A stretch of DNA of 64,000 nucleotides, taken from the NCBI GenBank assembly GCA_040902225.1, contig JBBDXT010000004.1, forward strand, positions 454,965 to 518,964. The letters are read 5' to 3'. Of the stretch, positions 1-64,000 are shown piece by piece. Source of the stretch: Chloroflexota bacterium. GTDB taxonomy: Bacteria > Chloroflexota > Limnocylindria > QHBO01. The stretch's first letter is position 1. The number at the start of each line of letters is the position of its first letter. A program made the translations under genes and the position numbers. Under the pieces are notes generated by a model that saw nothing but the letters and a program-made list of their open reading frames with translations, was not told the origin of the DNA and did not search any database.

Positions 1-125
1 CCTCAGCGATTGAGGTGCCATCCCCCGTGTGTGTGCATGCTGGCGCTCGGGTCGCCTGGCTTGTCGACCCCCTCAGCGATTGAGGTGCCATCCCCCGTGT
101 GTGTGCATGCTGGCGCTCGGGTCGC
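1..125. repeat. 55-bp direct repeat, two copies 70 bp apart
   Basis: Bases 1-55 and 71-125 are identical, separated by a unique 15-base spacer. The array touches the window edge, so more copies may lie to the left. The period is not a multiple of three, so the two copies are read in different frames by the small minus-strand ORF across them. It sits at the tail of phage-like genes and may be a minisatellite or part of an element end. Confidence 0.9.
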
Positions 126-227
126 TGAGGGTGCGCGCTCGCCAAGGGTCGGAGGCCCTATCCCCGCCTCGGCATTAGCCTGCTGGCACAGCTCGCAGCG
201 GCACGGCCAACGGCGGCGGCGGGTCAT
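3..227 (-). CDS. Possible small coupled protein in phage-like element
   Basis: This 74-residue ORF starts with an ATG that overlaps the stop of the upstream minus-strand gene as ATGA, the usual sign of translational coupling. The N-terminus is arginine-rich and carries a CRCELC cysteine cluster that could bind metal. The C-terminal half is encoded by the 55-bp direct repeat, so its sequence is dictated by the repeat and may not be under protein-level selection. No family is recognised. It could be a real small phage gene or an accidental reading frame. Confidence 0.3.
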   Translation of the reverse strand: MTRRRRWPCRCELCQQANAEAGIGPPTLGERAPSATRAPACTHTGDGTSIAEGVDKPGDPSASMHTHGGWHLNR

Positions 228-916
228 GAGGCCAGCCCTGCAACGTGGTCGCTGATGGCGGCCAGGGTCGCCGAGGCTGCCACTTTGTCACCCCGCTTCA
301 GGCCCGCCTCGAGCCTTCCACAGATGTCTCGAGCGGTGGCACCTCGTTCCTGCTCGCGTTGCATCCCTTCCAAGATCCGAGCCACCGGCCACCTGGAGGA
401 GATCGAGGTGAGGTAGGCCACCTTCTTCTCAGAGGCGAACCCGAACAACCTCTGGTACTCACCCACCACCTCATTGACCGTCGGGGTCTGGGACATGTCC
501 GGGACGTGTCCGGGACCCTTGTGTTGTGTTGTGTTGTTGTTGTTCTGTGAGGTGGGGGGTGCGGGGGGAGGGGCAGCCTTGCGATGGCGCCATTCCCGCT
601 TCCGAGCGGCCTCCCACTCGCGGCGGGCGGCGATGGTTGCGGCCCACTGGTGCTCATCCCAGTCATGGATCACCAGCGCACCACCTTCGATCTGCAGCCA
701 CCGCAGCCCGATCAGCTCGTCGAGGGCGCCCTCAGGGAAGCCGGCCAAGACCAGGGACTCGCGCAGTTCCTCGGGATCGTCCCAGGTCGCCTCCGGGCTC
801 TGGAAGCCGGCCAGCATGAAGACGTGCAGCAGGGCCCCGCGACCGATCGGACTCAGCCGTTGGTACTTAGGCCGGACGAGCATGGCGGTATAGATCGCCA
901 ACCACGTGCGGGTCAT
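224..916 (-). CDS. Phage replication-like protein (replisome organiser type)
   Basis: This 230-residue protein has an N-terminal part of about 110 residues that resembles winged-helix phage replication proteins: a helical start, a region rich in D and L, and a short motif around HDWDEHQ before a basic segment. A low-complexity linker with a run of four asparagines follows, then a helical C-terminal part with WPVARILEGM. This order, winged helix then linker then DnaD-like helices, is typical of phage replisome organisers; the assignment is inferred from architecture only. It lies on the same strand as the integrase at 1532-2476 and belongs with it to an integrated element. Confidence 0.5.
   Translation of the reverse strand: MTRTWLAIYTAMLVRPKYQRLSPIGRGALLHVFMLAGFQSPEATWDDPEELRESLVLAGFPEGALDELIGLRWLQIEGGALVIHDWDEHQWAATIAARREWEAARKREWRHRKAAPPPAPPTSQNNNNTTQHKGPGHVPDMSQTPTVNEVVGEYQRLFGFASEKKVAYLTSISSRWPVARILEGMQREQERGATARDICGRLEAGLKRGDKVAASATLAAISDHVAGLAS
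491..574. repeat. Low-complexity stretch inside phage gene
   Basis: Two near-identical palindromic decamers (GGACATGTCC at 491-500 and GGACGTGTCC at 502-511) follow each other with an 11-base period. A TTG/TGTTG simple repeat (520-546) and a G-rich stretch (551-573) come next. On the coding strand these give the proline and asparagine linker of the phage replication-like protein. Confidence 0.75.
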
Positions 917-1000
917 GGCGCTGCCCCGATTGGTCCCGATCCGGTGCTAAGATCGGCCTGCATCGTCTGGGCGGCGCCTCGAGAGGGGCGCCGTTCGGCA

Positions 1001-1264
1001 TTAGGCGGCATCGTCGCCTGCCTCTGCCTTCCGCCATCGCGCCAGGGCGGCGCGCTTGGCCTGGGCGGACCTCAGGTTCGCGGCCCGAACCCGGATCTCT
1101 TCCTCGGACAGCTTGGGGTGTAGGACGCGGGCCGCGGCGAGGAACCGATCCTCGATGGCTTGGCGAGCAGGCGCCAACGCGGCTGCTCGATCGGGTTCGC
1201 GGGCCCATCTCTCGTGGGCGGCGATGCTGGCGATGACGCTGCGATGCGACGGGAGGACGGGCAC
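1001..1264 (-). CDS. Small phage-associated protein (SVIASIAAHERWA type)
   Basis: This protein of 87 residues has the opening RSVIASIAAHERWARE followed by a basic helical region ending in ALARWRKAE. Small proteins with this N-terminal signature are common near integrases and excisionases in actinobacterial and related prophages and integrative elements; their function is not established. Residues 10-40 and 50-80 look helical and charged, compatible with DNA binding. It sits between the replication-like gene and the integrase on the same strand. Confidence 0.65.
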   Translation of the reverse strand: MPVLPSHRSVIASIAAHERWAREPDRAAALAPARQAIEDRFLAAARVLHPKLSEEEIRVRAANLRSAQAKRAALARWRKAEAGDDAA

Positions 1265-1267
1265 GGG

Positions 1268-1402
1268 CTAAGTCCTTTCGGAACTTGGCTCGTGCCGCCG
1301 TGGCTTCTTCTGCCCGGGGATGATCTGTACCGGATCCGGGACGGTCAACCACTCATAGCGGCCGTTCGCTGCTTCACGGCGCCCTTGGTGATGATCAGTC
1401 AC
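1268..1402 (-). CDS. Tiny ORF upstream of phage-associated gene, doubtful
   Basis: A GTG-initiated ORF of 44 residues runs from 1402 to the TAG at 1268-1270, ending just before the gene at 1264. It reads as a short basic protein containing GRYEWLTVPDPVQIIPGQ, which has more ordinary amino-acid composition than most shadow frames here. A weak AGAGGG lies about 10 bases before the GTG. Excisionase-type genes often occupy this position next to an integrase, but no helix-turn-helix is visible, so the identity is unknown. Bases 1403-1531 hold no other feature that I can support. Confidence 0.22.
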   Translation of the reverse strand: MTDHHQGRREAANGRYEWLTVPDPVQIIPGQKKPRRHEPSSERT

Positions 1403-1531
1403 CGGGGGCAACCCTCTGGTCAGAGAGCAGGTGGCATATCACCTACCTGCCATGGCACAGGGCGCCTCAGCGCAGCTGGCTTGTTATGTAATTGGCGTCA
1501 TCCTACCAGCACGGTGCAGGCCCCGAGCGGG

Positions 1532-2476
1532 TTAGCGTCGTGCTAATCGGTCGACGGGGGAGCGGTAGGCATCACGGGCCCGTTCAGCGGCGACGGATGC
1601 CCCGTAGCGATCGAGCATCTGGCGACTGGCCCATCCGCCGAGCTGCATGACGTCCCCCTCGTTGTGGCCACTCTTGAGCATCGCATCGGCCCAGGTATGA
1701 CGGAGTTGGTGGGGATGTACCACCAGCCCCACCTGAGCAGCCCGCCGGCGCAGGGTGTGATAGATCTCGTTGCCGGTCAGCGGCAGGCCGGTCCGGGCCC
1801 GCCACAGCGGCTCCTGCGCGGCGTGGGGAGCTTTCGGGTGGCGCAGGTAGCGGAGCAGGGCCTTGGCGCTGCTATCGCCGTACACGATGGCCCTGCCGCG
1901 CCGGCTCTTGCTGGTGCTCGACGCGATGTAGGCGGTGCGCTGGGCAACGTTCAGGTCGCCCAGGGTGAGCCCGGCCACCTCGCCCCGGCGCAGGCCGGTG
2001 TCGAGCATGAGACTGAGCAGGGCGAGGTCGCGGCGCGAGATGAAGTCCGTCCCGCGACAGGCCGCCAACAGTGCGGCGACCTGGCTGGGGTCGAGGACCT
2101 TGGGCGGGTCGAAAGGCACCGCCGGGGTGCGCATCTTGTCCATCGGGCTCCGGTCGAGCTCGTCCTCGTCGACCATGTACCCGAAGAAGGGTCGCACTGC
2201 CCGGAACAGGATGCTGACGTGCGACGGCGCCAGCCCGCGGTCCTGCATGGCTACCATCCACGCCTCGAGGTGCTCGCGGCGTATGGCACGCAGTGCGCGC
2301 GGCATGCCCTGCTCGGTCAGGAAGCGATCGAGGCCGTCGAGCGCTCGCAGGTAGAGGGCGATGGTCTGCGGCGAGCGGTTGAGCCCGCGCAGGTGACTGA
2401 TCCACTCGTTACGGGTGGAGGCGAGGGTCGGGGCACCGTCGGCTATGATCGGTGTCTCGGCTGGGGCTTTGGACAT
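1532..2476 (-). CDS. Tyrosine recombinase / phage integrase
   Basis: This 314-residue site-specific recombinase has an N-terminal SAM-like core-binding domain (about residues 20-110) and a C-terminal catalytic domain (about 130-310). Visible catalytic elements are the first arginine in DTGLRRGEVAGL, HQLRH (HxxR), GGWAS in place of the common LGH box, and the nucleophile in MLDRYGAS. Length is normal and it looks intact. An AGGAG lies 9 bases before the ATG. It is transcribed away from the tRNA-Leu gene about 110 bp off. It lies on the 5' side of that tRNA, whereas integrases usually enter at tRNA 3' ends, so the attachment site is not obvious. Confidence 0.95.
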   Translation of the reverse strand: MSKAPAETPIIADGAPTLASTRNEWISHLRGLNRSPQTIALYLRALDGLDRFLTEQGMPRALRAIRREHLEAWMVAMQDRGLAPSHVSILFRAVRPFFGYMVDEDELDRSPMDKMRTPAVPFDPPKVLDPSQVAALLAACRGTDFISRRDLALLSLMLDTGLRRGEVAGLTLGDLNVAQRTAYIASSTSKSRRGRAIVYGDSSAKALLRYLRHPKAPHAAQEPLWRARTGLPLTGNEIYHTLRRRAAQVGLVVHPHQLRHTWADAMLKSGHNEGDVMQLGGWASRQMLDRYGASVAAERARDAYRSPVDRLARR

Positions 2477-2503
2477 GGCTCGGGGCTCCTAACTTACGGG
2501 ATT

Positions 2504-2572
2504 CGCGTCTCGCAAAGTTATACGCGTCTCATGCGTCATGCGCAAGGCCCCGGACGAGTACAGCGCGTCTCG
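2504..2572. promoter_or_regulatory. Integrase promoter with three CGCGTCTC repeats
   Basis: Reading leftward, TTGCGC (2540-2545) and TATAAC (2517-2522) are 17 bases apart and form a good sigma-70-type promoter for the integrase. CGCGTCTC occurs in direct orientation at 2504-2511, 2523-2530 and 2564-2571. One copy fills the spacer between the -35 and -10 boxes, one lies downstream and one upstream. CTTACG (2494-2499) and its inverse CGTAAG (2571-2576) frame the region. Repressor operators or recombinase arm sites are both possible. Confidence 0.5.
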
Positions 2573-2587
2573 TAAGCACAAAACAGC

Positions 2588-2671
2588 GGGCGAGTGGCGG
2601 AACGGCAGACGCGCCGGCTTTAGGAGCCGGTGTCGCAAGACGTGCGAGTTCGAATCTCGCCTCGCCCACCA
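2588..2671 (+). tRNA. tRNA-Leu (anticodon TAG)
   Basis: The acceptor stem GGCGAG-type pairing (2588-2594 with 2661-2667) is complete, and the discriminator A and CCA are encoded in the gene. The anticodon loop TTTAGGA gives TAG, decoding CUA. The long variable arm (around TGTCGCAAGACGTG) is the class II arm of leucine tRNAs, and the T arm carries GTTCGAATC. Only 20 bases separate it from the TTG start of tig, so the two may share a transcript. Confidence 0.97.
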
Positions 2672-2691
2672 CGCCAGCAGCAGGAGCAGCC

Positions 2692-4014
2692 TTGGTCACC
2701 GTCTCTTCCCGCCCCGAGTCCGGATCCCGGATGGTCCTCGAAATCGAGGTCTCGCCTACCGAGGTCGACCGGCATTTCGCGACCGCCTACCGCCATGTCG
2801 CCGAGCGGACGAAGGTTCCCGGCTTCAGGCCCGGCAAGGCGCCACGCCACGTCATCGATCGGTTCGTGGGGAGAGCCTCCGTGGTCGCCGAGGCGGTCGA
2901 CCACCTGGTCAACGAGAGCTACGACGCGGCCGTCGACCAGGTCGCCATCATCCCGATCGACCAGCCGGAGGTGGACCTCGACAGCGGCGCGGTGGCCGAG
3001 GGCGCGCCGGTCAAGTTCACCGCGACCGTCGCGGTCCGGCCGGAGGTGACGCTTGGCTCATACGCCGACTACCCGTTCGGTCTCGAGCCGATCGAGGTGA
3101 CCGATGAGCAGGTCGAAGCCGTCATCACCGACCTGCGCGAACAGCAGGGCACGCTGCGACCGGTCGACGATCGGGGCGCGGCCAAGGGCGACATTGCCTC
3201 GGTCAAGTTCGTTGGCACGATCGACGGCGAGCCGTTCGAGGGCGGATCGGCCGACCGGCTGCCGCTGGTGATCGGCGAGGAGCGGATGATCCCGAGCTGG
3301 GAAGAGAACCTGGTTGGCATGGCGATCGACGAGACCAAGGTCTTCGAGATCGACTTCCCCGATGACTACCGGGTCGAGGCGCTGCAGGGCAAGCACGCGC
3401 ACTTCGAGGTGACGCTGCTGGACCTGCGCGAGCGGATCCTGCCCGAGCTGGACGACGAGTTCGCGACGAGCGTGGGCGAGCTCTCGACCGTGGACGAGCT
3501 GCGCGCCGAGATCCGTGACGCACTGGCGCGGCGGGGTGCCGATGAGGCTCGCCACCACTTCGCCGACCGGATCATCGACTTCGCCACCGCCAACGCCAGC
3601 GTCGAGCTGCCGGAGGTGATGATCGCGAACGAGATCGAGATCATGCGCGACGAGCTGCGCAACCGGCTGGCCGTCCAGCAGATCGGGCTGGACAGGTACC
3701 TGGAGATGGCTCGCCAGTCACCCGAGGAGCTGGCGACCGAGCTGCGCGAGCCCGCGACCCGGCGGGTGAAGTCGCTCCTCGTCCTCAGCGCGATCGCGGA
3801 GAAGGAGGGGATCGACGCGACCCCGGAACAGGTTGAGGAGGAGATCGCGGACCAGCTGGCACGCTACCCGGATGAGCCGCGCCTGCGGGAATACCTCACC
3901 TCGCGACGCGGCCGCTCCTACCTGCGCATGACGCTTCGCAACCGTACACTGGTGGACACGCTGATCGACCGTGCGCTGGGCACGGACGCAGTCCCCGCCG
4001 ACACCACGGAGTAG
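2692..4014 (+). CDS. tig: Trigger factor, ribosome-associated chaperone
   Basis: This 440-residue peptidyl-prolyl isomerase and chaperone binds nascent chains at the ribosome exit. The N-terminal ribosome-binding domain carries the signature GFRPGKAP at residues 44-51. An FKBP-type domain follows (about 155-245), then the helical C-terminal chaperone domain. The TTG at 2692 is chosen because AGGAG lies 5 bases upstream and the N-terminus then aligns with the family. The reading frame stays open upstream through the tRNA, but that extension is not plausible as protein. The stop is 4 bases before the clpP start, the usual tig-clpP-clpX order. Confidence 0.96.
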
Positions 4015-4018
4015 ACGC

Positions 4019-4687
4019 ATGCTGGTCCCGATGGTCATCGAGTCGAGCGCTCGGGGTGAGCGGGCCTTCGACATCTACTCGCGGCTGCTCAAGGAGCGGA
4101 TCATCTTCCTGGGCGAGCCGATCGAGGATCACATCGCGAACCTGGTCATCGCGCAACTCCTCTTCCTGGAGAGCGAGGATCCGACCAAGGACATCAGCCT
4201 GTACGTCAACTCACCTGGCGGCGTGGTGACCAGCGGACTCGCCATCTATGACACGATGCAGTACCTCAAGGCTCCGGTCAGCACCATCTGCATCGGCCAG
4301 GCAGCAAGCATGGCGTCGGTGCTGCTGGCGGCGGGTGCCAAGGGAAAGCGCTTCGCCCTGCCGAACAGCCGGATCATGATTCACCAGGGCTCGGCCGGCT
4401 TCCGTGGCAACACCCCCGACGTCGAGATCCAGATGCGCGAGGTGATGCACCTGACCGAGCGGCTCACTGGGATCCTGGCGGCGCACACCGGGCAGCCGCC
4501 GGAGAAGGTGAAGAGCGACTCGGAGCGGGACTTCTACATGGGTGCCGATGAGGCGAAGGCCTACGGCCTGATCGACGAGGTCTTCGTCGGCTCCACCGAG
4601 TCGCTGATCAGCATGACCCAGGCCGCGGGCGGCACGGTGCCGACCGCCAAGGAAGCTGCCGCGGCGGACGTCAAGCCCAAGAAGTAG
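4019..4687 (+). CDS. clpP: ATP-dependent Clp protease proteolytic subunit
   Basis: This 222-residue serine protease forms the double heptameric barrel that degrades substrates unfolded by ClpX. The catalytic triad is complete: Ser97 in GQAASMAS, His122 in MIHQGS and Asp171 in SERDFYM, at the same numbers as the E. coli enzyme. The N-terminal [20 protein letters not shown] is the family standard. GGAG precedes the ATG, and the gene nearly abuts tig, so they are one operon. The lysine- and alanine-rich C-terminal tail (about 205-222) is a lineage extension. Confidence 0.97.
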
Positions 4688-4738
4688 CGGTGTGGGCCTA
4701 AAGCTCAGTTCGCGGACTGTTCATCCACGGGTGGGCTT

Positions 4739-4855
4739 ACCACTGTCATTGGTGAAAGGGCACCGGAGGCCTCCTTCTGCCAACGCGGCACCAATGACAT
4801 TGGTACGGCATGACGCCCGCGAGCCTCTGTGTGCGGTTGTACCAACGTGGCTGGT
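4739..4855. repeat. Array 1: three 15-bp palindromes, 51-bp period
   Basis: ACCACTGTCATTGGT (4739-4753), ACCAATGACATTGGT (4790-4804, a perfect 7+1+7 palindrome) and ACCAACGTGGCTGGT (4841-4855) start exactly 51 bp apart. The two 36-bp spacers are unrelated to each other. The array fills the gap between the convergent clpP and mmcQ-like genes, where no promoter is expected. Arrays of the same geometry occur at 49681 and 52948. Confidence 0.9.
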
Positions 4856-4860
4856 AACCG

Positions 4861-5222
4861 TCAGCGGTCCAGGCTCGCGGCCAGCTTCTTCGAGGCTCGG
4901 GTCAGCCAGGCGTCGGTGAGGATCTTCTCGAGCAGGTCCACCTCGATGGCGGGGATCCGGACCAGAACGGCGGCGTAGCCGTTGTAATGCGGCTCGGTGA
5001 AGAACACCGCCGGGTCCAGCGACAAGAGCGCCCCTTCTCCAGCTCGTTGGCGACCCGCACCCCGATCACGCCCGGGTTGGGGACGCGCGCCCGCTTCGGG
5101 TCGAGTCGCTCCATCCACGGCCAGGCGAACGCCTTGCCGCCGACCGAGAAGGCAAGGCCGGGCTCCTCGCTCGCCTCGGGGAGCGCCAGCGCAATGCGCC
5201 GCACGTCTGCCCGGGTCGCCAT
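4861..5222 (-). pseudogene. MmcQ/YjbR-like protein, frameshifted
   Basis: The N-terminal two thirds (from the ATG at 5222) read ADVRRIALALPEASEEPG and VRVANELEKG, typical of MmcQ/YjbR family proteins. The C-terminal part lies in another frame and reads LLSLDPAVFFTEPHYNGYAA then ILTDAWLTRASKKLAASLDR, also family-typical, stopping at 4861. The break lies at a run of four C on the plus strand (5031-5034), where one extra base or a -1 slip on AAGGGGC would join the two halves into about 120 residues. It may be a recent pseudogene, a sequencing error or a frameshift site. The start overlaps the ogt stop, so it was the second gene of an ogt operon. Confidence 0.75.
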
Positions 5223-5740
5223 TACCCGATGCTACCCCCGCGCTCCAGGTCAAGCAGCCAGCGCTTGACCCAGGTGTCGGCTCCCCAGCCGCCGATGGAG
5301 CCGTCGGCATGGATGACCCGATGGCACGGGACGACCGGCGAGAACGGGCAGCGGGCCATGGAGCCGCCGGCGGCGCGAGCGGCCCGCGGGGAGCCGGCCA
5401 TTGCCGCCAGCTCCGCATAGGAGACGGTCTCGCCATACGGGATCTGGCGAGCGGCAGTCCAGACGGCGACGTCGAAGGGGCGGGCGCCGCGCAGGTCGAG
5501 AGGAGTTGAGAAGGTGCGCAGCCGTCCGGCGAAATACGCCTCCAGCTCGGCGATCGCCGTGGCGGCCGCGCTGGGATCCAGGGCAAGAGGACCGTGGAAG
5601 TCACGGTCCGGGCTGTCGCCGCGCGAGACGCCGACCAGTCCCCGCGAAGAGACGGCGACCCACAGGCGGCCAATCGGCGAGTCGAAGGGTGCCTGGGAGA
5701 CCGCAATCGGATCCACCGGGGGGATGCTAGCGGGGACCAT
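5222..5740 (-). CDS. ogt: Methylated-DNA--[protein]-cysteine S-methyltransferase
   Basis: This 172-residue suicide repair protein transfers alkyl groups from O6-alkylguanine to its own cysteine. The active site PCHRV has the acceptor Cys139. Upstream lie the conserved IPYGETVSYAELA and the glycine/serine loop AAGGSMA, and the C-terminus shows GGWGADTWVKRWLLDLE as in the family. The ATG at 5740 is preferred over longer in-frame starts because the extension would overlap the clpX promoter. Its TAA overlaps the start of the mmcQ-like gene. Confidence 0.93.
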   Translation of the reverse strand: MVPASIPPVDPIAVSQAPFDSPIGRLWVAVSSRGLVGVSRGDSPDRDFHGPLALDPSAAATAIAELEAYFAGRLRTFSTPLDLRGARPFDVAVWTAARQIPYGETVSYAELAAMAGSPRAARAAGGSMARCPFSPVVPCHRVIHADGSIGGWGADTWVKRWLLDLERGGSIG

Positions 5741-5773
5741 CGGTCTATAGCCGGCGCGCTCGAAAGCGCGTGC

Positions 5774-5779
5774 TATGCT
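5774..5779 (+). promoter_or_regulatory. -10 box of clpX (TGC-TATGCT)
   Basis: The extended -10 element TGC followed by TATGCT ends 7 bases before the ATG at 5787. This predicts a leaderless or near-leaderless clpX mRNA and supports that start over the ATG at 5775, which lies inside the box. Confidence 0.5.
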
Positions 5780-5786
5780 CGGAGCA

Positions 5787-7082
<1,296 letters not shown>

Positions 7083-7199
7083 GGGCCTCCCCCGTACCTT
7101 CGGCGGCCCCCGATGGTGCCGAGGTCCCATTGCCCCGGAAGGTCGTTTCGCCGGATTGTGGTGCCACTCGTCACCGCACTGCACCCAGAGGCACTGCAC

Positions 7200-8438
7200 A
7201 TGAACCGACCCAGCGTCCTGCTCGCCCTGGATGGGTGGAGCTCCTCCTACGAGGACGCGCTGACCGAAGCCGGATTCGAGGCGATCGCGGCCGATCGCCA
7301 GGAGGCCCTCGGCTGGCTCTCTCGCGACGGCCAGATCGACCTCGCCGTCATCGATTGCGATCGTGGCCAGCCGGGCGACGAGGAGCTCTTCGCCTTCCTG
7401 CACTCCACGCAGCGCGTCCCGACCATCATCCTCTTCTCCGACGACATCCCGGAGTGGGCGGTCGACGCGAACCCCGGCGCGAGTCGCGACGAATACGCTC
7501 GCAAGCCGATTTCGCCGGAGTCCCTCGTCTATCGGCTCCAGGCGATGCTGATCCATGGCGGGCGCGAAGTGCCGGGCGGGCTGCCCACCACCGCCACCGA
7601 CGGCTCGGAGATCGAGACCATCGGCGAGGGCACGGTTGTCAGCCTCTTCGCACCCAAGGGCGGCGTGGGCAAGACGATGATCGCGGTCAATCTCGCGGTG
7701 GCCATCCGGCAGCAGACCGGCAACAGCGTCTGCCTGATGGATGCCGATGTCGGGGTTGGAAATGTGACCGCCGTCCTCAACGCGCCATACCACGGTGGAT
7801 TGGCCCACCTGGCCGGCTCGCCCCCGGAGGAATGGACCAACGATGCCTTCGAACAGACTGTCACCACGCACGAGGCGAGCGGAGTCCGCGTCCTGACCTG
7901 GGGAACGGAGCCGAGCGAATCCGAGCGGATCAGCACGGACCTGCTCGTCGCCGCCGTGCGCTGGGCGCGAACCCACCACAGCTGGGTCATCATCGACTGC
8001 CACCCCAGCTATGACGACCGCACGATGGCCATGCTGGCCGCGTCACGCGAGATCTTCCTGGTGGTCACCCCCGAAGTTGGTCCATTGCGCAACGCCTCCC
8101 AGTTCCTGAGCCTCGCCCGCGAGGTCGGGCTGGGTGACATGGTCAAGGTGATCGTGAACCGTTCCAATCACGGCATCGCCCTCGACGACATCGCCAAGAA
8201 CCTTGGCACGCGCATCAGCGCCACGGTGGTCTCGAATGGCCCCAAGGCGATCACCGCCGCAAACGAAGGGGAACCCGTCATCCTCAAGTTTCCTCGTGAG
8301 CAGATGTCAACCGACCTGCACAACGTTGCCCGGCTGCTGACCCATCCGGAAGGGGCGGCTGCGCCCGCGCGCCGTCGTTCCTGGTGGTCGGCGCTGGTCT
8401 CCCCATCGAATGCGGCCGAAAAGGCAGTCGGGCGGTGA
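7200..8438 (+). CDS. CpaE/TadZ-like ATPase with receiver-like N-terminus
   Basis: This 412-residue protein has an N-terminal pseudo-receiver domain (about 1-120) and a MinD/ParA-type ATPase domain (about 145-390). The deviant Walker A KGGVGKT (153-159) is intact, followed by DADVGVGNVT and VIIDCHPSYDDR. CpaE/TadZ proteins position Tad (Flp) pilus machines at the inner membrane; Tad genes appear at 56770-63193, so a pilus role is inferred, though no other Tad gene adjoins it. The ATG at 7200 follows a 117-base gap without a clear terminator. A paralogue lies at 32743. The stop overlaps the next start as GTGA. Confidence 0.82.
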   Translation: MNRPSVLLALDGWSSSYEDALTEAGFEAIAADRQEALGWLSRDGQIDLAVIDCDRGQPGDEELFAFLHSTQRVPTIILFSDDIPEWAVDANPGASRDEYARKPISPESLVYRLQAMLIHGGREVPGGLPTTATDGSEIETIGEGTVVSLFAPKGGVGKTMIAVNLAVAIRQQTGNSVCLMDADVGVGNVTAVLNAPYHGGLAHLAGSPPEEWTNDAFEQTVTTHEASGVRVLTWGTEPSESERISTDLLVAAVRWARTHHSWVIIDCHPSYDDRTMAMLAASREIFLVVTPEVGPLRNASQFLSLAREVGLGDMVKVIVNRSNHGIALDDIAKNLGTRISATVVSNGPKAITAANEGEPVILKFPREQMSTDLHNVARLLTHPEGAAAPARRRSWWSALVSPSNAAEKAVGR

Positions 8439-9589
8439 GCGAGATGTCCGAGGAAGAGACCGCTTTCGCCGGGCTGGCCGAGCAGGCAGACCTGAGTCCG
8501 AGCACGGAGCCCGTCAACGAGACGGATCTCGTAAGCGGGACGGAGCCTGCGTCGCCGGATGGTGCAGAGTCTCCTGTCGTGGCACACTCAACGCCAGCGA
8601 TGAATGACTCCGGCCGAGAACCAGCGGTGCCATTCCTGCAGAGCCTCTCGGATGCGATGCGCAAGATCGCGGAGCAGACGCGCGATGATGCGCTGGCCCA
8701 GCTCCGCGCAGGCGTTGCCGAGCGGTCGGCGGGCATCCACTCCGAGACCGAGCAGCGAGCGGCGGAGCTCCACCAGCTCACAAACGACGACCTGAAGAAC
8801 ATCGCAGACTGGGAGCACGGCGAGATTCAACGGATTCGCGACGAGGCGACCGCCAAGGTGTCGGCGCGCAACGCGACGCTGGAGGCGCAGCTCGCCGCCA
8901 ACACTGCTGCCGGCGAGGGGGCCATGACCGCAGTCGAGGCACGGGTCGACGCCTTCGAGGCTGAGATGAACGCCTTCTTCGCACAGCTGAATGACATCCA
9001 CGACCCGGCCGCCCTGGCCTCCGCCCTGAAGCGCATCCCCCAGGCGCCGTCGCTGACCGATGCCGACGCGCCACCGGCAGGGGACACTGCCCCGTCGCCG
9101 GCGGAGATGGCAGCCCCGGAACCTGAGCCCGCAGCGGCTCCGGACGTCATGGGCGAGCCAGCGCAGACCCCCGCCACAACGAGCGCCGTCGCCGTCATCG
9201 ATGCCCCCGAGCCCTCGGGCGCCGACGATGGCGCGCACGACTCCACAACCGAATCAGACGTTGCATCCGGGGCAACGACTGCCGGGCCTGCGGCCACTGA
9301 GCCTGCGGCCGAGGCGCCCGCTGAGGCACGTGTCGACGATGCAACGACCCAGGTCGTGGTCACCGGGCTGACCAGCTTCGGCGCGATCACCTCGTTCAAG
9401 CAGTCGCTCGAGAGCGTGAACGGCATCCATCGGGTCGCCCTGGGACTGGGCACCTCCGGCGAGTTCATCTTCACCGCCGTTCACCTCGATGGATTCGATC
9501 TGTCGGCCGCGATTCAGAGCTTCGAGGAATCGGCCCAGTTCGTGACCTCGAACGGTCAACTGCGCGTCACGGTGGGCTCGAAGGCCTAG
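8435..9589 (+). CDS. Coiled-coil protein with Ala/Pro linker and small C-terminal domain
   Basis: This 384-residue protein starts at a GTG overlapping the CpaE-like stop (GTGA), so the two are translated together. An acidic N-terminus (1-60) leads into a long charged helical region (about 70-200) that should form a coiled coil. A linker rich in alanine, proline and glutamate follows (about 210-305). The last 75 residues (from VVVTGLTSFGAITSFKQ) look like a compact beta-alpha-beta domain of ACT or ferredoxin type. No family name is certain. Coupling to the CpaE-like ATPase suggests a partner, perhaps a scaffold, of that protein. Confidence 0.7.
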   Translation: MSEMSEEETAFAGLAEQADLSPSTEPVNETDLVSGTEPASPDGAESPVVAHSTPAMNDSGREPAVPFLQSLSDAMRKIAEQTRDDALAQLRAGVAERSAGIHSETEQRAAELHQLTNDDLKNIADWEHGEIQRIRDEATAKVSARNATLEAQLAANTAAGEGAMTAVEARVDAFEAEMNAFFAQLNDIHDPAALASALKRIPQAPSLTDADAPPAGDTAPSPAEMAAPEPEPAAAPDVMGEPAQTPATTSAVAVIDAPEPSGADDGAHDSTTESDVASGATTAGPAATEPAAEAPAEARVDDATTQVVVTGLTSFGAITSFKQSLESVNGIHRVALGLGTSGEFIFTAVHLDGFDLSAAIQSFEESAQFVTSNGQLRVTVGSKA

Positions 9590-9602
9590 ATCCGCCTCGT
9601 GG

Positions 9603-9830
9603 TAGACTCCCAAGCACGGCGCTGACCGTGAGGAGTACCCCTCCGACGACCGTGAGAGATGGCGGGCCACAGGCTGCAAGCCCGCCTCGGCACGAGAGGG
9701 CGAAGGTTGCACGCGAGCCGGCCGGGTTCCGCCCGATACCGCGGTAACGAGGGCGCCATCGGATCAGCCGATGTCGCCGAACGAAGGTGGTACCACGACC
9801 CGTTCGTCCTTCGGCGAACGGGTTTGTTGT
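9603..9830 (+). promoter_or_regulatory. T-box riboswitch controlling valS
   Basis: A TAGACT -10 box (9603-9608) starts a leader of about 230 bases before valS. The leader ends in the canonical T-box sequence GAAGGTGGTACCACG (9783-9797), whose TGGT bulge can pair with an ACCA tRNA end, as expected for tRNA-Val with discriminator A. Stem I and a second stem occupy roughly 9615-9760. Uncharged tRNA would stabilise the antiterminator and allow valS transcription. I could not fix the specifier codon by eye. Confidence 0.9.
9798..9829 (+). terminator. Intrinsic terminator of the valS T-box
   Basis: ACCCGTTCG (9798-9806) pairs perfectly with CGAACGGGT (9815-9823) around an 8-base loop and is followed by TTGTTGTT. 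Its 5' arm overlaps the T-box sequence, so terminator and antiterminator are mutually exclusive. Confidence 0.9.
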
Positions 9831-9849
9831 TGCCACGGAGGCCTGACCG

Positions 9850-12525
9850 ATGACGACGCCGCGACTCGAGCTTCCGCCGCGCTACAACGCGGCCGAGGTC
9901 GAGCCAGCGATCTACGAACGATGGCTGGCGAGTGGCGCCTTCACGCCCTCCGCCGACCCACCGGCCGGGGCGGAGCGATTCGTGATCACCATGCCGCCCC
10001 CCAACGTCACCGGCTCGCTCCACGTGGGGCACGCGCTCTTCGTGACCCTCGAGGACATGCTGATCCGCTACCACCGCATGCGCGGCGACGACACGCTCTG
10101 GCTGCCTGGGGTCGACCACGCCAGCATCGCCGCGCAGTTCGTGCTCGACAAGATCATCGCCGACGAGGGGGAGACACGCGAGTCGCTGGGGCGCGAGCGA
10201 TACCTGGAGCGCATGTGGCGCTTCATGGACGAGACGCGCGACGTCATCGGCCTGCAGATGCGCCGCCTGGGTGCCTCCGCCGATTGGACGCGCAACCGCT
10301 TCACGATGGACCCCATCAGCGCCCGCGCCGTCCGGACGGCGTTCAAGCGACTCCACGACGCCGACCTCGTGTACCGCGGCGAGGCGCTCGTCAACTGGTG
10401 CCCGCGCTGCCGAACCACCATCTCGGACCTCGAAAAAGTGCCCAGGGAGGAGACCGGGACCCTGTGGACGATCCGCTATCACCTCGCCCTCGAGGATGGC
10501 TCGCCCGATCCAGGCCGATGGATCTCGATCGCCACCACCCGCCCGGAGACGCTGCTGGGTGACGTGGCCGTGGCGGTCCATCCCGATGACGAGCGCTACC
10601 GCGAGCTGGTCGGGCACGAGGCGATCCTGCCGTTCCTCGGCCGGCGCCTGCCGATCATCGCCGACGAGGTGGTCGAGCGGGACTTCGGCACAGGGGCAGT
10701 CAAGATCACGCCGGCCCACGATCCCGACGACTACGATCTCGGCCGGCGTCACGGGTTGCCGGCGATCAACGTGCTCGACGAATCGGCGCAAGTGAACGAG
10801 CAGGGCGGACCGTTCGCTGGCCTGGATCGCTACGAGGCGCGGTCACGCATCGTCAACCAGCTCCGGGAGATGGGGGACCTGGAGGGCGAACGGCCGCACG
10901 CCATGGTGGTCGGACACTGCGAGCGCTGCGGGACGGTCATCGAGCCGCGCCTGTCGGTGCAGTGGTTCGTGCGCACGGCGCCGCTCGCCAGGCGCGCATT
11001 GGCGTCGGTGCGCGAAGGTCGGACCCGGATCGTGCCCGAGCACTTCACCAAGGTCTACGCGCATTGGATGGAGAACATCCGTGACTGGGCGGTGGGACGC
11101 CAGCTGTGGTGGGGGCATCGCATCCCGGCCTGGTACTGCCCCGACGGGCATATCACCGTCAGCGACATTGAGGCTGGTCCCGACGCCTGCGCGACCTGTG
11201 GGCGAGCCGCAAGCGAGCTGACCCAGGAGACCGACATCTTCGACACCTGGTTCAGCAGCGGCCTGTGGCCGTTCAGCACCCTCGGCTGGCCGGATGACAC
11301 GCCCGACATGCGCCGCTTCTATCCGACCTCGGTGATGGAGACCGGGTACGACATCATCTTCTTCTGGGTCGCCCGCATGATGATGCTGGGCCTCTTCCTC
11401 ACCGACCGAGAGCCGTTCCACACCGTCTACCTGCACGGGCTGGTGCGCGCCACCGGCGGCATCAAGATGAGCAAGACCAAGGGCAACGTCGCGGACCCAC
11501 TTGAGCTGATCGAGGAGATCGGAGCCGATGCGCTGCGCTTCGCTTTGACGGTCGGCACCTCGCTGGGCGCCGACCAGCGCCTGACGGAAGGGAAGCTGGA
11601 GGGGGCGCGGAACTTCACCAACAAGCTGTGGAACGCCGCCCGCTTCGTCCTCGGCTCGCGCCCCGAGCCGCTGGCCGCGTCCGAGGGGGCGCCCAGCCTC
11701 GCCGAGCGGTGGATCCACTCACGCCTGGCCGAGGCGACCGAGCGCGCAACCCGCCAGTTGGACGATCTCGAGCTTTCGGCGTATGCGGCCTCCTCCCACG
11801 AGTTTGCCTGGACCGATTACTGCGACTGGTACCTGGAGATGGCCAAGGTCGACCTGCGGCGCCCTGGCGTCAGCGACGGCGAGAAGGCCCGAGCGTGGCG
11901 CGCCGCGAGCGAGGCGCTGGCGACGATGCTGCAGATCCTCCACCCGATCGTGCCGTTCGTGACTGAGGAGATCTGGTCGCGCCTGGCGGCATCCGATGCC
12001 ACCGCAGCGGCTCGGCCACCGCTGCTCATTGCCGCCAGCTGGCTGGGGATCGGCGAGCGCGACGCGGCGGCGGAATCGGAGATGGCGGTGCTGATCGAGC
12101 TGATTCGTGGCGTCCGCAACCTCCGCACCCAGTCCGGAGCGCCCGCATCAGCGCGGCTGCCACTTACCGTGGTGCCGGCCGATGCGGCCACGCGGGATGG
12201 GATCGAGCACGGGCTCGACTACCTGGCCGGCCTGGCTCGCGTAGGCCCGATCGACCTGCGCGCGCCGGGCGACGACCGCGACCGCCCCGAGCTTGTGGCC
12301 TCCACCGCAGGAGCCGCGGCGTGGCTCGGGGGCGAGCCGTCAGAGGAGTCCGACGCTCCTTCGCGCCAGGCCGCCAACGAGGCGCATCTCCGGCGCAGGA
12401 TCGAACGCCTGCAGGTCCTCCTGGCCGGAGACTTCGCCACCCGAGCGCCGGCGGCCGTGGTCGAGCGGGAGCGGATGCGGCTCGCCGATCTGGAAGCGCA
12501 GTTGCGGCTGCTGACGGGCGGCTGA
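9850..12525 (+). CDS. valS: Valyl-tRNA synthetase
   Basis: This 891-residue class I synthetase charges tRNA-Val. The HIGH box appears as HVGH (58-61) after PPPNVTG. The KMSKS loop reads KMSKT (about 539-543). The CP1 editing domain lies between about 190 and 350 and includes TTRPETLLGD and the ValRS-type ITPAHDPDDYDLG. The anticodon-binding domain is followed by a C-terminal coiled coil ending in RLADLEAQLRLL. GGAGG lies 9 bases before the ATG. The T-box upstream fixes its regulation by uncharged tRNA-Val. Confidence 0.97.
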   Translation: MTTPRLELPPRYNAAEVEPAIYERWLASGAFTPSADPPAGAERFVITMPPPNVTGSLHVGHALFVTLEDMLIRYHRMRGDDTLWLPGVDHASIAAQFVLDKIIADEGETRESLGRERYLERMWRFMDETRDVIGLQMRRLGASADWTRNRFTMDPISARAVRTAFKRLHDADLVYRGEALVNWCPRCRTTISDLEKVPREETGTLWTIRYHLALEDGSPDPGRWISIATTRPETLLGDVAVAVHPDDERYRELVGHEAILPFLGRRLPIIADEVVERDFGTGAVKITPAHDPDDYDLGRRHGLPAINVLDESAQVNEQGGPFAGLDRYEARSRIVNQLREMGDLEGERPHAMVVGHCERCGTVIEPRLSVQWFVRTAPLARRALASVREGRTRIVPEHFTKVYAHWMENIRDWAVGRQLWWGHRIPAWYCPDGHITVSDIEAGPDACATCGRAASELTQETDIFDTWFSSGLWPFSTLGWPDDTPDMRRFYPTSVMETGYDIIFFWVARMMMLGLFLTDREPFHTVYLHGLVRATGGIKMSKTKGNVADPLELIEEIGADALRFALTVGTSLGADQRLTEGKLEGARNFTNKLWNAARFVLGSRPEPLAASEGAPSLAERWIHSRLAEATERATRQLDDLELSAYAASSHEFAWTDYCDWYLEMAKVDLRRPGVSDGEKARAWRAASEALATMLQILHPIVPFVTEEIWSRLAASDATAAARPPLLIAASWLGIGERDAAAESEMAVLIELIRGVRNLRTQSGAPASARLPLTVVPADAATRDGIEHGLDYLAGLARVGPIDLRAPGDDRDRPELVASTAGAAAWLGGEPSEESDAPSRQAANEAHLRRRIERLQVLLAGDFATRAPAAVVERERMRLADLEAQLRLLTGG

Positions 12526-12557
12526 TGCGCGCCCGCGGACTCAGCGGACGCCACTGC

Positions 12558-12563
12558 TAGAAT
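12558..12563 (+). promoter_or_regulatory. -10 box (TGC-TAGAAT)
   Basis: TGC followed by TAGAAT ends 6 bases before the ATG at 12570, so a transcript would begin at or next to the start codon. Confidence 0.5.
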
Positions 12564-12569
12564 CGGTCG

Positions 12570-13301
12570 ATGTCCTTCCTTCGCCGTCGCAACAAGGAGG
12601 TCGCGCCTCCGCCTCCGCCGACGCCCTTCATCGAGGAGATCACTGCCCAGGAGTACAGCCTGAAGCTGGCCTTCCTGGCGCGGAGCAGCGATGGCCTGCG
12701 CCTCCCGGCGGATCCCAGCATGAAGGCCATGCTGCCGGCCGTCGTCGAGCCGCTGGCGCTGGGGCCGGTCGACGTGTTGGAGCCGGTCAGCCATGAGCTG
12801 GCCGACGCCGCCCCAACCATGGAGCGACTCCCCGAGCTGCAGCAGTGGATCGCGGCGCGATCGACGGTCAGCCCGATCGCCCTGCATGCCCTCTACGTGC
12901 TCGAGTCCACCGATGCCGTGGACATGACGGTCGACAGCCTCGTCTGTGCCCTGCTGCATGGCGAGACCGACACGGGTGGCTACCCCGACTACTCCGCCAT
13001 CGTGGGCGGCCTGGCCAGCCACTGGGACGAGCTCTCCGGAGACCTGATCGTCCGAGCCGTGGTCGGCTGGGGAGGCAAGGGCCAGCGCGGCGATACCGAG
13101 CGCATCGGCCGCCGCCTGCTCAGCTCGCTCTACCAGCAGGTTCGAGCAACCGGCCACAGCCTTGGCGCCGCGACGGCAACCCGCGCCGCGACCGGTACTG
13201 AGCATGGCGGCTCGGTGTGCACCCACTGTGGGTTCGAATCGGGGACCGACGCCTTCTACTGCCCCAAATGCGGGATGCGCAAGGGTGGCCACGGGGCCTA
13301 G
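12570..13301 (+). CDS. Zinc-ribbon protein of unknown function
   Basis: This 243-residue protein is not recognised as a named family. Residues 1-20 are basic then proline-rich. The middle (about 30-200) looks like a soluble, mainly helical domain. The C-terminus holds a zinc ribbon with two CxxC pairs, CTHC and CPKC, separated by about 12 residues. It has its own -10 box and runs toward the FmdB-like gene 12 bases downstream, so the two may be co-transcribed. A nucleic-acid or regulatory role is possible but only because of the ribbon. Confidence 0.75.
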   Translation: MSFLRRRNKEVAPPPPPTPFIEEITAQEYSLKLAFLARSSDGLRLPADPSMKAMLPAVVEPLALGPVDVLEPVSHELADAAPTMERLPELQQWIAARSTVSPIALHALYVLESTDAVDMTVDSLVCALLHGETDTGGYPDYSAIVGGLASHWDELSGDLIVRAVVGWGGKGQRGDTERIGRRLLSSLYQQVRATGHSLGAATATRAATGTEHGGSVCTHCGFESGTDAFYCPKCGMRKGGHGA

Positions 13302-13313
13302 CCTCGGCTTGCC

Positions 13314-13655
13314 GTGCCAACCTACGACTACCAGTGCCGCAGCTGCGGCTTCATCACCGAGGTGATCCACTCGATGTTCGAGGATGGACCGGCCACCTGT
13401 GAGCGGTGCGGCGGCGAGCTCCGACGGGTCTTCCATCCGACCGGGATCATCTTCAAGGGGGGCGGCTTCTACAAAACCGATTCGCGCTCGTCGTCGTCGG
13501 GCAGCGCGGCAGGTTCGAGCAACGGGGCATTAACTGGATCGGGGGATGGGAGCGCTCCAGCTGCGACGTCGACGGAGGCCGGGTCCGGTGGGAAGGGCTC
13601 GGCGCCGAAGCCGTCGGGCAGTGGCGCCGGCAAGGGCGACGGCGGGGGCGACTAG
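13314..13655 (+). CDS. FmdB-family zinc-ribbon protein
   Basis: This 113-residue protein starts at a GTG and opens with PTYDYQCRSCGF, the FmdB signature. A second pair, CERC, completes the zinc ribbon by residue 40, and a short FYKTDSR segment follows, as in the family. The last 55 residues are a low-complexity serine, glycine and alanine tail. FmdB proteins are named for the formamidase operon, but their role is unknown. The stop overlaps the stop of the convergent gene at 13652 by four bases. Confidence 0.88.
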   Translation: MPTYDYQCRSCGFITEVIHSMFEDGPATCERCGGELRRVFHPTGIIFKGGGFYKTDSRSSSSGSAAGSSNGALTGSGDGSAPAATSTEAGSGGKGSAPKPSGSGAGKGDGGGD

Positions 13656-14701
13656 GCCGACTGGGACTGGGGGTGCCCGCATCGGCGGCAGAAGCGCGCG
13701 GTGGCCGACAGCGACAGCTCGCACTGGGCGCAGCTCCGCACGCCAACCGGGCTGATCGCACCGGCGACCTCGCGGGCCGAGGCGTCCCAGAACGCCCCGC
13801 CGGCGAGGGCGGCGAGCGGCGTGACGGGCGCTCCGCTGGATCGGTACGGATGCACCCGTCGCTCGGGACCGACGGGCCCCTGCCCCGGATCGCCCAGCCC
13901 CAGCGTGTCGAGCTGCGCGCGTCGAGCGGCAAGCGCCTCGTCGTCGGCGGCGACAGCGGCGGCATCGCGTGGCTTGGTCGCTGGACGCGGCAGGTGGACG
14001 AAGGTCTCGCCGATCGGTCGCAGCGGCCTGATGGGTGTCGGTTCCGGCTGGGCCGCCTCTGGCTCGGGCTCGGGCTCGGCGGTGGCTTCCGGCTCCGGCT
14101 CGGCCTCGGCCTTGATGACGGGCTCCGCCTCGGGCTCAGCCTCGATGACGGGCTCCGCCCCAGCGTCGACGATCGGCTCCGGCTCGATGACGGGCTCAGC
14201 CTCGGCCTCGGCCTCGATGACGGGCTCCGCCTCAGCTTCGACGATCGGCTCCGGCTCGATTGCCGCCGGTGCGCGGAGATCGAGGTTCGTGAGCTGAAGA
14301 GGCGGGGTCAGGTCGCTGGACGGCCACGCGGTCGCAGCCTGCGCGTCGCCATTGCCCGCCTCCACCCAGTGCGCGGCTGGCTCGAGATTGGACAGCGGCT
14401 GGCAGCTCTGGCAGCGCCCGGCGTCGTCGTTCCAGCAGTTGGTGCAGGTGTACTGGCGACAGTCGATGCAGAAGTTGAACGAGGTGTGGAACGCGTCGAG
14501 CTGCCTGAACGCCAGCCGCTCCGCCTGCGAGCGGATGGCGTCGTTGACCGAGTCGGACAGCGAGTCCTGGCTCATGATGTAGTTCTTGAGCCCGGAGATC
14601 ACCCCGCGCGTCTTGCGGATGGGCGTGAGCTTCTCGGGCGCGGCGAACTCATAGCGAGTTCCGCACCGCTCGCAGAAGGATTCGGTCAGCGTGTCGAGCA
14701 T
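13652..14701 (-). CDS. Multi-zinc-ribbon protein with Glu-Pro repeat linker
   Basis: This 349-residue protein has three cysteine clusters: CERCG near the N-terminus, a middle group with CIDC, CTNC and CQSC (about 78-100), and CAQC/CRRC at the C-terminus. Between them lies a linker of about 100 residues built from EAEAEPVIE-type repeats, then a proline- and alanine-rich stretch. A basic helical segment (about 35-70) follows the first cluster. The function is unknown; multiple ribbons joined by an acidic linker suggest a scaffold. A TATACT box on the minus strand (14748-14753) gives it a leader of about 40 bases. Confidence 0.8.
   Translation of the reverse strand: MLDTLTESFCERCGTRYEFAAPEKLTPIRKTRGVISGLKNYIMSQDSLSDSVNDAIRSQAERLAFRQLDAFHTSFNFCIDCRQYTCTNCWNDDAGRCQSCQPLSNLEPAAHWVEAGNGDAQAATAWPSSDLTPPLQLTNLDLRAPAAIEPEPIVEAEAEPVIEAEAEAEPVIEPEPIVDAGAEPVIEAEPEAEPVIKAEAEPEPEATAEPEPEPEAAQPEPTPIRPLRPIGETFVHLPRPATKPRDAAAVAADDEALAARRAQLDTLGLGDPGQGPVGPERRVHPYRSSGAPVTPLAALAGGAFWDASAREVAGAISPVGVRSCAQCELSLSATARFCRRCGHPQSQSA
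14060..14262. repeat. Coding tandem repeats (Glu/Pro linker)
   Basis: Imperfect units of the type GATGACGGGCTCCGCCTCGG recur several times within the minus-strand zinc-ribbon gene and encode EPVIEAEAE-type units. Some units also contain GACGATCGGCTC. Such arrays readily change length between strains. Confidence 0.7.
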
Positions 14702-14747
14702 CGTTGTCAGGTCAGCACCCGGTTCCAGGAACGTCTACAGGGTCCCG

Positions 14748-14868
14748 AGTATACCCAGAGGAGGCGGCGGGTCCCCACGGGCGCATTGGTACCTTGGGGC
14801 ACGCCGTTGGTACCCCGCTCGTCGAGCTCGTGCAGTCCACCGGAGCGGGTCGCGGCCCGTGCTAGGAT
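14748..14868. promoter_or_regulatory. Divergent promoter region with TTGGTACC pair
   Basis: The minus-strand gene has TATACT (read at 14753-14748). The plus-strand fhaA gene has TGC-TAGGAT (TAGGAT 14863-14868), ending 6 bases before its ATG. Between them TTGGTACC occurs at 14786-14793 and 14807-14814 in direct orientation, exactly 21 bases or two helical turns apart. This fits two operator half-sites on one DNA face. Confidence 0.5.
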
Positions 14869-14874
14869 CGGCCG

Positions 14875-15630
14875 ATGGGCATCATCGCGCGGCTCGAGTC
14901 GATTCTCGAGCGGCTCTTCGAGGCGCCGGCGGGACGCCTTGGCGCAACCCTTCAGCCGGTGCTGCTGACGAAGCGCATCGAGCGGGCGATGGATAGCGGA
15001 AAGGCCTTCGGCGCGGCCGGGATCATCGTGCCGAACCGGTATGACCTGCATCTGCACCCGGCCGACTTCGCCGAGTTCGAGCCGTATCGCGGCTCCCTCG
15101 AGGACGACCTTGCTCACGGCGCCGCGTCGCGCGCTCGCCGCGAGCATTACCAGTTGGTGGCGCGGCCCACCGTCACGCTGGTCGCGGATCCGGCCGTGCC
15201 GCGCGGTGACGTGCGCGTTGCCGCAAACGTGGTGGATGTCGCGGGTGAGCCGATCCCCGAGCCGATGCCGGCGCAGGCGTCCGACCACACCATGGTCCTG
15301 GCCCGCCCGGGCAGCGCGCCGGCAACACCCGAATCGGCGTCACGTGCCTTCCTGCTGGTGCACACCAACGGCGCACCGAGGGTCCGCTTCGACCTGGGCG
15401 GGGCGTTGATCAGCATCGGCCGCGCCAGCGACAACGACGTGATCGTCGACGATCCGGAGGTGAGCCGTCACCACTGCCAGCTCAAGCTGCAGCACGGCGC
15501 TTACAGCCTGGCTGACCTGGGCAGCCGCAATGGCTCGTGGATCAACGGCCAGCCGGTCAGCGAGGTGGCGCTCGGGCCGGGCGACGTGGTCCAGATCGGC
15601 AGCACCGAGATCGAATTCCAGGTCGGTTGA
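14875..15630 (+). CDS. fhaA: FhaA-like protein: DUF3662 plus FHA domain
   Basis: This 251-residue protein has an N-terminal DUF3662 domain (about 1-115) opening with IIARLESILERLFEAP, and a C-terminal FHA domain (about 160-251) that binds phosphothreonine. The FHA shows SIGRASDNDVIVDDPEVSRH and later GSRNGSWING. In mycobacteria FhaA regulates peptidoglycan synthesis and binds Ser/Thr kinase targets. Its stop overlaps the next gene as TGATG. The order fhaA-fhaB-ftsW/rodA-pbpA matches the actinobacterial cluster, but no kinase or phosphatase gene follows. Confidence 0.9.
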   Translation: MGIIARLESILERLFEAPAGRLGATLQPVLLTKRIERAMDSGKAFGAAGIIVPNRYDLHLHPADFAEFEPYRGSLEDDLAHGAASRARREHYQLVARPTVTLVADPAVPRGDVRVAANVVDVAGEPIPEPMPAQASDHTMVLARPGSAPATPESASRAFLLVHTNGAPRVRFDLGGALISIGRASDNDVIVDDPEVSRHHCQLKLQHGAYSLADLGSRNGSWINGQPVSEVALGPGDVVQIGSTEIEFQVG

Positions 15631-16073
15631 TGACCGGCGAGGTCCTCCGGATCCTGCTCCTCGTCCTGCAGCTCGGCTTCCTCGCCCTCCTGTACCTCAT
15701 CCTCATCGGCTTCTCGCGCGCCCTGCTGCGCGACCTCCGCAGCGCCGAGATGACCCAGATGGCGAGCCAATCGGGGATCGGGAGGCTGTCGGTGGTGGAG
15801 TCGCCGGCGGACGAGCCGGCGCTCGGCAGCGCGATCGCCCTGGGACCGATCAACTCCATCGGCCGCAACGTCAACAGCACCATCTTCGTCGATGACGACT
15901 TCGTGAGCGGCACCCACGCGATGCTCACCTTTCGGGGGCGAAGCTGGTTCATCGAGGACCAGGGGAGCACCAACGGGACCTACGTCAACGGTCACCGCAT
16001 CGATCGTCCGGTGGCGCTCTCGTTCGGCGATGAGCTCACGATCGGTCGGGTCCGGATGCGCCTGGAGCGCTGA
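15630..16073 (+). CDS. fhaB: FhaB-like membrane-anchored FHA protein
   Basis: This 147-residue protein has one N-terminal membrane helix (about 5-28) and a cytoplasmic FHA domain (about 65-147) with SIGRNVNSTIFVDD, VSGTHAML and STNGTYVNG, all key phosphopeptide-binding residues. Mycobacterial FhaB (FipA) links phosphorylation to the divisome and elongasome. It is translationally coupled to both neighbours through TGATG overlaps. Confidence 0.9.
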   Translation: MTGEVLRILLLVLQLGFLALLYLILIGFSRALLRDLRSAEMTQMASQSGIGRLSVVESPADEPALGSAIALGPINSIGRNVNSTIFVDDDFVSGTHAMLTFRGRSWFIEDQGSTNGTYVNGHRIDRPVALSFGDELTIGRVRMRLER

Positions 16074-17413
16074 TGCACGCCGTCTCGCGTCGCCTGGAGC
16101 TGCGTCTCCTGCTGCCCCTCGTGATCCTGGTCCCGCTGGGTTTCGCCGTCACCCATATCGCCCAGACGGGCGCGCTCGACCCCGGCCCGATGGGGGTGGC
16201 GGTCGGCTACGTGGGCCTCATGTTCGGCGCTCACCTGGCATTGCGCCTGCTCGGCAACCGGGGGGACCAGCTCCTGCTGCCGTGCGTGGCGACGATCGGC
16301 GCCATCGGGATCGTCATGCTGAATCGCCTCCCACAGCAGCTGCTCGGCACTGATGCCTTTGGCGTCCAGTTCGGGATGGCCACCACGCAGCTTCTCTGGT
16401 TCGCGGTCGGCGTCACGGCGATGGTGGTGCTGGCCGGCCGATTCCGGGACGATGGCGTGCTGCGGCACTACAAGTACACCTGGGCGTTGGCCGGGACCCT
16501 GCTGCTGGTGATCACCTTCCTGTTCGGGCGTGAGGTGAACGGCGCCCGGCTGTGGATCTTCCTGGGACCCATCGGCTTTCAGCCCGGAGAGGCGATCAAG
16601 GTCGTGCTCGTCATCTTCATCGCCGCCTACCTGGCCGAGAAGCGCACGCTGCTGGCGGGCGCCAGCGCCCGCATCGGTCCGATCAAGATCCCGCCGCTGC
16701 CCTACCTGCTGCCGATGATCGCGATCTTCGTGATCGTGATGCTCGTCGTGGTCGTCAGCCGCGACCTCGGCACCGCGCTCCTGTTCATGGGGATCTTCCT
16801 GACGATGCTCTTCGTGGCGACCGGCCGGCGGAGCTACGTCCTGCTCGGGATCCTCCTCTTCGTGGCCGGCTCGTTCGTCGCCTACATCCTGTTCGCGCAC
16901 GTCCGAATTCGGGTCGACAACTGGATCGACCCGTTCGTCGACCCCAGCGACCGCGGATACCAGACCGTGCAGGCGCTCTACGCCTTCGGGCGCGGCGGCC
17001 TCTTTGGCGAGGGGCTTGGACAGGGGCTGCCCACCATCTCAGGACGGCTCCCGATCCCGGCGCTGCCCACCGACTTCATCTTTGCCGCGGTCGCCGAGGA
17101 GCTCGGGCTGATCGGTGCCTTCGCCCTGCTGGCGCTGGTGATGTGCCTGGTCTTCCGGGGCCTGCGCACCGCCATGCTGGCCCGCGACGACTTCAGCGCC
17201 ATGCTGGCGGTGGGCCTGACGGTCAGCCTTGGCCTGCAGACCCTCATCATCGCTGCCGGCAACGTGAAGCTCGTGCCGCTGACCGGGATCACCTTCCCGT
17301 TCGTCAGCTACGGCGGCTCGAGCCTGCTCGCCTGCTTCGTGGTGGTGGGGCTGCTGCTGGCGATCAGTCATCGGTCGGTGGTCGACGCCCAGATCGAGGG
17401 TCGCGGGCCGTGA
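16073..17413 (+). CDS. FtsW/RodA/SpoVE-family glycosyltransferase
   Basis: This 446-residue SEDS protein polymerises lipid II. About ten to twelve hydrophobic segments span the sequence. The conserved loop reads LPIPALPTDFIFAAVAEELG and the C-terminal part has TGITFPFVSYGGSS, both diagnostic. It is coupled to fhaB upstream and to the penicillin-binding protein downstream (GTGA), its cognate transpeptidase. RodA is more likely than FtsW because of this partner and the mycobacterial order, but sequence alone does not settle it. Confidence 0.93.
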   Translation: MHAVSRRLELRLLLPLVILVPLGFAVTHIAQTGALDPGPMGVAVGYVGLMFGAHLALRLLGNRGDQLLLPCVATIGAIGIVMLNRLPQQLLGTDAFGVQFGMATTQLLWFAVGVTAMVVLAGRFRDDGVLRHYKYTWALAGTLLLVITFLFGREVNGARLWIFLGPIGFQPGEAIKVVLVIFIAAYLAEKRTLLAGASARIGPIKIPPLPYLLPMIAIFVIVMLVVVVSRDLGTALLFMGIFLTMLFVATGRRSYVLLGILLFVAGSFVAYILFAHVRIRVDNWIDPFVDPSDRGYQTVQALYAFGRGGLFGEGLGQGLPTISGRLPIPALPTDFIFAAVAEELGLIGAFALLALVMCLVFRGLRTAMLARDDFSAMLAVGLTVSLGLQTLIIAAGNVKLVPLTGITFPFVSYGGSSLLACFVVVGLLLAISHRSVVDAQIEGRGP

Positions 17414-18957
17414 TCGCCACCAACATTCGTCGTCTATCGGTCTACCTCGTGTTCGCCTTTGCCGGTATCTCCGGCACACTCGTGTGGTGGCAGGTGCTCG
17501 ACGCGCAGACACTCGCGGCGCGACAGGACAACCCCCAGGTCATCGCCACCCGTCGCAGCCTGCCGCGGGGCTCGATCTTCGATTCGCAGGGACGCCTGCT
17601 GGCCTCGAGCGTGGTGACCGATGGGATCAGCCGGCGCACCTACACCGATCCGGCCTTCACGCACCTCCTGGGCTACGCCAGCCTGCGGTTCGGGGCGACC
17701 GGGGTGGAGCGGGCCTGGGACGACCTGCTCACCGGCCGCGCGGACCCAAACCCCCTGCGCGACCTGGTGAACGACGTCCTCGACCGGAAACCGGATCCGC
17801 GCGACCTGACATTGACCATCGATCAGCGCCTGCAGGACTTCGCCGCGGCCCGGCTGGGTGCCGCTCGGGGCGCGGTGGTGGCGCTCGACCCGCGCACCGG
17901 CGCGATCCTGGCGCTGGTCTCCACGCCGTCCTACGACGCGACCGGCTTCTCCGGGGACCCGGCCACGGCCCAGGCTCCCTTCGACGCCGTGGCGAGCCTC
18001 GCCGACAACCCGTTCCTGGACCGGAGCCGCCAGGGCCATTACACGCCGGGCTCGATCATGAAGGTGCTGACCGCCGCGGCCGCCCTCGACTCGGGCGCCA
18101 TCACGCCCCAGACCACCTTCCCAGACCAGCCCCAGGAAGAGGTGGACGGCTTCGTGGTCAGCGGCTTCACGATTCGCGAGCACGATCTGGGCCAGACGGC
18201 GCCGGCGCTCTGGGACCTGTCCCCGGCCCTGCAGGTGTCGAGCAACATCTACTTCGCGCACGTCGGCCTGGAGCTCGGCGCTGAGCGCTATCTCGACTAC
18301 GCGCGGCGCTTCGGCTTCTGCCAGGGCCTCCGCATCGGCTCCGACGCCCGCGGCCTGCCCGTCGATCCGTCCTACGTCTCAGCCCCGGCCGATGGCGGCT
18401 GCGCCCCCTTCAAGGACCAGGTGGAGCTCGCAAGCGCCGCCTTCGGGCAGGCCGCCGTCTCGGTCACGCCGCTGCAGATGGCACTGCTGGCGGCGACCAT
18501 CGCCAACGACGGGGTGGTCCCCCGGCCCTTCGTGGTCCGCGACCTGCGCAGCCACGCGGCGACGCCGGCCGCGGGGCCAACGCAGAGCGTGCTCGAGACA
18601 TATGACGGCGGACGTGGCAATCCGGCCATCTCGTCGGGAACAGCCGCGCAGGTGCGCCAGGCGATGGTCGATGCGGTCCACGGACCGATCGGGCGGCTGT
18701 ACGCCGCTTCCGGGGATGTGACGCGCTTCGGCATCTCGGGCGTCCAGACCGCCGGCAAGACGGGGACAGCGGAGCGCGGCCCCGGCCTCAAGCCGCACTC
18801 GTGGTTCATCGGCTTCACTCCGGCCCAGGATGGCGCCCTCGCGTCGATCGCGATCGTGGTCATCGTCGAGGGCGGCGGCAGCGGCTCGGTGAGCGCAGCC
18901 CCGCTCGGCGGCGCCGTGATGGCGGAGTGGCTGAAGCTGACCGGCAGCGGCAGTTGA
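17410..18957 (+). CDS. pbpA: Class B penicillin-binding protein (PbpA type)
   Basis: This 515-residue D,D-transpeptidase crosslinks peptidoglycan. It has one N-terminal membrane helix (about 10-30), a short dimerisation region containing RGSIFDSQGRLLASS, and the catalytic domain. The SxxK motif is Ser215-Ile-Met-Lys218, SxN is Ser277-Ser-Asn279, and KTG is at about 450-452. The GTG start at 17410 overlaps the stop of the SEDS gene. It is the cognate transpeptidase of that protein. A perfect hairpin follows the stop. Confidence 0.93.
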   Translation: MIATNIRRLSVYLVFAFAGISGTLVWWQVLDAQTLAARQDNPQVIATRRSLPRGSIFDSQGRLLASSVVTDGISRRTYTDPAFTHLLGYASLRFGATGVERAWDDLLTGRADPNPLRDLVNDVLDRKPDPRDLTLTIDQRLQDFAAARLGAARGAVVALDPRTGAILALVSTPSYDATGFSGDPATAQAPFDAVASLADNPFLDRSRQGHYTPGSIMKVLTAAAALDSGAITPQTTFPDQPQEEVDGFVVSGFTIREHDLGQTAPALWDLSPALQVSSNIYFAHVGLELGAERYLDYARRFGFCQGLRIGSDARGLPVDPSYVSAPADGGCAPFKDQVELASAAFGQAAVSVTPLQMALLAATIANDGVVPRPFVVRDLRSHAATPAAGPTQSVLETYDGGRGNPAISSGTAAQVRQAMVDAVHGPIGRLYAASGDVTRFGISGVQTAGKTGTAERGPGLKPHSWFIGFTPAQDGALASIAIVVIVEGGGSGSVSAAPLGGAVMAEWLKLTGSGS

Positions 18958-18983
18958 CCGCCGGGCCGGCGCAGCACCGGCGG
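18958..18983 (+). terminator. Hairpin after pbpA
   Basis: CCGCCGG (18958-18964) pairs with CCGGCGG (18977-18983). There is no T run, so it is at most a weak or factor-assisted terminator. A TATTGT box at 18998-19003 then starts the moxR operon. Confidence 0.35.
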
Positions 18984-19053
18984 ACGGCGCGCTGGGGTAT
19001 TGTTCGGCGCGGGCGGACACGCTCACGGTCGAATGGAAGGGGAGTCTCCCGCG

Positions 19054-20019
19054 GTGAAGAGTGTCAAGGAGTCGGCCGAGCGCGTCGTCGCCAACGTCGA
19101 GCGCGTCATCGTCGGCAAGCACGTTGAAGTGCGCATGGCCCTGGTGGCGCTGCTGTGCGAGGGGCACATCCTGATTGAGGACGTGCCAGGGGTCGGCAAG
19201 ACGATGCTGGCCAAGGCACTCAGCCGCAGCATCGGCTGTACCTTCCGGCGCATCCAGTTCACCCCGGACCTGCTGCCGTCGGACGTCACCGGGCTCTCCA
19301 TCTTCAACCAGAAGACCCAGGAGTTCGAGTTCCGGCCGGGACCGATCATGGCCCAGGTGGTCCTGGCCGATGAGATCAATCGCGCCACCCCGAAGACCCA
19401 GAGCGCGCTGCTCGAATGCATGGAGGAGCACCAGGCGACGATCGACGGGGTCAGCCACCCGATGCCGACGCCGTTCCTCGTGATCGCAACCCAGAACCCG
19501 ATCGAATACGAGGGCACCTTCGCATTGCCAGAGGCCCAGCTCGACCGCTTCATGCTTCGCCTGCGACTCGGTTATCCGAAGGCGATGGAGGAGATCGTCA
19601 TCCTCGACGAGCAGAAGCGACGGCATCCGATCGACCAGCTGCAGCAGGTGCTGGAAGTCGAGGAGCTGCGCGAGATGCAGGCCGCAGTCAAGGAGATCTA
19701 CGTCGACCAGGTCGTGGCCGAGTACATCGTGCGGCTGACCGGGGCAACGCGAGAGCACGCCGATGTCTACCTGGGGGCATCGCCGCGCGGCTCGATCAAC
19801 CTGTATCGAGCGGGCCAGGCGCTGGCTTCCCTCGACGGGCGGGACTTCGTGATCCCCGACGACATCAAGCAGCTGGCCGTGGCCGTCCTCGGCCATCGGC
19901 TGATCGTGAAGAGCCAGGCATCGCTGCGCGAGGTCGACCCTGACGGGATCGTGCGCGAGATCATGGGCCAGGTCCCGATCGGGGAGAGCACGAGCGCCGC
20001 GATCGCAGGCACTCGCTAG
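19054..20019 (+). CDS. MoxR-family AAA+ ATPase
   Basis: This 321-residue ATPase acts as a chaperone for metal insertion or complex assembly. Walker A is [11 protein letters not shown], Walker B is [10 protein letters not shown] with the MoxR-typical [10 protein letters not shown], and sensor 1 is [11 protein letters not shown]. The GTG at 19054 is chosen because AAGGGGAG lies 9 bases upstream; an in-frame ATG at 19033 is the alternative. It heads a classic triad with DUF58 and a transglutaminase, found across many phyla and usually linked to envelope or protein maturation. Confidence 0.93.
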
Positions 20020-20027
20020 GCACCGTC

Positions 20028-21284
20028 ATGGGCCTGTCACGGCAGCTCCGGGTCGTCTTCTTCGGCACCGCACTGGTCGTTGCCGCCTTCAGCACCGGGA
20101 TCAACTTCCTCTTCTTCCTGGTCTACCTGCTGGCGACGCTCCTGCTCGCCTCGCGCTGGTACGCGCGCCGTGGCCTGCGAGGGCTGCGCGCCGGCTATCA
20201 CGTGCTCAACCCGCGGAGCCAGGTGGGCGACACGCTCGAGGCGGTCTATCGGGTCGATAACGACAGCCGCTGGACCAAGCCGTGGGTCGAGGTCGCCAAC
20301 GAGTCGACCCTTCCCGCGCCGCTGCCGGGCCGCGTGGTCGGCGTGAAGGCCGGCGGGAGCCGCCAGTGGCTGGCGAAGGTCTTCCTCCTGCGCCGAGGCA
20401 GCTACCGGCTCGGCGCCCTGCGGGTGCGGACCGGTGATCCGTTCGGGCTCTTCTCGAGCGAGATGGTGGTCGGGCGGCCGACCTGGATCGTGGTCTTCCC
20501 ACAGGTCCATCCACTGCCGCACTGGCGCCTGCCCCCCTCGCCGGTGGATGGGAGCACGCCGTCGCGTCGCCGCTACGAGGCGGCGACACCATTGGTCAGC
20601 ACGGTGCGTCCATACGTGTATGGCGACGCGATCAATCGGATCCACTGGCTCAGCTCCGTGCGCCATGGCGAGCTGATCGTGAAGGAGTTCGACCTCGAGC
20701 AGGCGGCCGACCTGTGGCTCCTGCTCGACCTGCAGCGCGCAGCGCACGCCGGATCGACGGAGTCCGCGTCGGTCGAGACCGCGGTCAGCGCCGCCGCCTC
20801 GATCGCGGTCCACACCCTGGGCGAGAACCGGGCGGTGGGGATCACCGTCAGCTCGCGGCGACAGCAGCACCTGACCCCGGATCGCGGCACGCGAGTAGAG
20901 CAGAAGATCCTGAACCTGCTTGCCAACGTCCAGGCCGATGGGTCGCAGCCGCTCGCCGAAGTGGTGGTCTCCACGCTTCCGCAGCTGCGGCGCGGCATGA
21001 CCCTGTGCATCGTCACCGGCTCAACGGATCGCGAGTGGGTGCGCGCGCTCGCTTCCCTGCGGAGGCGAGGGATCGGCACCATCGTCGTCCTGCTCGATCG
21101 CTTCAGCTTCGCAGGACGGGACGACGACGACGGTCGCGCCGAGCTGGCAGCCGTACGACACGCCCTGGCCGAGTACGACATCGCGCACCACCTGCTCCGG
21201 GCGGGAGACGACCTCTCCAGCGTTCTCGGGCGGAGAGCGATCGGCGCGCGGGCACCGGCCATGCGGGAGCGGACTCGTGCCTGA
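20028..21284 (+). CDS. DUF58-domain membrane protein
   Basis: This 418-residue protein has two hydrophobic segments near the N-terminus (about 8-40). The DUF58 signature GDAINRIHWLSSVRHG lies at about 198-213, followed by a von Willebrand-like region with WLLLDLQRA. These proteins pair with MoxR ATPases. It starts 8 bases after moxR, and its end overlaps the next GTG start by 8 bases, so the three genes form an operon. Confidence 0.9.
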   Translation: MGLSRQLRVVFFGTALVVAAFSTGINFLFFLVYLLATLLLASRWYARRGLRGLRAGYHVLNPRSQVGDTLEAVYRVDNDSRWTKPWVEVANESTLPAPLPGRVVGVKAGGSRQWLAKVFLLRRGSYRLGALRVRTGDPFGLFSSEMVVGRPTWIVVFPQVHPLPHWRLPPSPVDGSTPSRRRYEAATPLVSTVRPYVYGDAINRIHWLSSVRHGELIVKEFDLEQAADLWLLLDLQRAAHAGSTESASVETAVSAAASIAVHTLGENRAVGITVSSRRQQHLTPDRGTRVEQKILNLLANVQADGSQPLAEVVVSTLPQLRRGMTLCIVTGSTDREWVRALASLRRRGIGTIVVLLDRFSFAGRDDDDGRAELAAVRHALAEYDIAHHLLRAGDDLSSVLGRRAIGARAPAMRERTRA

Positions 21285-23577
21285 GCTGCTGCGTCGCTTC
21301 CTGCAGCCGCGCGAGGGCTGGAGCAGCCTGGCCCTCCTGCTGGTCATGCTGCTCACGCTCGTGTGGTCCCTGCAGCGGGCGGCGTGGGTCAATCACATGG
21401 ACTACCTCCTCCCCGTCGCGGTCGTCGCGGCGCTGGTCGGAGCGCTGCTCGGGCTGACCCGTCTGAGCGTGCTGTTCACCCTGCCGATCGGAGCCGTCCT
21501 GGGAGCCGGATTCGTGCTCTGGACCATCGGTGGCGAGTACTTGCCGGAGCGGGACCAGGCGGGACGGCTGATCATCCTGCGAGGGGACGCGCTGGATTGG
21601 ACCCGCATCGTCGTCGACGGCGGGTTCGCGCCACAGCTATCCCCCTACGCGCTGGGCCTGGGGGTCCTGATGTGGGTCACCGCCTTCATCGCCTCCTACG
21701 CGCTGTACCGGCACCATCGGGTCCTCGACAGCATCCTGCTGGTTGGCGTGGCACTCATCGCGAACATGTCGGCCACCTTCACGGACCTCTTCCTGTATCT
21801 CGTTCTCTTCTCGCTCGCGGCGCTCCTGCTCTGGCTGCGCATCGCACTGGTCAACCGCGAGGAGAATTGGCGCCTTCGCCGGGTGAAGGAGAACCTGGAT
21901 GTCCCGGGACAGATCATGCGGAGCGGCATCACGTTCATCGCCGGCAGCGTCGCCCTGGCCTGGATCCTGACGACGGTCGCGGTGGCGGCGCCGCTGACCA
22001 GCGTGTGGAGCAATCTCGACGGTGTGTGGTCGGACATTCGCAACCAGTTCGAAGGGGCATTCGGCGGCCTGGCCGGCACCGACTCGCGGATCCAGGGAAC
22101 GTCGTTTGGCTCCTCGTTCCGCGTTCACGGCAGCTGGGTCAGCTCAGACGGTCCGGTCATGACGGTGGGCTCGCAGCGCCCGTACTACATGCGCACCGTC
22201 ACCTACGACCTCTACACCGGCCATGGCTGGTCGAGCAGCGAGGGCCCGAATCGGCGGGTGGCCGCCGGTGATCGCATCTTCCCGGGCGAGACCCCCGAGC
22301 GTCCGCTGGCGCCCACCGCCTTCGAACTCGAGACGGTGACGGTCGGGGTGCAACGCAATGTCGGGCGCAACGTCTTCGCGCCCGGCTACCCCACCGTCGC
22401 ATTCGCCCCGCTCATCGTGCATGAGCCCCGCGGCCTGCCGCTGCTTGGCGCGCTGCAGTCCGGCGTGCTCCTCGAGGAAGGGAAGGGTTACCAGATCACG
22501 GCGGCGATCTCGACCGCCACCGAGGCGCATCTGGCCGGCGCCGGCACGGCCTACCCACCCGCGATCGTGACGACCTATACCGGCACCGCCGGCGTCACCC
22601 AGCGGACCGCCGACGAGGCGCGCCGCGTGGTGATCGCCGCCGGCGCCACCGACCCGTACCACCAGGCCAGGGCACTTGCCGACTACCTGCGCACGGATCC
22701 GCGGTTCACGTACCGGACGGTCGCCGCCCTGCCGTCGGATCCGAACCGTGACATCGTCGACTTCTTCCTCTTCGACCCGGCTGGGCAGATCGGCTACTGC
22801 GAATACTTCGCCACCACCATGGCGGTCATGGCGCGGACGCTCGGACTGCCGGCCCGCGTGGCCGTCGGCTATGCGCCGGGAGAGCGGCTCGAGGCGGGGA
22901 TCTACCAGGTCCGCGAACGCAATGCCCACGCCTGGGCGGAGGTCTTCTTCCCGGGCTATGGCTGGCAGATCTTCGAAGCGACCAAGTCGATCGCGCCCGT
23001 GGCCCGCCTCGCGGGCTCCGGGACCGTGCCACCGCTCATCCTGCCCAACGGCCAGATCGACCCCGGAAACCGGGTCCCCGAGGAGCAGGACCCGGGCACG
23101 ATCTCCGCCCTCCCCTCATTCGAGCCCGTCGAAGGGGGGTTCACGCGGGGGGGCCAGCGCCCCAGCGACGAGGAACGCATCAACAACGCATGGTTGTTCC
23201 TGGTCCTGCTGATGCTGCTCCTGGCGGTCGCTGCATGGCGGATGGTGCGAGGCCGGCATCGGTTCCGCTTCCTTGCCCCGGGGGACCGGCAGTGGCAGCG
23301 GCTCGCCTACGCAGCTGACCGCGCCGGGGTCGCGCAGCGACCGTCGGAGACCGTCTATGAGTACGCCGGCTGGCTGGAGGAGCAGATCCCCAAGCGCCGC
23401 ATCGAGATCCATGACATCGCCGACGGCAAGGTCTGGCAGAGCTACTCAGGGCACTCCATCTCGTCCGAGGTGATCGCCCGCCTTGAGCGTGCCTGGAGCC
23501 GTCTGCAGCTGCCGCTCCTGTGGCTCGCGCTGCGCAAGCGCATCCGTTCGCTGCTGCGCGACGGCACGAGCAGCTAG
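21277..23577 (+). CDS. Transglutaminase-like membrane protein (TgpA type)
   Basis: This 766-residue protein has about six N-terminal membrane helices (1-240, DUF3488 type). A large external domain holds a transglutaminase core with catalytic cysteine in GYCEYFATTMAVMAR, histidine in RNAHAWAEVFFPG and a following FEATKS. One more membrane helix (about 645-665) precedes a cytoplasmic DUF4129-like tail. TgpA of Pseudomonas has the same plan and is linked to an essential periplasmic function. The GTG start lies inside the DUF58 gene. Confidence 0.92.
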   Translation: MPELLRRFLQPREGWSSLALLLVMLLTLVWSLQRAAWVNHMDYLLPVAVVAALVGALLGLTRLSVLFTLPIGAVLGAGFVLWTIGGEYLPERDQAGRLIILRGDALDWTRIVVDGGFAPQLSPYALGLGVLMWVTAFIASYALYRHHRVLDSILLVGVALIANMSATFTDLFLYLVLFSLAALLLWLRIALVNREENWRLRRVKENLDVPGQIMRSGITFIAGSVALAWILTTVAVAAPLTSVWSNLDGVWSDIRNQFEGAFGGLAGTDSRIQGTSFGSSFRVHGSWVSSDGPVMTVGSQRPYYMRTVTYDLYTGHGWSSSEGPNRRVAAGDRIFPGETPERPLAPTAFELETVTVGVQRNVGRNVFAPGYPTVAFAPLIVHEPRGLPLLGALQSGVLLEEGKGYQITAAISTATEAHLAGAGTAYPPAIVTTYTGTAGVTQRTADEARRVVIAAGATDPYHQARALADYLRTDPRFTYRTVAALPSDPNRDIVDFFLFDPAGQIGYCEYFATTMAVMARTLGLPARVAVGYAPGERLEAGIYQVRERNAHAWAEVFFPGYGWQIFEATKSIAPVARLAGSGTVPPLILPNGQIDPGNRVPEEQDPGTISALPSFEPVEGGFTRGGQRPSDEERINNAWLFLVLLMLLLAVAAWRMVRGRHRFRFLAPGDRQWQRLAYAADRAGVAQRPSETVYEYAGWLEEQIPKRRIEIHDIADGKVWQSYSGHSISSEVIARLERAWSRLQLPLLWLALRKRIRSLLRDGTSS

Positions 23578-23579
23578 CC

Positions 23580-24740
23580 TCAGCCGACGGGAGCCGGCTG
23601 TTTCACCTCGTAGACCTCTCGCATGGCACGCACCGCGGCGGGTGGATTGGTCTGCCGGCCGTGCTCGGCGAGCGTCTCGCCCATGACGCGAACCGCCTCA
23701 CTCATCTCGTCGATGCCGACACCGCCCATGTGTCCGAATCGCAGGATGCGCCCGGCCCATGCCCCCTGGCCGCCCGCCACGATCAGCCCCTTGGCCCGCA
23801 TCGCCGCGTTGAACGGACCCCAGTCGAGGCCGTCCGGCAGCCAGGCGGCGGTGACGGTGTTCGACCGATCCCCGGGGGCGGCCACCAGCTGCAGGCCAAG
23901 CGCCTCGAGGCCCGCCTGGACGGCCGCTGCGATCGCCGCATGCCTGGCCCAGGTCTGCTCGCGCCCTTCCGCGAGCAGACGTCGAACACCCACGCGCAGC
24001 CCGAACAGGACGCTGACCGCGGGGGTCCACGGGGTCTGACCCTTCTCGGCCCATTTGCGCGCCTCGGCCAGGTCCCAGTAGGCGCGTGGCATGCGGGCGG
24101 ACTCGTTGGCGCTCCACGCCCGCTCACCGAGCGCGGCGATGGCGATCCCCGGTGACCCCATCCATGCCTTCTGGCTGGCGCTCACCACCAGGTCGATCCC
24201 CCAGGCGTCCATCTCGAACGGCATCGCGCCCAGCCCGCTGATGCCGTCGACCAGGAGCAGCGGATCGCCCGGGCCGTTGCGGACGACATCGGCCAGCTCG
24301 CGGAGCGGGTTCGTCACGCCGGTCGAGGTCTCGTTGTGGGTGAGCAGGATGGCGCGATAGGCGGGATTCGCCGCGAGGTGCTGCGCGAGGGTTTGCGGGT
24401 TGGCCGCGTCGCCCCACGGGACCTCGAACCGCTCGACCTGGGCTCCGAAGGCAGAGGCGATCTTGGCAAATCGGTCGCCGAATGAGCCGATGGTGACGGC
24501 GAGCACCCGGTCACCCGGCGAGAGGGTGTTGACGACGGCTGCCTCCAGCGCCCCGGAGCCGGAACCGGTCAGCAGCAGCACCTCCCCGCGCGTGCCGATC
24601 AGTTCGGCCAGGCCCGTCGTGAGCTCGCGCTGCAGCTCGGCGAACTCGGTGCCGCGGTGATCGATCATCGGCGCCGCCTGGGCTTCGCGAACTTCTTGAA
24701 GGAGCGGGGTCGGCCCGGGGACGCGCAGGTTCTGGTCCAT
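23580..24740 (-). CDS. Alanine-glyoxylate / serine-pyruvate aminotransferase family
   Basis: This 386-residue class V PLP enzyme transfers amino groups to glyoxylate or a similar keto acid. The N-terminus reads LRVPGPTPLLQEV and MIDHRGTEF, the family signature, and the PLP lysine lies in SASQKAWMGSPG. The ATG at 24740 gives the normal N-terminus; earlier in-frame starts would extend into rarA. It is divergent to rarA and its start codon abuts the other strand's CCATGG. The substrate cannot be fixed from sequence alone. Confidence 0.9.
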   Translation of the reverse strand: MDQNLRVPGPTPLLQEVREAQAAPMIDHRGTEFAELQRELTTGLAELIGTRGEVLLLTGSGSGALEAAVVNTLSPGDRVLAVTIGSFGDRFAKIASAFGAQVERFEVPWGDAANPQTLAQHLAANPAYRAILLTHNETSTGVTNPLRELADVVRNGPGDPLLLVDGISGLGAMPFEMDAWGIDLVVSASQKAWMGSPGIAIAALGERAWSANESARMPRAYWDLAEARKWAEKGQTPWTPAVSVLFGLRVGVRRLLAEGREQTWARHAAIAAAVQAGLEALGLQLVAAPGDRSNTVTAAWLPDGLDWGPFNAAMRAKGLIVAGGQGAWAGRILRFGHMGGVGIDEMSEAVRVMGETLAEHGRQTNPPAAVRAMREVYEVKQPAPVG

Positions 24741-24749
24741 GGCGGGCAT

Positions 24750-24755
24750 CATAAT
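24750..24755 (+). promoter_or_regulatory. -10 box of rarA (CATAAT)
   Basis: CATAAT at 24750-24755 would start transcription near 24762, inside any N-terminal extension from 24739. This supports the ATG at 24775 as the rarA start. Confidence 0.4.
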
Positions 24756-24774
24756 CGGCCGATGGATCGGACCG

Positions 24775-26121
24775 ATGCCGCGTAAGCCTCCGGCCTCCGT
24801 GACGGAGCCGCTGTTCGTCGAAGGCGCGGGGGCTGACGCGCCACTTGCCGCCCGCATGCGGCCGCGCACGCTCGACGAGTTCGTCGGGCAGGAGTCGCTG
24901 GTCGGGCCGGAGGGCGCCTTGTCGAAGGTGGTGCAACCTGGCTACGCGCCGAGCATGGTGCTGTGGGGGCCGCCCGGCTCAGGCAAGACGACGCTGGCGC
25001 GGCTGCTGGCGGACCGCTCGGGAGGCACCTGGCGCCAGATCTCGGCGGTGACCAGCGGCGTAGCCGATATCCGGCAGCTGGTCGCCGACGCCAGGGCGCT
25101 TCGGCAGGCCGGCGGGCGCACCATCGTCTTCATCGACGAGCTGCATCGGTTCAACAAGAGCCAGCAGGACGCCCTGCTGCCGCACGTCGAGGACGGCACC
25201 ATCGTCCTGATCGGCGCGACCACCGAGAACCCGTACTACGAGATCAACTCGCCGCTGCTGTCGCGGCTGCGCGTCTACCGCCTCGTGCCCCTGGGTCCCG
25301 ACGAGGTGCGCGAGATCGTGGTGCGGGCCATCGCCGATGAGCGGGGACTGGGCGGCCGGGTGACGCTCGGCGAGGAGGCGATGACCGCGCTGCTTGAGCT
25401 CGCGAGCGGCGACGCGCGCCAGGCGCTGAATATCGTCGAGGCGGCGGCGGCGGTGGTTGACGACGGGGAGTCACTCAGCCGTGAGGCGGTGGCCGAGGCG
25501 GCGCAGCAGCGGCTGCTGGCCTACGACCGGGTCGGCGACCAGCACTACGAGGCGGCATCGGCCTTCATCAAGTCCATGCGCGGCAATGATCCGGACGCGG
25601 CGCTCTATTGGTGCGCGAGCATGGTCGCGGCGGGGGAGGATCCCACCTTCATCGCGCGGCGGATCGTGATCGCCGCCAGCGAGGACGTCGGCAACGCCGA
25701 CCCACGCGCGCTCCAGATCGCGGTGGCGGCGATGCAGGCGGTCGAGCTGATCGGCCTGCCCGAGGCGCAGTACGCGCTGGCCCAGGCTGCTGCCTACGTT
25801 GCATCGGCGCCGAAGTCGAACCGAGCAGGAGCTGCCTACTTCGCGGCGCTGGCCGAGGTCGAGGAGAGGGGCAGGCTGCCGGTGCCGCTCCCGCTGCGGC
25901 CATCGGCGCACCGGCGGTTGGCGAACGAGCACGGCTACGGCAAGGGCTACCTCTATCCGCACGACTTCGAGGACGCCGATGTGGACCAGCAGTACCTGCC
26001 CGACGCGCTGGCCGGTCGGGTCTTCTACGAGCCGAGCGACCAGGGGATGGAGATCCAGATCGGGGAGCGCCTGCAACGGCTGCGGCGACAGCGCCTGGAG
26101 CGCCGCAAGGCAGGGCAATGA
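24775..26121 (+). CDS. rarA: Replication-associated recombination protein A
   Basis: This 448-residue AAA+ ATPase of the clamp-loader group (MgsA/WRNIP1) acts at stalled forks and single-stranded gaps. Walker A is GPPGSGKTT, Walker B with the RarA signature is DELHRFNKSQQDALLP, and sensor 1 is GATTENPYYEIN. The C-terminal tetramerisation domain has YDRVGDQHYEAASAFIKS and the final HGYGKGYLYPHDF, both typical. A longer start at ATG 24739 exists, but a CATAAT box argues for 24775. The enzyme is complete. Confidence 0.93.
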   Translation: MPRKPPASVTEPLFVEGAGADAPLAARMRPRTLDEFVGQESLVGPEGALSKVVQPGYAPSMVLWGPPGSGKTTLARLLADRSGGTWRQISAVTSGVADIRQLVADARALRQAGGRTIVFIDELHRFNKSQQDALLPHVEDGTIVLIGATTENPYYEINSPLLSRLRVYRLVPLGPDEVREIVVRAIADERGLGGRVTLGEEAMTALLELASGDARQALNIVEAAAAVVDDGESLSREAVAEAAQQRLLAYDRVGDQHYEAASAFIKSMRGNDPDAALYWCASMVAAGEDPTFIARRIVIAASEDVGNADPRALQIAVAAMQAVELIGLPEAQYALAQAAAYVASAPKSNRAGAAYFAALAEVEERGRLPVPLPLRPSAHRRLANEHGYGKGYLYPHDFEDADVDQQYLPDALAGRVFYEPSDQGMEIQIGERLQRLRRQRLERRKAGQ

Positions 26122-26143
26122 GCAGGGAGATGAGGTTCATGGC

Positions 26144-26812
26144 ATGACCGACCGGATGTCGCCGCGCGACTTTCACGAGGCCGATGGCGTCGCGGACTGG
26201 CGCGTCATCGGCGACGGCGCCTGCGTCTACTTCCGCACGGGTTCTTTCGCAGAGAGCGCTAGGCTCGTTCAGGCGATTGGCGAGGTGAAAGGAGTGGGCG
26301 AGCACCCGCCCGCCGTGGACGTGCGGGAGGGCGGCGTGACCATCTGCCTGATCACCGTCGCGAACGACTACATGGGAATGACCCAGAGCGACCTTGAGCT
26401 CGCCCGGCAGATCTCGGCGGTGGCGCGAGGCCTTGGCTTCTCCGCCGACCCTGCCGCGGTCCAGTCCCTGCTCGTGATCCCGGGTGCGCCCGTCATTGCC
26501 GACGTGATGCCGTTCTGGCGGGCGATTCTCGGCTATGAGCCCCGCGCCGACAGCCCCGACGAGGACCTGGTCGATCCGCTGGGTCGCGGCCCCGCATTCT
26601 GGTTCGAGTCCATGGACGAGCCGCGTCCGGGAGGTGGTGGCGCCATCCATCTGGCGATCTGGGTGCCGCACGACCAGGCCGAGGCTCGCATCGCGGCCGC
26701 CCTCGCGGCCGGCGGCCGGATGGTTCGCGACGAGTTCGCGCCGTCGTGGTGGACGCTGGCCGATGCGGCGGGCAATGAGGCCGACATCGCCACCACGATG
26801 GGCCGCGACTAG
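26144..26812 (+). CDS. Pterin dehydratase-like plus VOC domain protein
   Basis: This 222-residue protein has an N-terminal half (1-105) with the helix-sheet pattern of 4a-hydroxytetrahydrobiopterin dehydratase, including EHPPAVDVREGGVTICL and ELARQISAVARGLG. The C-terminal half (110-222) is a VOC/glyoxalase-type domain containing DVMPFWRAILGYEP and GGAIHLAIWVP. Such fusions occur in Actinobacteria and relatives and are annotated only as VOC family. The activity is not known. It starts 22 bases after rarA. Confidence 0.8.
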   Translation: MTDRMSPRDFHEADGVADWRVIGDGACVYFRTGSFAESARLVQAIGEVKGVGEHPPAVDVREGGVTICLITVANDYMGMTQSDLELARQISAVARGLGFSADPAAVQSLLVIPGAPVIADVMPFWRAILGYEPRADSPDEDLVDPLGRGPAFWFESMDEPRPGGGGAIHLAIWVPHDQAEARIAAALAAGGRMVRDEFAPSWWTLADAAGNEADIATTMGRD

Positions 26813-26822
26813 CTCGGCGAGA

Positions 26823-27188
26823 CTAGCTCGGGCCGATCCCCAGCAGGCTGAAGGCGACGACCGCGGCTCCCAACAGGATGACCATCGCTACCACCAGGAC
26901 GGCGATGTTGCGGAGGTCGCGGCGGACGTAGTGGTATTCATCGGCGGCACGCTCCGACAGGCGCGAGGAACCCGAGACGGCGAAGCGTGGGTCGGCCCGG
27001 CCAGGGCGCGCTGACGGAGCCGCCGGCGTCGCGGTTGACTCGATGCGACGCTCCGCGGCGGCCTCAATAGCCTCGGAAACGGCGCCGGCGGCCAGTGGTG
27101 CGGATGCGGGCGGACGCTGCAGCATCCTGCGCTGCGCCTTCCGCTGACGGTCGCGGCGATTGGCCGCCTTGCCGCCTCGTCGAGCCAT
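26823..27188 (-). CDS. Basic single-span membrane protein
   Basis: This 121-residue protein has a very basic N-terminus (MARRGGKAANRRDRQRKAQR), an alanine- and proline-rich middle, then EYHYVRRDLRNIAVLVVAMV leading into a membrane helix (about 92-114). Short proteins with a YxYVRRDLRxI motif before a C-terminal helix occur in Chloroflexota and Actinobacteria next to unrelated genes. The function is unknown. It is convergent with the VOC gene 10 bases away and divergent from the DUF4446 gene. Confidence 0.75.
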   Translation of the reverse strand: MARRGGKAANRRDRQRKAQRRMLQRPPASAPLAAGAVSEAIEAAAERRIESTATPAAPSARPGRADPRFAVSGSSRLSERAADEYHYVRRDLRNIAVLVVAMVILLGAAVVAFSLLGIGPS

Positions 27189-27232
27189 CGATCCTCCGTT
27201 CTCGGGTGCGCGGTCGAGCCGAATCGGGGCGG

Positions 27233-27238
27233 TATGAT
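27233..27238 (+). promoter_or_regulatory. -10 box (TATGAT)
   Basis: TATGAT ends 9 bases before the GTG start at 27248 and is the only promoter-like element in the 59-base divergent gap. Confidence 0.45.
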
Positions 27239-27247
27239 ACAGCGCCT

Positions 27248-27769
27248 GTGCCCGACCTGAACCGCACCCTCCTCGACAACCTGGCGCTCATCCTCGGCGT
27301 CATGGGGGTCCTCCTCATCGGCCTCATGGTCGTGGCGATCGTCCATTCCAGGCGCATCCGGCAGGCCAGCACTTCTTACCGGTCGCTCGTCAGCGACAGC
27401 CAGGGCGGGTCGCTCCAGCAGCTGCTCGACAGCCATCTCGGCAAGGTCATCGAGGTGGGGACCAAGATGGAGGAGCTGTCGGATCTGTACCAGGCCCTCG
27501 AGGTGCGATCGCGCGGCAGCTTGCAGCATGTCGGGATCGTCCGCTTCAACCCCTTCAAGGACACCGGCTCTGACCAGAGCTTCGCGATCGCCCTGCTCGA
27601 CGACCGTCGCGACGGGATCGTCCTGAGCAGCCTGCACGGGCGCGGGCAGACGCGGGTCTTTGCCAAGCCGGTCGAGAGCGGCGAGTCGACGCACCAGCTT
27701 TCAGACGAGGAGGCGCAGGCGATACGGATCGCGGTCGAGGGCGGGCGCCCGGCTCCCAGCGCCGGCTGA
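27248..27769 (+). CDS. DUF4446-family membrane-anchored protein
   Basis: This 173-residue protein has one N-terminal membrane helix (about 8-36), a coiled-coil-like helix (about 55-85) and a compact domain with HVGIVRFNPFKDTGSDQSFA and SLHGRGQTRVFAKP, the DUF4446 hallmarks. DUF4446 proteins are frequent in Firmicutes and Chloroflexota, often near parA/parB or rarA-type genes; the function is unknown. The GTG at 27248 is supported by the TATGAT box. Confidence 0.88.
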   Translation: MPDLNRTLLDNLALILGVMGVLLIGLMVVAIVHSRRIRQASTSYRSLVSDSQGGSLQQLLDSHLGKVIEVGTKMEELSDLYQALEVRSRGSLQHVGIVRFNPFKDTGSDQSFAIALLDDRRDGIVLSSLHGRGQTRVFAKPVESGESTHQLSDEEAQAIRIAVEGGRPAPSAG

Positions 27770-27782
27770 GACCATCACCGCC

Positions 27783-28415
27783 GTGGGCAACGGACCGATC
27801 GATCCCGGCCAGCGACGGCTGGCGGAGCGCCGCCTGCTCACCGCGCTGCGCAGGCACCAGCGAACGTCGCCGCTGCGTCGTGATCTTCGCGTCGATGCGC
27901 TCGTCGGCGAAGTGCGTGCCGCTGAGCCCAGTCGCGTGACCACCCACCGCGGCAGGCAGCCTCTGACGCTCAGCGACCGAGAGCTGCGTTCGGTCGTTGA
28001 TACCATGGTCGCCGCCGGGGCGCTGATGCGAACCGGCCACCGGCTGCAGCTGCCAGAGGCGGGTCCATCCCTCGATCCAATCATGCGAGAACGCGTGGAT
28101 CAGCTGCTGGCCGCCCTCGCAGCGCGCGGCGCGACGCCCCCGTCCGCCGACGCTCTCGCCGTCCGGCTTGGCATCCCTCCAGCGCTGGTCGATCAGCTGC
28201 GTGGCGCCGGTGAGCTGGTCCCGGTGGCGCCCAGAATTGATTACCCCCGCGAGGCGTGGCTGGAGATCTCGCATCGGCTCGACCGGCTCGCGGCCGATGA
28301 CGCCCTCTCCGTTCGGCAGGTCAGAGACGAGCTCGGGACGGCCCGACGCCACGCCGAGGCGATCCTACGACACTGGAACCGATCGCGTACGCGCGACACA
28401 CGAGGTGTCGAATAA
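27783..28415 (+). CDS. Orphan SelB C-terminus-like winged-helix protein
   Basis: This 210-residue protein begins at a GTG 13 bases after the DUF4446 gene. It lacks any GTPase domain. The last 115 residues resemble the C-terminal winged helices of the selenocysteine elongation factor SelB: VDQLLAALAARGATPPSADA, then GELVPVAP, and LSVRQVRDELGTARRHAEAI, parallel to the SelB segment that ends GTSRKYA. The final residues differ from SelB, where an RRVGD-type stretch is normal. It may be a remnant of selB or a stand-alone RNA- or DNA-binding protein. No selA or tRNA-Sec is visible in the window. Confidence 0.55.
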   Translation: MGNGPIDPGQRRLAERRLLTALRRHQRTSPLRRDLRVDALVGEVRAAEPSRVTTHRGRQPLTLSDRELRSVVDTMVAAGALMRTGHRLQLPEAGPSLDPIMRERVDQLLAALAARGATPPSADALAVRLGIPPALVDQLRGAGELVPVAPRIDYPREAWLEISHRLDRLAADDALSVRQVRDELGTARRHAEAILRHWNRSRTRDTRGVE

Positions 28416-28433
28416 GCGAGCGATAACGGTCCG

Positions 28434-31400
28434 GTGAATGGCACACCGGCTACCATCGGGGAGATGCCAGTGGTGGTGCCGTCCCCGAACCAGATCCCGA
28501 TCTTCGAGGAGCTGGTCGCCCCACCGCGCGCTGCTCGGCCGCACCTGCGCATCCAGCCGCCCCTGCTCGCGGACCTGACCCCCCGCCAGCGCAAGGCGGT
28601 GACGCACGGGGAGGGGCCGCTCCTGATCGTGGCCGGGGCGGGGACCGGCAAGACCACGGTCATCACGCGCCGGATTGCGTGGCTGATCGCAGAGAAGCTG
28701 GCCAAGCCCTCCGAGATCCTGGCGCTCACCTTCACCGATCGGGCCGCCCTAGAGATGACGGAGCGCGTCGATCGTCTCGTGCCCTACGGATTCACCGATA
28801 CGGTCATCAGCACGTTCCACGCCTGGGGCGATCGGCTCCTCCGCGACCACGCCATGGAGGCCGGCCTCTCCGATCGTTCGACCGTCCTCTCACGGGCCGA
28901 GCAGGTGATCTTCCTGCGGGAGCACCTCTTCGAGCTGCCCCTGGACCGATACCGCCCGTTGGGCGACCCGACGCGCTTCCTGCACGCACTGGTGACCCTC
29001 ATCAGCCGCGCCAGGGACGAGGACGTCGCTCCTTCGGAATACCGCGCCCTTGCCGAGCGCCTGGTCGCCGACGCGGCGGCGACCCCGGACGATGCCGCGC
29101 TGGCCGAGACGGCGGGCCAGCAGGCCGAGCTGGTGGCGTGCTACGCCGCCTACGAGGAGCTGATGCGGCGTACCGACCGGATCGACTTCGGGGACCAGGT
29201 GGGCCTGGCGCTTCGCCTGCTGCGGGAGCATCCGGCCATCCTCGAGGCGGAGCGGCAGCGCTATCGGTACATCCTGGTCGACGAGTTCCAGGACACGAAT
29301 CATGCCCAGTTCGAGCTGGTCAAGCTGCTGGCCGGTTCGCCGACCGCCAACCTGACGGTGGTGGGCGACGACGACCAGAGCATCTATCGCTTCCGCGGCG
29401 CCGCCCTCTCCAACATCCTGGGCTTCCGAGCGGCCTTCCCCTCCGCGCCCAGCGTCGTGCTGACCGATAACTTCCGGAGCCGTCAGCCGATCCTGGACGC
29501 GGCCTACCGCCTCATCCGGCACAACGACCCGGACCGGCTCGAGGCACGCGAAGGGCTCGACAAGCGGCTGGTGGCGCGGGCCCATGGGCGTCGCAAGGTG
29601 GGAGCGGAGTCGAGCATCGAGCTGCTCTCGTTCGACACTGGATCCGACGAGGCCGATGCCGTCGCCGAGCGGATCGCCGCGTCGCTGCGGGCCGGTCGGC
29701 GCGCAGGCGATTACGCCATCCTGGTCCGCACCAATCGCGACGCGGACCCGATCCTGCGATCGCTGAACATGGCGCGGGTGCCATGGCGCTTCGCTGGCAC
29801 AGCCGGCCTCTACCGCCAGCCGGAGGTCCGCCTGCTGGTCAGCTTCCTGCGGGCGGTGAACGATCCCGGGGACTCGGTCAGCTGCTACGACCTGGCCACC
29901 TCGGAGACGTTCGGGCTCGATCCGCGCGACGTGACCCTCGCCCTGAATGCGGCCTCGCGACGCCGCACCAGCCTCGAGACCGCGCTCCGCTCGGCCGCCG
30001 CGGATCCCGGGCAGGCCCCGTTCGGCAAGCGACCGCTCGAGGTCGTGGCGCGGCTCCTTGCCAGCCTTGACCAGCACCGCGGCATGAGCGCCGAGCGCAC
30101 CACCGGCGAGCTGCTCTATCACTTCATCACCTCTTCGGGCTGGCTCGGCCGCCTCGCCGCCGAGGCGCGTCAGAGCGGCGACGAGCGGCTCGCCAACGTC
30201 GCGCGCTTCTTCGAGATCGTGCGGCGCCAATCGTCGCTGCTGCGCGATGATCGCCTCCCCTTCCTGGTCGCCCAGCTGGACACGCTGATCGAGGCGGGGG
30301 ACGACCCTTCCACCGCCGACGTGGCCGCCGACGAGGGGGATGCCGTCCACGTCCTGACCTACCACCGGGCCAAGGGACTCGAATTCCCGACCGTGATCAT
30401 GCTGGGCCTGGTTGACGACCGCTTCCCAACCAGATCCCGGGGCGATCTGCTGCCGTTTCCCGCCGACCTGGTGCGCGAGACGGTGCCGGAGGGCGACCAC
30501 CATCTGGCCGAGGAGCGACGCCTCTTCTACGTCGGGATGACTCGCGCCAGGGAGGAGCTGGTGCTCACCTGGGCGCGCGACTACGGCGGACGCAGCGCGC
30601 GCCGGATGAGCCAGTTCGTGCTCGAGGCGCTCGACCTTCCCCCGGCCACGCCGGTCGAATCGCTGCGATCGTCCGTCGCCGAGCGGCTGGCGCGCAACCA
30701 GCACCCGGTCCGGCAGCCTACGGCAGCCACACGGCCCAGCCTGGGCGACAAGCCACTGACCCTGAGCTACGGGCAGGTCAGCGACTACCTCGAGTGCCCA
30801 GCCAAGTACCGGTTCGGCCACCTCATTCGGATTCCGACCCCGGTCTCGCACCAGATGGTCTATGGACGGGCGCTGCACGCCGCCGTGCAGGCATTCCACC
30901 GCCGACAGATGGCCCATCGGCCAATGGCGCTGGCGGAGCTCCACGCCGAGCTGGACGCCGCCTGGGAATCCACCGGCTTCCTGACCCGCGATCACGAGGA
31001 GGCACGCCGGACGGCGGCGCGGGACACCCTCGAGCGTTTCTGGAACGCGCAGCAGGCCGATCCCGCCACCCCGTCGGCCATCGAACTCGAATTCGCGGTG
31101 CCGTTCGGGCGCGACCGGGTGCGTGGCCGCTACGATCGGGTGGATACCGATGCCAGCGGGCGAGTCACCATCGTCGACTACAAGTCTAGCGACGTGCGGG
31201 ATGCGGCAACGGCGTCGCGGCGCGCGCGCGAGTCCCTCCAGCTGGCGATCTACGGGTCCGCCTGGGAGGCGCAGCATGGCCATCCCCCCGACGACCTGGT
31301 GCTCCACTTCCTGGAGTCGGGGATCGAGGGACACAGCACGCCAAGCCCCAAGCGCCTGGCGGGCGCAGCCGAGCAGGTCGCCACCGCCGCCGAGGGGATC

Positions 31401-31487
31401 CGCGCCGGCAGCTTCAATGCGAACCCGTCACCCACCCGCTGCGGGTACTGTCCTTTCCGTGAGATCTGCCCCGACGCGATCCGATGA
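28434..31487 (+). CDS. UvrD/PcrA-like helicase with C-terminal RecB-type nuclease
   Basis: This 1017-residue protein combines an SF1A helicase with a nuclease. Walker A is AGAGTGKTTV, motif II DEFQD, motif III GDDDQSIYRFRGA and motif VI LFYVGMTRAREEL. The C-terminal PD-(D/E)XK domain shows GRYDRVD and VDYKSSD. Four cysteines, one in YLECPAKY and three in CGYCPFREIC, should hold a 4Fe-4S cluster as in AddB and Cas4. The GTG at 28434 is used; ATG 28464 is an alternative. It probably processes DNA ends. The stop overlaps the next ATG. Confidence 0.92.
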   Translation: MNGTPATIGEMPVVVPSPNQIPIFEELVAPPRAARPHLRIQPPLLADLTPRQRKAVTHGEGPLLIVAGAGTGKTTVITRRIAWLIAEKLAKPSEILALTFTDRAALEMTERVDRLVPYGFTDTVISTFHAWGDRLLRDHAMEAGLSDRSTVLSRAEQVIFLREHLFELPLDRYRPLGDPTRFLHALVTLISRARDEDVAPSEYRALAERLVADAAATPDDAALAETAGQQAELVACYAAYEELMRRTDRIDFGDQVGLALRLLREHPAILEAERQRYRYILVDEFQDTNHAQFELVKLLAGSPTANLTVVGDDDQSIYRFRGAALSNILGFRAAFPSAPSVVLTDNFRSRQPILDAAYRLIRHNDPDRLEAREGLDKRLVARAHGRRKVGAESSIELLSFDTGSDEADAVAERIAASLRAGRRAGDYAILVRTNRDADPILRSLNMARVPWRFAGTAGLYRQPEVRLLVSFLRAVNDPGDSVSCYDLATSETFGLDPRDVTLALNAASRRRTSLETALRSAAADPGQAPFGKRPLEVVARLLASLDQHRGMSAERTTGELLYHFITSSGWLGRLAAEARQSGDERLANVARFFEIVRRQSSLLRDDRLPFLVAQLDTLIEAGDDPSTADVAADEGDAVHVLTYHRAKGLEFPTVIMLGLVDDRFPTRSRGDLLPFPADLVRETVPEGDHHLAEERRLFYVGMTRAREELVLTWARDYGGRSARRMSQFVLEALDLPPATPVESLRSSVAERLARNQHPVRQPTAATRPSLGDKPLTLSYGQVSDYLECPAKYRFGHLIRIPTPVSHQMVYGRALHAAVQAFHRRQMAHRPMALAELHAELDAAWESTGFLTRDHEEARRTAARDTLERFWNAQQADPATPSAIELEFAVPFGRDRVRGRYDRVDTDASGRVTIVDYKSSDVRDAATASRRARESLQLAIYGSAWEAQHGHPPDDLVLHFLESGIEGHSTPSPKRLAGAAEQVATAAEGIRAGSFNANPSPTRCGYCPFREICPDAIR

Positions 31488-31891
31488 CCTCCCGATCCCG
31501 CATCGCGGTTGCCGCGCTGATGCTGCTCGCCGTGCTCGGTGCGGTGGTGCTGGTGGCCTTTGCGGGGAATGCCTGTGCCGGAGACGTGCCGGGTCGGCCG
31601 TGTCCCGATGCGGGGGCCAATCGAATCGTGGTGGTTACGCTCGCGGCCGCCTCCGCGGGTGTGGCGGTGGTGCCGTTCGCCTTTCTCGCCGAGTTCGCGG
31701 TGCGGCGCCGGATCATCTATCGCGGAGCCTGGGGGCGGGCCACGCGGCGGGGGCTGCTGGCGGCAGCCGCCATCGCTGCGGTCGCCGGCCTGCGCCTCGG
31801 TGGCGCTTTGTCGGTTCCGGTCGCGCTCTTCGTGATCAGCCTGGCGGTGGCCGTGGAGTGGGTCGCGCTTCGTCGTTTCGACCTCCCCTAG
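31484..31891 (+). CDS. Small membrane protein, unknown
   Basis: This 135-residue protein has four hydrophobic segments (about 7-27, 46-72, 85-102, 108-128). Residues 30-42 (CAGDVPGRPCPDAG) contain two cysteines that could form a disulfide outside the cell. The ATG overlaps the helicase stop as ATGA, so it is co-translated with it. No family is recognised. Confidence 0.7.
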   Translation: MTSRSRIAVAALMLLAVLGAVVLVAFAGNACAGDVPGRPCPDAGANRIVVVTLAAASAGVAVVPFAFLAEFAVRRRIIYRGAWGRATRRGLLAAAAIAAVAGLRLGGALSVPVALFVISLAVAVEWVALRRFDLP

Positions 31892-31904
31892 GCCCGGTCG
31901 CGGC

Positions 31905-32750
31905 GTGAGCGCCGACATCTTCGGCTCGCAGCCGTCGGACGAGGACCGGCTGGCCGAGCTATACGACCTCGAGCACGACGACCTGGTCGAGGATCTCCCC
32001 TTCTACCGCGAGCTGGCCCGACGGACCGCCGGCCCGGTCCTCGATCTCGGCTGCGGATCCGGGCGCCTCTTCACGACCCTGCTCGACGGGAGAGCACCGC
32101 GCATCCTGGGGATCGATGGATCCGCTGCACTCGTGCGACGGGCCGAGGCGCGCATCGCCGGTGACCCGCGACTCGCCGACGCCGCCCGCGACGGCCGGCT
32201 GTCGGTCATGCGGGGCGATGTGCGGGTCATCTCGACCCTCAACATTCGCGAGCGGTTCGACCTGGCGGTGGCGGTCGGTGTGCTGCCGCACCTCGACGGC
32301 CCGGAGGACGCGCTGCGCCTGTTGGGCGGCGTCAGATCGGTCCTGGCCAGGGGCGGGCGCCTCGTCATCGACGACCTCGGGCCGGCGGAGATGCCCCTCC
32401 GCGACATGCCTCTGTCGATCGACTGGCGGCGCGAGATTGATGGCCGCGAGGTGGTTCGGCGCAGTGAATTGGTGCGGCGTGAATCGCCGGAAGGGCTGCG
32501 GGTCGCCTTCTCCACGATCGCGGATGCAGTACAACCCGATGGTACGATAGCGCGGCTTCCTGCAAGTCATCAGCTCTGGTATCCATCTCCTGAGGCGCTT
32601 TCCGCGCTCGTCAAGCAGGCGGGGATGGTGGTCGAGTTGAGCTACGGCTCGCACGACCTCGAGCCACTTGGCGACGAGAGCGCGCGCCGGATCTATGTCG
32701 TCGCGTACGAACCCGCGGCGGCCCCGACGCGAGAGGTGAAGGTTGGCTGA
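31905..32750 (+). CDS. Class I SAM-dependent methyltransferase
   Basis: This 281-residue protein has the Rossmann methyltransferase core: VLDLGCGSGRLF is motif I, followed by GIDGSAALV and the acidic loop at MRGDVRV. The region after residue 140 carries LARGGRLVIDDLG, the usual strand before the last sheet. The substrate is not evident. The GTG start lies 13 bases after the membrane protein, and the end overlaps the TTG start of the next gene by 8 bases. Confidence 0.88.
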   Translation: MSADIFGSQPSDEDRLAELYDLEHDDLVEDLPFYRELARRTAGPVLDLGCGSGRLFTTLLDGRAPRILGIDGSAALVRRAEARIAGDPRLADAARDGRLSVMRGDVRVISTLNIRERFDLAVAVGVLPHLDGPEDALRLLGGVRSVLARGGRLVIDDLGPAEMPLRDMPLSIDWRREIDGREVVRRSELVRRESPEGLRVAFSTIADAVQPDGTIARLPASHQLWYPSPEALSALVKQAGMVVELSYGSHDLEPLGDESARRIYVVAYEPAAAPTREVKVG

Positions 32751-33888
32751 GCAGATCAGGCTGCTGGTGATCGAGGACGTTCCGCAGGTGGCGATGCACA
32801 TGCGGTCGCTGCTGCAGGCCCAGTCGCAGATCAAGATGCTGGACGTGATCACCTCCGGAGAGCAGGCCATGTCGGCCGTGAGCGAGCTTCGTCCGGACGT
32901 GCTGATCGTCGACGCCCTGTTGCAGGGCCGCGTCTCGGGGATGCAGGTTGCCGAACAGGTCCGCCGCACGGAGCCGAGCGTGTCGGTGATCGTGCTGACC
33001 GTGCCGCAGAACCCGGTCACCGAGGACCCCGCCGCCGGGATCGACGCGGTGCTCAGGATGCCGTTCTCGGGCTTCGACCTCACCACATTGGTCCGCAAGG
33101 TGCATGAGCAGAGCAACGTCTCCGGAGGCCACAACGCCTCGACCATGATCTCGCTCTTCTCGCCCAAGGGCGGCGTCGGGCGGACGACCCTGGCCTTCAA
33201 CCTGGCCGTGGCGCTGGGTGCCGACCATCGGGTCTGCCTGATCGACGGCTCCCTGCAGTTCAGTGACCTGCGCGGACTGCTGCGCGCGCCGGCGAGCGCG
33301 CCCTCGATCATGAACCTGCCAACCGACCGCATCCGAGACACTGATCTGGCCGAGGTGCTGTGGAAGGATCCCTCCGGGATCGAGGTGCTGCTCGCGCCGC
33401 CACGCATTGAGATGGCCGAGATGGTCACGACTCGCGATATCGAGAAGGCGCTCTCGATCATCCGGCAGGTCTACGAAGTGATCGTGGTCGACACGCGCGC
33501 GTCCCTCTCGGATGACGTGCTCGCCTTCCTCGATGCATCCGACCTGATCCTGGAGGTGCTGGCCTACGACAGCATGGCGATTCGCGCCCTGGCGATGGCC
33601 GACGAGGCCTTTGCCGCCATCGGATACGCGGCGCACAAGCTCGAGACGGTCCTGAACCGATCGGACTCGACCGGCGGCTTCAGCAAGGCTGACGTCGAGG
33701 AAGCGCTCAATCGGAAGATCGACCACGAGGTCGTCTCGGACGGGAAGCTCGTGATCGCCGCCAATAACGAGGGTGTTCCCTTCGTGCTGGCCAACCCCGA
33801 TGCGCAGGTCTCACAGGGGGTCCGGGCGATGGCCGCCTCCCTTGCGGCACGGCTGCCGGGGAGCGTCCCCGTCCTCGCACGCCGCTGA
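32743..33888 (+). CDS. CpaE/TadZ-like protein with receiver domain
   Basis: This 381-residue protein has an N-terminal receiver domain (1-122) with Glu11-Asp12, a phosphoacceptor-like Asp57 in LIVDALL and a C-terminal ParA/MinD domain (135-375). The P-loop reads PKGGVGRT (141-148), with arginine where the second lysine normally sits; non-canonical P-loops are known in TadZ/CpaE proteins. It may therefore bind nucleotide weakly and act in pilus localisation rather than as a strong ATPase. The TTG start follows GAGAGGTGAAGG closely. Confidence 0.85.
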   Translation: MAEQIRLLVIEDVPQVAMHMRSLLQAQSQIKMLDVITSGEQAMSAVSELRPDVLIVDALLQGRVSGMQVAEQVRRTEPSVSVIVLTVPQNPVTEDPAAGIDAVLRMPFSGFDLTTLVRKVHEQSNVSGGHNASTMISLFSPKGGVGRTTLAFNLAVALGADHRVCLIDGSLQFSDLRGLLRAPASAPSIMNLPTDRIRDTDLAEVLWKDPSGIEVLLAPPRIEMAEMVTTRDIEKALSIIRQVYEVIVVDTRASLSDDVLAFLDASDLILEVLAYDSMAIRALAMADEAFAAIGYAAHKLETVLNRSDSTGGFSKADVEEALNRKIDHEVVSDGKLVIAANNEGVPFVLANPDAQVSQGVRAMAASLAARLPGSVPVLARR

Positions 33889-33896
33889 CCGTCGCG

Positions 33897-34721
33897 GTGG
33901 GGCTCCGGGCAGACCCCCGGCCGATCGGGGTCTTCGACTCTGGCGTCGGCGGCCTGACCGTTCTCGCAGAGCTTCGCCGGCGCCTGCCCGCCGAATCGAC
34001 GATCTACCTGGGCGACAACGCTCGCGCCCCATATGGGCCGCGCAGCGCCGACGAGGTGCGCGCCTTCACGCTCGAGTCGGTCGCGTGGCTGCTGGCGCAG
34101 GACGTGAAGCTGCTGGTCCTTGCCTGCAACACGGCGACCGCCCAGGCGCTGCCGGTGGTCCGCGCGATGGCGGCCGTGCCGGTGCTCGGCGTGGTGCGGC
34201 CGGGTGCTCTTGCGGCCGCTGCCTCCACCCGGGTCGGGCACGTGGGGGTGATCGCAACTCTCGGAACGGTCGCGTCGGGCGCCTACGTCGCCGCGATTGG
34301 CCAGGCGGATCCTGCCCTGATCGTGACGCAGCAGGCCTGCCCCGAGCTGGTCCCGATGGTGGAGGCGGGCCAACTCAGCGGCCCGGTCGCCGAGGCGACG
34401 GTCAGCGGCTACCTTGGCGAGCTGTTCGGCGCGGACCCACGGATCGATACCCTGCTGCTCGGTTGCACGCACTATCCGCTGCTGCGACCGCTGATCGAGG
34501 AGGTGGCAGGGCCGCAGGTGGCGGTCGTCGATTCGGCATTCACCACGGCGCTCGCCACGGAAGACCTGATCGACGCGCTCGGCGCACGGAGCGGACAGCC
34601 AGCCCCGGGTGCCAACCGGATCGTGACCACTGGCAAGGTCGCGAGCTTCACCGCCGTTGCGGGAATGGTCTTCGGCGAGGCGCTTCCCTCGGTTGAGCAG
34701 GCGGTGGTGGCAGCCGTCTAG
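33897..34721 (+). CDS. murI: Glutamate racemase
   Basis: This 274-residue cofactor-free enzyme makes D-glutamate for peptidoglycan. The two catalytic cysteines lie in LACNTATAQ and LGCTHYPLL. The N-terminus has IGVFDSGVGGLTVL and the GDNARAPYG motif typical of MurI. The GTG start lies 8 bases after the CpaE-like gene. Its TAG stop codon forms part of the -10 box of the next gene. Confidence 0.95.
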   Translation: MGLRADPRPIGVFDSGVGGLTVLAELRRRLPAESTIYLGDNARAPYGPRSADEVRAFTLESVAWLLAQDVKLLVLACNTATAQALPVVRAMAAVPVLGVVRPGALAAAASTRVGHVGVIATLGTVASGAYVAAIGQADPALIVTQQACPELVPMVEAGQLSGPVAEATVSGYLGELFGADPRIDTLLLGCTHYPLLRPLIEEVAGPQVAVVDSAFTTALATEDLIDALGARSGQPAPGANRIVTTGKVASFTAVAGMVFGEALPSVEQAVVAAV

Positions 34722-34724
34722 ACT
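34719..34724 (+). promoter_or_regulatory. -10 box (TAGACT) overlapping the murI stop
   Basis: TAGACT ends 6 bases before the ATG at 34731 and contains the murI stop codon in its first three bases. Confidence 0.45.
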
Positions 34725-34730
34725 CCCCGC

Positions 34731-35903
34731 ATGGCACGCAGCGCAAGCCGGATCGGGATGGGGATTATCGTCGGGGGGTTGCTGGCCATGGGCGCCACGG
34801 CAGTCCAGCGCGAGCTGCTCCGCCGGGCGGGCACGCGGCTCATCGACTGGGAGTCGGTTCGGCGCATCGCGCGCCGCCGACTGGGAGCCGGGGGAGCGGG
34901 GCTGAGCGCGGCCGACCGTTCGGAGGCCGACACGTTCTACCGCGCCGAGCTGCTGCGGATCGAGCCGATCGTGGCGGAGGCGATCGGTGCCGAGCTGCCT
35001 CGTGCGCTCGAGACGCCGGCGGTGATCGATCGCTTCGAGTGGATCGACCTCAACCTGGCGACCTTCGAGCAGCTCTTCGGTCGGGTGGAGCGGATCATCA
35101 ACGACGCCACCACCGGAGCCGATACCCCCGGCCGCGCGCTGGCACGGATCTTGAATCGGTCGCTCGGCAATCAGCAGCTCGGGCTGCTGATGGCGTTCCT
35201 GGCGCGCAAGGTGCTCGGCCAGTACGACGTCAGCCTCCTCGCCGCGGCGCCGGCAGCACGAGGCCGGCTGAACTTCGTCGAGCCGAACATCAGGGCCAGC
35301 GCGGAGACGCTGGGCGTTTCGCTGGGCGAGTTCCGCACCTTCATCGCGCTGCACGAGGCGACCCACGCCTTCGAGTTCGAGGCGTATCCGTGGCTGCGCG
35401 AGCATTTCGCGGCCTCTGTCGGCGAGGCGATCGAGCAGATGGCGACGGACACCGGCGGACTCAGCCGGCGCCTGCGAGGCGCGCTGCGCGGCCGCGATGG
35501 ACACTGGCTGGAACGGATGATGACGCCCGCCCAGCTCGGCACCTTCCGCCGCACCCAGGCGCTGATGTCGCTGCTGGAGGGCTACTCGAACCACGTGATG
35601 AACGACGCCGGCGAGCGGCTGCTGCCAGGCTTCGGCAAGCTCCATGAGCGATTCGAGCGCCGCAACGAGGCGCGCGGAGCCCTCGAGCGGGCGATCATGC
35701 GCCTGACCGGCCTCGACCTGAAGATGGAGCAGTACGCGGCCGGCGAGCGATTCGTGACTGCCGTCCTGGCCGTACGGGATCGCGCATTCCTGAACCAGGT
35801 GTGGGAGGGTCCCGCCAACCTGCCGGACCTCGCCGAGATCCGCCAGCCGCAGCGCTGGATCGACCGGATCGAGGGACGCCGAACCAAGGAGCAGGTCAGC
35901 TGA
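34731..35903 (+). CDS. Zinc-dependent metalloprotease-like protein (DUF2342 type)
   Basis: This 390-residue protein carries HEATH at 208-212 (HExxH) followed by FEFEAYPWLREHF, and LLEGYSNHVMNDAG further on, which is the family pattern. The family is often called F420 biosynthesis-associated protein or zinc-dependent metalloprotease; no substrate is known. An N-terminal hydrophobic stretch (about 8-24) may be a signal or anchor. It overlaps the next gene by four bases if the latter starts at CTG. Confidence 0.85.
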   Translation: MARSASRIGMGIIVGGLLAMGATAVQRELLRRAGTRLIDWESVRRIARRRLGAGGAGLSAADRSEADTFYRAELLRIEPIVAEAIGAELPRALETPAVIDRFEWIDLNLATFEQLFGRVERIINDATTGADTPGRALARILNRSLGNQQLGLLMAFLARKVLGQYDVSLLAAAPAARGRLNFVEPNIRASAETLGVSLGEFRTFIALHEATHAFEFEAYPWLREHFAASVGEAIEQMATDTGGLSRRLRGALRGRDGHWLERMMTPAQLGTFRRTQALMSLLEGYSNHVMNDAGERLLPGFGKLHERFERRNEARGALERAIMRLTGLDLKMEQYAAGERFVTAVLAVRDRAFLNQVWEGPANLPDLAEIRQPQRWIDRIEGRRTKEQVS

Positions 35904-36892
35904 CCGACGAGATCGTGATCCTGGCGACGCCGATCTTCGGCGCCCCGCTCTCGGCCGAACATGCGGCGCAGCTTCAGGCGGTGCCCGGCGCGCGGGTGGT
36001 GCAGATGTCGCGCGAGGGGCTGGTCCACGACGATGCCGAGACGGCGCTCGCCTCCGCTCGCGTGCTGTTGCGAGGCGGCGTGCCCGCATCGGTGCTCGAC
36101 CACATCATCGCCCGCGCTCCGCGCCTGGAGTGGATCCACTCCTTCTCGGCCGGGGTGGACCGCGTGGCGACCCCCGCGGTTCGCGAGCGCGGGCTGATCG
36201 TGACGAATGCGCGGGGTGTCTTCTCCCGGCCGATCGCCGAGTACGTGGTGATGATGTGCCTGGCCATCGCACGTCGGCTGCCGCAGCTCCTCGAGCTGCA
36301 GCGCGAGCAGACGTGGCAGCCGCTGCGTGGGACCGAGCTGGGTGGCATGACGATCGGGATCGTCGGCTTTGGGAGCATCGGCTCCGAGATCGCCAGTCTG
36401 CTGGCGCCATTCGAGGCGAAGGTGCTGGCCACGCGGCGGCATCCCGAGCGGGGAGCCGGCGACGCGTCGAATGTCGAGCTGCTGGGCCTCGATCAGCTCG
36501 ACGAGCTGCTGCGCCGCAGCGACATCGTGGTCGTGGCCGCGCCGCTGACCGATGACACGGCCGGGCTGATCGGGGCCGCCCAGCTGCAGGAGATGCGGGA
36601 GCACGCGTGGCTGATCAACATCGCCCGCGGCCGGCTGCTCGATGAGCTGGCGCTGCGCCGGGCACTCGAATCCGGCTGGATCGGCGGAGCGGTGCTCGAT
36701 GTCTTCAACGAGGAGCCGCTGCCGCCGGATTCACCGCTGTACGGCACGCCGAACCTGATCCTCACACCGCACACCTCGTGGTCGAGCGACCGGGTGGTGG
36801 ACCGCTCGCTCGACCTGTTCGTGGCCAACCTTCGGCGATTCGCTGCGGGTGAGCGACTCGAGAACGTGGTCGACCTGGAGGCCGGGTACTAG
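35900..36892 (+). CDS. D-2-hydroxyacid dehydrogenase family protein
   Basis: This 330-residue NAD-dependent oxidoreductase has the nucleotide-binding motif GFGSIGSEIA, the active-site arginine in INIARGRLL, glutamate in NEEPLPP and histidine in LTPHTSWSS. No ATG or GTG begins a full-length frame here. CTG at 35900 has AAGGAG eight bases upstream and overlaps the preceding stop, so an uncommon CTG start is proposed; GTG 35915 is the fallback. The substrate is not predicted. Confidence 0.88.
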   Translation: MTDEIVILATPIFGAPLSAEHAAQLQAVPGARVVQMSREGLVHDDAETALASARVLLRGGVPASVLDHIIARAPRLEWIHSFSAGVDRVATPAVRERGLIVTNARGVFSRPIAEYVVMMCLAIARRLPQLLELQREQTWQPLRGTELGGMTIGIVGFGSIGSEIASLLAPFEAKVLATRRHPERGAGDASNVELLGLDQLDELLRRSDIVVVAAPLTDDTAGLIGAAQLQEMREHAWLINIARGRLLDELALRRALESGWIGGAVLDVFNEEPLPPDSPLYGTPNLILTPHTSWSSDRVVDRSLDLFVANLRRFAAGERLENVVDLEAGY

Positions 36893-36895
36893 CCG

Positions 36896-37990
36896 GTGCA
36901 GGTCACCATCGTCGGGCTGCCGGGGAGCGGCAAGACGACCGTCTTCAATGCCCTGACCGGGGCGCACGCCGACACCGGGGGCTTCTCCGGCGGACGTGCC
37001 GCGCCGAACCTGGGTGTGGTCAAGGTGCCCGACGAGCGCCTGGAACGCCTTGCGGACCTGTTCCACCCGCGTAAGACGACACCGGCCGATGTCACCTACG
37101 TCGACGTTGCCATCCCGGCCGGCGCGACCCGTGAAGGGACGATCAACCCGGACGTGCTGGCCCTGGTCCGCAATGCCGATGCGCTCCTGCACGTGGCCCG
37201 CGCCTTCGAAGCCGGTGGCGCCGACGGCCCGCCGGACCCATGGCGTGACGTCGAGGCGCTCGACCTGGAATTCGCGATCGCCGACTTGATGGTGATCGAG
37301 AAGCGCCTGGAGAAGCTGCGCACCTCGGGGCGCCACGGCGCGCCGGCGGAGCGCGAGGCGAACGCCCAGGAAGAGGCTCTCCTTGCGCGCCTGGAGCCGG
37401 AGCTGTCCGCCGGGCACCCGCTGCGAGCGGTCGCCCTGACCGATGACGACGAGCTGCGCCTGCGCGGGTATCGGTTCCTGACCCAGAAGCCGGTACTGGT
37501 GGTCCTGAACATCGACGAGGGCCAGCTCGCGGCCGTATCCGAGCTCGAGACCGCCGGCCGGGAGCGCTACGCCCAGCCCCAGACGGCCGTGGCCGCGCTG
37601 GGCGGCAAGATCGAGGCCGAGCTCGCCCAGCTCTCCGAGGCCGATGCGGCGCTCTTCATGGATGACCTGGGGATCGCCGAGCCGAGCCGCGGTCGCGTCA
37701 TCCGCCTGACCTATGCGCTGCTGGGACTCTTCTCCTTCTTCACGGCCGGCGAGGACGAGTGCCGAGCCTGGACGCTGCGGCACGGCGCGACGGCGGTCGA
37801 TGCGGCAGCGGCGGTTCACTCCGACCTGGCGCGCGGGTTCATTCGCGCGGAGGTGGTCACCTACGACGACCTGATCGCGTGCGGCAGCATGGTGGAGGCC
37901 CGCAAGCGCGGGCTGCTGCGATCCGAGGGGAAGACGTATGCGGTGCGCGACGGCGACGTGATCGAGGTGCTCTTCAACGTCGCCCGCTGA
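36896..37990 (+). CDS. ychF: Redox-regulated ATPase YchF (Obg family)
   Basis: This 364-residue P-loop protein hydrolyses ATP rather than GTP and binds the ribosome and stress factors. G1 is GLPGSGKTTV, and the usual NKxD is replaced by VLNIDEGQ, the YchF NxxE type. The C-terminal TGS-like domain ends AVRDGDVIEVLFNV, as in the family. A GTG start lies 3 bases after the dehydrogenase stop, so these genes share an operon. Confidence 0.93.
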   Translation: MQVTIVGLPGSGKTTVFNALTGAHADTGGFSGGRAAPNLGVVKVPDERLERLADLFHPRKTTPADVTYVDVAIPAGATREGTINPDVLALVRNADALLHVARAFEAGGADGPPDPWRDVEALDLEFAIADLMVIEKRLEKLRTSGRHGAPAEREANAQEEALLARLEPELSAGHPLRAVALTDDDELRLRGYRFLTQKPVLVVLNIDEGQLAAVSELETAGRERYAQPQTAVAALGGKIEAELAQLSEADAALFMDDLGIAEPSRGRVIRLTYALLGLFSFFTAGEDECRAWTLRHGATAVDAAAAVHSDLARGFIRAEVVTYDDLIACGSMVEARKRGLLRSEGKTYAVRDGDVIEVLFNVAR

Positions 37991-38003
37991 GGCGGAAGGA
38001 CGT

Positions 38004-38327
38004 CTACGAAGAGAGGTCGACCTCCGCGATGACGCTGCGGAACTCGTCGCTGGTCTCGACCAGGTAGGTGTCCGCCTCGTCCATGCCCACGCTCATGCTG
38101 GCCGTGAGCTTCTCGTCCGCGGCGTAAGTGAACCCGTGGCTGCGCTCGAGCTCGCGGGCAATCGCCTCGACCAGGGTGTCCTCCTCGAAGGTATCGACCA
38201 CCGCCGCCCTGGCGGCCAGCACGAGCGACGCGAAGGCCTCCGGCGCGTACTCCGTGTCGCTGACCAGCACCGCATCGGTGAGGAGGTCGGTGGCTCCCTC
38301 GTGCAGCTCGTAGAAGAAGAGTTTCAT
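38004..38327 (-). CDS. Small acidic protein, unknown
   Basis: This 107-residue protein has no recognised family. The sequence is acidic and reads as alternating strands and helices (MKLFFYELHEGATD, AFASLVLAARAAVVDTFEED, DTYLVETSDEF), resembling a small single-domain globular protein. It is convergent with ychF, ending 13 bases after it, and divergent from the PfkB gene with only 9 bases between start codons. The ordered codon usage argues that it is real. Confidence 0.7.
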   Translation of the reverse strand: MKLFFYELHEGATDLLTDAVLVSDTEYAPEAFASLVLAARAAVVDTFEEDTLVEAIARELERSHGFTYAADEKLTASMSVGMDEADTYLVETSDEFRSVIAEVDLSS

Positions 38328-38336
38328 GATGGCCCG

Positions 38337-39179
38337 ATGATAGCCGCCCGGCCGGACCTGCTCGTGATCGGCGGCCTGACCGTCGACCGCTTCGCCGATG
38401 GCTCCTCTGCTCCCGGCGGGTCGGTCCTGCACATCGCCCGGGCGGCCGTCCCACGGGGCTTGCGGGTGGCGGTCATGACCGTCGCCGGACCCGAGCCCGA
38501 GGCACGGGCGGGGCTGGATGAGCTCCGCCGCGTGACGGCCCGGCTCGATTTCAGCGAGGCGGCCGCCACCGCCACGTTCATCCATCGCGATTCTCCTGGG
38601 GGGAGGCGCCTCCGGCTTGAGCGGAGTGGTGGTCCGATCCGGTTCGCCGGCATCGATTCGCACGACACCCCGTCCGCCATCCTGGTGGCGCCGATCGCTG
38701 ACGAGGTTGCGCCAGACGACCTCGCGCGCCTGGACGACGCGCCCGCGCGCGGCGCAATCCTGCAGGGCTTCCTTCGCTCGATTGCCGCTGATGGCGAGGT
38801 GCGGCCGCTTCCGCTGTCGGCGCTCTCCCCGCGACTCATTGCCCAATTGAGCACGTTCGATCTGCTGGTTGCCAGCCGCGAGGACCTCCTGGGAGAGGCT
38901 GCGGAACCATCGGACCAGCTGGCCGCGCTGCGCAGCTGCGTCGGCGCAGGGCCCCAGCTGGTCGTGACGGATGGGGTTCACGGCGTCTGGATGGAACGCG
39001 AGCACCTTCCCGTACCGCGGCGCGTCAGGGGCGTCCCGAGCGTGGGCGCCGGGGACGTCTTCGCCGCCTTCATGCTCGCCGGTGGGTGGCCGCGGCCCCC
39101 GACCGCCGGCTTCCTGCGCCAGCGTGCCGAGGGCGCGATGCAGGTCGTCTCCGAGGCCCTGGAGGAACGGCGGCGCTAG
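38337..39179 (+). CDS. PfkB-family carbohydrate kinase
   Basis: This 280-residue ribokinase-like sugar kinase has the C-terminal signature GVPSVGAGDVFAAFML with the catalytic aspartate, and an N-terminal GGLTVDRFADG. The substrate-side motif PGGSVLHIARA is shortened relative to ribokinase. The sugar is unknown. The ATG at 38337 lies 9 bases from the start of the divergent small gene; only the minimum promoter space remains between them. Confidence 0.85.
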   Translation: MIAARPDLLVIGGLTVDRFADGSSAPGGSVLHIARAAVPRGLRVAVMTVAGPEPEARAGLDELRRVTARLDFSEAAATATFIHRDSPGGRRLRLERSGGPIRFAGIDSHDTPSAILVAPIADEVAPDDLARLDDAPARGAILQGFLRSIAADGEVRPLPLSALSPRLIAQLSTFDLLVASREDLLGEAAEPSDQLAALRSCVGAGPQLVVTDGVHGVWMEREHLPVPRRVRGVPSVGAGDVFAAFMLAGGWPRPPTAGFLRQRAEGAMQVVSEALEERRR

Positions 39180-39195
39180 GCTCTCGGAATCTCCG

Positions 39196-40422
39196 TCATG
39201 CCACGCGAGCTACGCGCGCTGCCCGACGGTCGGCGGCCGCGACCCAGCGCCGAAGCCTGCGCAGCCGCGCATCGACCCGCAGTCGCACGCGACCGACCGC
39301 CAGCATCCCACCACCACGTCCGAGCGCAAATGCCAGATCGAGCACCCGAGAGCTCGTCAGGGCAGCCTCCAGCGCTCCGTGCAGATCGCCGCGGTGCCGC
39401 TCGCGGATGCGCGCCACCTCGAGCCAGGCGGCGGCAGCATCCGTCGAGGCACGACGCGTGGCGGCGGTCCACAGCTCCTCCGCTCGGTCAACCTCCCCCG
39501 CGCTGATCAGCAATCGCGTCGCCATCCGGCGCAGCGAATGTGCCCGATCCTGGTCAACCCCCGGCAGCATCGCCGACTCGACCACCTCGAGCGCCTCTTC
39601 GCTCGCGCCGTGGCGCAGGAGCTCGACCGCCATTCCATGGGGATCGAGCACCGGAGCATCACGCCAGCCGCCGGCGCGCATCCGCACGAGCTCGCCCTCC
39701 AGCAGGGCGAGCGAGACGATGTCCTGCAGGTTGTGATCGAGGACATCGGTCAACAGGTCGGGTGAGCCGCCGCGCAGGTAGCCGAAGTACCGCGAAGGCA
39801 CCTCGCTGCCGGGGCAGTCGGATGTGCGGATCACGCCCAGCACGCCGGACTCCACGTCGGCCAGTCGAGCCCCGCCCAGCGGCCTGCGGTACAGCCGGCG
39901 GGCAACGGGCAGCAGGTCGTCGTGGAGCTCGGGCAGCGCCGACATCTCGCGGAAGAGGCGATGAACCGTCAGCCGGGTGATGAGGAGCGGCAGGTCGAAG
40001 CCCCGCCCGTTGTAGGTGACGACCCGCGGCAGCGCGGCCAGCTCGCTGCAGGCGAGCCGGAGCAGCGCGGCCTCATGGGGATAGTCGGGGAGGAGCAGCT
40101 GTCGCACGACCAGGTGCCCGCCCTCCAGGTGGCCGAGGCCGGCCAGGAAAACCACGGTCCCGGCGCCGGTCGAGAGGCCGGTCGTCTCGGTGTCGAAGTA
40201 GCAGGCCGGCGGCAGGTCGACGAGGTTCGCAACGGTCGCGGCCGGGAGGGCGACGCGCCGCTCGACCACGACCGCCGCGCCATCGGGTGCGATCTGCAGA
40301 CGGGCCCCGAACCAGCGGGCAAGAATCTCAGCGCGATCGTCGGGTGAGCGCGCCGGGCGCTGCGGGGCCGGGACTCTCCGCTCTGCCCTTATCTCCGCCA
40401 GTCGATCGGCGAGGGTGCGCAT
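39196..40422 (-). CDS. mrfB: Ribonuclease H-like exonuclease, MrfB/YprB type
   Basis: This 408-residue protein has a DEDD-type exonuclease domain (about 75-250) with YFDTETTGLSTG, VVTYNGRGFDLPLL and HNLQDIVSLA supplying the acidic residues. The C-terminal half looks like TPR-type helices. In Bacillus subtilis MrfB works with MrfA in a UvrA-independent excision pathway for mitomycin damage. The ATG lies 3 bases after the stop of the helicase gene, so the pair is an operon in the same order as yprA-yprB. Confidence 0.85.
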   Translation of the reverse strand: MRTLADRLAEIRAERRVPAPQRPARSPDDRAEILARWFGARLQIAPDGAAVVVERRVALPAATVANLVDLPPACYFDTETTGLSTGAGTVVFLAGLGHLEGGHLVVRQLLLPDYPHEAALLRLACSELAALPRVVTYNGRGFDLPLLITRLTVHRLFREMSALPELHDDLLPVARRLYRRPLGGARLADVESGVLGVIRTSDCPGSEVPSRYFGYLRGGSPDLLTDVLDHNLQDIVSLALLEGELVRMRAGGWRDAPVLDPHGMAVELLRHGASEEALEVVESAMLPGVDQDRAHSLRRMATRLLISAGEVDRAEELWTAATRRASTDAAAAWLEVARIRERHRGDLHGALEAALTSSRVLDLAFALGRGGGMLAVGRVRLRVDARLRRLRRWVAAADRRAARVARVA

Positions 40423-40425
40423 CGG

Positions 40426-42708
40426 TCAGGAGAGTCCGGCCAGCAGCTCGGAGACGGTCGCCTTGCCGCGCGGTCCGACTTCTATGGCCGGGCCCACGCA
40501 GGCGGGACAGCCATCGGTGCATGCACAGGAGTCGACCGCCTCGCGGCATGCTCGCAGCAGCTGATCGATGAGCGTGTAGAGCCGCTCGGTCAGGCCCACC
40601 CCGCCGGGGGTGGCGTCGTACACGTATACCGTCGGTCGGCCGGTGAAGGGCGCCTGCACCTGGGCCAGCACACCGAGATCGCGCGGGTCGCACATCAGGA
40701 GCAGCGACGCGGTCGTGCGAGTGACGCGCGCCAGGCCGATGAGCGCCCCGTCGAGGGTATCCCGGTCGTATCGGTTCACGAGCTCAGCCGGTGGAACGAG
40801 CCAGCAGGCGGTGGTGTGCATCTCCTGCTCGGGGATGCTGATCGAGCCCCACCCGACATTCTCGTGGGTGTGGTACTTGATCTTCTTGAACATGGTCACC
40901 TTCCAGGCGACCATCACCTCGCCGCGCTGTCGCTTGCCGGCGGGCGGCTGATCGGCCTCGTCGAAGACCTCGAGCACCTTGAGGGTGATGCCGAGGTCGG
41001 CATCGGTGTAGTAGTCGACGTCGGTGCGCGTGACGTAGGCCTTGCGCTCATCCCAGTCGAGGCGATCCACGTGGAATTGCACGCCCTCGTGGATGTAGAT
41101 CGCCTTCTCGTGGACGAGCAGGGGGGCAGCGAACAGGTCCACCTCACCGAGCACCCGGTGGCGGTCGCCCGATGTGTCGACGATGACGACGTTCTCAGGC
41201 GCACCGCTGCGCAGGGAGAAGGAGCTGGCCGGGAAGTTCTCGTGGCTCCAGTAATACCGATCGTCCTCGGCACGGCGCAGGTAGCCGTCCTCCTCGAGGA
41301 CGTCGAGCAGCGCCGGCGTCTCGTCAATGCCGAACCGCTCGGCGGCGGGCACCGGCAGCTCGAAGCTCGAGGCGCGCAGATGGTTGAGGAGCACGTGGAG
41401 GTTGTCCGGGTTGACGAGGCCATGCTCCGGCGAGGTCTCGAAGAGGTACTCGGGGTGCGCCGCCAGGAACTGGTCGATCGGGGCTGACGAGCAGATCAGC
41501 GCCGAGAGGCTGGTGCTGACCCGCCGGCCGGCGCGGCCCATCTGCTGCCAGGTCGAGGCGATGGTGCCCGGGTAGCCGATGCTGATGGCGGCGTCCAGGC
41601 CGCCGATGTCGATCCCCAGCTCCAGCGCATTGGTGGCGACCACGCCCCGGACTCGGCCGTCGCGCAGGCCGCGCTCGATCTCCTTGCGCTCGTTGGGCAG
41701 GTAACCGCCGCGATAACCCCGGATCGTGTGGGGATGGCCGGGCGGGGGAGCGAAGGTCTCGCGCAGGTAGGTGGTCAGCACCTCCACCGAGGTGCGCGAC
41801 TTCGCGAACGCGATCGTCTGCACGCCGCCGCTGATCAGTCGCTCCGCCACGCGCTGCCCCGTGAGCAGCGCCGAGCCACGGATGCCTAGCTTCTCGTTGG
41901 CGACCGGCGGATTGATCACCAGGATGTGCCTGCGACCGGAGGGCGCGCCGTTGTCGTCAACGAGCTCGACAGGGGCCTCCAGGATCCGCTCGGCCAGGTC
42001 GCGCGGGTTGGCGATCGTGGCGCTTGCGCAGATGAAGACCGGGTCCGCCCCGTAATGGCGGGTGATGCGGCGCAGGCGGCGGATGACGTTGGCCACGTGG
42101 CTGCCGAAGAGGCCGCGATAGGTGTGCAGCTCGTCGATGACCACGAACTGCAGGTTCTCGAACAGCTTGAACCACTTGGTGTGGTGGGGGAGGATCGCCG
42201 CGTGGAGCATGTCCGGGTTCGTGATCACGACCTGGCCGGCGGCTCGCACCACCGATCGCACGTTGGGGGGCGTGTCGCCGTCGTAGGTGTGCGTCTTGAG
42301 GTCCAGCTCGGCGGCGTCGGCCAGCGCTCGCAGCTCGACCAGCTGATCGGCCGCCAGCGCCTTGGTGGGAAAGAGGTAGAGCGCCCTGGCGGTCGGGTCG
42401 CGGGCGACGGCGTCCAGGACCGGCAGGTTGTAGCAGAGCGTCTTTCCGGACGCGGTCGGCGTGACCACGCACACGTTGCGACCGGCGCGGATCGCCTCGA
42501 GCGCCTGCGCCTGGTGGGTGTAGAGCGCCTCGACCCCTCGCGAGCGAAGGGCGTCTGCCAGCCGCGGGTCGAGCCCGTCCGGCCATGGTGCGTGGCGAGG
42601 CGGGCGCGGCTCCAGGACCCGATGCGCCGCCACGAGCGGCTGCAGAGCGGAATCGGCCAGGAGGGCCTCGATGGCATCCGTCGGGGTGGTGGGGCCGTCG
42701 GTCAGCAT
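40426..42708 (-). CDS. mrfA: DEAD/DEAH helicase with DUF1998, MrfA/YprA type
   Basis: This 760-residue SF2 helicase shows TPTASGKTLCY (Walker A), IDELHTYRG (motif II), IGYPGTIASTWQQMGRAGRR (motif VI) and a DUF1998-type C-terminus with the four-cysteine cluster CACTDGCPAC. MrfA of B. subtilis is a 3'-5' helicase that repairs mitomycin adducts with MrfB. The ATG at 42708 is chosen because TTGGAG lies 6 bases upstream; a TTG at 42720 is part of that element. The gene is complete. Confidence 0.9.
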   Translation of the reverse strand: MLTDGPTTPTDAIEALLADSALQPLVAAHRVLEPRPPRHAPWPDGLDPRLADALRSRGVEALYTHQAQALEAIRAGRNVCVVTPTASGKTLCYNLPVLDAVARDPTARALYLFPTKALAADQLVELRALADAAELDLKTHTYDGDTPPNVRSVVRAAGQVVITNPDMLHAAILPHHTKWFKLFENLQFVVIDELHTYRGLFGSHVANVIRRLRRITRHYGADPVFICASATIANPRDLAERILEAPVELVDDNGAPSGRRHILVINPPVANEKLGIRGSALLTGQRVAERLISGGVQTIAFAKSRTSVEVLTTYLRETFAPPPGHPHTIRGYRGGYLPNERKEIERGLRDGRVRGVVATNALELGIDIGGLDAAISIGYPGTIASTWQQMGRAGRRVSTSLSALICSSAPIDQFLAAHPEYLFETSPEHGLVNPDNLHVLLNHLRASSFELPVPAAERFGIDETPALLDVLEEDGYLRRAEDDRYYWSHENFPASSFSLRSGAPENVVIVDTSGDRHRVLGEVDLFAAPLLVHEKAIYIHEGVQFHVDRLDWDERKAYVTRTDVDYYTDADLGITLKVLEVFDEADQPPAGKRQRGEVMVAWKVTMFKKIKYHTHENVGWGSISIPEQEMHTTACWLVPPAELVNRYDRDTLDGALIGLARVTRTTASLLLMCDPRDLGVLAQVQAPFTGRPTVYVYDATPGGVGLTERLYTLIDQLLRACREAVDSCACTDGCPACVGPAIEVGPRGKATVSELLAGLS

Positions 42709-42724
42709 GCTGCGCTCCAAAATA

Positions 42725-42790
42725 GCACGCCCGTTCTCTTTCGAGCGTGCATCTTGAGCATCGCGGCGCGCGCGACAGCTCGGCTGTCGC
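42725..42790. promoter_or_regulatory. Two inverted repeats between mrfA and the GcvT-like gene
   Basis: GCACGC (42725-42730) pairs with GCGTGC (42745-42750), 17 bases upstream of the mrfA ATG. CGCGACAGC (42771-42779) pairs with GCTGTCGCG (42783-42791) around a 3-base loop, just upstream of the TAGGGT box for the plus-strand gene. Both fit operator or cruciform sites in a divergent control region. Confidence 0.4.
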
Positions 42791-42801
42791 GTCGGCGGTG
42801 C

Positions 42802-42807
42802 TAGGGT
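42802..42807 (+). promoter_or_regulatory. -10 box (TGC-TAGGGT)
   Basis: TAGGGT with an upstream TGC ends 8 bases before the ATG at 42816. Confidence 0.45.
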
Positions 42808-42815
42808 TCCGCCTG

Positions 42816-44015
42816 ATGATTCGCCCGACGCCCTTCCATCCGCGCACCAGCGCGCTCAACGAGACGGGTCTGTGGAGCCACTGGGCGGGGCACCTGGCCG
42901 CCAACCGCTACCAGGAATCGGACAAGTTCGAGTACTTCGCGGTGCGAAGCGCGGCGGGCATCTTCGACACCTCGCCGCTGTACAAGTACCGGATCGCGGG
43001 ACGCGACGCCGAGCGCTTCCTGGGCGGCATGCTGGCGCGCGACATGCGCGCCTGCCCTCCGGGCCACGCCCAGTACACGACCTGGCTCGACGATCGTGGC
43101 TTCGTCATCGAGGACGGTGTGATCCAGCACCGGGCGCCCGACGAGTACCTGCTGACCAGCGCCGAGCCCAACTTCGGCTACTTCGCCGACCGGGTCGGAC
43201 GCCTGGCAGTAGCGATCGAGGACGTCAGCAGCCAGATCGGCACCATCGCGGTGCAGGGGCCGCGCTCTCGTGATCTCCTCGCCCAGCTCGTGCCGTCAGT
43301 CGCCTCCACGCCCTTCTTCGCCCTGACCACCGGGCAGATCGGCGGCGTGCCGGTGACCGTCTCACGCACCGGCTATACCGGCGACCTCGGCTACGAGGTA
43401 TGGGTTGACGCCGCCGACGCGTTGACCGCCTGGGACGCGCTGTGGGACGCAGCCGAAGGACTCGGCGTGCTGCCGTTCGGGCTGGCGGCGCTGTACATGC
43501 TGCGCATCGAGGCCGGGCTGCTGCTGCTGGCGGTCGACTTCGACTCGAGCCGATACGCCTTCAACGACGCCCATCGGTCCACCCCGATCGAGCTCGGCTG
43601 GTCGTGGATGTTCAAGGGGCTGGCCGATGACGACCGTGCCTTCATCGGGCGCCGTGCCCTGGAGCGCGAGATCGCGGACAAGACGTCCCGTTGGCGGATG
43701 AGCGGGCTGGTGGTCGACTGGGAGGACTACGATCGCGTCTACGGCGCGGCCGGGCTGATCCCGCCCAAGGTGCACGCGCCGGTCCACGAGGATTGGATGG
43801 TCTACGACGAGGCCGGCCAGCGGGTCGGCTATGCCACCAGCTTCATGTACTCGCCGGTACTGCAGCGCCACATTGCGCTGGGCCGGGTGCGGCCCGACCT
43901 GGCCAAGGTTGGACAGCGCGTGCAGCTCGAGTTCACGGTCGACCATCACTACGAGAAGGTCGCGGCGCACGTGGTACGGCTGCCCTTCTTCAACCCGGAG
44001 CGCAAGACGGCATGA
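42816..44015 (+). CDS. GcvT-like folate-dependent aminomethyltransferase family protein
   Basis: This 399-residue protein has the GcvT fold: AGIFDTSPLYKYRIAGRDAE at the N-terminus, then VQGPRSRDLLAQL and RTGYTGDLGYEVWV, which are diagnostic. The C-terminal beta-barrel is present. The family includes the glycine cleavage T protein and the DMSP demethylase DmdA; no gcvH or gcvP is near, so a demethylase-type role on another substrate is possible. The stop overlaps the start of the FAD oxidoreductase as ATGA. Confidence 0.88.
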   Translation: MIRPTPFHPRTSALNETGLWSHWAGHLAANRYQESDKFEYFAVRSAAGIFDTSPLYKYRIAGRDAERFLGGMLARDMRACPPGHAQYTTWLDDRGFVIEDGVIQHRAPDEYLLTSAEPNFGYFADRVGRLAVAIEDVSSQIGTIAVQGPRSRDLLAQLVPSVASTPFFALTTGQIGGVPVTVSRTGYTGDLGYEVWVDAADALTAWDALWDAAEGLGVLPFGLAALYMLRIEAGLLLLAVDFDSSRYAFNDAHRSTPIELGWSWMFKGLADDDRAFIGRRALEREIADKTSRWRMSGLVVDWEDYDRVYGAAGLIPPKVHAPVHEDWMVYDEAGQRVGYATSFMYSPVLQRHIALGRVRPDLAKVGQRVQLEFTVDHHYEKVAAHVVRLPFFNPERKTA

Positions 44016-45607
44016 GCAGCGACCCCTACGACGCGATCGTCATCGGTGGCGGCCACAACGGGCTGGTGAACGGTGCCTACCTGGCCCGTGGCGGGCTGCG
44101 GACGCTCATCCTCGAGCAGCGCGAGCTCGTCGGCGGGGCGGCGATCACCGAGGAGCTGCGACCCGGCTTCTGGTTCACCACCTTCTCGTACGCGCTCTCG
44201 CTGCTGCGGCCGCAGATCATTCACGAGCTCGAGCTCCCCAAGCACGGCTTCATGCCGCTGCTCATGTCGTCAAAGTTCGCGCCGACGCCGGAGGGCGAGT
44301 ACCTGTGGTTCACCAAGGATCACGACCAGAACCTGCGCGAGATCGCGCGTATCTCCCCCCACGACGCCGATGCCTACGAGCAGTACGGCCACGACCTAGA
44401 TCGGGTCTGCCAGGCCATCAAGCCGCTCGTCGACATGGTCCCTCCCGACCTCTTCAGCGACGATCCGGAGGAGCTGCTGGCCCTCGCGACGGTCGGATCG
44501 CGGCTGCGCAGCCTCGACAAGCGGACGCTCCACAACGCCGTCCGGCTGCTCACCGGCAGCGCCGCCGACTTCCTGGACGACTACTTCGAGTCCGATCTGC
44601 TGAAGGGCTGGCTGGCGTCATCGAGCATCATCGGCACCAAGGTCGGACCCCGCTCGCAGGGCTCCGGGCTGGTCCTCCTCTACCACTCGTTGGGTGAGCA
44701 CGATGGTGAGTTCGGGTCGTGGGCCTTCCACAAGGGTGGCAACGGCGGCTTCACCCAGGTCCTGGCGAAGGCCGCCACCGCCTTTGGGGCGGAGATCCGC
44801 CTCGGCGCGCCGGTCGAACGGGTGCTGACCCGCGATGGGCAGGCCACCGGCGTGGCGCTCGCCGACGGCACCGAGCTGCAGGCCAGGGTGGTCGTCAGCG
44901 CGCTCGACCCGCGCCGCACCTTCCTCGAGCTGGTCGACCCCCGCGAGCTGCCCGACGACCTGGTCGACACGGTTCGACGCATGAAGTTCCAGGGAGTCTC
45001 GTCGAAGGTGAACTTCGCCCTGTCCGGCCTCCCGCGCTACCCGGCGCTGGCGGAGCGGAGCGACATGTTCCGCGGCTTCCTGAACATCGGGCCGTCGATG
45101 GACTACCTCGAGCGAGCCTTCGACGCGGCCAAGTACGGCTGGTACAGCCCCGAGCCGTACATCGACGGCGCCATCCAGTCGACGATCGACCCGGACATGG
45201 CGCCGCCGGGCCAGCACGTCATGTCCTGCTTCGTGCAGTACACCCCATATCAGCTGCGCGAGAGCGACTGGGACACGGAGCGCGAGCGGCTGGGCGGCAC
45301 CGCGCAGGCCACGCTCGAGCGGTATTTCCCGGGCTTTGGCGATCTCGTGCTGCAGCGCGAGGTGGTCACGCCGCTCGACATCGAGCGGACGATCGGCCTC
45401 AGCGAGGGCAACATCTTCGCCGGCGAGCTGCTGGCGCCGCAGATGTTCTTCTTCCGCCCGGCGCCCGGCTGGTCGCAGTACCGCACCCCGATCGACGGCT
45501 ACTACCAGTGTGGCTCCGGCACGCATCCCGGCGGCTGCGTGATGGGCGCCCCAGGCCGCCTGGCGGCCAGCCAGATCCTCAAGGACGGCGAGGCCGCACG
45601 CCGCTGA
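44012..45607 (+). CDS. Phytoene-desaturase-like FAD-dependent oxidoreductase
   Basis: This 531-residue protein has the FAD motif AIVIGGGHNGLVNGAYLAR, and a C-terminal YYQCGSGTHPGGCVMGAPG that resembles the FAD-binding end of carotenoid desaturase-like enzymes and PYROXD2. The middle is the variable substrate domain. It is translationally coupled to the GcvT-like gene (ATGA), so the two probably act on one small-molecule pathway. Carotenoid desaturation is not suggested by any neighbour. Confidence 0.88.
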   Translation: MSSDPYDAIVIGGGHNGLVNGAYLARGGLRTLILEQRELVGGAAITEELRPGFWFTTFSYALSLLRPQIIHELELPKHGFMPLLMSSKFAPTPEGEYLWFTKDHDQNLREIARISPHDADAYEQYGHDLDRVCQAIKPLVDMVPPDLFSDDPEELLALATVGSRLRSLDKRTLHNAVRLLTGSAADFLDDYFESDLLKGWLASSSIIGTKVGPRSQGSGLVLLYHSLGEHDGEFGSWAFHKGGNGGFTQVLAKAATAFGAEIRLGAPVERVLTRDGQATGVALADGTELQARVVVSALDPRRTFLELVDPRELPDDLVDTVRRMKFQGVSSKVNFALSGLPRYPALAERSDMFRGFLNIGPSMDYLERAFDAAKYGWYSPEPYIDGAIQSTIDPDMAPPGQHVMSCFVQYTPYQLRESDWDTERERLGGTAQATLERYFPGFGDLVLQREVVTPLDIERTIGLSEGNIFAGELLAPQMFFFRPAPGWSQYRTPIDGYYQCGSGTHPGGCVMGAPGRLAASQILKDGEAARR

Positions 45608-45620
45608 CGGGGAGCGGCGG

Positions 45621-45629
45621 GTGTGGATA
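45621..45629. other. Perfect DnaA-box 9-mer
   Basis: TGTGGATAA is the reverse complement of TTATCCACA, the strongest DnaA box. It lies alone in a 78-base gap before the FtsB-like gene, without a cluster or AT-rich unwinding region, so it is not an origin. It could be chance or a regulatory site. Confidence 0.45.
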
Positions 45630-45670
45630 ACTATGCCGCCAACGCCTTGCATGGTGGAAAACTACCGGGC

Positions 45671-45676
45671 TAGACT
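45671..45676 (+). promoter_or_regulatory. -10 box (TAGACT)
   Basis: TAGACT ends 9 bases before the ATG at 45686. Confidence 0.4.
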
Positions 45677-45685
45677 GCCTCCCGG

Positions 45686-46114
45686 ATGACCAGCCTCGAA
45701 CTGCCCGCCCCGCGTCAAACTCCCCCCGAGCGACCGTTGCGGGTGCGCATCCCGGCTTCTCGCGGAGGACTGGCCTGGATCGCCGTGTTGCTGATCATCG
45801 GCACCTTCCTGGCGGTCCAGGTTGGGCGCCAGGTCTATACCAGCTGGTCGACCGGGCAGGAGGCCGATGCGATTCGTGCCGAGATCACGGCCATGGAGGC
45901 CCATAACGAGGCCCTGCGCCAGCAGCTGGCCTACCTGGAGAGCAAGGGATTCGTGTCAGGCGAGGCGCGACGACTGCTGAACCTCGGCCTGCCCGGCGAG
46001 CACGTGCTGATCATCCCGCCCGGGGCGGAGACGGCCCTTCCACCGGAGCTGCGCGAGAAGCCGGTTTCCAAGCCGCCTCTCGAGCAGTGGCTCGACCTTT
46101 TCTTCGGCCCTTAG
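45686..46114 (+). CDS. FtsB/DivIC-type septum formation initiator protein
   Basis: This 142-residue protein has a short cytoplasmic N-terminus, one membrane helix (about 29-47) and a coiled coil (about 55-85) with AEITAMEAHNEALRQQLAYL. The following GEARRLLNLGLPGEHVLIIP matches the FtsB/DivIC C-terminus. Such proteins bridge divisome subunits outside the membrane. The proline-rich tail is a local extension. Confidence 0.85.
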   Translation: MTSLELPAPRQTPPERPLRVRIPASRGGLAWIAVLLIIGTFLAVQVGRQVYTSWSTGQEADAIRAEITAMEAHNEALRQQLAYLESKGFVSGEARRLLNLGLPGEHVLIIPPGAETALPPELREKPVSKPPLEQWLDLFFGP

Positions 46115-46189
46115 CATTGAGACCGATGCAGAGCTTGCCGCGCTTTCCCGTTCTATTGCGGACTTTCGTCCTATCGGCCTGAGGTGGAT

Positions 46190-46208
46190 CCGGGACTGAA
46201 AATCCCGG
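46190..46208 (+). promoter_or_regulatory. Hairpin just before the DUF998 start
   Basis: CCGGGA (46190-46195) pairs with TCCCGG (46203-46208) around a 7-base loop and ends one base before the ATG at 46210. It would occlude the start region and could make translation structure-dependent. Nothing else is evident in 46115-46189. Confidence 0.3.
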
Positions 46209-46209
46209 C

Positions 46210-46857
46210 ATGTTCTTCAGCGGGTGGCGCGCCACGGGCCTGCCGGCCGCGGTCCGATCGCCGCGGTGCTGGCTCATCGCCATGACGATGGTCGGGCTGA
46301 TCGGCGGCGGCCTGGCGATCAGCCGCGCCACCGACACGCAGTGGCAGGCCGGGACGCCGCTCAGCCGCCTCGGCGTCGACGACGGCGCGGCCGGCACCTT
46401 GACCTTCACCCTCCTCGGCCTGGGCATCATCCTGCTCGCTCTCGGCGTGTCGCTGGACAGAACATTCGCCCGTCTGCGTTCGGCGCGACGGGTGCGCCCG
46501 CGTGCCGGGCGGCTCCTGCCGCTCGGGTTCCTGGTGGCGGGGATCGCGGTCGCCGTGGCTGGTCTGTTTCCAATCGACACGAAGGCCTCGACCGCGGTCC
46601 ACAACGTGGCCGGCATTGCCCTCCCGGCCGCGCTGATGGCCACCATGTTCGGCGGGCGGCTGGCCCTGGGGAGCCTCGGGCGGCGCTTCGACCAAGCCTC
46701 GGCCATGATCCTGCTGACCGTCATCGGCGTCTACGTCGCCACCGTCCCCCTCCATCTGTTGCCCTACAGGCTGATGGAGCTCATCTGTCTCGGGCTCATC
46801 GGGGCCTGGCTATGGCTCTTCGAGGCCCATCTCCGCCGTCTGATGGGAGACGCCTGA
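46210..46857 (+). CDS. DUF998-family integral membrane protein
   Basis: This 215-residue protein has six predicted membrane helices (about 20-38, 64-82, 100-120, 130-150, 160-180, 188-205). The motif DTKASTAVHNVAGIALPAAL, with a histidine between helices, is typical of DUF998, an unassigned family. The preceding hairpin and a long gap suggest separate expression from the FtsB-like gene. The function is unknown. Confidence 0.8.
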   Translation: MFFSGWRATGLPAAVRSPRCWLIAMTMVGLIGGGLAISRATDTQWQAGTPLSRLGVDDGAAGTLTFTLLGLGIILLALGVSLDRTFARLRSARRVRPRAGRLLPLGFLVAGIAVAVAGLFPIDTKASTAVHNVAGIALPAALMATMFGGRLALGSLGRRFDQASAMILLTVIGVYVATVPLHLLPYRLMELICLGLIGAWLWLFEAHLRRLMGDA

Positions 46858-46988
46858 CTCAACCCGCAGGACCTTTGAGATGGAACTACAAGGCCACCAT
46901 TCGGTCACGACCTGCCTGCCGGCGGCGGGCTGCCTCGCCGACCGGCTGCAGTACGTCGTGCGCTGGCGCTTAACCCAGCCGTCGGTAG

Positions 46989-47813
46989 TCAAGCGGCAGA
47001 CCCCTTGGATCCTTCGCCCGCGGTCGGTGTGGCCGGAGGCACCGTGGGCCGCCCGCCGCCGCCCATGAAGGCGCTGATCAGGTCCATCGGGAGGGGGAAG
47101 ATGATGATCCGGCTCTGATCCGAGCTGATGTCGGTGAGCGTCTGCAGGTAGCGCAGCTGGAGAGCACTGGGCGCGGCATTGATGATGTTTGCCGCGTTGG
47201 CGAGCTGCTCGGCGGCCAGGAATTCGCCCTCGGCGTTGATGATCTTCGCCCGCTTGTCGCGTTCGGCCTCCGCCTGGCGCGCCATGGCGCGCTTCATCTC
47301 CTGTGGCAGCTCGACGTCCTTGACCTCGACGATGCTGACCTTGATGCCCCACGGCGCCGTCTGCTCGTCGATGATCTGCTGTAGGCGCGTATTGATCTCC
47401 TCGCGCTTGCTGAGCAGCTCGTCAAGCTCCGACTGGCCGAGCACCGAGCGCATCGTGGTCTGCGCGATCTGGAGCGTGGCGATCAGGAACTTTTCGACCC
47501 GCACCACCGCCGCCTCCGGGTCGACGACGCGGAAGTAGCAGACGGCGTTGACGCGGACAGTGACGTTGTCACGGGTGATGGCCTCCTGGCTCGGGATGTC
47601 GAGCGTCACGACTCGCAGGTCGATCTTCACCATGCGGTCGATGAAGGGGATGATGAAGAACAGCCCAGGGCCCTTGGCGCCGACCAGCCGGCCGAGCCGG
47701 AAGATCACCCCGCGCTCGTACTCCTGCACCACCTTCACCGCGGCGCCGATGAGGCTCAGGATGATGGCGGCCGCGACGGCCAGGATCGGCAGCAGAAAAA
47801 TGAGGTCTTCCAT
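46989..47813 (-). CDS. Slipin / stomatin-like SPFH protein
   Basis: This 274-residue protein has an N-terminal membrane helix (about 5-27) followed by the SPFH domain (about 30-190) with GVIFRLGRLVGAKGPGLFF and SQEAITRDNVTVRVNAVCYF. The C-terminal helical region contains MARQAEAERDKRAKIINAEG, typical of stomatins. Slipins pair with NfeD proteins, as here: the NfeD stop directly abuts this ATG. The final glycine- and proline-rich tail has little structure. It should assemble into membrane microdomain scaffolds. Confidence 0.92.
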   Translation of the reverse strand: MEDLIFLLPILAVAAAIILSLIGAAVKVVQEYERGVIFRLGRLVGAKGPGLFFIIPFIDRMVKIDLRVVTLDIPSQEAITRDNVTVRVNAVCYFRVVDPEAAVVRVEKFLIATLQIAQTTMRSVLGQSELDELLSKREEINTRLQQIIDEQTAPWGIKVSIVEVKDVELPQEMKRAMARQAEAERDKRAKIINAEGEFLAAEQLANAANIINAAPSALQLRYLQTLTDISSDQSRIIIFPLPMDLISAFMGGGGRPTVPPATPTAGEGSKGSAA

Positions 47814-49172
47814 CTAACTCTCCTTCTGGTTGGCTGCCTCCGGCAGTTGTTCCACGATGAGGTCGAGTCCCTCTCGACCGATGATTCGGACATGGTCCCC
47901 CGGATTCAACGTCGTGTCGGCGCCGGCGGGGCGCGCCCGCCACAGCTCTCCCTCGACGAAGACCGATGACGTCCCCCGCACGCTGCCCTCGCGCCCGATC
48001 ATGTCGCCGCCCCCGATGAAGGCGGGTCTCCGTCGGGTGCGCATGACGGCCCGGAGCGCAAACAGGACGAATGCGACGAGGGCCAGGGTGATGCCGAAGA
48101 TCAGCGGGCGACTGATCTCCAGGAATGGCGCACGGCTGTCATCGACCAGGATCAGGGCGCCGAGCACGAACGCGATCCCGCCGCCGATGCCCAGCACGCC
48201 TCCGGACGCCACCCAGATCTCGGCGCCCAGCAGCGCGAGGCCGAACAGGAGCAGCGCGAGCCCGGCGTAGTTGATCGGCAGAGTGCCCAGGCTGAAGAGC
48301 GCCAGGATGAGGGCGATGGCGCCGAAGATGCCCGGGAAGAACGCGCCCGGGTTGCTGAGCTCGAAATAGATGCCGAGCGTCCCAAGGCTAAGCAGGATCA
48401 ACGCGATGTTCGGATCAGAGAGGACGATGAGGAACTCCTCGAAGGGCGACATCGGTTCCTCGACCACGACCGCGCCGGCGGTGCCAAGCGTGATGTCACG
48501 GTCGACCAGGCGCACCGTCATGCCATTGATAGCCGTGAGCAGCTCCGCGCGATCCGCCGCGACGAGGTCCACCACGCCGAGCTCCAGGGCCTCCGTCGCC
48601 CCGACCGAGACGCCATTGCGAACAGCGTCTTCTGCCCAGTCGGCGTTTCTGCCACGCGCCTCGGCGATGCTGCGGGCGTAGACGGCCGTGTCGTTGATGA
48701 TCTTGGTGCGCAGGTCGTCCGGCATCTCCTGGCCGTCGCCGCTCACCGGCGTGGCCGCACCGATCCGCGTGCTCGGCGCCATGGCCGCCACGTGCGCCGC
48801 CATGGTGATGAACGTGCCGGCCGAGGCCGCGTGCGAGCCGGCCGGTGTGACGTACACGATCACCGGGAGGCGCGCATTGAGCAGCGCGCCGGTGATCTCC
48901 TGGGTGGCGTCGAGCAGGCCGCCTGGCGTGTCCAGCTCGATGAGCACCGCGGTGTCACCCTCGTCGGCTGCCTCCTCGATGCCGCGCACCAGGTAGCGGG
49001 CGGAGATGGGATTGATGATGCCGTCGACGCTGAGCACGCGCACCTCACCCGCGGCGGCATCCACACCACTCGGAACCCCGATGCCGAGGAGCAGGACGCC
49101 AAGCCAGAATGCCGCGAGCGATAGACCGCGGCTGAGCGTGCGCGCGAGAGTCGTTGGTCCTACAGTCATCAT
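47814..49172 (-). CDS. NfeD-family membrane-bound serine protease
   Basis: This 452-residue protein has a signal segment (about 12-35), a ClpP-like protease domain (about 40-220) with TPAGSHAASAGTFI providing the serine, then about five membrane helices (240-380) and a C-terminal OB-fold (about 385-450) starting GGGDMIGREGSV. NfeD1b-type proteases cleave the C-terminus of partner stomatins. The ATG at 49172 is chosen because the longer frame lacks a credible N-terminus. The gene ends at 47814, next to the slipin start. Confidence 0.92.
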   Translation of the reverse strand: MMTVGPTTLARTLSRGLSLAAFWLGVLLLGIGVPSGVDAAAGEVRVLSVDGIINPISARYLVRGIEEAADEGDTAVLIELDTPGGLLDATQEITGALLNARLPVIVYVTPAGSHAASAGTFITMAAHVAAMAPSTRIGAATPVSGDGQEMPDDLRTKIINDTAVYARSIAEARGRNADWAEDAVRNGVSVGATEALELGVVDLVAADRAELLTAINGMTVRLVDRDITLGTAGAVVVEEPMSPFEEFLIVLSDPNIALILLSLGTLGIYFELSNPGAFFPGIFGAIALILALFSLGTLPINYAGLALLLFGLALLGAEIWVASGGVLGIGGGIAFVLGALILVDDSRAPFLEISRPLIFGITLALVAFVLFALRAVMRTRRRPAFIGGGDMIGREGSVRGTSSVFVEGELWRARPAGADTTLNPGDHVRIIGREGLDLIVEQLPEAANQKES

Positions 49173-49570
49173 GGTCAACAAAAAGACCACCGGCTTTGCG
49201 CCAGCAGTCTCCACCTTTGACGCCTGATAAGGAAGGGCGTCGCTTCCGCGGCCAGCGGCTCTGCCACGCTGCACCCGTTGGTCCATTTTCGGCGACCGCA
49301 GTTGGTCACGTGCAGCAGAATCATCTTACTCGTCGCGACGGCTCGCTCGGGGGTGCCCGCTGACGACTTGCGCGGGTGAATTTGGTCCATCGGACCACTG
49401 GTCGGGTCAGCGCGTTCGCTAGTCAGCGGTCACCCTTGGCAGACTCTTGAGACGCGGGGGTCGAGTCGATTTGACAGCGCACCAGCCGAGTTGCCGCGGT
49501 GATCGGCTGTCGGTATCCTCGGAGGGTGTTCATTCGATAGGCCCCTTGTCGATCCGAGCACGAATCGCGT
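49173..49570. other. Intergenic region with tRNA promoter and ACCA/TGGT palindromes
   Basis: No convincing gene is seen. TTGCCG (49491-49496) and TATCCT (49514-49519) are 17 bases apart and form a promoter for the CAU tRNA. TGGTCCATCGGACCA (49383-49397) is a 15-bp palindrome of two 6-bp arms around ATC. TGGTC and GACCA also pair at 49172-49189, and a TGGTCCAT half-site occurs at 49279-49286. These share the ACCA/TGGT theme of the nearby array but not its 51-bp spacing. Confidence 0.5.
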
Positions 49571-49645
49571 GGCGGAGTAGCTCAGTGGCAGAGCAGGGGA
49601 CTCATAAGCCCTTGGTCGGTGGTTCGAATCCGCCCTCCGCTACCA
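49571..49645 (+). tRNA. tRNA with CAT anticodon (Met or Ile2)
   Basis: The clover-leaf is complete with encoded CCA: acceptor GGCGGAG against CTCCGCT (first pair G-U), D arm GCTCAGTGG, anticodon loop CTCATAA giving CAT, and GGTTCGAATCC in the T arm. The anticodon stem has an A-G mismatch next to the loop. CAT is read as Met, or as Ile when C34 is changed to lysidine. The D arm and anticodon arm resemble bacterial tRNA-Ile2 (AGCAGG before the anticodon arm, CTTGGTCG after it), and tilS follows 147 bases downstream. Elongator Met remains possible. Confidence 0.92.
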
Positions 49646-49680
49646 GATCCCTGACCCTTCGACGGAATCTGTGGCCGTTT

Positions 49681-49818
49681 ACCAATGTGGCTGGTACAAC
49701 TGCGCCGATGACTCCGCCCGCGCGACGTCCTACCAATGTCACTGGTGCCGCGGCACGTCTGCGGGCCTCGAGTGGTGGATCAAGGCCGGATGTGCGTCGT
49801 TCTACCAATGGGGCTGGT
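49681..49818. repeat. Array 2: three 15-bp palindromes, 51 and 72 bp apart
   Basis: ACCAATGTGGCTGGT (49681-49695), ACCAATGTCACTGGT (49732-49746) and ACCAATGGGGCTGGT (49804-49818) have ACCA/TGGT outer arms. Starts are 51 and 72 bp apart, a difference of 21 bp or two helical turns. The array lies between the CAT tRNA and tilS and probably includes the first codons or leader of tilS. Confidence 0.85.
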
Positions 49819-50775
49819 AACGATCCGCTCAGGCCGATCATTGACGCGCTGGCCGAGGGCGCGGCCCGCCTGCCGATCCCCGATGGCGCTGCCCTCGTGC
49901 TTGCCATTTCCGGCGGTCCTGACTCCACCGCACTGCTGCACGCGTCGGCGAAAATGGCACCCGACCGCGGCTGGCGGCTGACGGTCGCCCATCTCGATCA
50001 CGCGCTTCGACCGACCTCGGCCGATGAGGCGGCCGAGGTGGCCGCAACGGCTGCAGGTATGGGCCTGCCGGCCGAGGTGCGGCGGGTCGATGTGGGGGCG
50101 CTGGCAGCAGCAGAGCACCGGTCGTTGGAGGATGCCGGCCGGCAGGCCCGCTACCGCTTCCTCGAGGAGGTTGCCGCAGGGCTGGGAGCGGACGCGTTGA
50201 TCGCCACAGCTCACACCGCCGACGACGCGGCCGAGACCGTCCTGCTGCGCCTGGCGCGCGGCAGCGGCCTCCGCGGCCTGCGGGGCATCCCCGCGCGGCG
50301 CGGTCGGATCGTCCGGCCGCTCCTGCATGCCCGCCGCACGGTCCTGCGGGACGCGCTCGACGCGGCGGGCATCGCCTATCTCATCGACCCGTCCAATGCG
50401 AATCTCGCGCATGCCCGCAACCGGGTGCGGGCGGACCTGCTGCCGGCATTCGAGCGCCTGAACCCCGCCGCGGTCGAGGCGCTGATGCGTTTCGGGCGCC
50501 TCAGCGCCGATGACGACGACCTGCTCGATGCCCTCGCCGCCGCCGAGCTGGCGCGGCGACGGGACACCGCCGACGCGTCGCTGGACTGGCGGGACCCCCC
50601 GGCTCGAGCCCTCGGCCGCCGCGTGCTGCGCCTGGCGATCGGTGATCCGGCACCGTCCGCGGAGCGCATCGAGGCGCTGCTCGACGCCGCCGAGGGGCCG
50701 CGCGGCGGCATCGCCATCGAGCTCGGCGCCGGCCGTCAGGCATCGGTCCGGGAGCGGCGCATCCGCCTGGAGTGA
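49792..50775 (+). CDS. tilS: tRNA(Ile)-lysidine synthase
   Basis: This 327-residue PP-loop ATPase converts C34 of tRNA-Ile2 to lysidine so that CAU reads AUA. The P-loop is ISGGPDSTALLH, and HLDHALR plus TAHTADDAAETVLLRLARG are further family motifs. The C-terminal substrate domain is short, as in Actinobacteria. The start is uncertain: GTG 49792 is used, ATG 49708 is the longer option, and the last palindrome of array 2 lies inside either. ftsH follows, the same order tilS-ftsH as in many bacteria. Confidence 0.9.
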   Translation: MRRSTNGAGNDPLRPIIDALAEGAARLPIPDGAALVLAISGGPDSTALLHASAKMAPDRGWRLTVAHLDHALRPTSADEAAEVAATAAGMGLPAEVRRVDVGALAAAEHRSLEDAGRQARYRFLEEVAAGLGADALIATAHTADDAAETVLLRLARGSGLRGLRGIPARRGRIVRPLLHARRTVLRDALDAAGIAYLIDPSNANLAHARNRVRADLLPAFERLNPAAVEALMRFGRLSADDDDLLDALAAAELARRRDTADASLDWRDPPARALGRRVLRLAIGDPAPSAERIEALLDAAEGPRGGIAIELGAGRQASVRERRIRLE

Positions 50776-50835
50776 CACGCCTCAGTATCCAGCCGCGTAG
50801 CAGGGTATGAGCTGCGATGCGCAGCCATCGGTCAT

Positions 50836-50856
50836 GGCCCAGATGGGCCGTTTGTT
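50836..50856 (+). terminator. Weak intrinsic terminator after tilS
   Basis: GGCCC (50836-50840) pairs with GGGCC (50845-50849) across a 4-base loop and is followed by GTTTGTT. The stem is only five pairs, so termination may be partial. The tail overlaps the ftsH -35 box. Confidence 0.4.
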
Positions 50857-50881
50857 GGCGTTGCCGGCTCGCACCTATACT
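50852..50881 (+). promoter_or_regulatory. ftsH promoter
   Basis: TTGTTG (50852-50857) and TATACT (50876-50881) are 18 bases apart. The transcript would have a leader of about 80 bases with GGAAGAG before the TTG start of ftsH. Confidence 0.55.
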
Positions 50882-50970
50882 TGCCCGGCCTGCGCGCAGG
50901 CGCAGCCAGGCTGTCGAAGCGAGAGCGCTCGATGGCCGATCCCCGCACCTGAGACTGGAAGAGAGCCACG

Positions 50971-52920
50971 TTGAGCAGCCGACTCATCCGTAACAGCGTT
51001 GTCCTGGTCGTGCTGGCCGTCTTTGGGCTGGCGCTGCTGTGGACCTACGTCGTCGAAAGCAATACCGGCAAGCCGTACACCTACAGCGAGATGCTGGAGG
51101 ACGCTGCCAAGGGCGACGTCACCGCGGTCGTGCAGGACGGCACCCGCCTGGCGGTCACCGTGGATGGATCGACCGAGCCAAAGGCAGTGGTCGTCCCCTC
51201 CGAGTTCGTCAACGTGCGAGCCGAGGTCTGCGCGGCCGCCGGCAGCTCCGATCCCGGCAGCTGCGCCATCACCTATTCGGCCGTCGAGGAGAGCGCCGCC
51301 GGGCAGTGGCTCGGCCTGCTGATCACCGCCTTCCTGCCCGTCCTGCTGATCGGTGGCTTCATCTTCTTCATGATGCGGCAGGCCCAGGGCACCAATAACC
51401 AGGCGATGAGCTTCGGCAAGAGCCGGGCCCGCATGTTCCTCGGCAACAAGACGGTGGTCACCTTCAACGACGTGGCCGGCGTGGACGAGGCCAAGCAGGA
51501 GCTGACCGAGGTGGTCGAGTTCCTCAAGTACCCCGAGAAGTTCAACTCGCTCGGCGCGCGGATTCCGCGCGGCGTGCTGCTGGTCGGCCCGCCCGGAACT
51601 GGCAAGACCCTCCTCGCCCGCGCCGTCGCCGGCGAGGCCGGGGTTCCGTTCTTCTCCATCTCCGGATCGGAGTTCGTGGAGATGTTCGTGGGTGTCGGCG
51701 CATCGCGCGTGCGTGACCTCTTCGAGCAGGCCAAGCGCAACTCGCCGTGCATCGTGTTCGTGGACGAGATCGATGCGGTCGGGCGCCAGCGCGGCGCCGG
51801 GCTGGGCGGCAGCCACGACGAGCGCGAGCAGACCCTCAACCAGATCCTGGTCGAGATGGACGGCTTCGACACGAACACCAACGTGATCGTGGTGGCCGCC
51901 ACCAACCGGCCCGATGTCCTCGACCCGGCGCTCCTGCGCCCGGGCCGCTTCGACCGCCAGGTCGTGCTCGATCGGCCTGACATCAGGGGCCGACGCGAGA
52001 TCCTCAATGTCCACATCAAGGGCAAGCCGCTCGACAAGACGGTGGACCTCGACGAGTTGGCGCGCCGCACGCCCGGCTTCTCGGGGGCAGACCTCGCCAA
52101 CCTGGTCAACGAGGCGGCCATCCTGGCTGCGCGCCACAACAAGAAGTCGGTCGCCCCGAGCGACTTCAACGAGGCGATCGATCGAGTGGTGGCCGGACCT
52201 GAGCGGCGCAGCCGCCTGATCACGCCCGAGGAGAAGACGATCATCGCCTACCACGAGGGCGGGCACGCGGTCGTGCAGCGCGTGCTGCCGAAGTGCGATC
52301 CGGTCAGCAAGGTGACGATCGTGAGCCGCGGCATGGCGCTGGGCTACACCATGAGCCTGCCTTCCGAGGACCGATACCTCCACTCCAAGTCCGAGTTCGA
52401 GGACAAGCTCGCCGGGATGCTGGGCGGTCACGTGGCCGAGGAGATCGTCTTCGGCGACACGACCACCGGGGCGAGCAACGACATCGAGAAGGCGACCGGC
52501 CTGGCCCGCGCGATGGTGACCCAGTACGGCATGAGCGACAAGCTCGGCCCGCTGACCTTCGGCAAGAAGGACGAGATGATCTTCCTTGGCCGCGAGATCA
52601 GCGAGCAGCGCAACTACTCCGACGAGGTCGCCGCCAAGATCGACGCCGAGGTTCGCGAGATCATCGATCGTGCCTATCAGCGCGCCAAGGAAGCGCTCAT
52701 CGCTCAGCGCGAGGTGCTCGACCGATTGGCGGCTCTGCTGATCGAGAAGGAGACGATCGAGAGCGAAGAATTCGAGTCGCTCTTCGCCGGCATCCTGCCG
52801 CCTCGAGGCGGCTCAGGTCCCACGCCGCAACGGGTTGGCGAGATCGACGCGGGCGAGGAGCTTCCCACCCCGGAGCCGGGTCCCAAGCGCCGAAGGAAGC
52901 CAGCGCCACAGCCGGCCTAG
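50971..52920 (+). CDS. ftsH: ATP-dependent zinc metalloprotease FtsH
   Basis: This 649-residue membrane protease degrades misfolded and regulatory membrane proteins. Two membrane helices (about 8-28 and 110-132) flank a small external domain. The AAA+ core has GPPGTGKT (about 207-214), [20 protein letters not shown] and [10 protein letters not shown]. The zinc site HEGGH is at 428-432. The TTG at 50971 is preceded by GGAAGAG. The lysine- and proline-rich tail is normal for the family. Confidence 0.96.
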
Positions 52921-52947
52921 TCGCTGCATCCAGCGCTCGCGCGCCGG

Positions 52948-53064
52948 ATAAGCGTGGCTTATGGTCGTGCACCAATGGCGCTCCATCGGGGCCGTCTGAT
53001 AAGCCACGCTTATCACGCTTCACGGTACGGGCTCCATCGGTGCACGACCATAAGTCCGGCTAAT
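52948..53064. repeat. Array 3: three 15-bp palindromes, 51-bp period, dyad spacers
   Basis: ATAAGCGTGGCTTAT (52948-52962), ATAAGCCACGCTTAT (52999-53013) and ATAAGTCCGGCTAAT (53050-53064) start exactly 51 bp apart. The arm sequence differs from arrays 1 and 2. The two 36-bp spacers are inverted copies of each other over about 16 bases: GGTCGTGCACCAATGG after site 1 and its near-complement before site 3. A long imperfect hairpin is therefore possible with site 2 in the loop. It lies between ftsH and the DnaB-like gene. Confidence 0.9.
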
Positions 53065-53141
53065 GGCGGGAGGGTAGGTGCGGCCTAAGAGGGGGCGCCG
53101 GTAGCCCATTCGGGCCATTTCGGAGCCAGGAGGGCTGGTCG

Positions 53142-53147
53142 TATACT
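53142..53147 (+). promoter_or_regulatory. -10 box (TATACT) of the DnaB-like operon
   Basis: TATACT at 53142-53147 predicts a transcript with a leader of about 55 bases; GTGTGAGGAG lies just before the ATG region at 53210. Confidence 0.45.
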
Positions 53148-53209
53148 CGCCCCCGTTGCGCATGAGCACCATGCGCTGCACTGCTCGTGTGTGAGGAGCC
53201 GCGGCACCC

Positions 53210-54319
53210 ATGATTGAAGACCCGACTACCAGCGATCCCGAGGCCGATCCTCTCGCCGACGTCGCGCCGGCCACTGTCGATTGGCACCTCCAGGGAGAGG
53301 CCGGCGCGCTCGCGCCGCGATCGGCCCTGGACGTGCTGACCAACCTGAATGAGCGGATCGCGTCGGGCAAGGTTGACGAGTTCCAGCCGATCGGCACCGG
53401 CTTCGTGCCGCTCGACAAGACGATCGGCGGAGGATTGCGCCCCGGCGAGCTGATGCTGATCGGCGGCGCCCAGGGCGCCGGCAAGACCACCATGGCGCTC
53501 CAGATGGCCCGCAACATGGCCGCATCGGGCCAGGCGACCGCGCTCTACGTCTGCTTCGAGCACGAGGAGGAGTACCTCATCCAGCGGCTCATCTCCATGG
53601 AGTCCGCGCTCGGCCAGCTGCCAAAGAAGACGGGTGCGGTAAAGATCCAGGACGTCAAGAAAGAGGTCATGCAGAGCTACGCCGCCGCCGCTGAGGCGGG
53701 TCAGCGCGCCAAGCTGGGCACGAATCCGCGCCTGCGACCCTCGCTCGAGCGGATTGCCCGCTATGGCAGCAACCTGTACCTGATGCGCGGCACAGCCACC
53801 GGTTCCACCATCGACAACATGCGCTCGCTCGTCGCCGAGCACCGTGGCCCTGAGGGCAAGCGTCTCGTCCTGTTCGTCGACTACCTCCAGAAGGTGCCGG
53901 TCATCCCCGAGCCGTCGGAGGAGGCGGAGAAGGTGACCCGCATCGTCGGCGGGCTGAAGGACATCGCCCTCTCGCTCGAGATCCCGGTAGTGGCGATCGT
54001 CGCAGCCGACCGCGAGGGGCTGAAGGCAAAGCGCCTGCGCAACCATCACCTGCGCGGCAGCAGCGCCATCAACTACGAGAGCGACATCATCCTGATCCTG
54101 AACGACAAGTACCACATCGTGGCCAAGGTCAACATCGAGTTCAACCCGTACCAGGCCCAGCGCTATCGTGACTGGGTGGTTGCCACGGTCGAGAAGAACC
54201 GGGGCGGGCAGGACAACGTCGACCTTGAGTACGAGAAGCTGTTCGAGTTCAGCTGCTTCGATCCGACCGGCCGGGTGACAGCTGAGAAGCTGATCGAGGA
54301 GCGACTCTTCAATGAGTGA
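53210..54319 (+). CDS. DnaB-like RecA-fold ATPase without the DnaB N-terminal domain
   Basis: This 369-residue protein matches the C-terminal ATPase domain of replicative helicase DnaB: GTGFVPLDKTIGGGLRPGEL, Walker A GGAQGAGKTT (about residues 84-93), Walker B LVLFVDYLQKVPV, and a later GSSAINYESDIILILND. The DnaB N-terminal dimerisation domain is absent; the first 55 residues are a low-complexity leader. It cannot be assumed to act as the main fork helicase. The stop overlaps the J-protein start by 8 bases. Confidence 0.88.
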   Translation: MIEDPTTSDPEADPLADVAPATVDWHLQGEAGALAPRSALDVLTNLNERIASGKVDEFQPIGTGFVPLDKTIGGGLRPGELMLIGGAQGAGKTTMALQMARNMAASGQATALYVCFEHEEEYLIQRLISMESALGQLPKKTGAVKIQDVKKEVMQSYAAAAEAGQRAKLGTNPRLRPSLERIARYGSNLYLMRGTATGSTIDNMRSLVAEHRGPEGKRLVLFVDYLQKVPVIPEPSEEAEKVTRIVGGLKDIALSLEIPVVAIVAADREGLKAKRLRNHHLRGSSAINYESDIILILNDKYHIVAKVNIEFNPYQAQRYRDWVVATVEKNRGGQDNVDLEYEKLFEFSCFDPTGRVTAEKLIEERLFNE

Positions 54320-54809
54320 ACCGGGCCAGCCGATGTCGTCGGTCGACCCGTACAAGATCCTGCAGGTCTCTCCGTCGGCCGAGCAGGAGGTCCTGCACGC
54401 TGCCTTCCGGGCGCTGGCCATGAAGTACCACCCCGATCGTGATTCATCGGCTCGCGCAGCCCGCCGCATGATGGAGCTGAACCAGGCCTATGCCATGGTC
54501 CGCGAACCCGAGCTGCGGGTGCAGGTCGACAAGTCTCGGCGTGCCGCTCGCGTCCCCTTCGATCCGGCCTCTATCCCCCCGATGAACGGTCGTATGGCGC
54601 CACCTCCACAGGCGCGGCGCACCAATGCCGCCAGCACGAACGGCACCTCGACCAAGCTTGACACCGGTCGCTATGCCGGATGGAGCCTGAAGGACCTTGC
54701 CGGCCATGATCCGGGTTACCTGAAGTGGCTGGCGCGCCACTCTTCGGGCTTGCGCTATCGCAAGGAGATCTCGCTCATCCTCGGCTCCAGGGCCGTCGCC
54801 GGGGGCTGA
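54312..54809 (+). CDS. J-domain protein with novel C-terminal module
   Basis: This 165-residue protein has an N-terminal J domain (about 12-70) with YKILQVSPSAE and the HPD motif at 40-42 in KYHPDRD. There is no glycine-rich or zinc region. After a proline-rich linker, residues 115-150 read GRYAGWSLKDLAGHDPGYLK then WLARHSSGLRYRKEI, similar to short modules seen at the ends of exonucleases. It overlaps the DnaB-like gene and probably recruits DnaK to it. Confidence 0.83.
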   Translation: MSEPGQPMSSVDPYKILQVSPSAEQEVLHAAFRALAMKYHPDRDSSARAARRMMELNQAYAMVREPELRVQVDKSRRAARVPFDPASIPPMNGRMAPPPQARRTNAASTNGTSTKLDTGRYAGWSLKDLAGHDPGYLKWLARHSSGLRYRKEISLILGSRAVAGG

Positions 54810-54831
54810 CCCACGTGCGGCCTTGACGCGG

Positions 54832-54837
54832 TAGGCT
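54832..54837 (+). promoter_or_regulatory. -10 box (TAGGCT)
   Basis: TAGGCT ends 8 bases before the ATG at 54846 and favours that start over the TTG at 54837. Confidence 0.35.
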
Positions 54838-54845
54838 TGGCCGGA

Positions 54846-55601
54846 ATGAGCGACGCACGACCGACGGCCAGGCTGCGGGCCGTCTTCCTGGATATCGGCG
54901 ACACCGTGATGCGCCCGAACCCTTCCTGGGAGCACGTATACGCCATCGCCTTCGAGGAGTATGGCGTGAAGGTCGAGGTCGAGGCGCTCCATGCAGCTCT
55001 GCGCCGGGCCTATCACCACGGCGGCTATGGCTTTGAAGCGGGCTTCGACCCCACCGAGGAGACCTCCTTTGCCCGCACCATGCAGATCGACAGCGCCGCG
55101 CTCGCCGACCTCGGCATCGATCCGATGCCAGAATCCTTCTTCCGCCGTCTGTCGGAGCTGTTCATGCTCACCGCCAACTGGCATATCTTCGCCGACGTCT
55201 CGCCGGCGCTTGCCGCTCTCCGCGAGCGAGGGTTGGTGGTGGGAGCCGTCAGCAACTGGGTCTGGCAGCTGCCCGAGCTCCTGCACGCGCTCAAGCTCGT
55301 CAGCCGGTTCGATTTCATTGCCGCCAGCTCGCGCGTGGGCTTCGAGAAGCCGCATCCCGAGATCTTCGAATGGGCACTGGCCCAGGCCAAGGTCCAGGCC
55401 GCGGAGGCGATCCACGTTGGCGACCACCTCGACGCCGATGTCGCCGGTGCGCAGGGCGTGGGCATCCAGCCGGTCCTCATCGACCGACGTGATCGCTTCA
55501 CGCCGGCAGACGTACCGGACGGCGTACCGCTCATCCGGACGCTGACCGAGCTGATCCCGATCGTCGACGCCAGGCTTCCCGCCACGGTCGCAGGCCGATG
55601 A
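54846..55601 (+). CDS. HAD-superfamily hydrolase (HAD-IA type)
   Basis: This 251-residue haloacid-dehalogenase-like phosphatase has motif I in FLDIGDTVMRP, motif II in VGAVSNWVWQ, motif III lysine near VGFEKPHPEIF and motif IV in HVGDHLDADVAGAQ. A helical cap lies between motifs I and II. The substrate is unknown. The end overlaps thpR by four bases (GATGA). Confidence 0.88.
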   Translation: MSDARPTARLRAVFLDIGDTVMRPNPSWEHVYAIAFEEYGVKVEVEALHAALRRAYHHGGYGFEAGFDPTEETSFARTMQIDSAALADLGIDPMPESFFRRLSELFMLTANWHIFADVSPALAALRERGLVVGAVSNWVWQLPELLHALKLVSRFDFIAASSRVGFEKPHPEIFEWALAQAKVQAAEAIHVGDHLDADVAGAQGVGIQPVLIDRRDRFTPADVPDGVPLIRTLTELIPIVDARLPATVAGR

Positions 55602-56197
55602 TCGACGAAGGGTGGCGCTGCTTCGTGGGCGTGCCGATCGGCGAGCCGCTCGACAACGAGCTGCGCGCCGCGCTCGGCGCGCTGCAGGCCGCCGCATCGG
55701 TCGAGGCCGACGATCTGCGCTGGATCGATCCGCAGGAGTGGCACCTGACGCTTGCCTTCATGGGGCCAATCGCCGAGTCCGAGCTGCCGCGGCTGATCGA
55801 GGCCCTCAACGACGTCGCGTCCAACCATGCGCCGTTCGCGATTCCCACCGGAGGGCTGGGGGCATTTCCGTCGCGGCGTGAGGTTCGGATCCTGTGGTAC
55901 GGGCTTGCCGATCGTTCCCGCCGGCTGGCCGAGCTCGCCATCGCCGTCCGGATCGCGGTCGACTGCGAGACGGCCTCACCGTTCCGCGCCCACCTGACAC
56001 TGGCCCGGGCGCGCGGCGATCGTGGTGTCGCGATCCCCGCGGCCACCTGGAAGGTGCCCATGCCGGCCGGACAGCTGGCAGTCGAGCAGCTGGTCCTGTA
56101 CCGCAGCCACCTCGGCGCCGGCCCCGCCAGCTACGAGATCCTGGCCGCCGCCCCCCTGGGCATCGCGCTGGCCGGGTCACGGGCGGCCACGCCATGA
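55598..56197 (+). CDS. thpR: RNA 2',3'-cyclic phosphodiesterase
   Basis: This 199-residue 2H phosphoesterase (LigT/ThpR) opens 2',3'-cyclic phosphates. Two HxTx motifs are visible, HLTLAFMG (about 48-55) and HLTLARAR (about 133-140). The N-terminal RCFVGVPIGEPL is typical. It is coupled to the HAD gene before and to the LOG-like gene after (ATGA). Confidence 0.9.
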   Translation: MIDEGWRCFVGVPIGEPLDNELRAALGALQAAASVEADDLRWIDPQEWHLTLAFMGPIAESELPRLIEALNDVASNHAPFAIPTGGLGAFPSRREVRILWYGLADRSRRLAELAIAVRIAVDCETASPFRAHLTLARARGDRGVAIPAATWKVPMPAGQLAVEQLVLYRSHLGAGPASYEILAAAPLGIALAGSRAATP

Positions 56198-56724
56198 GTG
56201 AGCCCACCCCACGCCCGCGAGCGCCGCACGTCGCGGTCATCGGCGACGGGGATCCGCGCGGTCCGGAGGCGCATCGCATCCTCGAGTGGGCCGAGGAGGT
56301 GGGACAGCTGCTCGCCCGTGGCGGGGCGGTCGTGATCACCGGCGGCCTCGGTGGGGTCATGCGAGCGGCGTCGCGCGGCGCCCAGAGCGCCGGTGGCGCG
56401 ACGATCGGGATCCTGCCCGGCGCCGATGCGGCGGAGGCAAATGAATTCGTGACGATCCCAGTCGCCACCGGACTGGGCGTGGTTCGCAATCTGGTCGTGG
56501 TCACTGCCGCCGACTCGGTGGTGGCAGTCGGTGGGCGGCACGGAACCCTGTCCGAGATCGGCATGGCCCTGCGCATGGGACGCCAGGTGGTGACCCTCAG
56601 CTCATGGCGAGTCGAGTCCGATCACCGCATCGGTGGCCCGCGCGTGCACCGCGCCCGCGATCCGCGCGAGGCCGCCGCCATGGCACTGCGCCTGGCTACC
56701 GCCGGAGCCGATCCGCCGGACTAG
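56194..56724 (+). CDS. LOG/TIGR00725-type Rossmann protein
   Basis: This 176-residue protein has VAVIGDGDPRG near the N-terminus and ITGGLGGVMRAASRGA, then GGRHGTLSEIGMALRMGRQV. These are the nucleotide-binding and PGGxGTxxE-like motifs of the LOG/TIGR00725 family, whose members hydrolyse nucleoside monophosphates or bind nucleotides. The exact reaction is not clear. It is coupled to thpR by ATGA and ends before a hairpin. Confidence 0.85.
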   Translation: MSEPTPRPRAPHVAVIGDGDPRGPEAHRILEWAEEVGQLLARGGAVVITGGLGGVMRAASRGAQSAGGATIGILPGADAAEANEFVTIPVATGLGVVRNLVVVTAADSVVAVGGRHGTLSEIGMALRMGRQVVTLSSWRVESDHRIGGPRVHRARDPREAAAMALRLATAGADPPD

Positions 56725-56742
56725 TCGCCGGAAAGCGAACCG

Positions 56743-56761
56743 GCCGGGCGAAGCGCCCGGC
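56743..56761. terminator. Hairpin between convergent genes
   Basis: GCCGGGCG (56743-56750) pairs perfectly with CGCCCGGC (56754-56761) across 3 bases. It lies between the LOG-like gene and the TadG gene and could serve both strands, though no T run follows. Confidence 0.5.
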
Positions 56762-56769
56762 GGCATCGG

Positions 56770-58293
56770 TCAGTCGACGAGGCCTTGCTGCGTAATGTGG
56801 TACAGCTGGCTCGGATCGTACGGCATGTAGATGTTGCCGTTTCCGCCGATGTCCCATGTAAACGAGATGATCTGGACAGCGAGGATCGCCGTCGAGTCTC
56901 CGTTGCCCGAGATCTTCACATCGGCAAATGGCGCATAGATCGTTCCGGCGATGTCCAACGCGCCCTGACCGACAATTTCGATCGGCGCCGTGGGATTATC
57001 GCCGCGCCCGTCCTGCCACATCAGCATGCCGCGCCACTGACCAGAATCGAGTCCCCACAGGCGCAGGCTCGACTTTCCGCTGATCTTGATGCCGCCCTGC
57101 AGGCAGCGGCCGATCGTCGCATCGCAGCCCAGGTCCGTCGTGTTGTCCGTGCTGAAAATGAGGATACGCGCAGGATCGAGCGCCGGGTCGGGATCGCCGC
57201 CCACCGTTGCCGGCGTACTGTCGAGGTTCGGGCCGGTGATTGAGATGCCACCCCCGGCGATGATGTAGATCCCCGGCTGGAGCCTGACCGTCACGTCTTT
57301 GCCAGAGAACTTCCAGCCACCGTAGTAGACGCCGGGCGTCATCGTGATCGTCGTTCCATTCTGGTTCCAGCTGCAACCATCCTGGGTGGGGACCGACTGA
57401 ACGTAGGTGATCAGCTGGCCTACCTTCTTGGGACAGTAGCCCGCTGGATACCCCTGTTGCGCCGGACCATACAGACCGGACATGGGATCCGGGGCCGGAT
57501 CCGCTCCTTCAGATACCGGGCTGGCGACCTCTCCACCGGCCTCCTGGCAGGTACCGACGATGTAGATGTGCGGGGCGGTTATGGTGCTGCCACCGTTGCC
57601 GCCCTGCTTGAAGGCCCCGTTGCCATTGCCGCAGTCGTCGTTGTAGGCGCCATCCGGGAGGCAGTCCGAGTTGACGTGGACATATCCCCCGTTGAACGGC
57701 ACTCCGGGGGTCTCGGGATTCTCCGCGGGCTCGATCGTCACGGTTCCCCCGCCATGAATCTTCCCGGCTGCACAGCCGTGGGGGTCGAGTGCGACGAGCG
57801 AGTTGGTGTTGGCGCTCGTCGACTCGCGGGCGGCGACCGCCGCTGTCTTGACGGTTAGTGTCGGCCGGCCGAGGAACTGCCCGAAGAACGATGTGTGATC
57901 GGCGCTGATGACGACCTGCACCATTTCCGGCCGAGCGGCGAATGGTCCCGAGATCGGCGGCCAGTGGATCTTGAGCCGCCCCTCGAGTCGCGCGCTGTCA
58001 CAAGTGTCATTGTCGGCCTCGAAGAACCCGTTCTGCTTGGCATAGAAGCAGGCGGCGGTGTCCATCTTGGTCCGCGTTGCAGCACTGTCGCCCTCCTCGA
58101 TGTAGCGCGCCGCCGCGATCGCGGCCGGGTCGGCCGCGTTCTGCTCCTGACGACGCAGCATCCACGACAGGCCGAGATCCACGACGATCGCCCCGATGGC
58201 AAGGAGCGCCATCATGGCGAACGCCACGAGGATGAGTATCTGGCCCCGCGACGACCGGCAGCGAGTGGACGAGATCATTCGAGCGGGCCTCAT
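56770..58293 (-). CDS. TadG-like protein, operon A
   Basis: This 507-residue protein has the Tad N-terminus SRGQILILVAFAMMALLAIG followed by an external domain of about 450 residues. The DPAAIAAARYIEEGD segment is typical of TadG (here NAADPAAI). The external part is glycine-, proline- and cysteine-rich with PGVYYGGWKFSGKDVTV and GIYIIAGGGISI, suggestive of a beta-helix or surface passenger. It is the last gene of a TadE-TadE-TadG operon and starts inside the stop of the preceding gene. A paralogue is at 60400. Confidence 0.83.
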   Translation of the reverse strand: MRPARMISSTRCRSSRGQILILVAFAMMALLAIGAIVVDLGLSWMLRRQEQNAADPAAIAAARYIEEGDSAATRTKMDTAACFYAKQNGFFEADNDTCDSARLEGRLKIHWPPISGPFAARPEMVQVVISADHTSFFGQFLGRPTLTVKTAAVAARESTSANTNSLVALDPHGCAAGKIHGGGTVTIEPAENPETPGVPFNGGYVHVNSDCLPDGAYNDDCGNGNGAFKQGGNGGSTITAPHIYIVGTCQEAGGEVASPVSEGADPAPDPMSGLYGPAQQGYPAGYCPKKVGQLITYVQSVPTQDGCSWNQNGTTITMTPGVYYGGWKFSGKDVTVRLQPGIYIIAGGGISITGPNLDSTPATVGGDPDPALDPARILIFSTDNTTDLGCDATIGRCLQGGIKISGKSSLRLWGLDSGQWRGMLMWQDGRGDNPTAPIEIVGQGALDIAGTIYAPFADVKISGNGDSTAILAVQIISFTWDIGGNGNIYMPYDPSQLYHITQQGLVD

Positions 58294-58988
58294 TTCTGGT
58301 GCTGCATGGCTTCGGTGATCACGGCTTGCAACGTGACCGCACCCCCAACGAGCTCACCCAGGAACGGTGGAGTCCATTCGTAGCAGGCGTATATCGTCAC
58401 CTGGTTCGCCGAGTACGCTGCGCTGGCCGCGAGATTGCTCGCCTTGTCGTCCGTCGTGGCTGGATCCGCGCTTAGGACCGTTGCGGGCGGCGGACAGGGA
58501 AGCGATCCCGTGTCCTCGCGAGGGTCGATGCCGCCGATTGTGCATTCTCGGAAGTCGTTCGGCTGGCCGTCGCTTGGATTGAGTGCGGGAGCGTCATAGC
58601 TCGCCGCGGGATCCTCGTCCCAGTAGCCGGACCAGCATGCGGCGAAGTGGACCTCCGACGCGCTGATTCCGAAGACCTTCGACCGCGCATGTGCCGTCAT
58701 CATCGGCCAGCCCAGGTCAGGCGGGTCGCAGCTGTAGTAGTTGTTCTTGTCGAAGCTGTCGTCGATGATTCGGTTCCAGTCGGGATCCAGTCGCGATGTG
58801 GTTGGACATTGCGAGGTGGCGCTGTGGATGGCGGCGTAGCGCGCGGCCTCTCGAGCCGCGTTTGTCAGCTGCTGCTGGTAGAACACCCCGATGCCAAAGG
58901 TGACGATGCCGGCCAGCACGAGGATGAACAGCGGAGCCACGAGGGCGAACTCCACGAGCGTCTGGCCACGCGACCCGCCGTTCTTCAC
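58290..58988 (-). CDS. TadE-like pseudopilin, operon A second gene
   Basis: This 232-residue protein begins RGQTLVEFALVAPLFILVLA and continues GVFYQQQLTNAAREAARYAA, the TadE pattern: short basic leader, one membrane helix and an external domain with cysteines. TadE/F pseudopilins are processed by the prepilin peptidase and support Tad pilus assembly. The start overlaps the stop of the gene before as ATGA. Confidence 0.88.
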   Translation of the reverse strand: MKNGGSRGQTLVEFALVAPLFILVLAGIVTFGIGVFYQQQLTNAAREAARYAAIHSATSQCPTTSRLDPDWNRIIDDSFDKNNYYSCDPPDLGWPMMTAHARSKVFGISASEVHFAACWSGYWDEDPAASYDAPALNPSDGQPNDFRECTIGGIDPREDTGSLPCPPPATVLSADPATTDDKASNLAASAAYSANQVTIYACYEWTPPFLGELVGGAVTLQAVITEAMQHQK

Positions 58989-59833
58989 GGCGTCGCCTCT
59001 GGGCTCGGCGTCGGTGTCTCCGGTGCTGGCGTCGGTGTCTCCGGTGCTGGCGTCGGTGTCTCAGCCGGGGTCTCGGCGGCCGACTCCTCCGGGCTCTGGG
59101 AGGCCGACTCCTCCGGGGTTGGCGTTGGCGGGATCTCCCCGGGCGACGGCGGCGGTGGCTCAGATGGCGGCTCGGGGGTCGGAGGCGGCGGATAGTAGGC
59201 GACGGTGAAGACGCGCGACTTCTGCAGCCAGACATCGTCGAGCGGGAGCACCGGAAGGTTGATCAGCATCGAGAACCGGTAGCAGATCCGGACCTCGACA
59301 TATCGGCTTAGCTCAGTGCCGCCCTCCATGGTGTTCTCGGGCGGGGTCTGCAGCGCTGAGCACTGAGGCGGGATCGTCGCCCCGAAGGCCGACTCCCCAC
59401 AGAGGGGATCGGCGTCATCGTGGATGCAGACCAGGAACACCGGCATCGCTTCGCCAGCCCCCGGATCGAACGCGCATTGGTCGGTGTCTGGATCGAAGGT
59501 CGCATTCTGAAGACCACCTGCCTCTCGGCACGCCGTCCGCGCGGCAAGCTCGTGGAGCGGCTGGTAGTAGGCGGGGTCGCCAGGCGATGGGGCCGGCAGG
59601 GTCTGGTCCGCGTATACACCATCCGGTGGGGTACGGCGATACTCCTCCGCGACGACTTCGGCCGCATTCCGAGCCGCCGCCTCGAGCGTGATGCCCGCAG
59701 CGAATACACGGCCGAAGTCAGCGATCCCCAGCAACAGAACGAGGAGCAGCGGCAGGACGAGCATGAACTCGACCATGGACTGGCCGCGTGCCGAACGCGC
59801 CCGGTGAAGAACCCCCCTGAACGTCTCGCGCAA
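58985..59833 (-). CDS. TadE-like pseudopilin with Pro/Thr/Glu tail, operon A first gene
   Basis: This 282-residue protein has ARGQSMVEFMLVLPLLLVLL, a TadE helix, then GRVFAAGITLEAAARNAAEV. The final 65 residues are a repeat-rich tail of TPAPE and EESA units, after PPPPTPEPPSEPPPPSPGEI, encoded by 21-bp repeats. This could stretch through the envelope or carry glycans. The TTG at 59833 has GGGAG 6 bases upstream. A conserved leader lies 32 bases upstream. Confidence 0.85.
   Translation of the reverse strand: MRETFRGVLHRARSARGQSMVEFMLVLPLLLVLLLGIADFGRVFAAGITLEAAARNAAEVVAEEYRRTPPDGVYADQTLPAPSPGDPAYYQPLHELAARTACREAGGLQNATFDPDTDQCAFDPGAGEAMPVFLVCIHDDADPLCGESAFGATIPPQCSALQTPPENTMEGGTELSRYVEVRICYRFSMLINLPVLPLDDVWLQKSRVFTVAYYPPPPTPEPPSEPPPPSPGEIPPTPTPEESASQSPEESAAETPAETPTPAPETPTPAPETPTPSPEATP
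59007..59062. repeat. 21-bp coding tandem repeat (ETPTPAP)
   Basis: Units of GGCGTCGGTGTCTCCGGTGCT start at 59007 and 59028 with a partial third from 59049. They encode the seven-residue unit in the tail of the first TadE of operon A. Confidence 0.85.
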
Positions 59834-59865
59834 TGTCGGCTCCCGTGGTTCGGACTAGTACTGCA

Positions 59866-59964
59866 GTACTACCCGCCGAATAGGACTTACTTCGTCGCCG
59901 AAAGATAGGCCGGCATCCTTGCAGGGAACCTTGCAGCCGGAAACTGCGGTGCGCAGGCGCACCC
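59866..59964 (-). promoter_or_regulatory. Conserved leader block A, upstream of Tad operon A
   Basis: This block of about 100 bases aligns with 63225-63322 almost without gaps, ending the same distance before the first TadE start. On the coding strand shared runs are CACCGCAGTTTC, GGCTGCAAGGT, GTCCTATTCG and GTAGTAC. CTGCAAGG occurs twice, 11 bases apart. A perfect 16-bp palindrome TAGTACTGCAGTACTA (59856-59871) overlaps its start-proximal end in this copy only. Confidence 0.8.
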
Positions 59965-60020
59965 TTGAGAAGTCCTCAAGGGCCTCGACATGAAACAGCG
60001 CCGCACCGTTGGTGCAGCGC
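59962..60020. terminator. Two hairpins between the small gene and leader A
   Basis: CCCTTGAG (59962-59969) pairs with CTCAAGGG (59975-59982). GCGC plus GCACC pair with GGTGC plus GCGC at 59998-60020 with one mismatch. They lie after the stop of the minus-strand gene at 60102 and could end its transcript before leader A. Bases 60021-60101 hold nothing else evident. Confidence 0.5.
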
Positions 60021-60101
60021 GGTGGATGCGAAGGGGATCAGCAGATCAGGTTGTGAGCGACCGCAGGGGAACGCCCCGAGCTGAAGGGGTCGCCGCCGTG
60101 G

Positions 60102-60335
60102 TCAGGCGGTCGGGGCGCCCACGTGCATCGCCGCGTCAGCCGCCTTTTGGCGCGATTCCGCGACAGTAGCATGTCTGCTAGGCCGCACCATGACGAACGT
60201 CATCGTAATGATGACCAGCACAAGACCGACGTCCGGCATCCCCGCCAGGTGATGGGCGATGGCTGCCCACGTCGAGATGGCGAGGCCCCACACGACGGCA
60301 AGGACGATCCGGCGAACCCAGAACTTGGTCTGCAT
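60102..60335 (-). CDS. Small membrane protein between the Tad operons
   Basis: This 77-residue protein has two hydrophobic segments (about 8-26 and 32-50) with RRIVLAVVWGLAISTWAAIA and DVGLVLVIITMTFVMVRPSR, and a charged C-terminus. The ATG at 60335 follows GGGGGC closely. It lies 64 bases downstream of the TadG gene at 60400 and may be its fourth operon gene. No family is recognised. Confidence 0.65.
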   Translation of the reverse strand: MQTKFWVRRIVLAVVWGLAISTWAAIAHHLAGMPDVGLVLVIITMTFVMVRPSRHATVAESRQKAADAAMHVGAPTA

Positions 60336-60399
60336 GCCCCCATGCTGTTGAGCGCGGCCTGGCGCAGCAACGGGACGAAGGTCCCAGAAGGGCCCTGCC

Positions 60400-62070
60400 T
60401 TATGGGTTGCAGACGCTGACCGTGGGTGAGCAGGCAGGGTCGAGGCGAAGGATGCCCGACGTGTCACCGACCACGGCTTCCAGGCTCAGAGTTGATGAGC
60501 CCGAGAACACGATCGTCCACGAGATGATCTGGCCCAGGACTCCCGTCTGTGGGCTATTTCCCGTCACCTGGGTGTTATCGGTCGGTGCGTACTGGATGCC
60601 GGCCACCGCCAGGGCTCCTCCGCCGGGGAGCTTGAGTTGGGGCTGTCTGTTGCTGCACGAATTGGACGGTTCCAACGCCGGGAATGGTGGCGCCAGGCAG
60701 CTGGGGTCGGGCTCGACCATGATCGACATCAGCGTCGAAGGGAAACCGCCGGTCACCACGAACCCGCCGTTCCACGCTGCAGCGGTGGCACGTTGTCCGC
60801 TGGAGTTCTGGTACGCACTGCCGAAGTTCAGCGCGACAAGCGGTGACGTATTCCCGGCGAATCCGGGGCAGTTGTTTCCGGGGCAGGTGGGAAATACGAC
60901 CGCGACCCCGGGCTGATTGCCGACGTACCCGCCAACAAGCGTCGAACTGACGTCGAGCCCCTTGTCGAAGAAGTAGACCCCGGGTGTGAGGAGCACGGCT
61001 TCATCGGCCTTGCTGTTCTTCAATTGTTTGGTGTAGATCCCCGGCATGTAGCAGGTCACCCTGGTCGCCGGAAGCAGGTCCTTGATCGATGTCCCGCCCA
61101 CCTTGTACTGGGCAGGCACCTGGGCCATCTCAGCCTGGCACGCCGCGCTCCCCGGCGCCCCACCGAGCATGGCATCGGAGAGACTGGCGGCCGTGTAGGT
61201 GCAGACAGCGGTGCTGGTCGTAGGGCATCCAGCGACCACGTCCGCCCGCTGAGGGATCGGGTAGTCCGGATCCTCGATGGGTGAGGAGAGCTGCGATCCG
61301 GGCGGCGGATCGCCCCACGCCTGGTAAGTGTCGTAGCGCCAAACGAAGTACGTATACGGCCCTGGTGCGGCGGGGTTCTGCAGCAGGACAGCCGAATTGA
61401 TGCCATCGATGATGAGGTTGCTGTTGGTGCCGATGTCGGCGTTGTCGACCTGGACGATCGAGCCACCGGTGACATGAATGTCCTGCTCGTTCGCGTCGCT
61501 GCCATTGGCGCGCGGACGCGGCGGGCGAAGGGTGACCAGGCCGTATTGGCGACTCTGCACGATGCCGGCCACCGACGTGGTGCTCACCACCCAGCTCGAC
61601 TGGCCGAAGATGCGGCCGAAGGTCAGCCCGAACGCTGGCTGGCGGATCGTGACCTGGATGCACCGATTCGGATCGCAGTCCACCCAGCTCGGGGACGGTG
61701 TGCGGATGGCCACCTCGTAGGGCGTGCCCGGCAGCGGACAGCCGGCGGGGGTGAGACAGGGCGATGCACCCATGACGCTGGGTGTCGACGTGGCCCGCAG
61801 CTCGCTGACGAGGATGTCCATGGCGTGGGTGCGCGCGTCCTGGTATTGCTGCGCACCGGGGAGCGCCTTGGACCCGGGGATCTGGAGGTCCTGCCCGCCC
61901 GCCAGTGAAGCGGCGTCAGCCACGGCGCGTTGCCAGCGATCCGCCATGTAGGCCGCGCTGACATCAATCGCCAGTCCGGTGATGCCGATCAGGATGACCA
62001 TCAGCAGCGCTGCCAGAACCAGGATCTGGCCCCGCTCGCGCTGGTCTTGAGGAGCCGGCCGGTGCGTCAT
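60400..62070 (-). CDS. TadG-like protein, operon B
   Basis: This 556-residue protein has RERGQILVLAALLMVILIGI, a TadG/pilus membrane anchor, then DVSAAYMADRWQRAVADAAS. The long external part has several cysteine pairs and PGVYFFDKGLDVSS, echoing PGVYYGG of the operon A paralogue; both end with a segment around QIISWT. The ATG at 62070 overlaps the preceding stop. A longer frame upstream reads through the neighbouring gene in another frame and is not used. Confidence 0.83.
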   Translation of the reverse strand: MTHRPAPQDQRERGQILVLAALLMVILIGITGLAIDVSAAYMADRWQRAVADAASLAGGQDLQIPGSKALPGAQQYQDARTHAMDILVSELRATSTPSVMGASPCLTPAGCPLPGTPYEVAIRTPSPSWVDCDPNRCIQVTIRQPAFGLTFGRIFGQSSWVVSTTSVAGIVQSRQYGLVTLRPPRPRANGSDANEQDIHVTGGSIVQVDNADIGTNSNLIIDGINSAVLLQNPAAPGPYTYFVWRYDTYQAWGDPPPGSQLSSPIEDPDYPIPQRADVVAGCPTTSTAVCTYTAASLSDAMLGGAPGSAACQAEMAQVPAQYKVGGTSIKDLLPATRVTCYMPGIYTKQLKNSKADEAVLLTPGVYFFDKGLDVSSTLVGGYVGNQPGVAVVFPTCPGNNCPGFAGNTSPLVALNFGSAYQNSSGQRATAAAWNGGFVVTGGFPSTLMSIMVEPDPSCLAPPFPALEPSNSCSNRQPQLKLPGGGALAVAGIQYAPTDNTQVTGNSPQTGVLGQIISWTIVFSGSSTLSLEAVVGDTSGILRLDPACSPTVSVCNP

Positions 62071-62612
62071 GGTCGCTTGGGCTCCATTCGCAGTTCGGTT
62101 GAGGATGTGAGGCAGAACCCGGGAGATCCGCATGCCGGGGCGATGAACTCGAGCCCCGGTAGGAAGATGGGGACGACGTGGTTCACGCGAACGCGGACGG
62201 TCCACACCGTCGTGTTGTCGGACGGCGGGCAGTCGGTCGCAAACGTGCTGTCTTCGGACTGCCAGTCGGCCCCCACACCTTCGGAGCCAACCGCGGCGAT
62301 GCTGCTGGCCGTGGACCATGTGCCAGCCGGGTAGTTGACCAGCGAGGTGCCACGGGCGAGCTGATCGGCCGCTGCCGCGAGGGCGGTGCGCGTGGCGGGA
62401 GAGTCGCACGGGCTGATCGATTGCGTAACTGCCCATCGGGCAGTGTCGCGCGCGACCTGCGTGATCGCATTCTGGCTCCACAGGATGACGCCGAATTGGA
62501 TCAGGCCGCCGATGACGAACAGGAACAGACCGATCACCAACCCGAACTCGACGAGGGCTTGCCCCCGATGCGCGCGAGGTGGTCGCCTGCGTGGTCGGTT
62601 CACGCTGATCAT
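62067..62612 (-). CDS. TadE-like pseudopilin, operon B second gene
   Basis: This 181-residue protein has HRGQALVEFGLVIGLFLFVI then GVILWSQNAITQVARDTARW, clearly related to the gene that follows on the right (62609). The external domain ends VPIFLPGLEFIAPACGSPGF with a cysteine pair. Both overlaps (ATGA) couple it to its neighbours. Confidence 0.88.
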   Translation of the reverse strand: MISVNRPRRRPPRAHRGQALVEFGLVIGLFLFVIGGLIQFGVILWSQNAITQVARDTARWAVTQSISPCDSPATRTALAAAADQLARGTSLVNYPAGTWSTASSIAAVGSEGVGADWQSEDSTFATDCPPSDNTTVWTVRVRVNHVVPIFLPGLEFIAPACGSPGFCLTSSTELRMEPKRP

Positions 62613-63193
62613 GGCGTCGGCCGCGCCTCCATCCGGAACCGCGCCGTGGTCGTAATGGGCAGGTAACAGCCGTTGGTGTCACACGCTCCCAAGCCGGGCA
62701 GATAAGCCAGCCCGGGCAGGAAGACCGGGGCCCGATGTGTGAGGCGCACCGTGACGTAGGCTGCCGTGGTGCTGTCCACGGTGGGGCAGGGTTCGCCGTT
62801 CTGGTACGACCAGACCACCTCGACCCACTCCGAGTTGGGTGGAGTCGCCGGCATCGGCTCGTTATCGGCGTAGGCGGTGAACGTCAGCGCGTTCCAATCC
62901 CCAGCCGCGTATCCCATCAGGCGAGACTGCTGGGCGATCGCGTCGGCCTCCGTGACCGGTTCAGGCGGAGAGGCAGTGGTTGCGCTGAGACATGGGTCGA
63001 ATGCCTGCGTCGCTGCCCAGCGTCCGGTATCGCGGGCCACCTGGATGAGCGAGTGCTTGGTGGCGAAGATGACCCCGTACTGGATAATGCCTCCGACGAG
63101 CATGAGCAGGATCGGAAGCACCAGGGCGAACTCGACCAGGGCCTGGCCGCGCCGCGATCGCGCCTGTCTGTTCCACCTGGGCGTGTGGCTCAC
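62609..63193 (-). CDS. TadE-like pseudopilin, operon B first gene
   Basis: This 194-residue protein has RRGQALVEFALVLPILLMLV and then GVIFATKHSLIQVARDTGRW. The GTG at 63193 is used because AGGGGAG lies 5 bases upstream and leader B lies 31 bases before it; longer frames run into the leader. It shares VFLPGLAYLPGLGACDTNGC with its operon partner, so these two are a tandem duplicate. Confidence 0.88.
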   Translation of the reverse strand: MSHTPRWNRQARSRRGQALVEFALVLPILLMLVGGIIQYGVIFATKHSLIQVARDTGRWAATQAFDPCLSATTASPPEPVTEADAIAQQSRLMGYAAGDWNALTFTAYADNEPMPATPPNSEWVEVVWSYQNGEPCPTVDSTTAAYVTVRLTHRAPVFLPGLAYLPGLGACDTNGCYLPITTTARFRMEARPTP

Positions 63194-63224
63194 TGTTGCT
63201 CCCCTGGCGTGGACGGGTACCGTC

Positions 63225-63322
63225 GTACTACAGGACGAATAGGACCATCTACGCCGCGGACGATAATCCTGCGGCCTTGCAAGAGACCTTGCAGCCCGAA
63301 ACTGCGGTGACAATGCGCACCC
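63225..63322 (-). promoter_or_regulatory. Conserved leader block B, upstream of Tad operon B
   Basis: This block matches 59866-59964 with one single-base length difference. Shared elements are the CTGCAAGG and TTGCAAGG pair 11 bases apart, CACCGCAGTTTC, GTCCTATTCG and GTAGTAC. It lies 31 bases before the GTG at 63193. Its other end abuts the -10 box of the divergent NUDIX gene. Confidence 0.8.
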
Positions 63323-63325
63323 ACC

Positions 63326-63331
63326 TAGACT
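63326..63331 (+). promoter_or_regulatory. -10 box (TAGACT) of the NUDIX gene
   Basis: TAGACT ends 6 bases before the ATG at 63338 and starts 4 bases after leader block B. Confidence 0.5.
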
Positions 63332-63337
63332 CGGGAA

Positions 63338-63922
63338 ATGGTCGAGCGCGTGCTGGTGCTGCCCCGTGCTGAGGTCCCCGGCGGGTGTCATTTCACGGGA
63401 GTCCGCGAGACCAGCGATCAGACGATGGCCGTGCTGCAGACCGCGACGGCGACCCACGGTCGCTTCATGGACCGGCCGCTCGCGGAGCAGGATCAGGCCT
63501 TCAAGCAGCTCATCCCGTATGTCGTCATCCGCGACGGAGCGCTCGTGTACCTGATGGAGCGCACCGCGGCGGGGGGCGATTCACGGCTGCACGGCAAGGC
63601 GAGCATCGGGGTCGGCGGCCATCTCAACCCGGTCGACGAGGGAGAAGACCCCCTTGCCGATGGGCTCCGCCGGGAGTGGTCCGAGGAGTTGGTGACCGAC
63701 TGGGAGCCGGAGTTTCGGCTGGTGGGGATGCTCAACGATGATTCGAACCCGGTTGGATCGGTTCATCTGGGAGTCGTCTTCGAGGTCCAGGCCGATGGCC
63801 GCCCGGTCGAGGTGCGCGAGCGCGACAAGCTGACCGGTCGCTTCGCTACAGCGGCTGAGGTTCGCGCTGTGTGGGATCGGATGGAGACCTGGTCCCGCCT
63901 CGTCGCCGAGCACCTCCTCTAA
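63338..63922 (+). CDS. NUDIX-like phosphoesterase
   Basis: This 194-residue protein has a region matching a NUDIX hydrolase core: GHLNPVDEGEDPLADGLRRE followed by WSEEL, a variant of the GX5EX7REUXEEXGU box. The N-terminal part includes QLIPYVVIRDGALVYLMERT as in predicted NUDIX phosphoesterases. The substrate is unknown. Leader block B lies between it and the divergent operon. Confidence 0.8.
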   Translation: MVERVLVLPRAEVPGGCHFTGVRETSDQTMAVLQTATATHGRFMDRPLAEQDQAFKQLIPYVVIRDGALVYLMERTAAGGDSRLHGKASIGVGGHLNPVDEGEDPLADGLRREWSEELVTDWEPEFRLVGMLNDDSNPVGSVHLGVVFEVQADGRPVEVRERDKLTGRFATAAEVRAVWDRMETWSRLVAEHLL

Positions 63923-63947
63923 AAGCGGCCCTTGGGCGGCCCACGCG

Positions 63948-63953
63948 TATACT
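63948..63953 (+). promoter_or_regulatory. -10 box (TATACT)
   Basis: TATACT ends 7 bases before the ATG at 63961. GGAAGG also overlaps this spacer. Confidence 0.5.
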
Positions 63954-63960
63954 CGGAAGG

Positions 63961-64000
63961 ATGTCTCGGCTGCGGCGCGCCTTCGCGGTCGGCGCCATGC
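63961..64000 (+). CDS. Start of a gene cut by the window edge
   Basis: An open frame begins MSRLRRAFAVGAM and runs off the window. Too little is visible to assign a function. The TATACT box upstream supports a real start. Confidence 0.5.
   Translation, partial: MSRLRRAFAVGAM

Follow-up and report, generated by a model that had tools for sequence, protein, structure and literature searches.

Between the clpP gene and an mmcQ-like gene, which converge on each other, lie three 15-bp palindromes that begin exactly 51 bp apart. This arrangement raises the question of what reads the palindromes, and what purpose such an array serves in a chromosome. The window, which is the whole 64,000-nucleotide stretch of DNA analysed here, belongs to a genome of 2.28 Mb, denoted G000. 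The relatives compared with it, including the related genomes G001, G002, G008 and G014, are mostly draft metagenome assemblies; L numbers denote loci.

Phased palindrome triples in the window and the genome

The window contains three arrays, which are listed here together with their inner flanks and the neighboring clpP gene.

4019..4687, + strand: clpP (Pfam CLP_protease, 1.8e-81), context outside the system; its 3' end and array 1 are 51 bp apart
4739..4855, no strand: array 1 (ACCA family), 15-bp palindromes 4739-4753, 4790-4804 and 4841-4855; steps 51, 51
4754..4763, + strand: inner flank of the first palindrome of array 1, GAAAGGGCAC (family consensus ACAACnGCGC; GCR at +7)
4831..4840, - strand: inner flank of the third palindrome of array 1, ACAACCGCAC
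49681..49818, no strand: array 2 (ACCA family), palindromes 49681-49695, 49732-49746 and 49804-49818; steps 51, 72
49696..49705, + strand: inner flank of the first palindrome of array 2, ACAACTGCGC
49794..49803, - strand: inner flank of the third palindrome of array 2, AGAACGACGC
52948..53064, no strand: array 3 (ATAAGC family), palindromes 52948-52962, 52999-53013 and 53050-53064; steps 51, 51
52963..52972, + strand: inner flank of array 3, GGTCGTGCAC (GCA at +7)
53040..53049, - strand: inner flank of array 3, GGTCGTGCAC, the mirror image of 52963-52972

A sequence-only reading of the window had described array 1 as three palindromes 51 bp apart and had noted two more triples with the same step, the third of them with different arms. 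Array 1 was recovered as described, with palindromes starting at 4739, 4790 and 4841, and so was the ATAAGC-type array 3. Array 2 does contain three palindromes, but its second step is 72 bp. The gap that holds array 1 is bordered by clpP (+) on one side and, as that reading had it, by the mmcQ-like gene (-) on the other, although this gene (4861-5240, - strand) is split over two frames. Its start, MATRADVRRIALALPEASE, is in one frame and its end, FFTEPHYNGYAAVLVRIPAIEV, in another, which is a frameshift in the genome or in the assembly. Array 2 is located between a tRNA (CAT, 49571-49645) and tilS (from about 49861). The tRNA was called as Met, directly precedes tilS in G000 and its relatives, and is probably a tRNA-Ile2 modified by TilS. 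Array 3 is flanked by ftsH and a gene with a DnaB_C domain.

In the whole of G000, the pattern ACCAN7TGGT-N30-60-ACCAN7TGGT has 22 matches, which pair into 11 arrays of exactly three palindromes, compared with no match for the reversed control pattern. Located via their orthologs, two further arrays (C7:162 kb and C4:847 kb) in which an arm is mutated bring the ACCA arrays of G000 to 13 (11 strict and two degenerate). A sequence model of the array-end unit, built from 22 sequences and used with a cut-off of E<=1, has 43 matches in G000, all 43 within the 13 arrays; the same search found no solitary site of array-end strength. The reversed-pattern and shifted-step controls rule out chance palindromes. 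An arm-agnostic scan of ~544 kb of G000, about a quarter of the genome including the window, identified one plausible array beyond those of the window, with ATTCG arms. This likely array, at L218:11473 (G000:C2:161473), has steps of 51 and 51 bp and GCRC inner flanks; its triple score is at the control level, and therefore its identification is based on the flanks only.

The unit of the ACCA arrays, present three times in each, is the 15-bp palindrome ACCA-N7-TGGT. The palindromes are imperfect, with the outer 4 bp almost invariant and the inner 7 bp degenerate. The end unit has the consensus TT-ACCAAYSNSRTTGGT-ACAACnGCGC, in which ACAACnGCGC is confined to the flank that faces the neighboring palindrome; the outer flank differs. 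Across eight arm families, GCR starts at +7 in 68 of 140 inner flanks but in only 8 of 70 outer flanks. Judged from these counts, GCR is a putative second element that is independent of the arm sequence.

The 56 steps from four species, partly dependent on each other because some of the arrays are orthologous, measure only 50/51, 61/62, 71/72 or 82 bp. The four permitted steps differ by one helical turn, and the 51 bp first taken as the step is one of the four. The best period of the 56 steps is 10.45 bp (R = 0.978). Between orthologous arrays of G000 and G002, step lengths change by ~0-1, 10 or 20 bp. The G002 ortholog of array 1, which is also downstream of clpP, has steps of 50 and 71 bp as opposed to 51 and 51, and the ABC/GcvT array has steps of 71 and 62 bp versus 62 and 61 in its ortholog. 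Because the steps correspond to whole turns, three bound dimers would be positioned on one face of the helix. The idea of selection on spacing, with sites on one DNA face, has thus held up: steps in the genome and its relatives are non-random and quantized at ~10.45 bp, and orthologs keep phase. The step lengths constitute strong evidence that the palindromes are kept in register on a single face of the DNA.

The XRE-PDDEXK family and its linkage to the arrays

The candidate ligands of the arrays form a hitherto undescribed protein family composed of an N-terminal XRE (Cro/C1-type) HTH and a C-terminal PD-(D/E)XK nuclease-like domain. An ACCA array is located directly upstream of a gene of this family in G000, G002, G001 and a fourth MAG. 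Two family genes of G000 relate to arrays of the window.

G000:C2, about 283467-284162, outside the window: gene of the ACCA-family protein, with its own array right upstream
G000:C2:280212-280859: ATAAG paralog gene, with an array with ATAAG arms behind it

In its arms and in its inner flank, TCGTGCACCRATGG, array 3 matches the array behind the ATAAG paralog gene, and it belongs to a family separate from the ACCA arrays. Palindrome sets with ATAAG, ATAACC, TTGC, TCGC, GAACG, ATACG, ATGCC, ATCGG and GTGAC arms adjoin other paralogs, several of which have the array behind the gene and not before it. Arrays of the same plan have other arms in the related genomes: ACCACG in G001, TTGC in G002 and G008, ACAAGC in G002, and TCGC in G014. 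One gap in G002 holds two families, as an ACAAGC-arm array (L043:3400-3516, G002:C71; steps 51, 51) is positioned beside an ACCA array.

The sequence-only reading had put forward co-occurrence with one DNA-binding protein family as a check, and same-arm palindrome pairs are concentrated next to the genes of this family. The 91 kb that lie no more than 500 bp from 93 family genes contain 37 such pairs, as against 2 in 140 kb away from them, a ~29-fold higher density. In phase are 24 of the 37 gene-near pairs, versus 11 expected. Under a stringent test, only 19 of the 93 genes have a strictly in-phase pair at a distance of up to 500 bp, and no adjoining palindrome pair was recognized at the G000 paralog at C4:579970. 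Gene-linked palindrome sets at L169 (G366; steps 95, 93) and L155 (G035; a step of 50 and a distant third palindrome) suggest longer steps in other families. Family genes at L147 and L168, in other genomes of the class, are accompanied by tandem direct repeats that hold palindromes at 29-34 bp steps, which is a different plan. Shortly upstream of the start codon of most family genes, whatever the arm family, is a pair of RTAAG direct repeats ~11 bp apart (for example at L110, L092, L115 and L188), which may serve all of them as a promoter or regulator site.

The array in the slot upstream of the gene has ACCAAY arms in G000 and G002, ACCACG in G001 and ACCAYC at L119, and the matching recognition helices are SQQLASWAELG, SQQEASKAEKG and SQQQASQAELG, respectively. 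A second array of G001, in the cob slot, has ACCACG arms too, and its steps of 72 and 51 bp are identical to those in G000. From this correlation, seen in three ortholog types and a handful of paralogs, we infer that the arms and the recognition helix change together between species. The ACCA-family protein is the likely ligand of the ACCA arrays. Conserved geometry with variable sequence, as originally noted, is a property of the arrays, but a single protein that tolerates different arms is probably not the explanation; different arms mark different families, several of which adjoin their own XRE-PDDEXK paralog.

HTH_31/HTH_3 was found in 16 of 16 aligned members. Structural matches of the HTH include C.BclI and C.AhdI, with C proteins among the best, and HipB. 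None of Pfam, NCBIfam, PADLOC and PHROGs, all of which recognize the HTH half, matches the C-terminal half with confidence; this half yielded a single sub-threshold hint of RE_XamI, and a sequence search of its profile against PDB chains found nothing. AlphaFold2 models, with a mean pLDDT of 81 for the whole protein and 85 for the C-terminal half, show the HTH followed by alpha-beta3-alpha-beta-alpha, the helix and strand order of PD-(D/E)XK. The nearest solved folds of the C-terminal half identified by Foldseek are the PDDEXK proteins EndoMS, XisH and Cap4, at a best E-value of 6e-3 and a TM of about 0.5, with none below E = 0.001. Residues E115, D127, E140 and Q149 are invariant and K158 is nearly invariant among 16 diverse members. 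The domain is predicted to be PD-(D/E)XK nuclease-like, since the models contain the alpha-beta-beta-beta-alpha-beta-alpha core and the family has the conserved acidic residues of strands 2 and 3 and the Q/basic residue.

Full-length relatives are found almost only in one Chloroflexota class, nearly all in two of its families. The family is present in 47 of 400 genomes assigned to the phylum by their record titles, with up to seven paralogs per genome and six in G000. Members with one stop codon were considered as pseudogenes, but this reading was dropped for those examined at the 3' end, because their stop coincides with, or lies close to, the natural end of the gene.

Candidate roles of the arrays

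The sequence analysis establishes the arrays, their phasing, their constraint and their linkage to family genes, and from these we infer binding and its specificity. In the reading that we favor, with a probability of roughly 0.6, each array is a compound site for one XRE-PDDEXK protein, where three phased dimers form a compact complex with a most likely architectural, boundary or anchoring function. A dimer would read each 15-bp palindrome, and its recognition helix would set the arm sequence, so that arms differ between paralogs and species. The C-terminal domain or the linker would probably contact the GCR motif, which lies 7-9 bp outside the palindrome and is enriched only on flanks facing another palindrome. 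We propose that the three dimers make contact over the spacers and that 117-150 bp of DNA are folded up in the complex. In G000, 13 sites would belong to the ACCA protein: one directly precedes the gene that encodes it, and the others are scattered, for the most part beyond the 3' ends of genes. A few sites, array 3 among them, would belong to the ATAAG protein. Such a complex would more likely serve as an architectural, boundary or anchoring site of the chromosome than as an ordinary promoter operator.

Every array is intergenic. According to gene calls from a simple codon-usage caller, 12 of the 13 ACCA arrays of G000 are located behind at least one gene 3' end, four are between convergent genes, and one is in a divergent gap. 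This placement agrees with the first impression that array 1 is not a simple promoter operator. It bears on transcription control, in which an autoregulated repressor or activator would use the arrays as looping operators of a regulon, or as roadblock or terminator-like sites at gene ends. XRE domains are typical regulators, and the ACCA array directly upstream of its own protein's gene fits ordinary autoregulation. A precedent is C.Csp231I, with two 15-bp palindromes, a critical spacer length and a U-bend model (PMC4321490). However, the flanking genes examined have no common function, which speaks against a regulon without proving an architectural role; convergent gaps outnumber the single divergent one; and several paralogs have their arrays behind the gene. 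We consider transcription control unlikely, although it is one of the two better-placed alternatives.

The other, unlikely to a similar degree, is that the arrays are targets of a site-specific nuclease, nicked or cut by the complex for recombination, homing, or control of replication or defense. A conserved nuclease-like active site is unexpected in a purely architectural protein and counts against the favored reading. The predicted PDDEXK fold with its invariant acidic residues and Q would suit a nuclease, as would the inner-only GCR motif and the number of sites, which is three as it is in synaptic complexes. However, unless it were gated, cleavage at 13 chromosomal positions would be lethal. 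A limited check of neighbors identified no partner methylase or repair gene, no R-M genes are among the array-flanking genes examined, and the arrays are stable at orthologous places.

The stability of the arrays also makes a small mobile repeat, which the sequence-only reading had offered as an option, improbable. A MITE- or BIME-like element spread in trans by the XRE-PDDEXK protein would account for the dispersed intergenic copies and for the one pair of paralogous G000 arrays with clearly common spacers (L032a/L033, at L032:4406 and L033:4468). It would also account for slots that hold different families by species: ACCA at L032b and TTGC at L037, and, behind clpP, ACCA in G000 and G002 but TTGC in G008. 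A family gene of G014 with TCGC arrays on both sides (L101:1207-2215) could look like a composite element. Against this, for 12 of the 13 ACCA arrays of G000 the corresponding position in G002 also carries an array, in one case a TTGC array, and nearly all other spacer cores are unrelated. In several ortholog pairs, such as the haem-gene pair, the array aligns and the flanks are unalignable. Vertical inheritance and, in several cases, conservation beyond that of the flanks argue against a mobile repeat. Copies of a mobile repeat would be expected to match along their whole length and to have sharp insertion boundaries; outside L032a/L033 the spacers show no clear similarity, no target duplication or clean empty site was seen, and plasmid and phage records contain no full-length relatives of the protein. 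The slot at the cob genes is empty in G002 and, because it is filled in both G001 and G000, its array was probably lost in G002. Array 2 is present in G002 too; the tilS locus has no such array in G001 or in other family genomes. We read the arrays as functional sites with slow turnover rather than an active mobile repeat. They are dispersed over G000 and conserved in place across species; the GC skew is too weak to orient contigs or to place the arrays relative to the origin.

An RNA hairpin in each palindrome (terminator, attenuator or sRNA) would fit the 3'-end location and array 3, which is one large inverted repeat with an RNA z-score of -7.6, but was rejected as highly improbable on absent covariation and the lack of an Rfam match: inner pairs 5-11, 6-10 and 7-9 are complementary in 41, 30 and 20 of 66 cases versus 43, 33 and 27 expected, which indicates protein sites and not RNA or DNA hairpins, the folding z-scores of ACCA arrays vary from +0.7 to -5.0, and helical phasing is meaningless for RNA.

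Comparison with known systems

Extending the compound-site reading to the whole family, we speculate, at slightly less than even odds, that orthogonal XRE-PDDEXK paralogs form a lineage-specific system. Each paralog would have a genome-wide set of phased triple sites, and helix and sites would change together as co-evolving address codes that form chromosomal anchor complexes. The XRE HTH and PD-(D/E)XK folds are known; for an assembly of obligatory helical three-site arrays at a dozen gene ends with a dedicated family and several specificities per genome, we found no description in the open-access literature searched. If true, the system would show, as a natural data set, how a protein and all its chromosomal sites shift specificity in concert, and would be a new candidate in the organization of Chloroflexota chromosomes.

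A close parallel is C.Csp231I, a controller (C) protein of a restriction-modification system and an XRE HTH dimer that recognizes a 15-bp palindrome with 5-bp arms (CTAAG-N5-CTTAG) at two sites, for which spacer length, not sequence, matters and a U-bend model was proposed (PMC4321490). The arrays resemble the sites of C.Csp231I and C.EcoO109I in their 15-bp palindromes under a spacing constraint, and their candidate ligand has an XRE HTH. Those regulators, however, lack a fused nuclease-like domain and use two promoter sites with an 18-bp spacer at a single locus, whereas the arrays have three sites each, at any of four permitted steps, occur at 13 dispersed loci and contain an inner GCR motif. 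The operator of an R-M controller lies in the promoter of a C-R-M operon, unlike the 12 of 13 arrays behind gene ends. By analogy, the proposed array complex would be comparable to the C.Csp231I U-bend, but with three sites and at many loci.

The HipB antitoxin binds several palindromic operators cooperatively and has a similar XRE dimer fold; here, no toxin partner was seen, the arrays are at gene 3' ends, and the C-terminal domain is PDDEXK-like. NrdR boxes are palindromic with integral helical spacing, but they occur as two boxes in nrd promoters, and NrdR is an ATP-cone protein with a fold unrelated to XRE-PDDEXK. MatP/matS, ParB/parS, Noc and SlmA each pair dispersed palindromic sites with one chromosomal architectural protein; these sites are single palindromes or loose clusters read by other folds, in contrast to the obligatory phased triples. 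BIME/REP and MITE repeats are short palindromic elements of intergenic DNA and often occur at the 3' end of a gene; the arrays differ from them in their unrelated spacers, vertical conservation and helical geometry. The res sites of the Tn3 family also place three dimer sites along the helix, in about 120 bp in all, but they have longer subsites, bind a serine resolvase and occur once per transposon, whereas the arrays adjoin XRE-PDDEXK genes and are present in 13 chromosomal copies.
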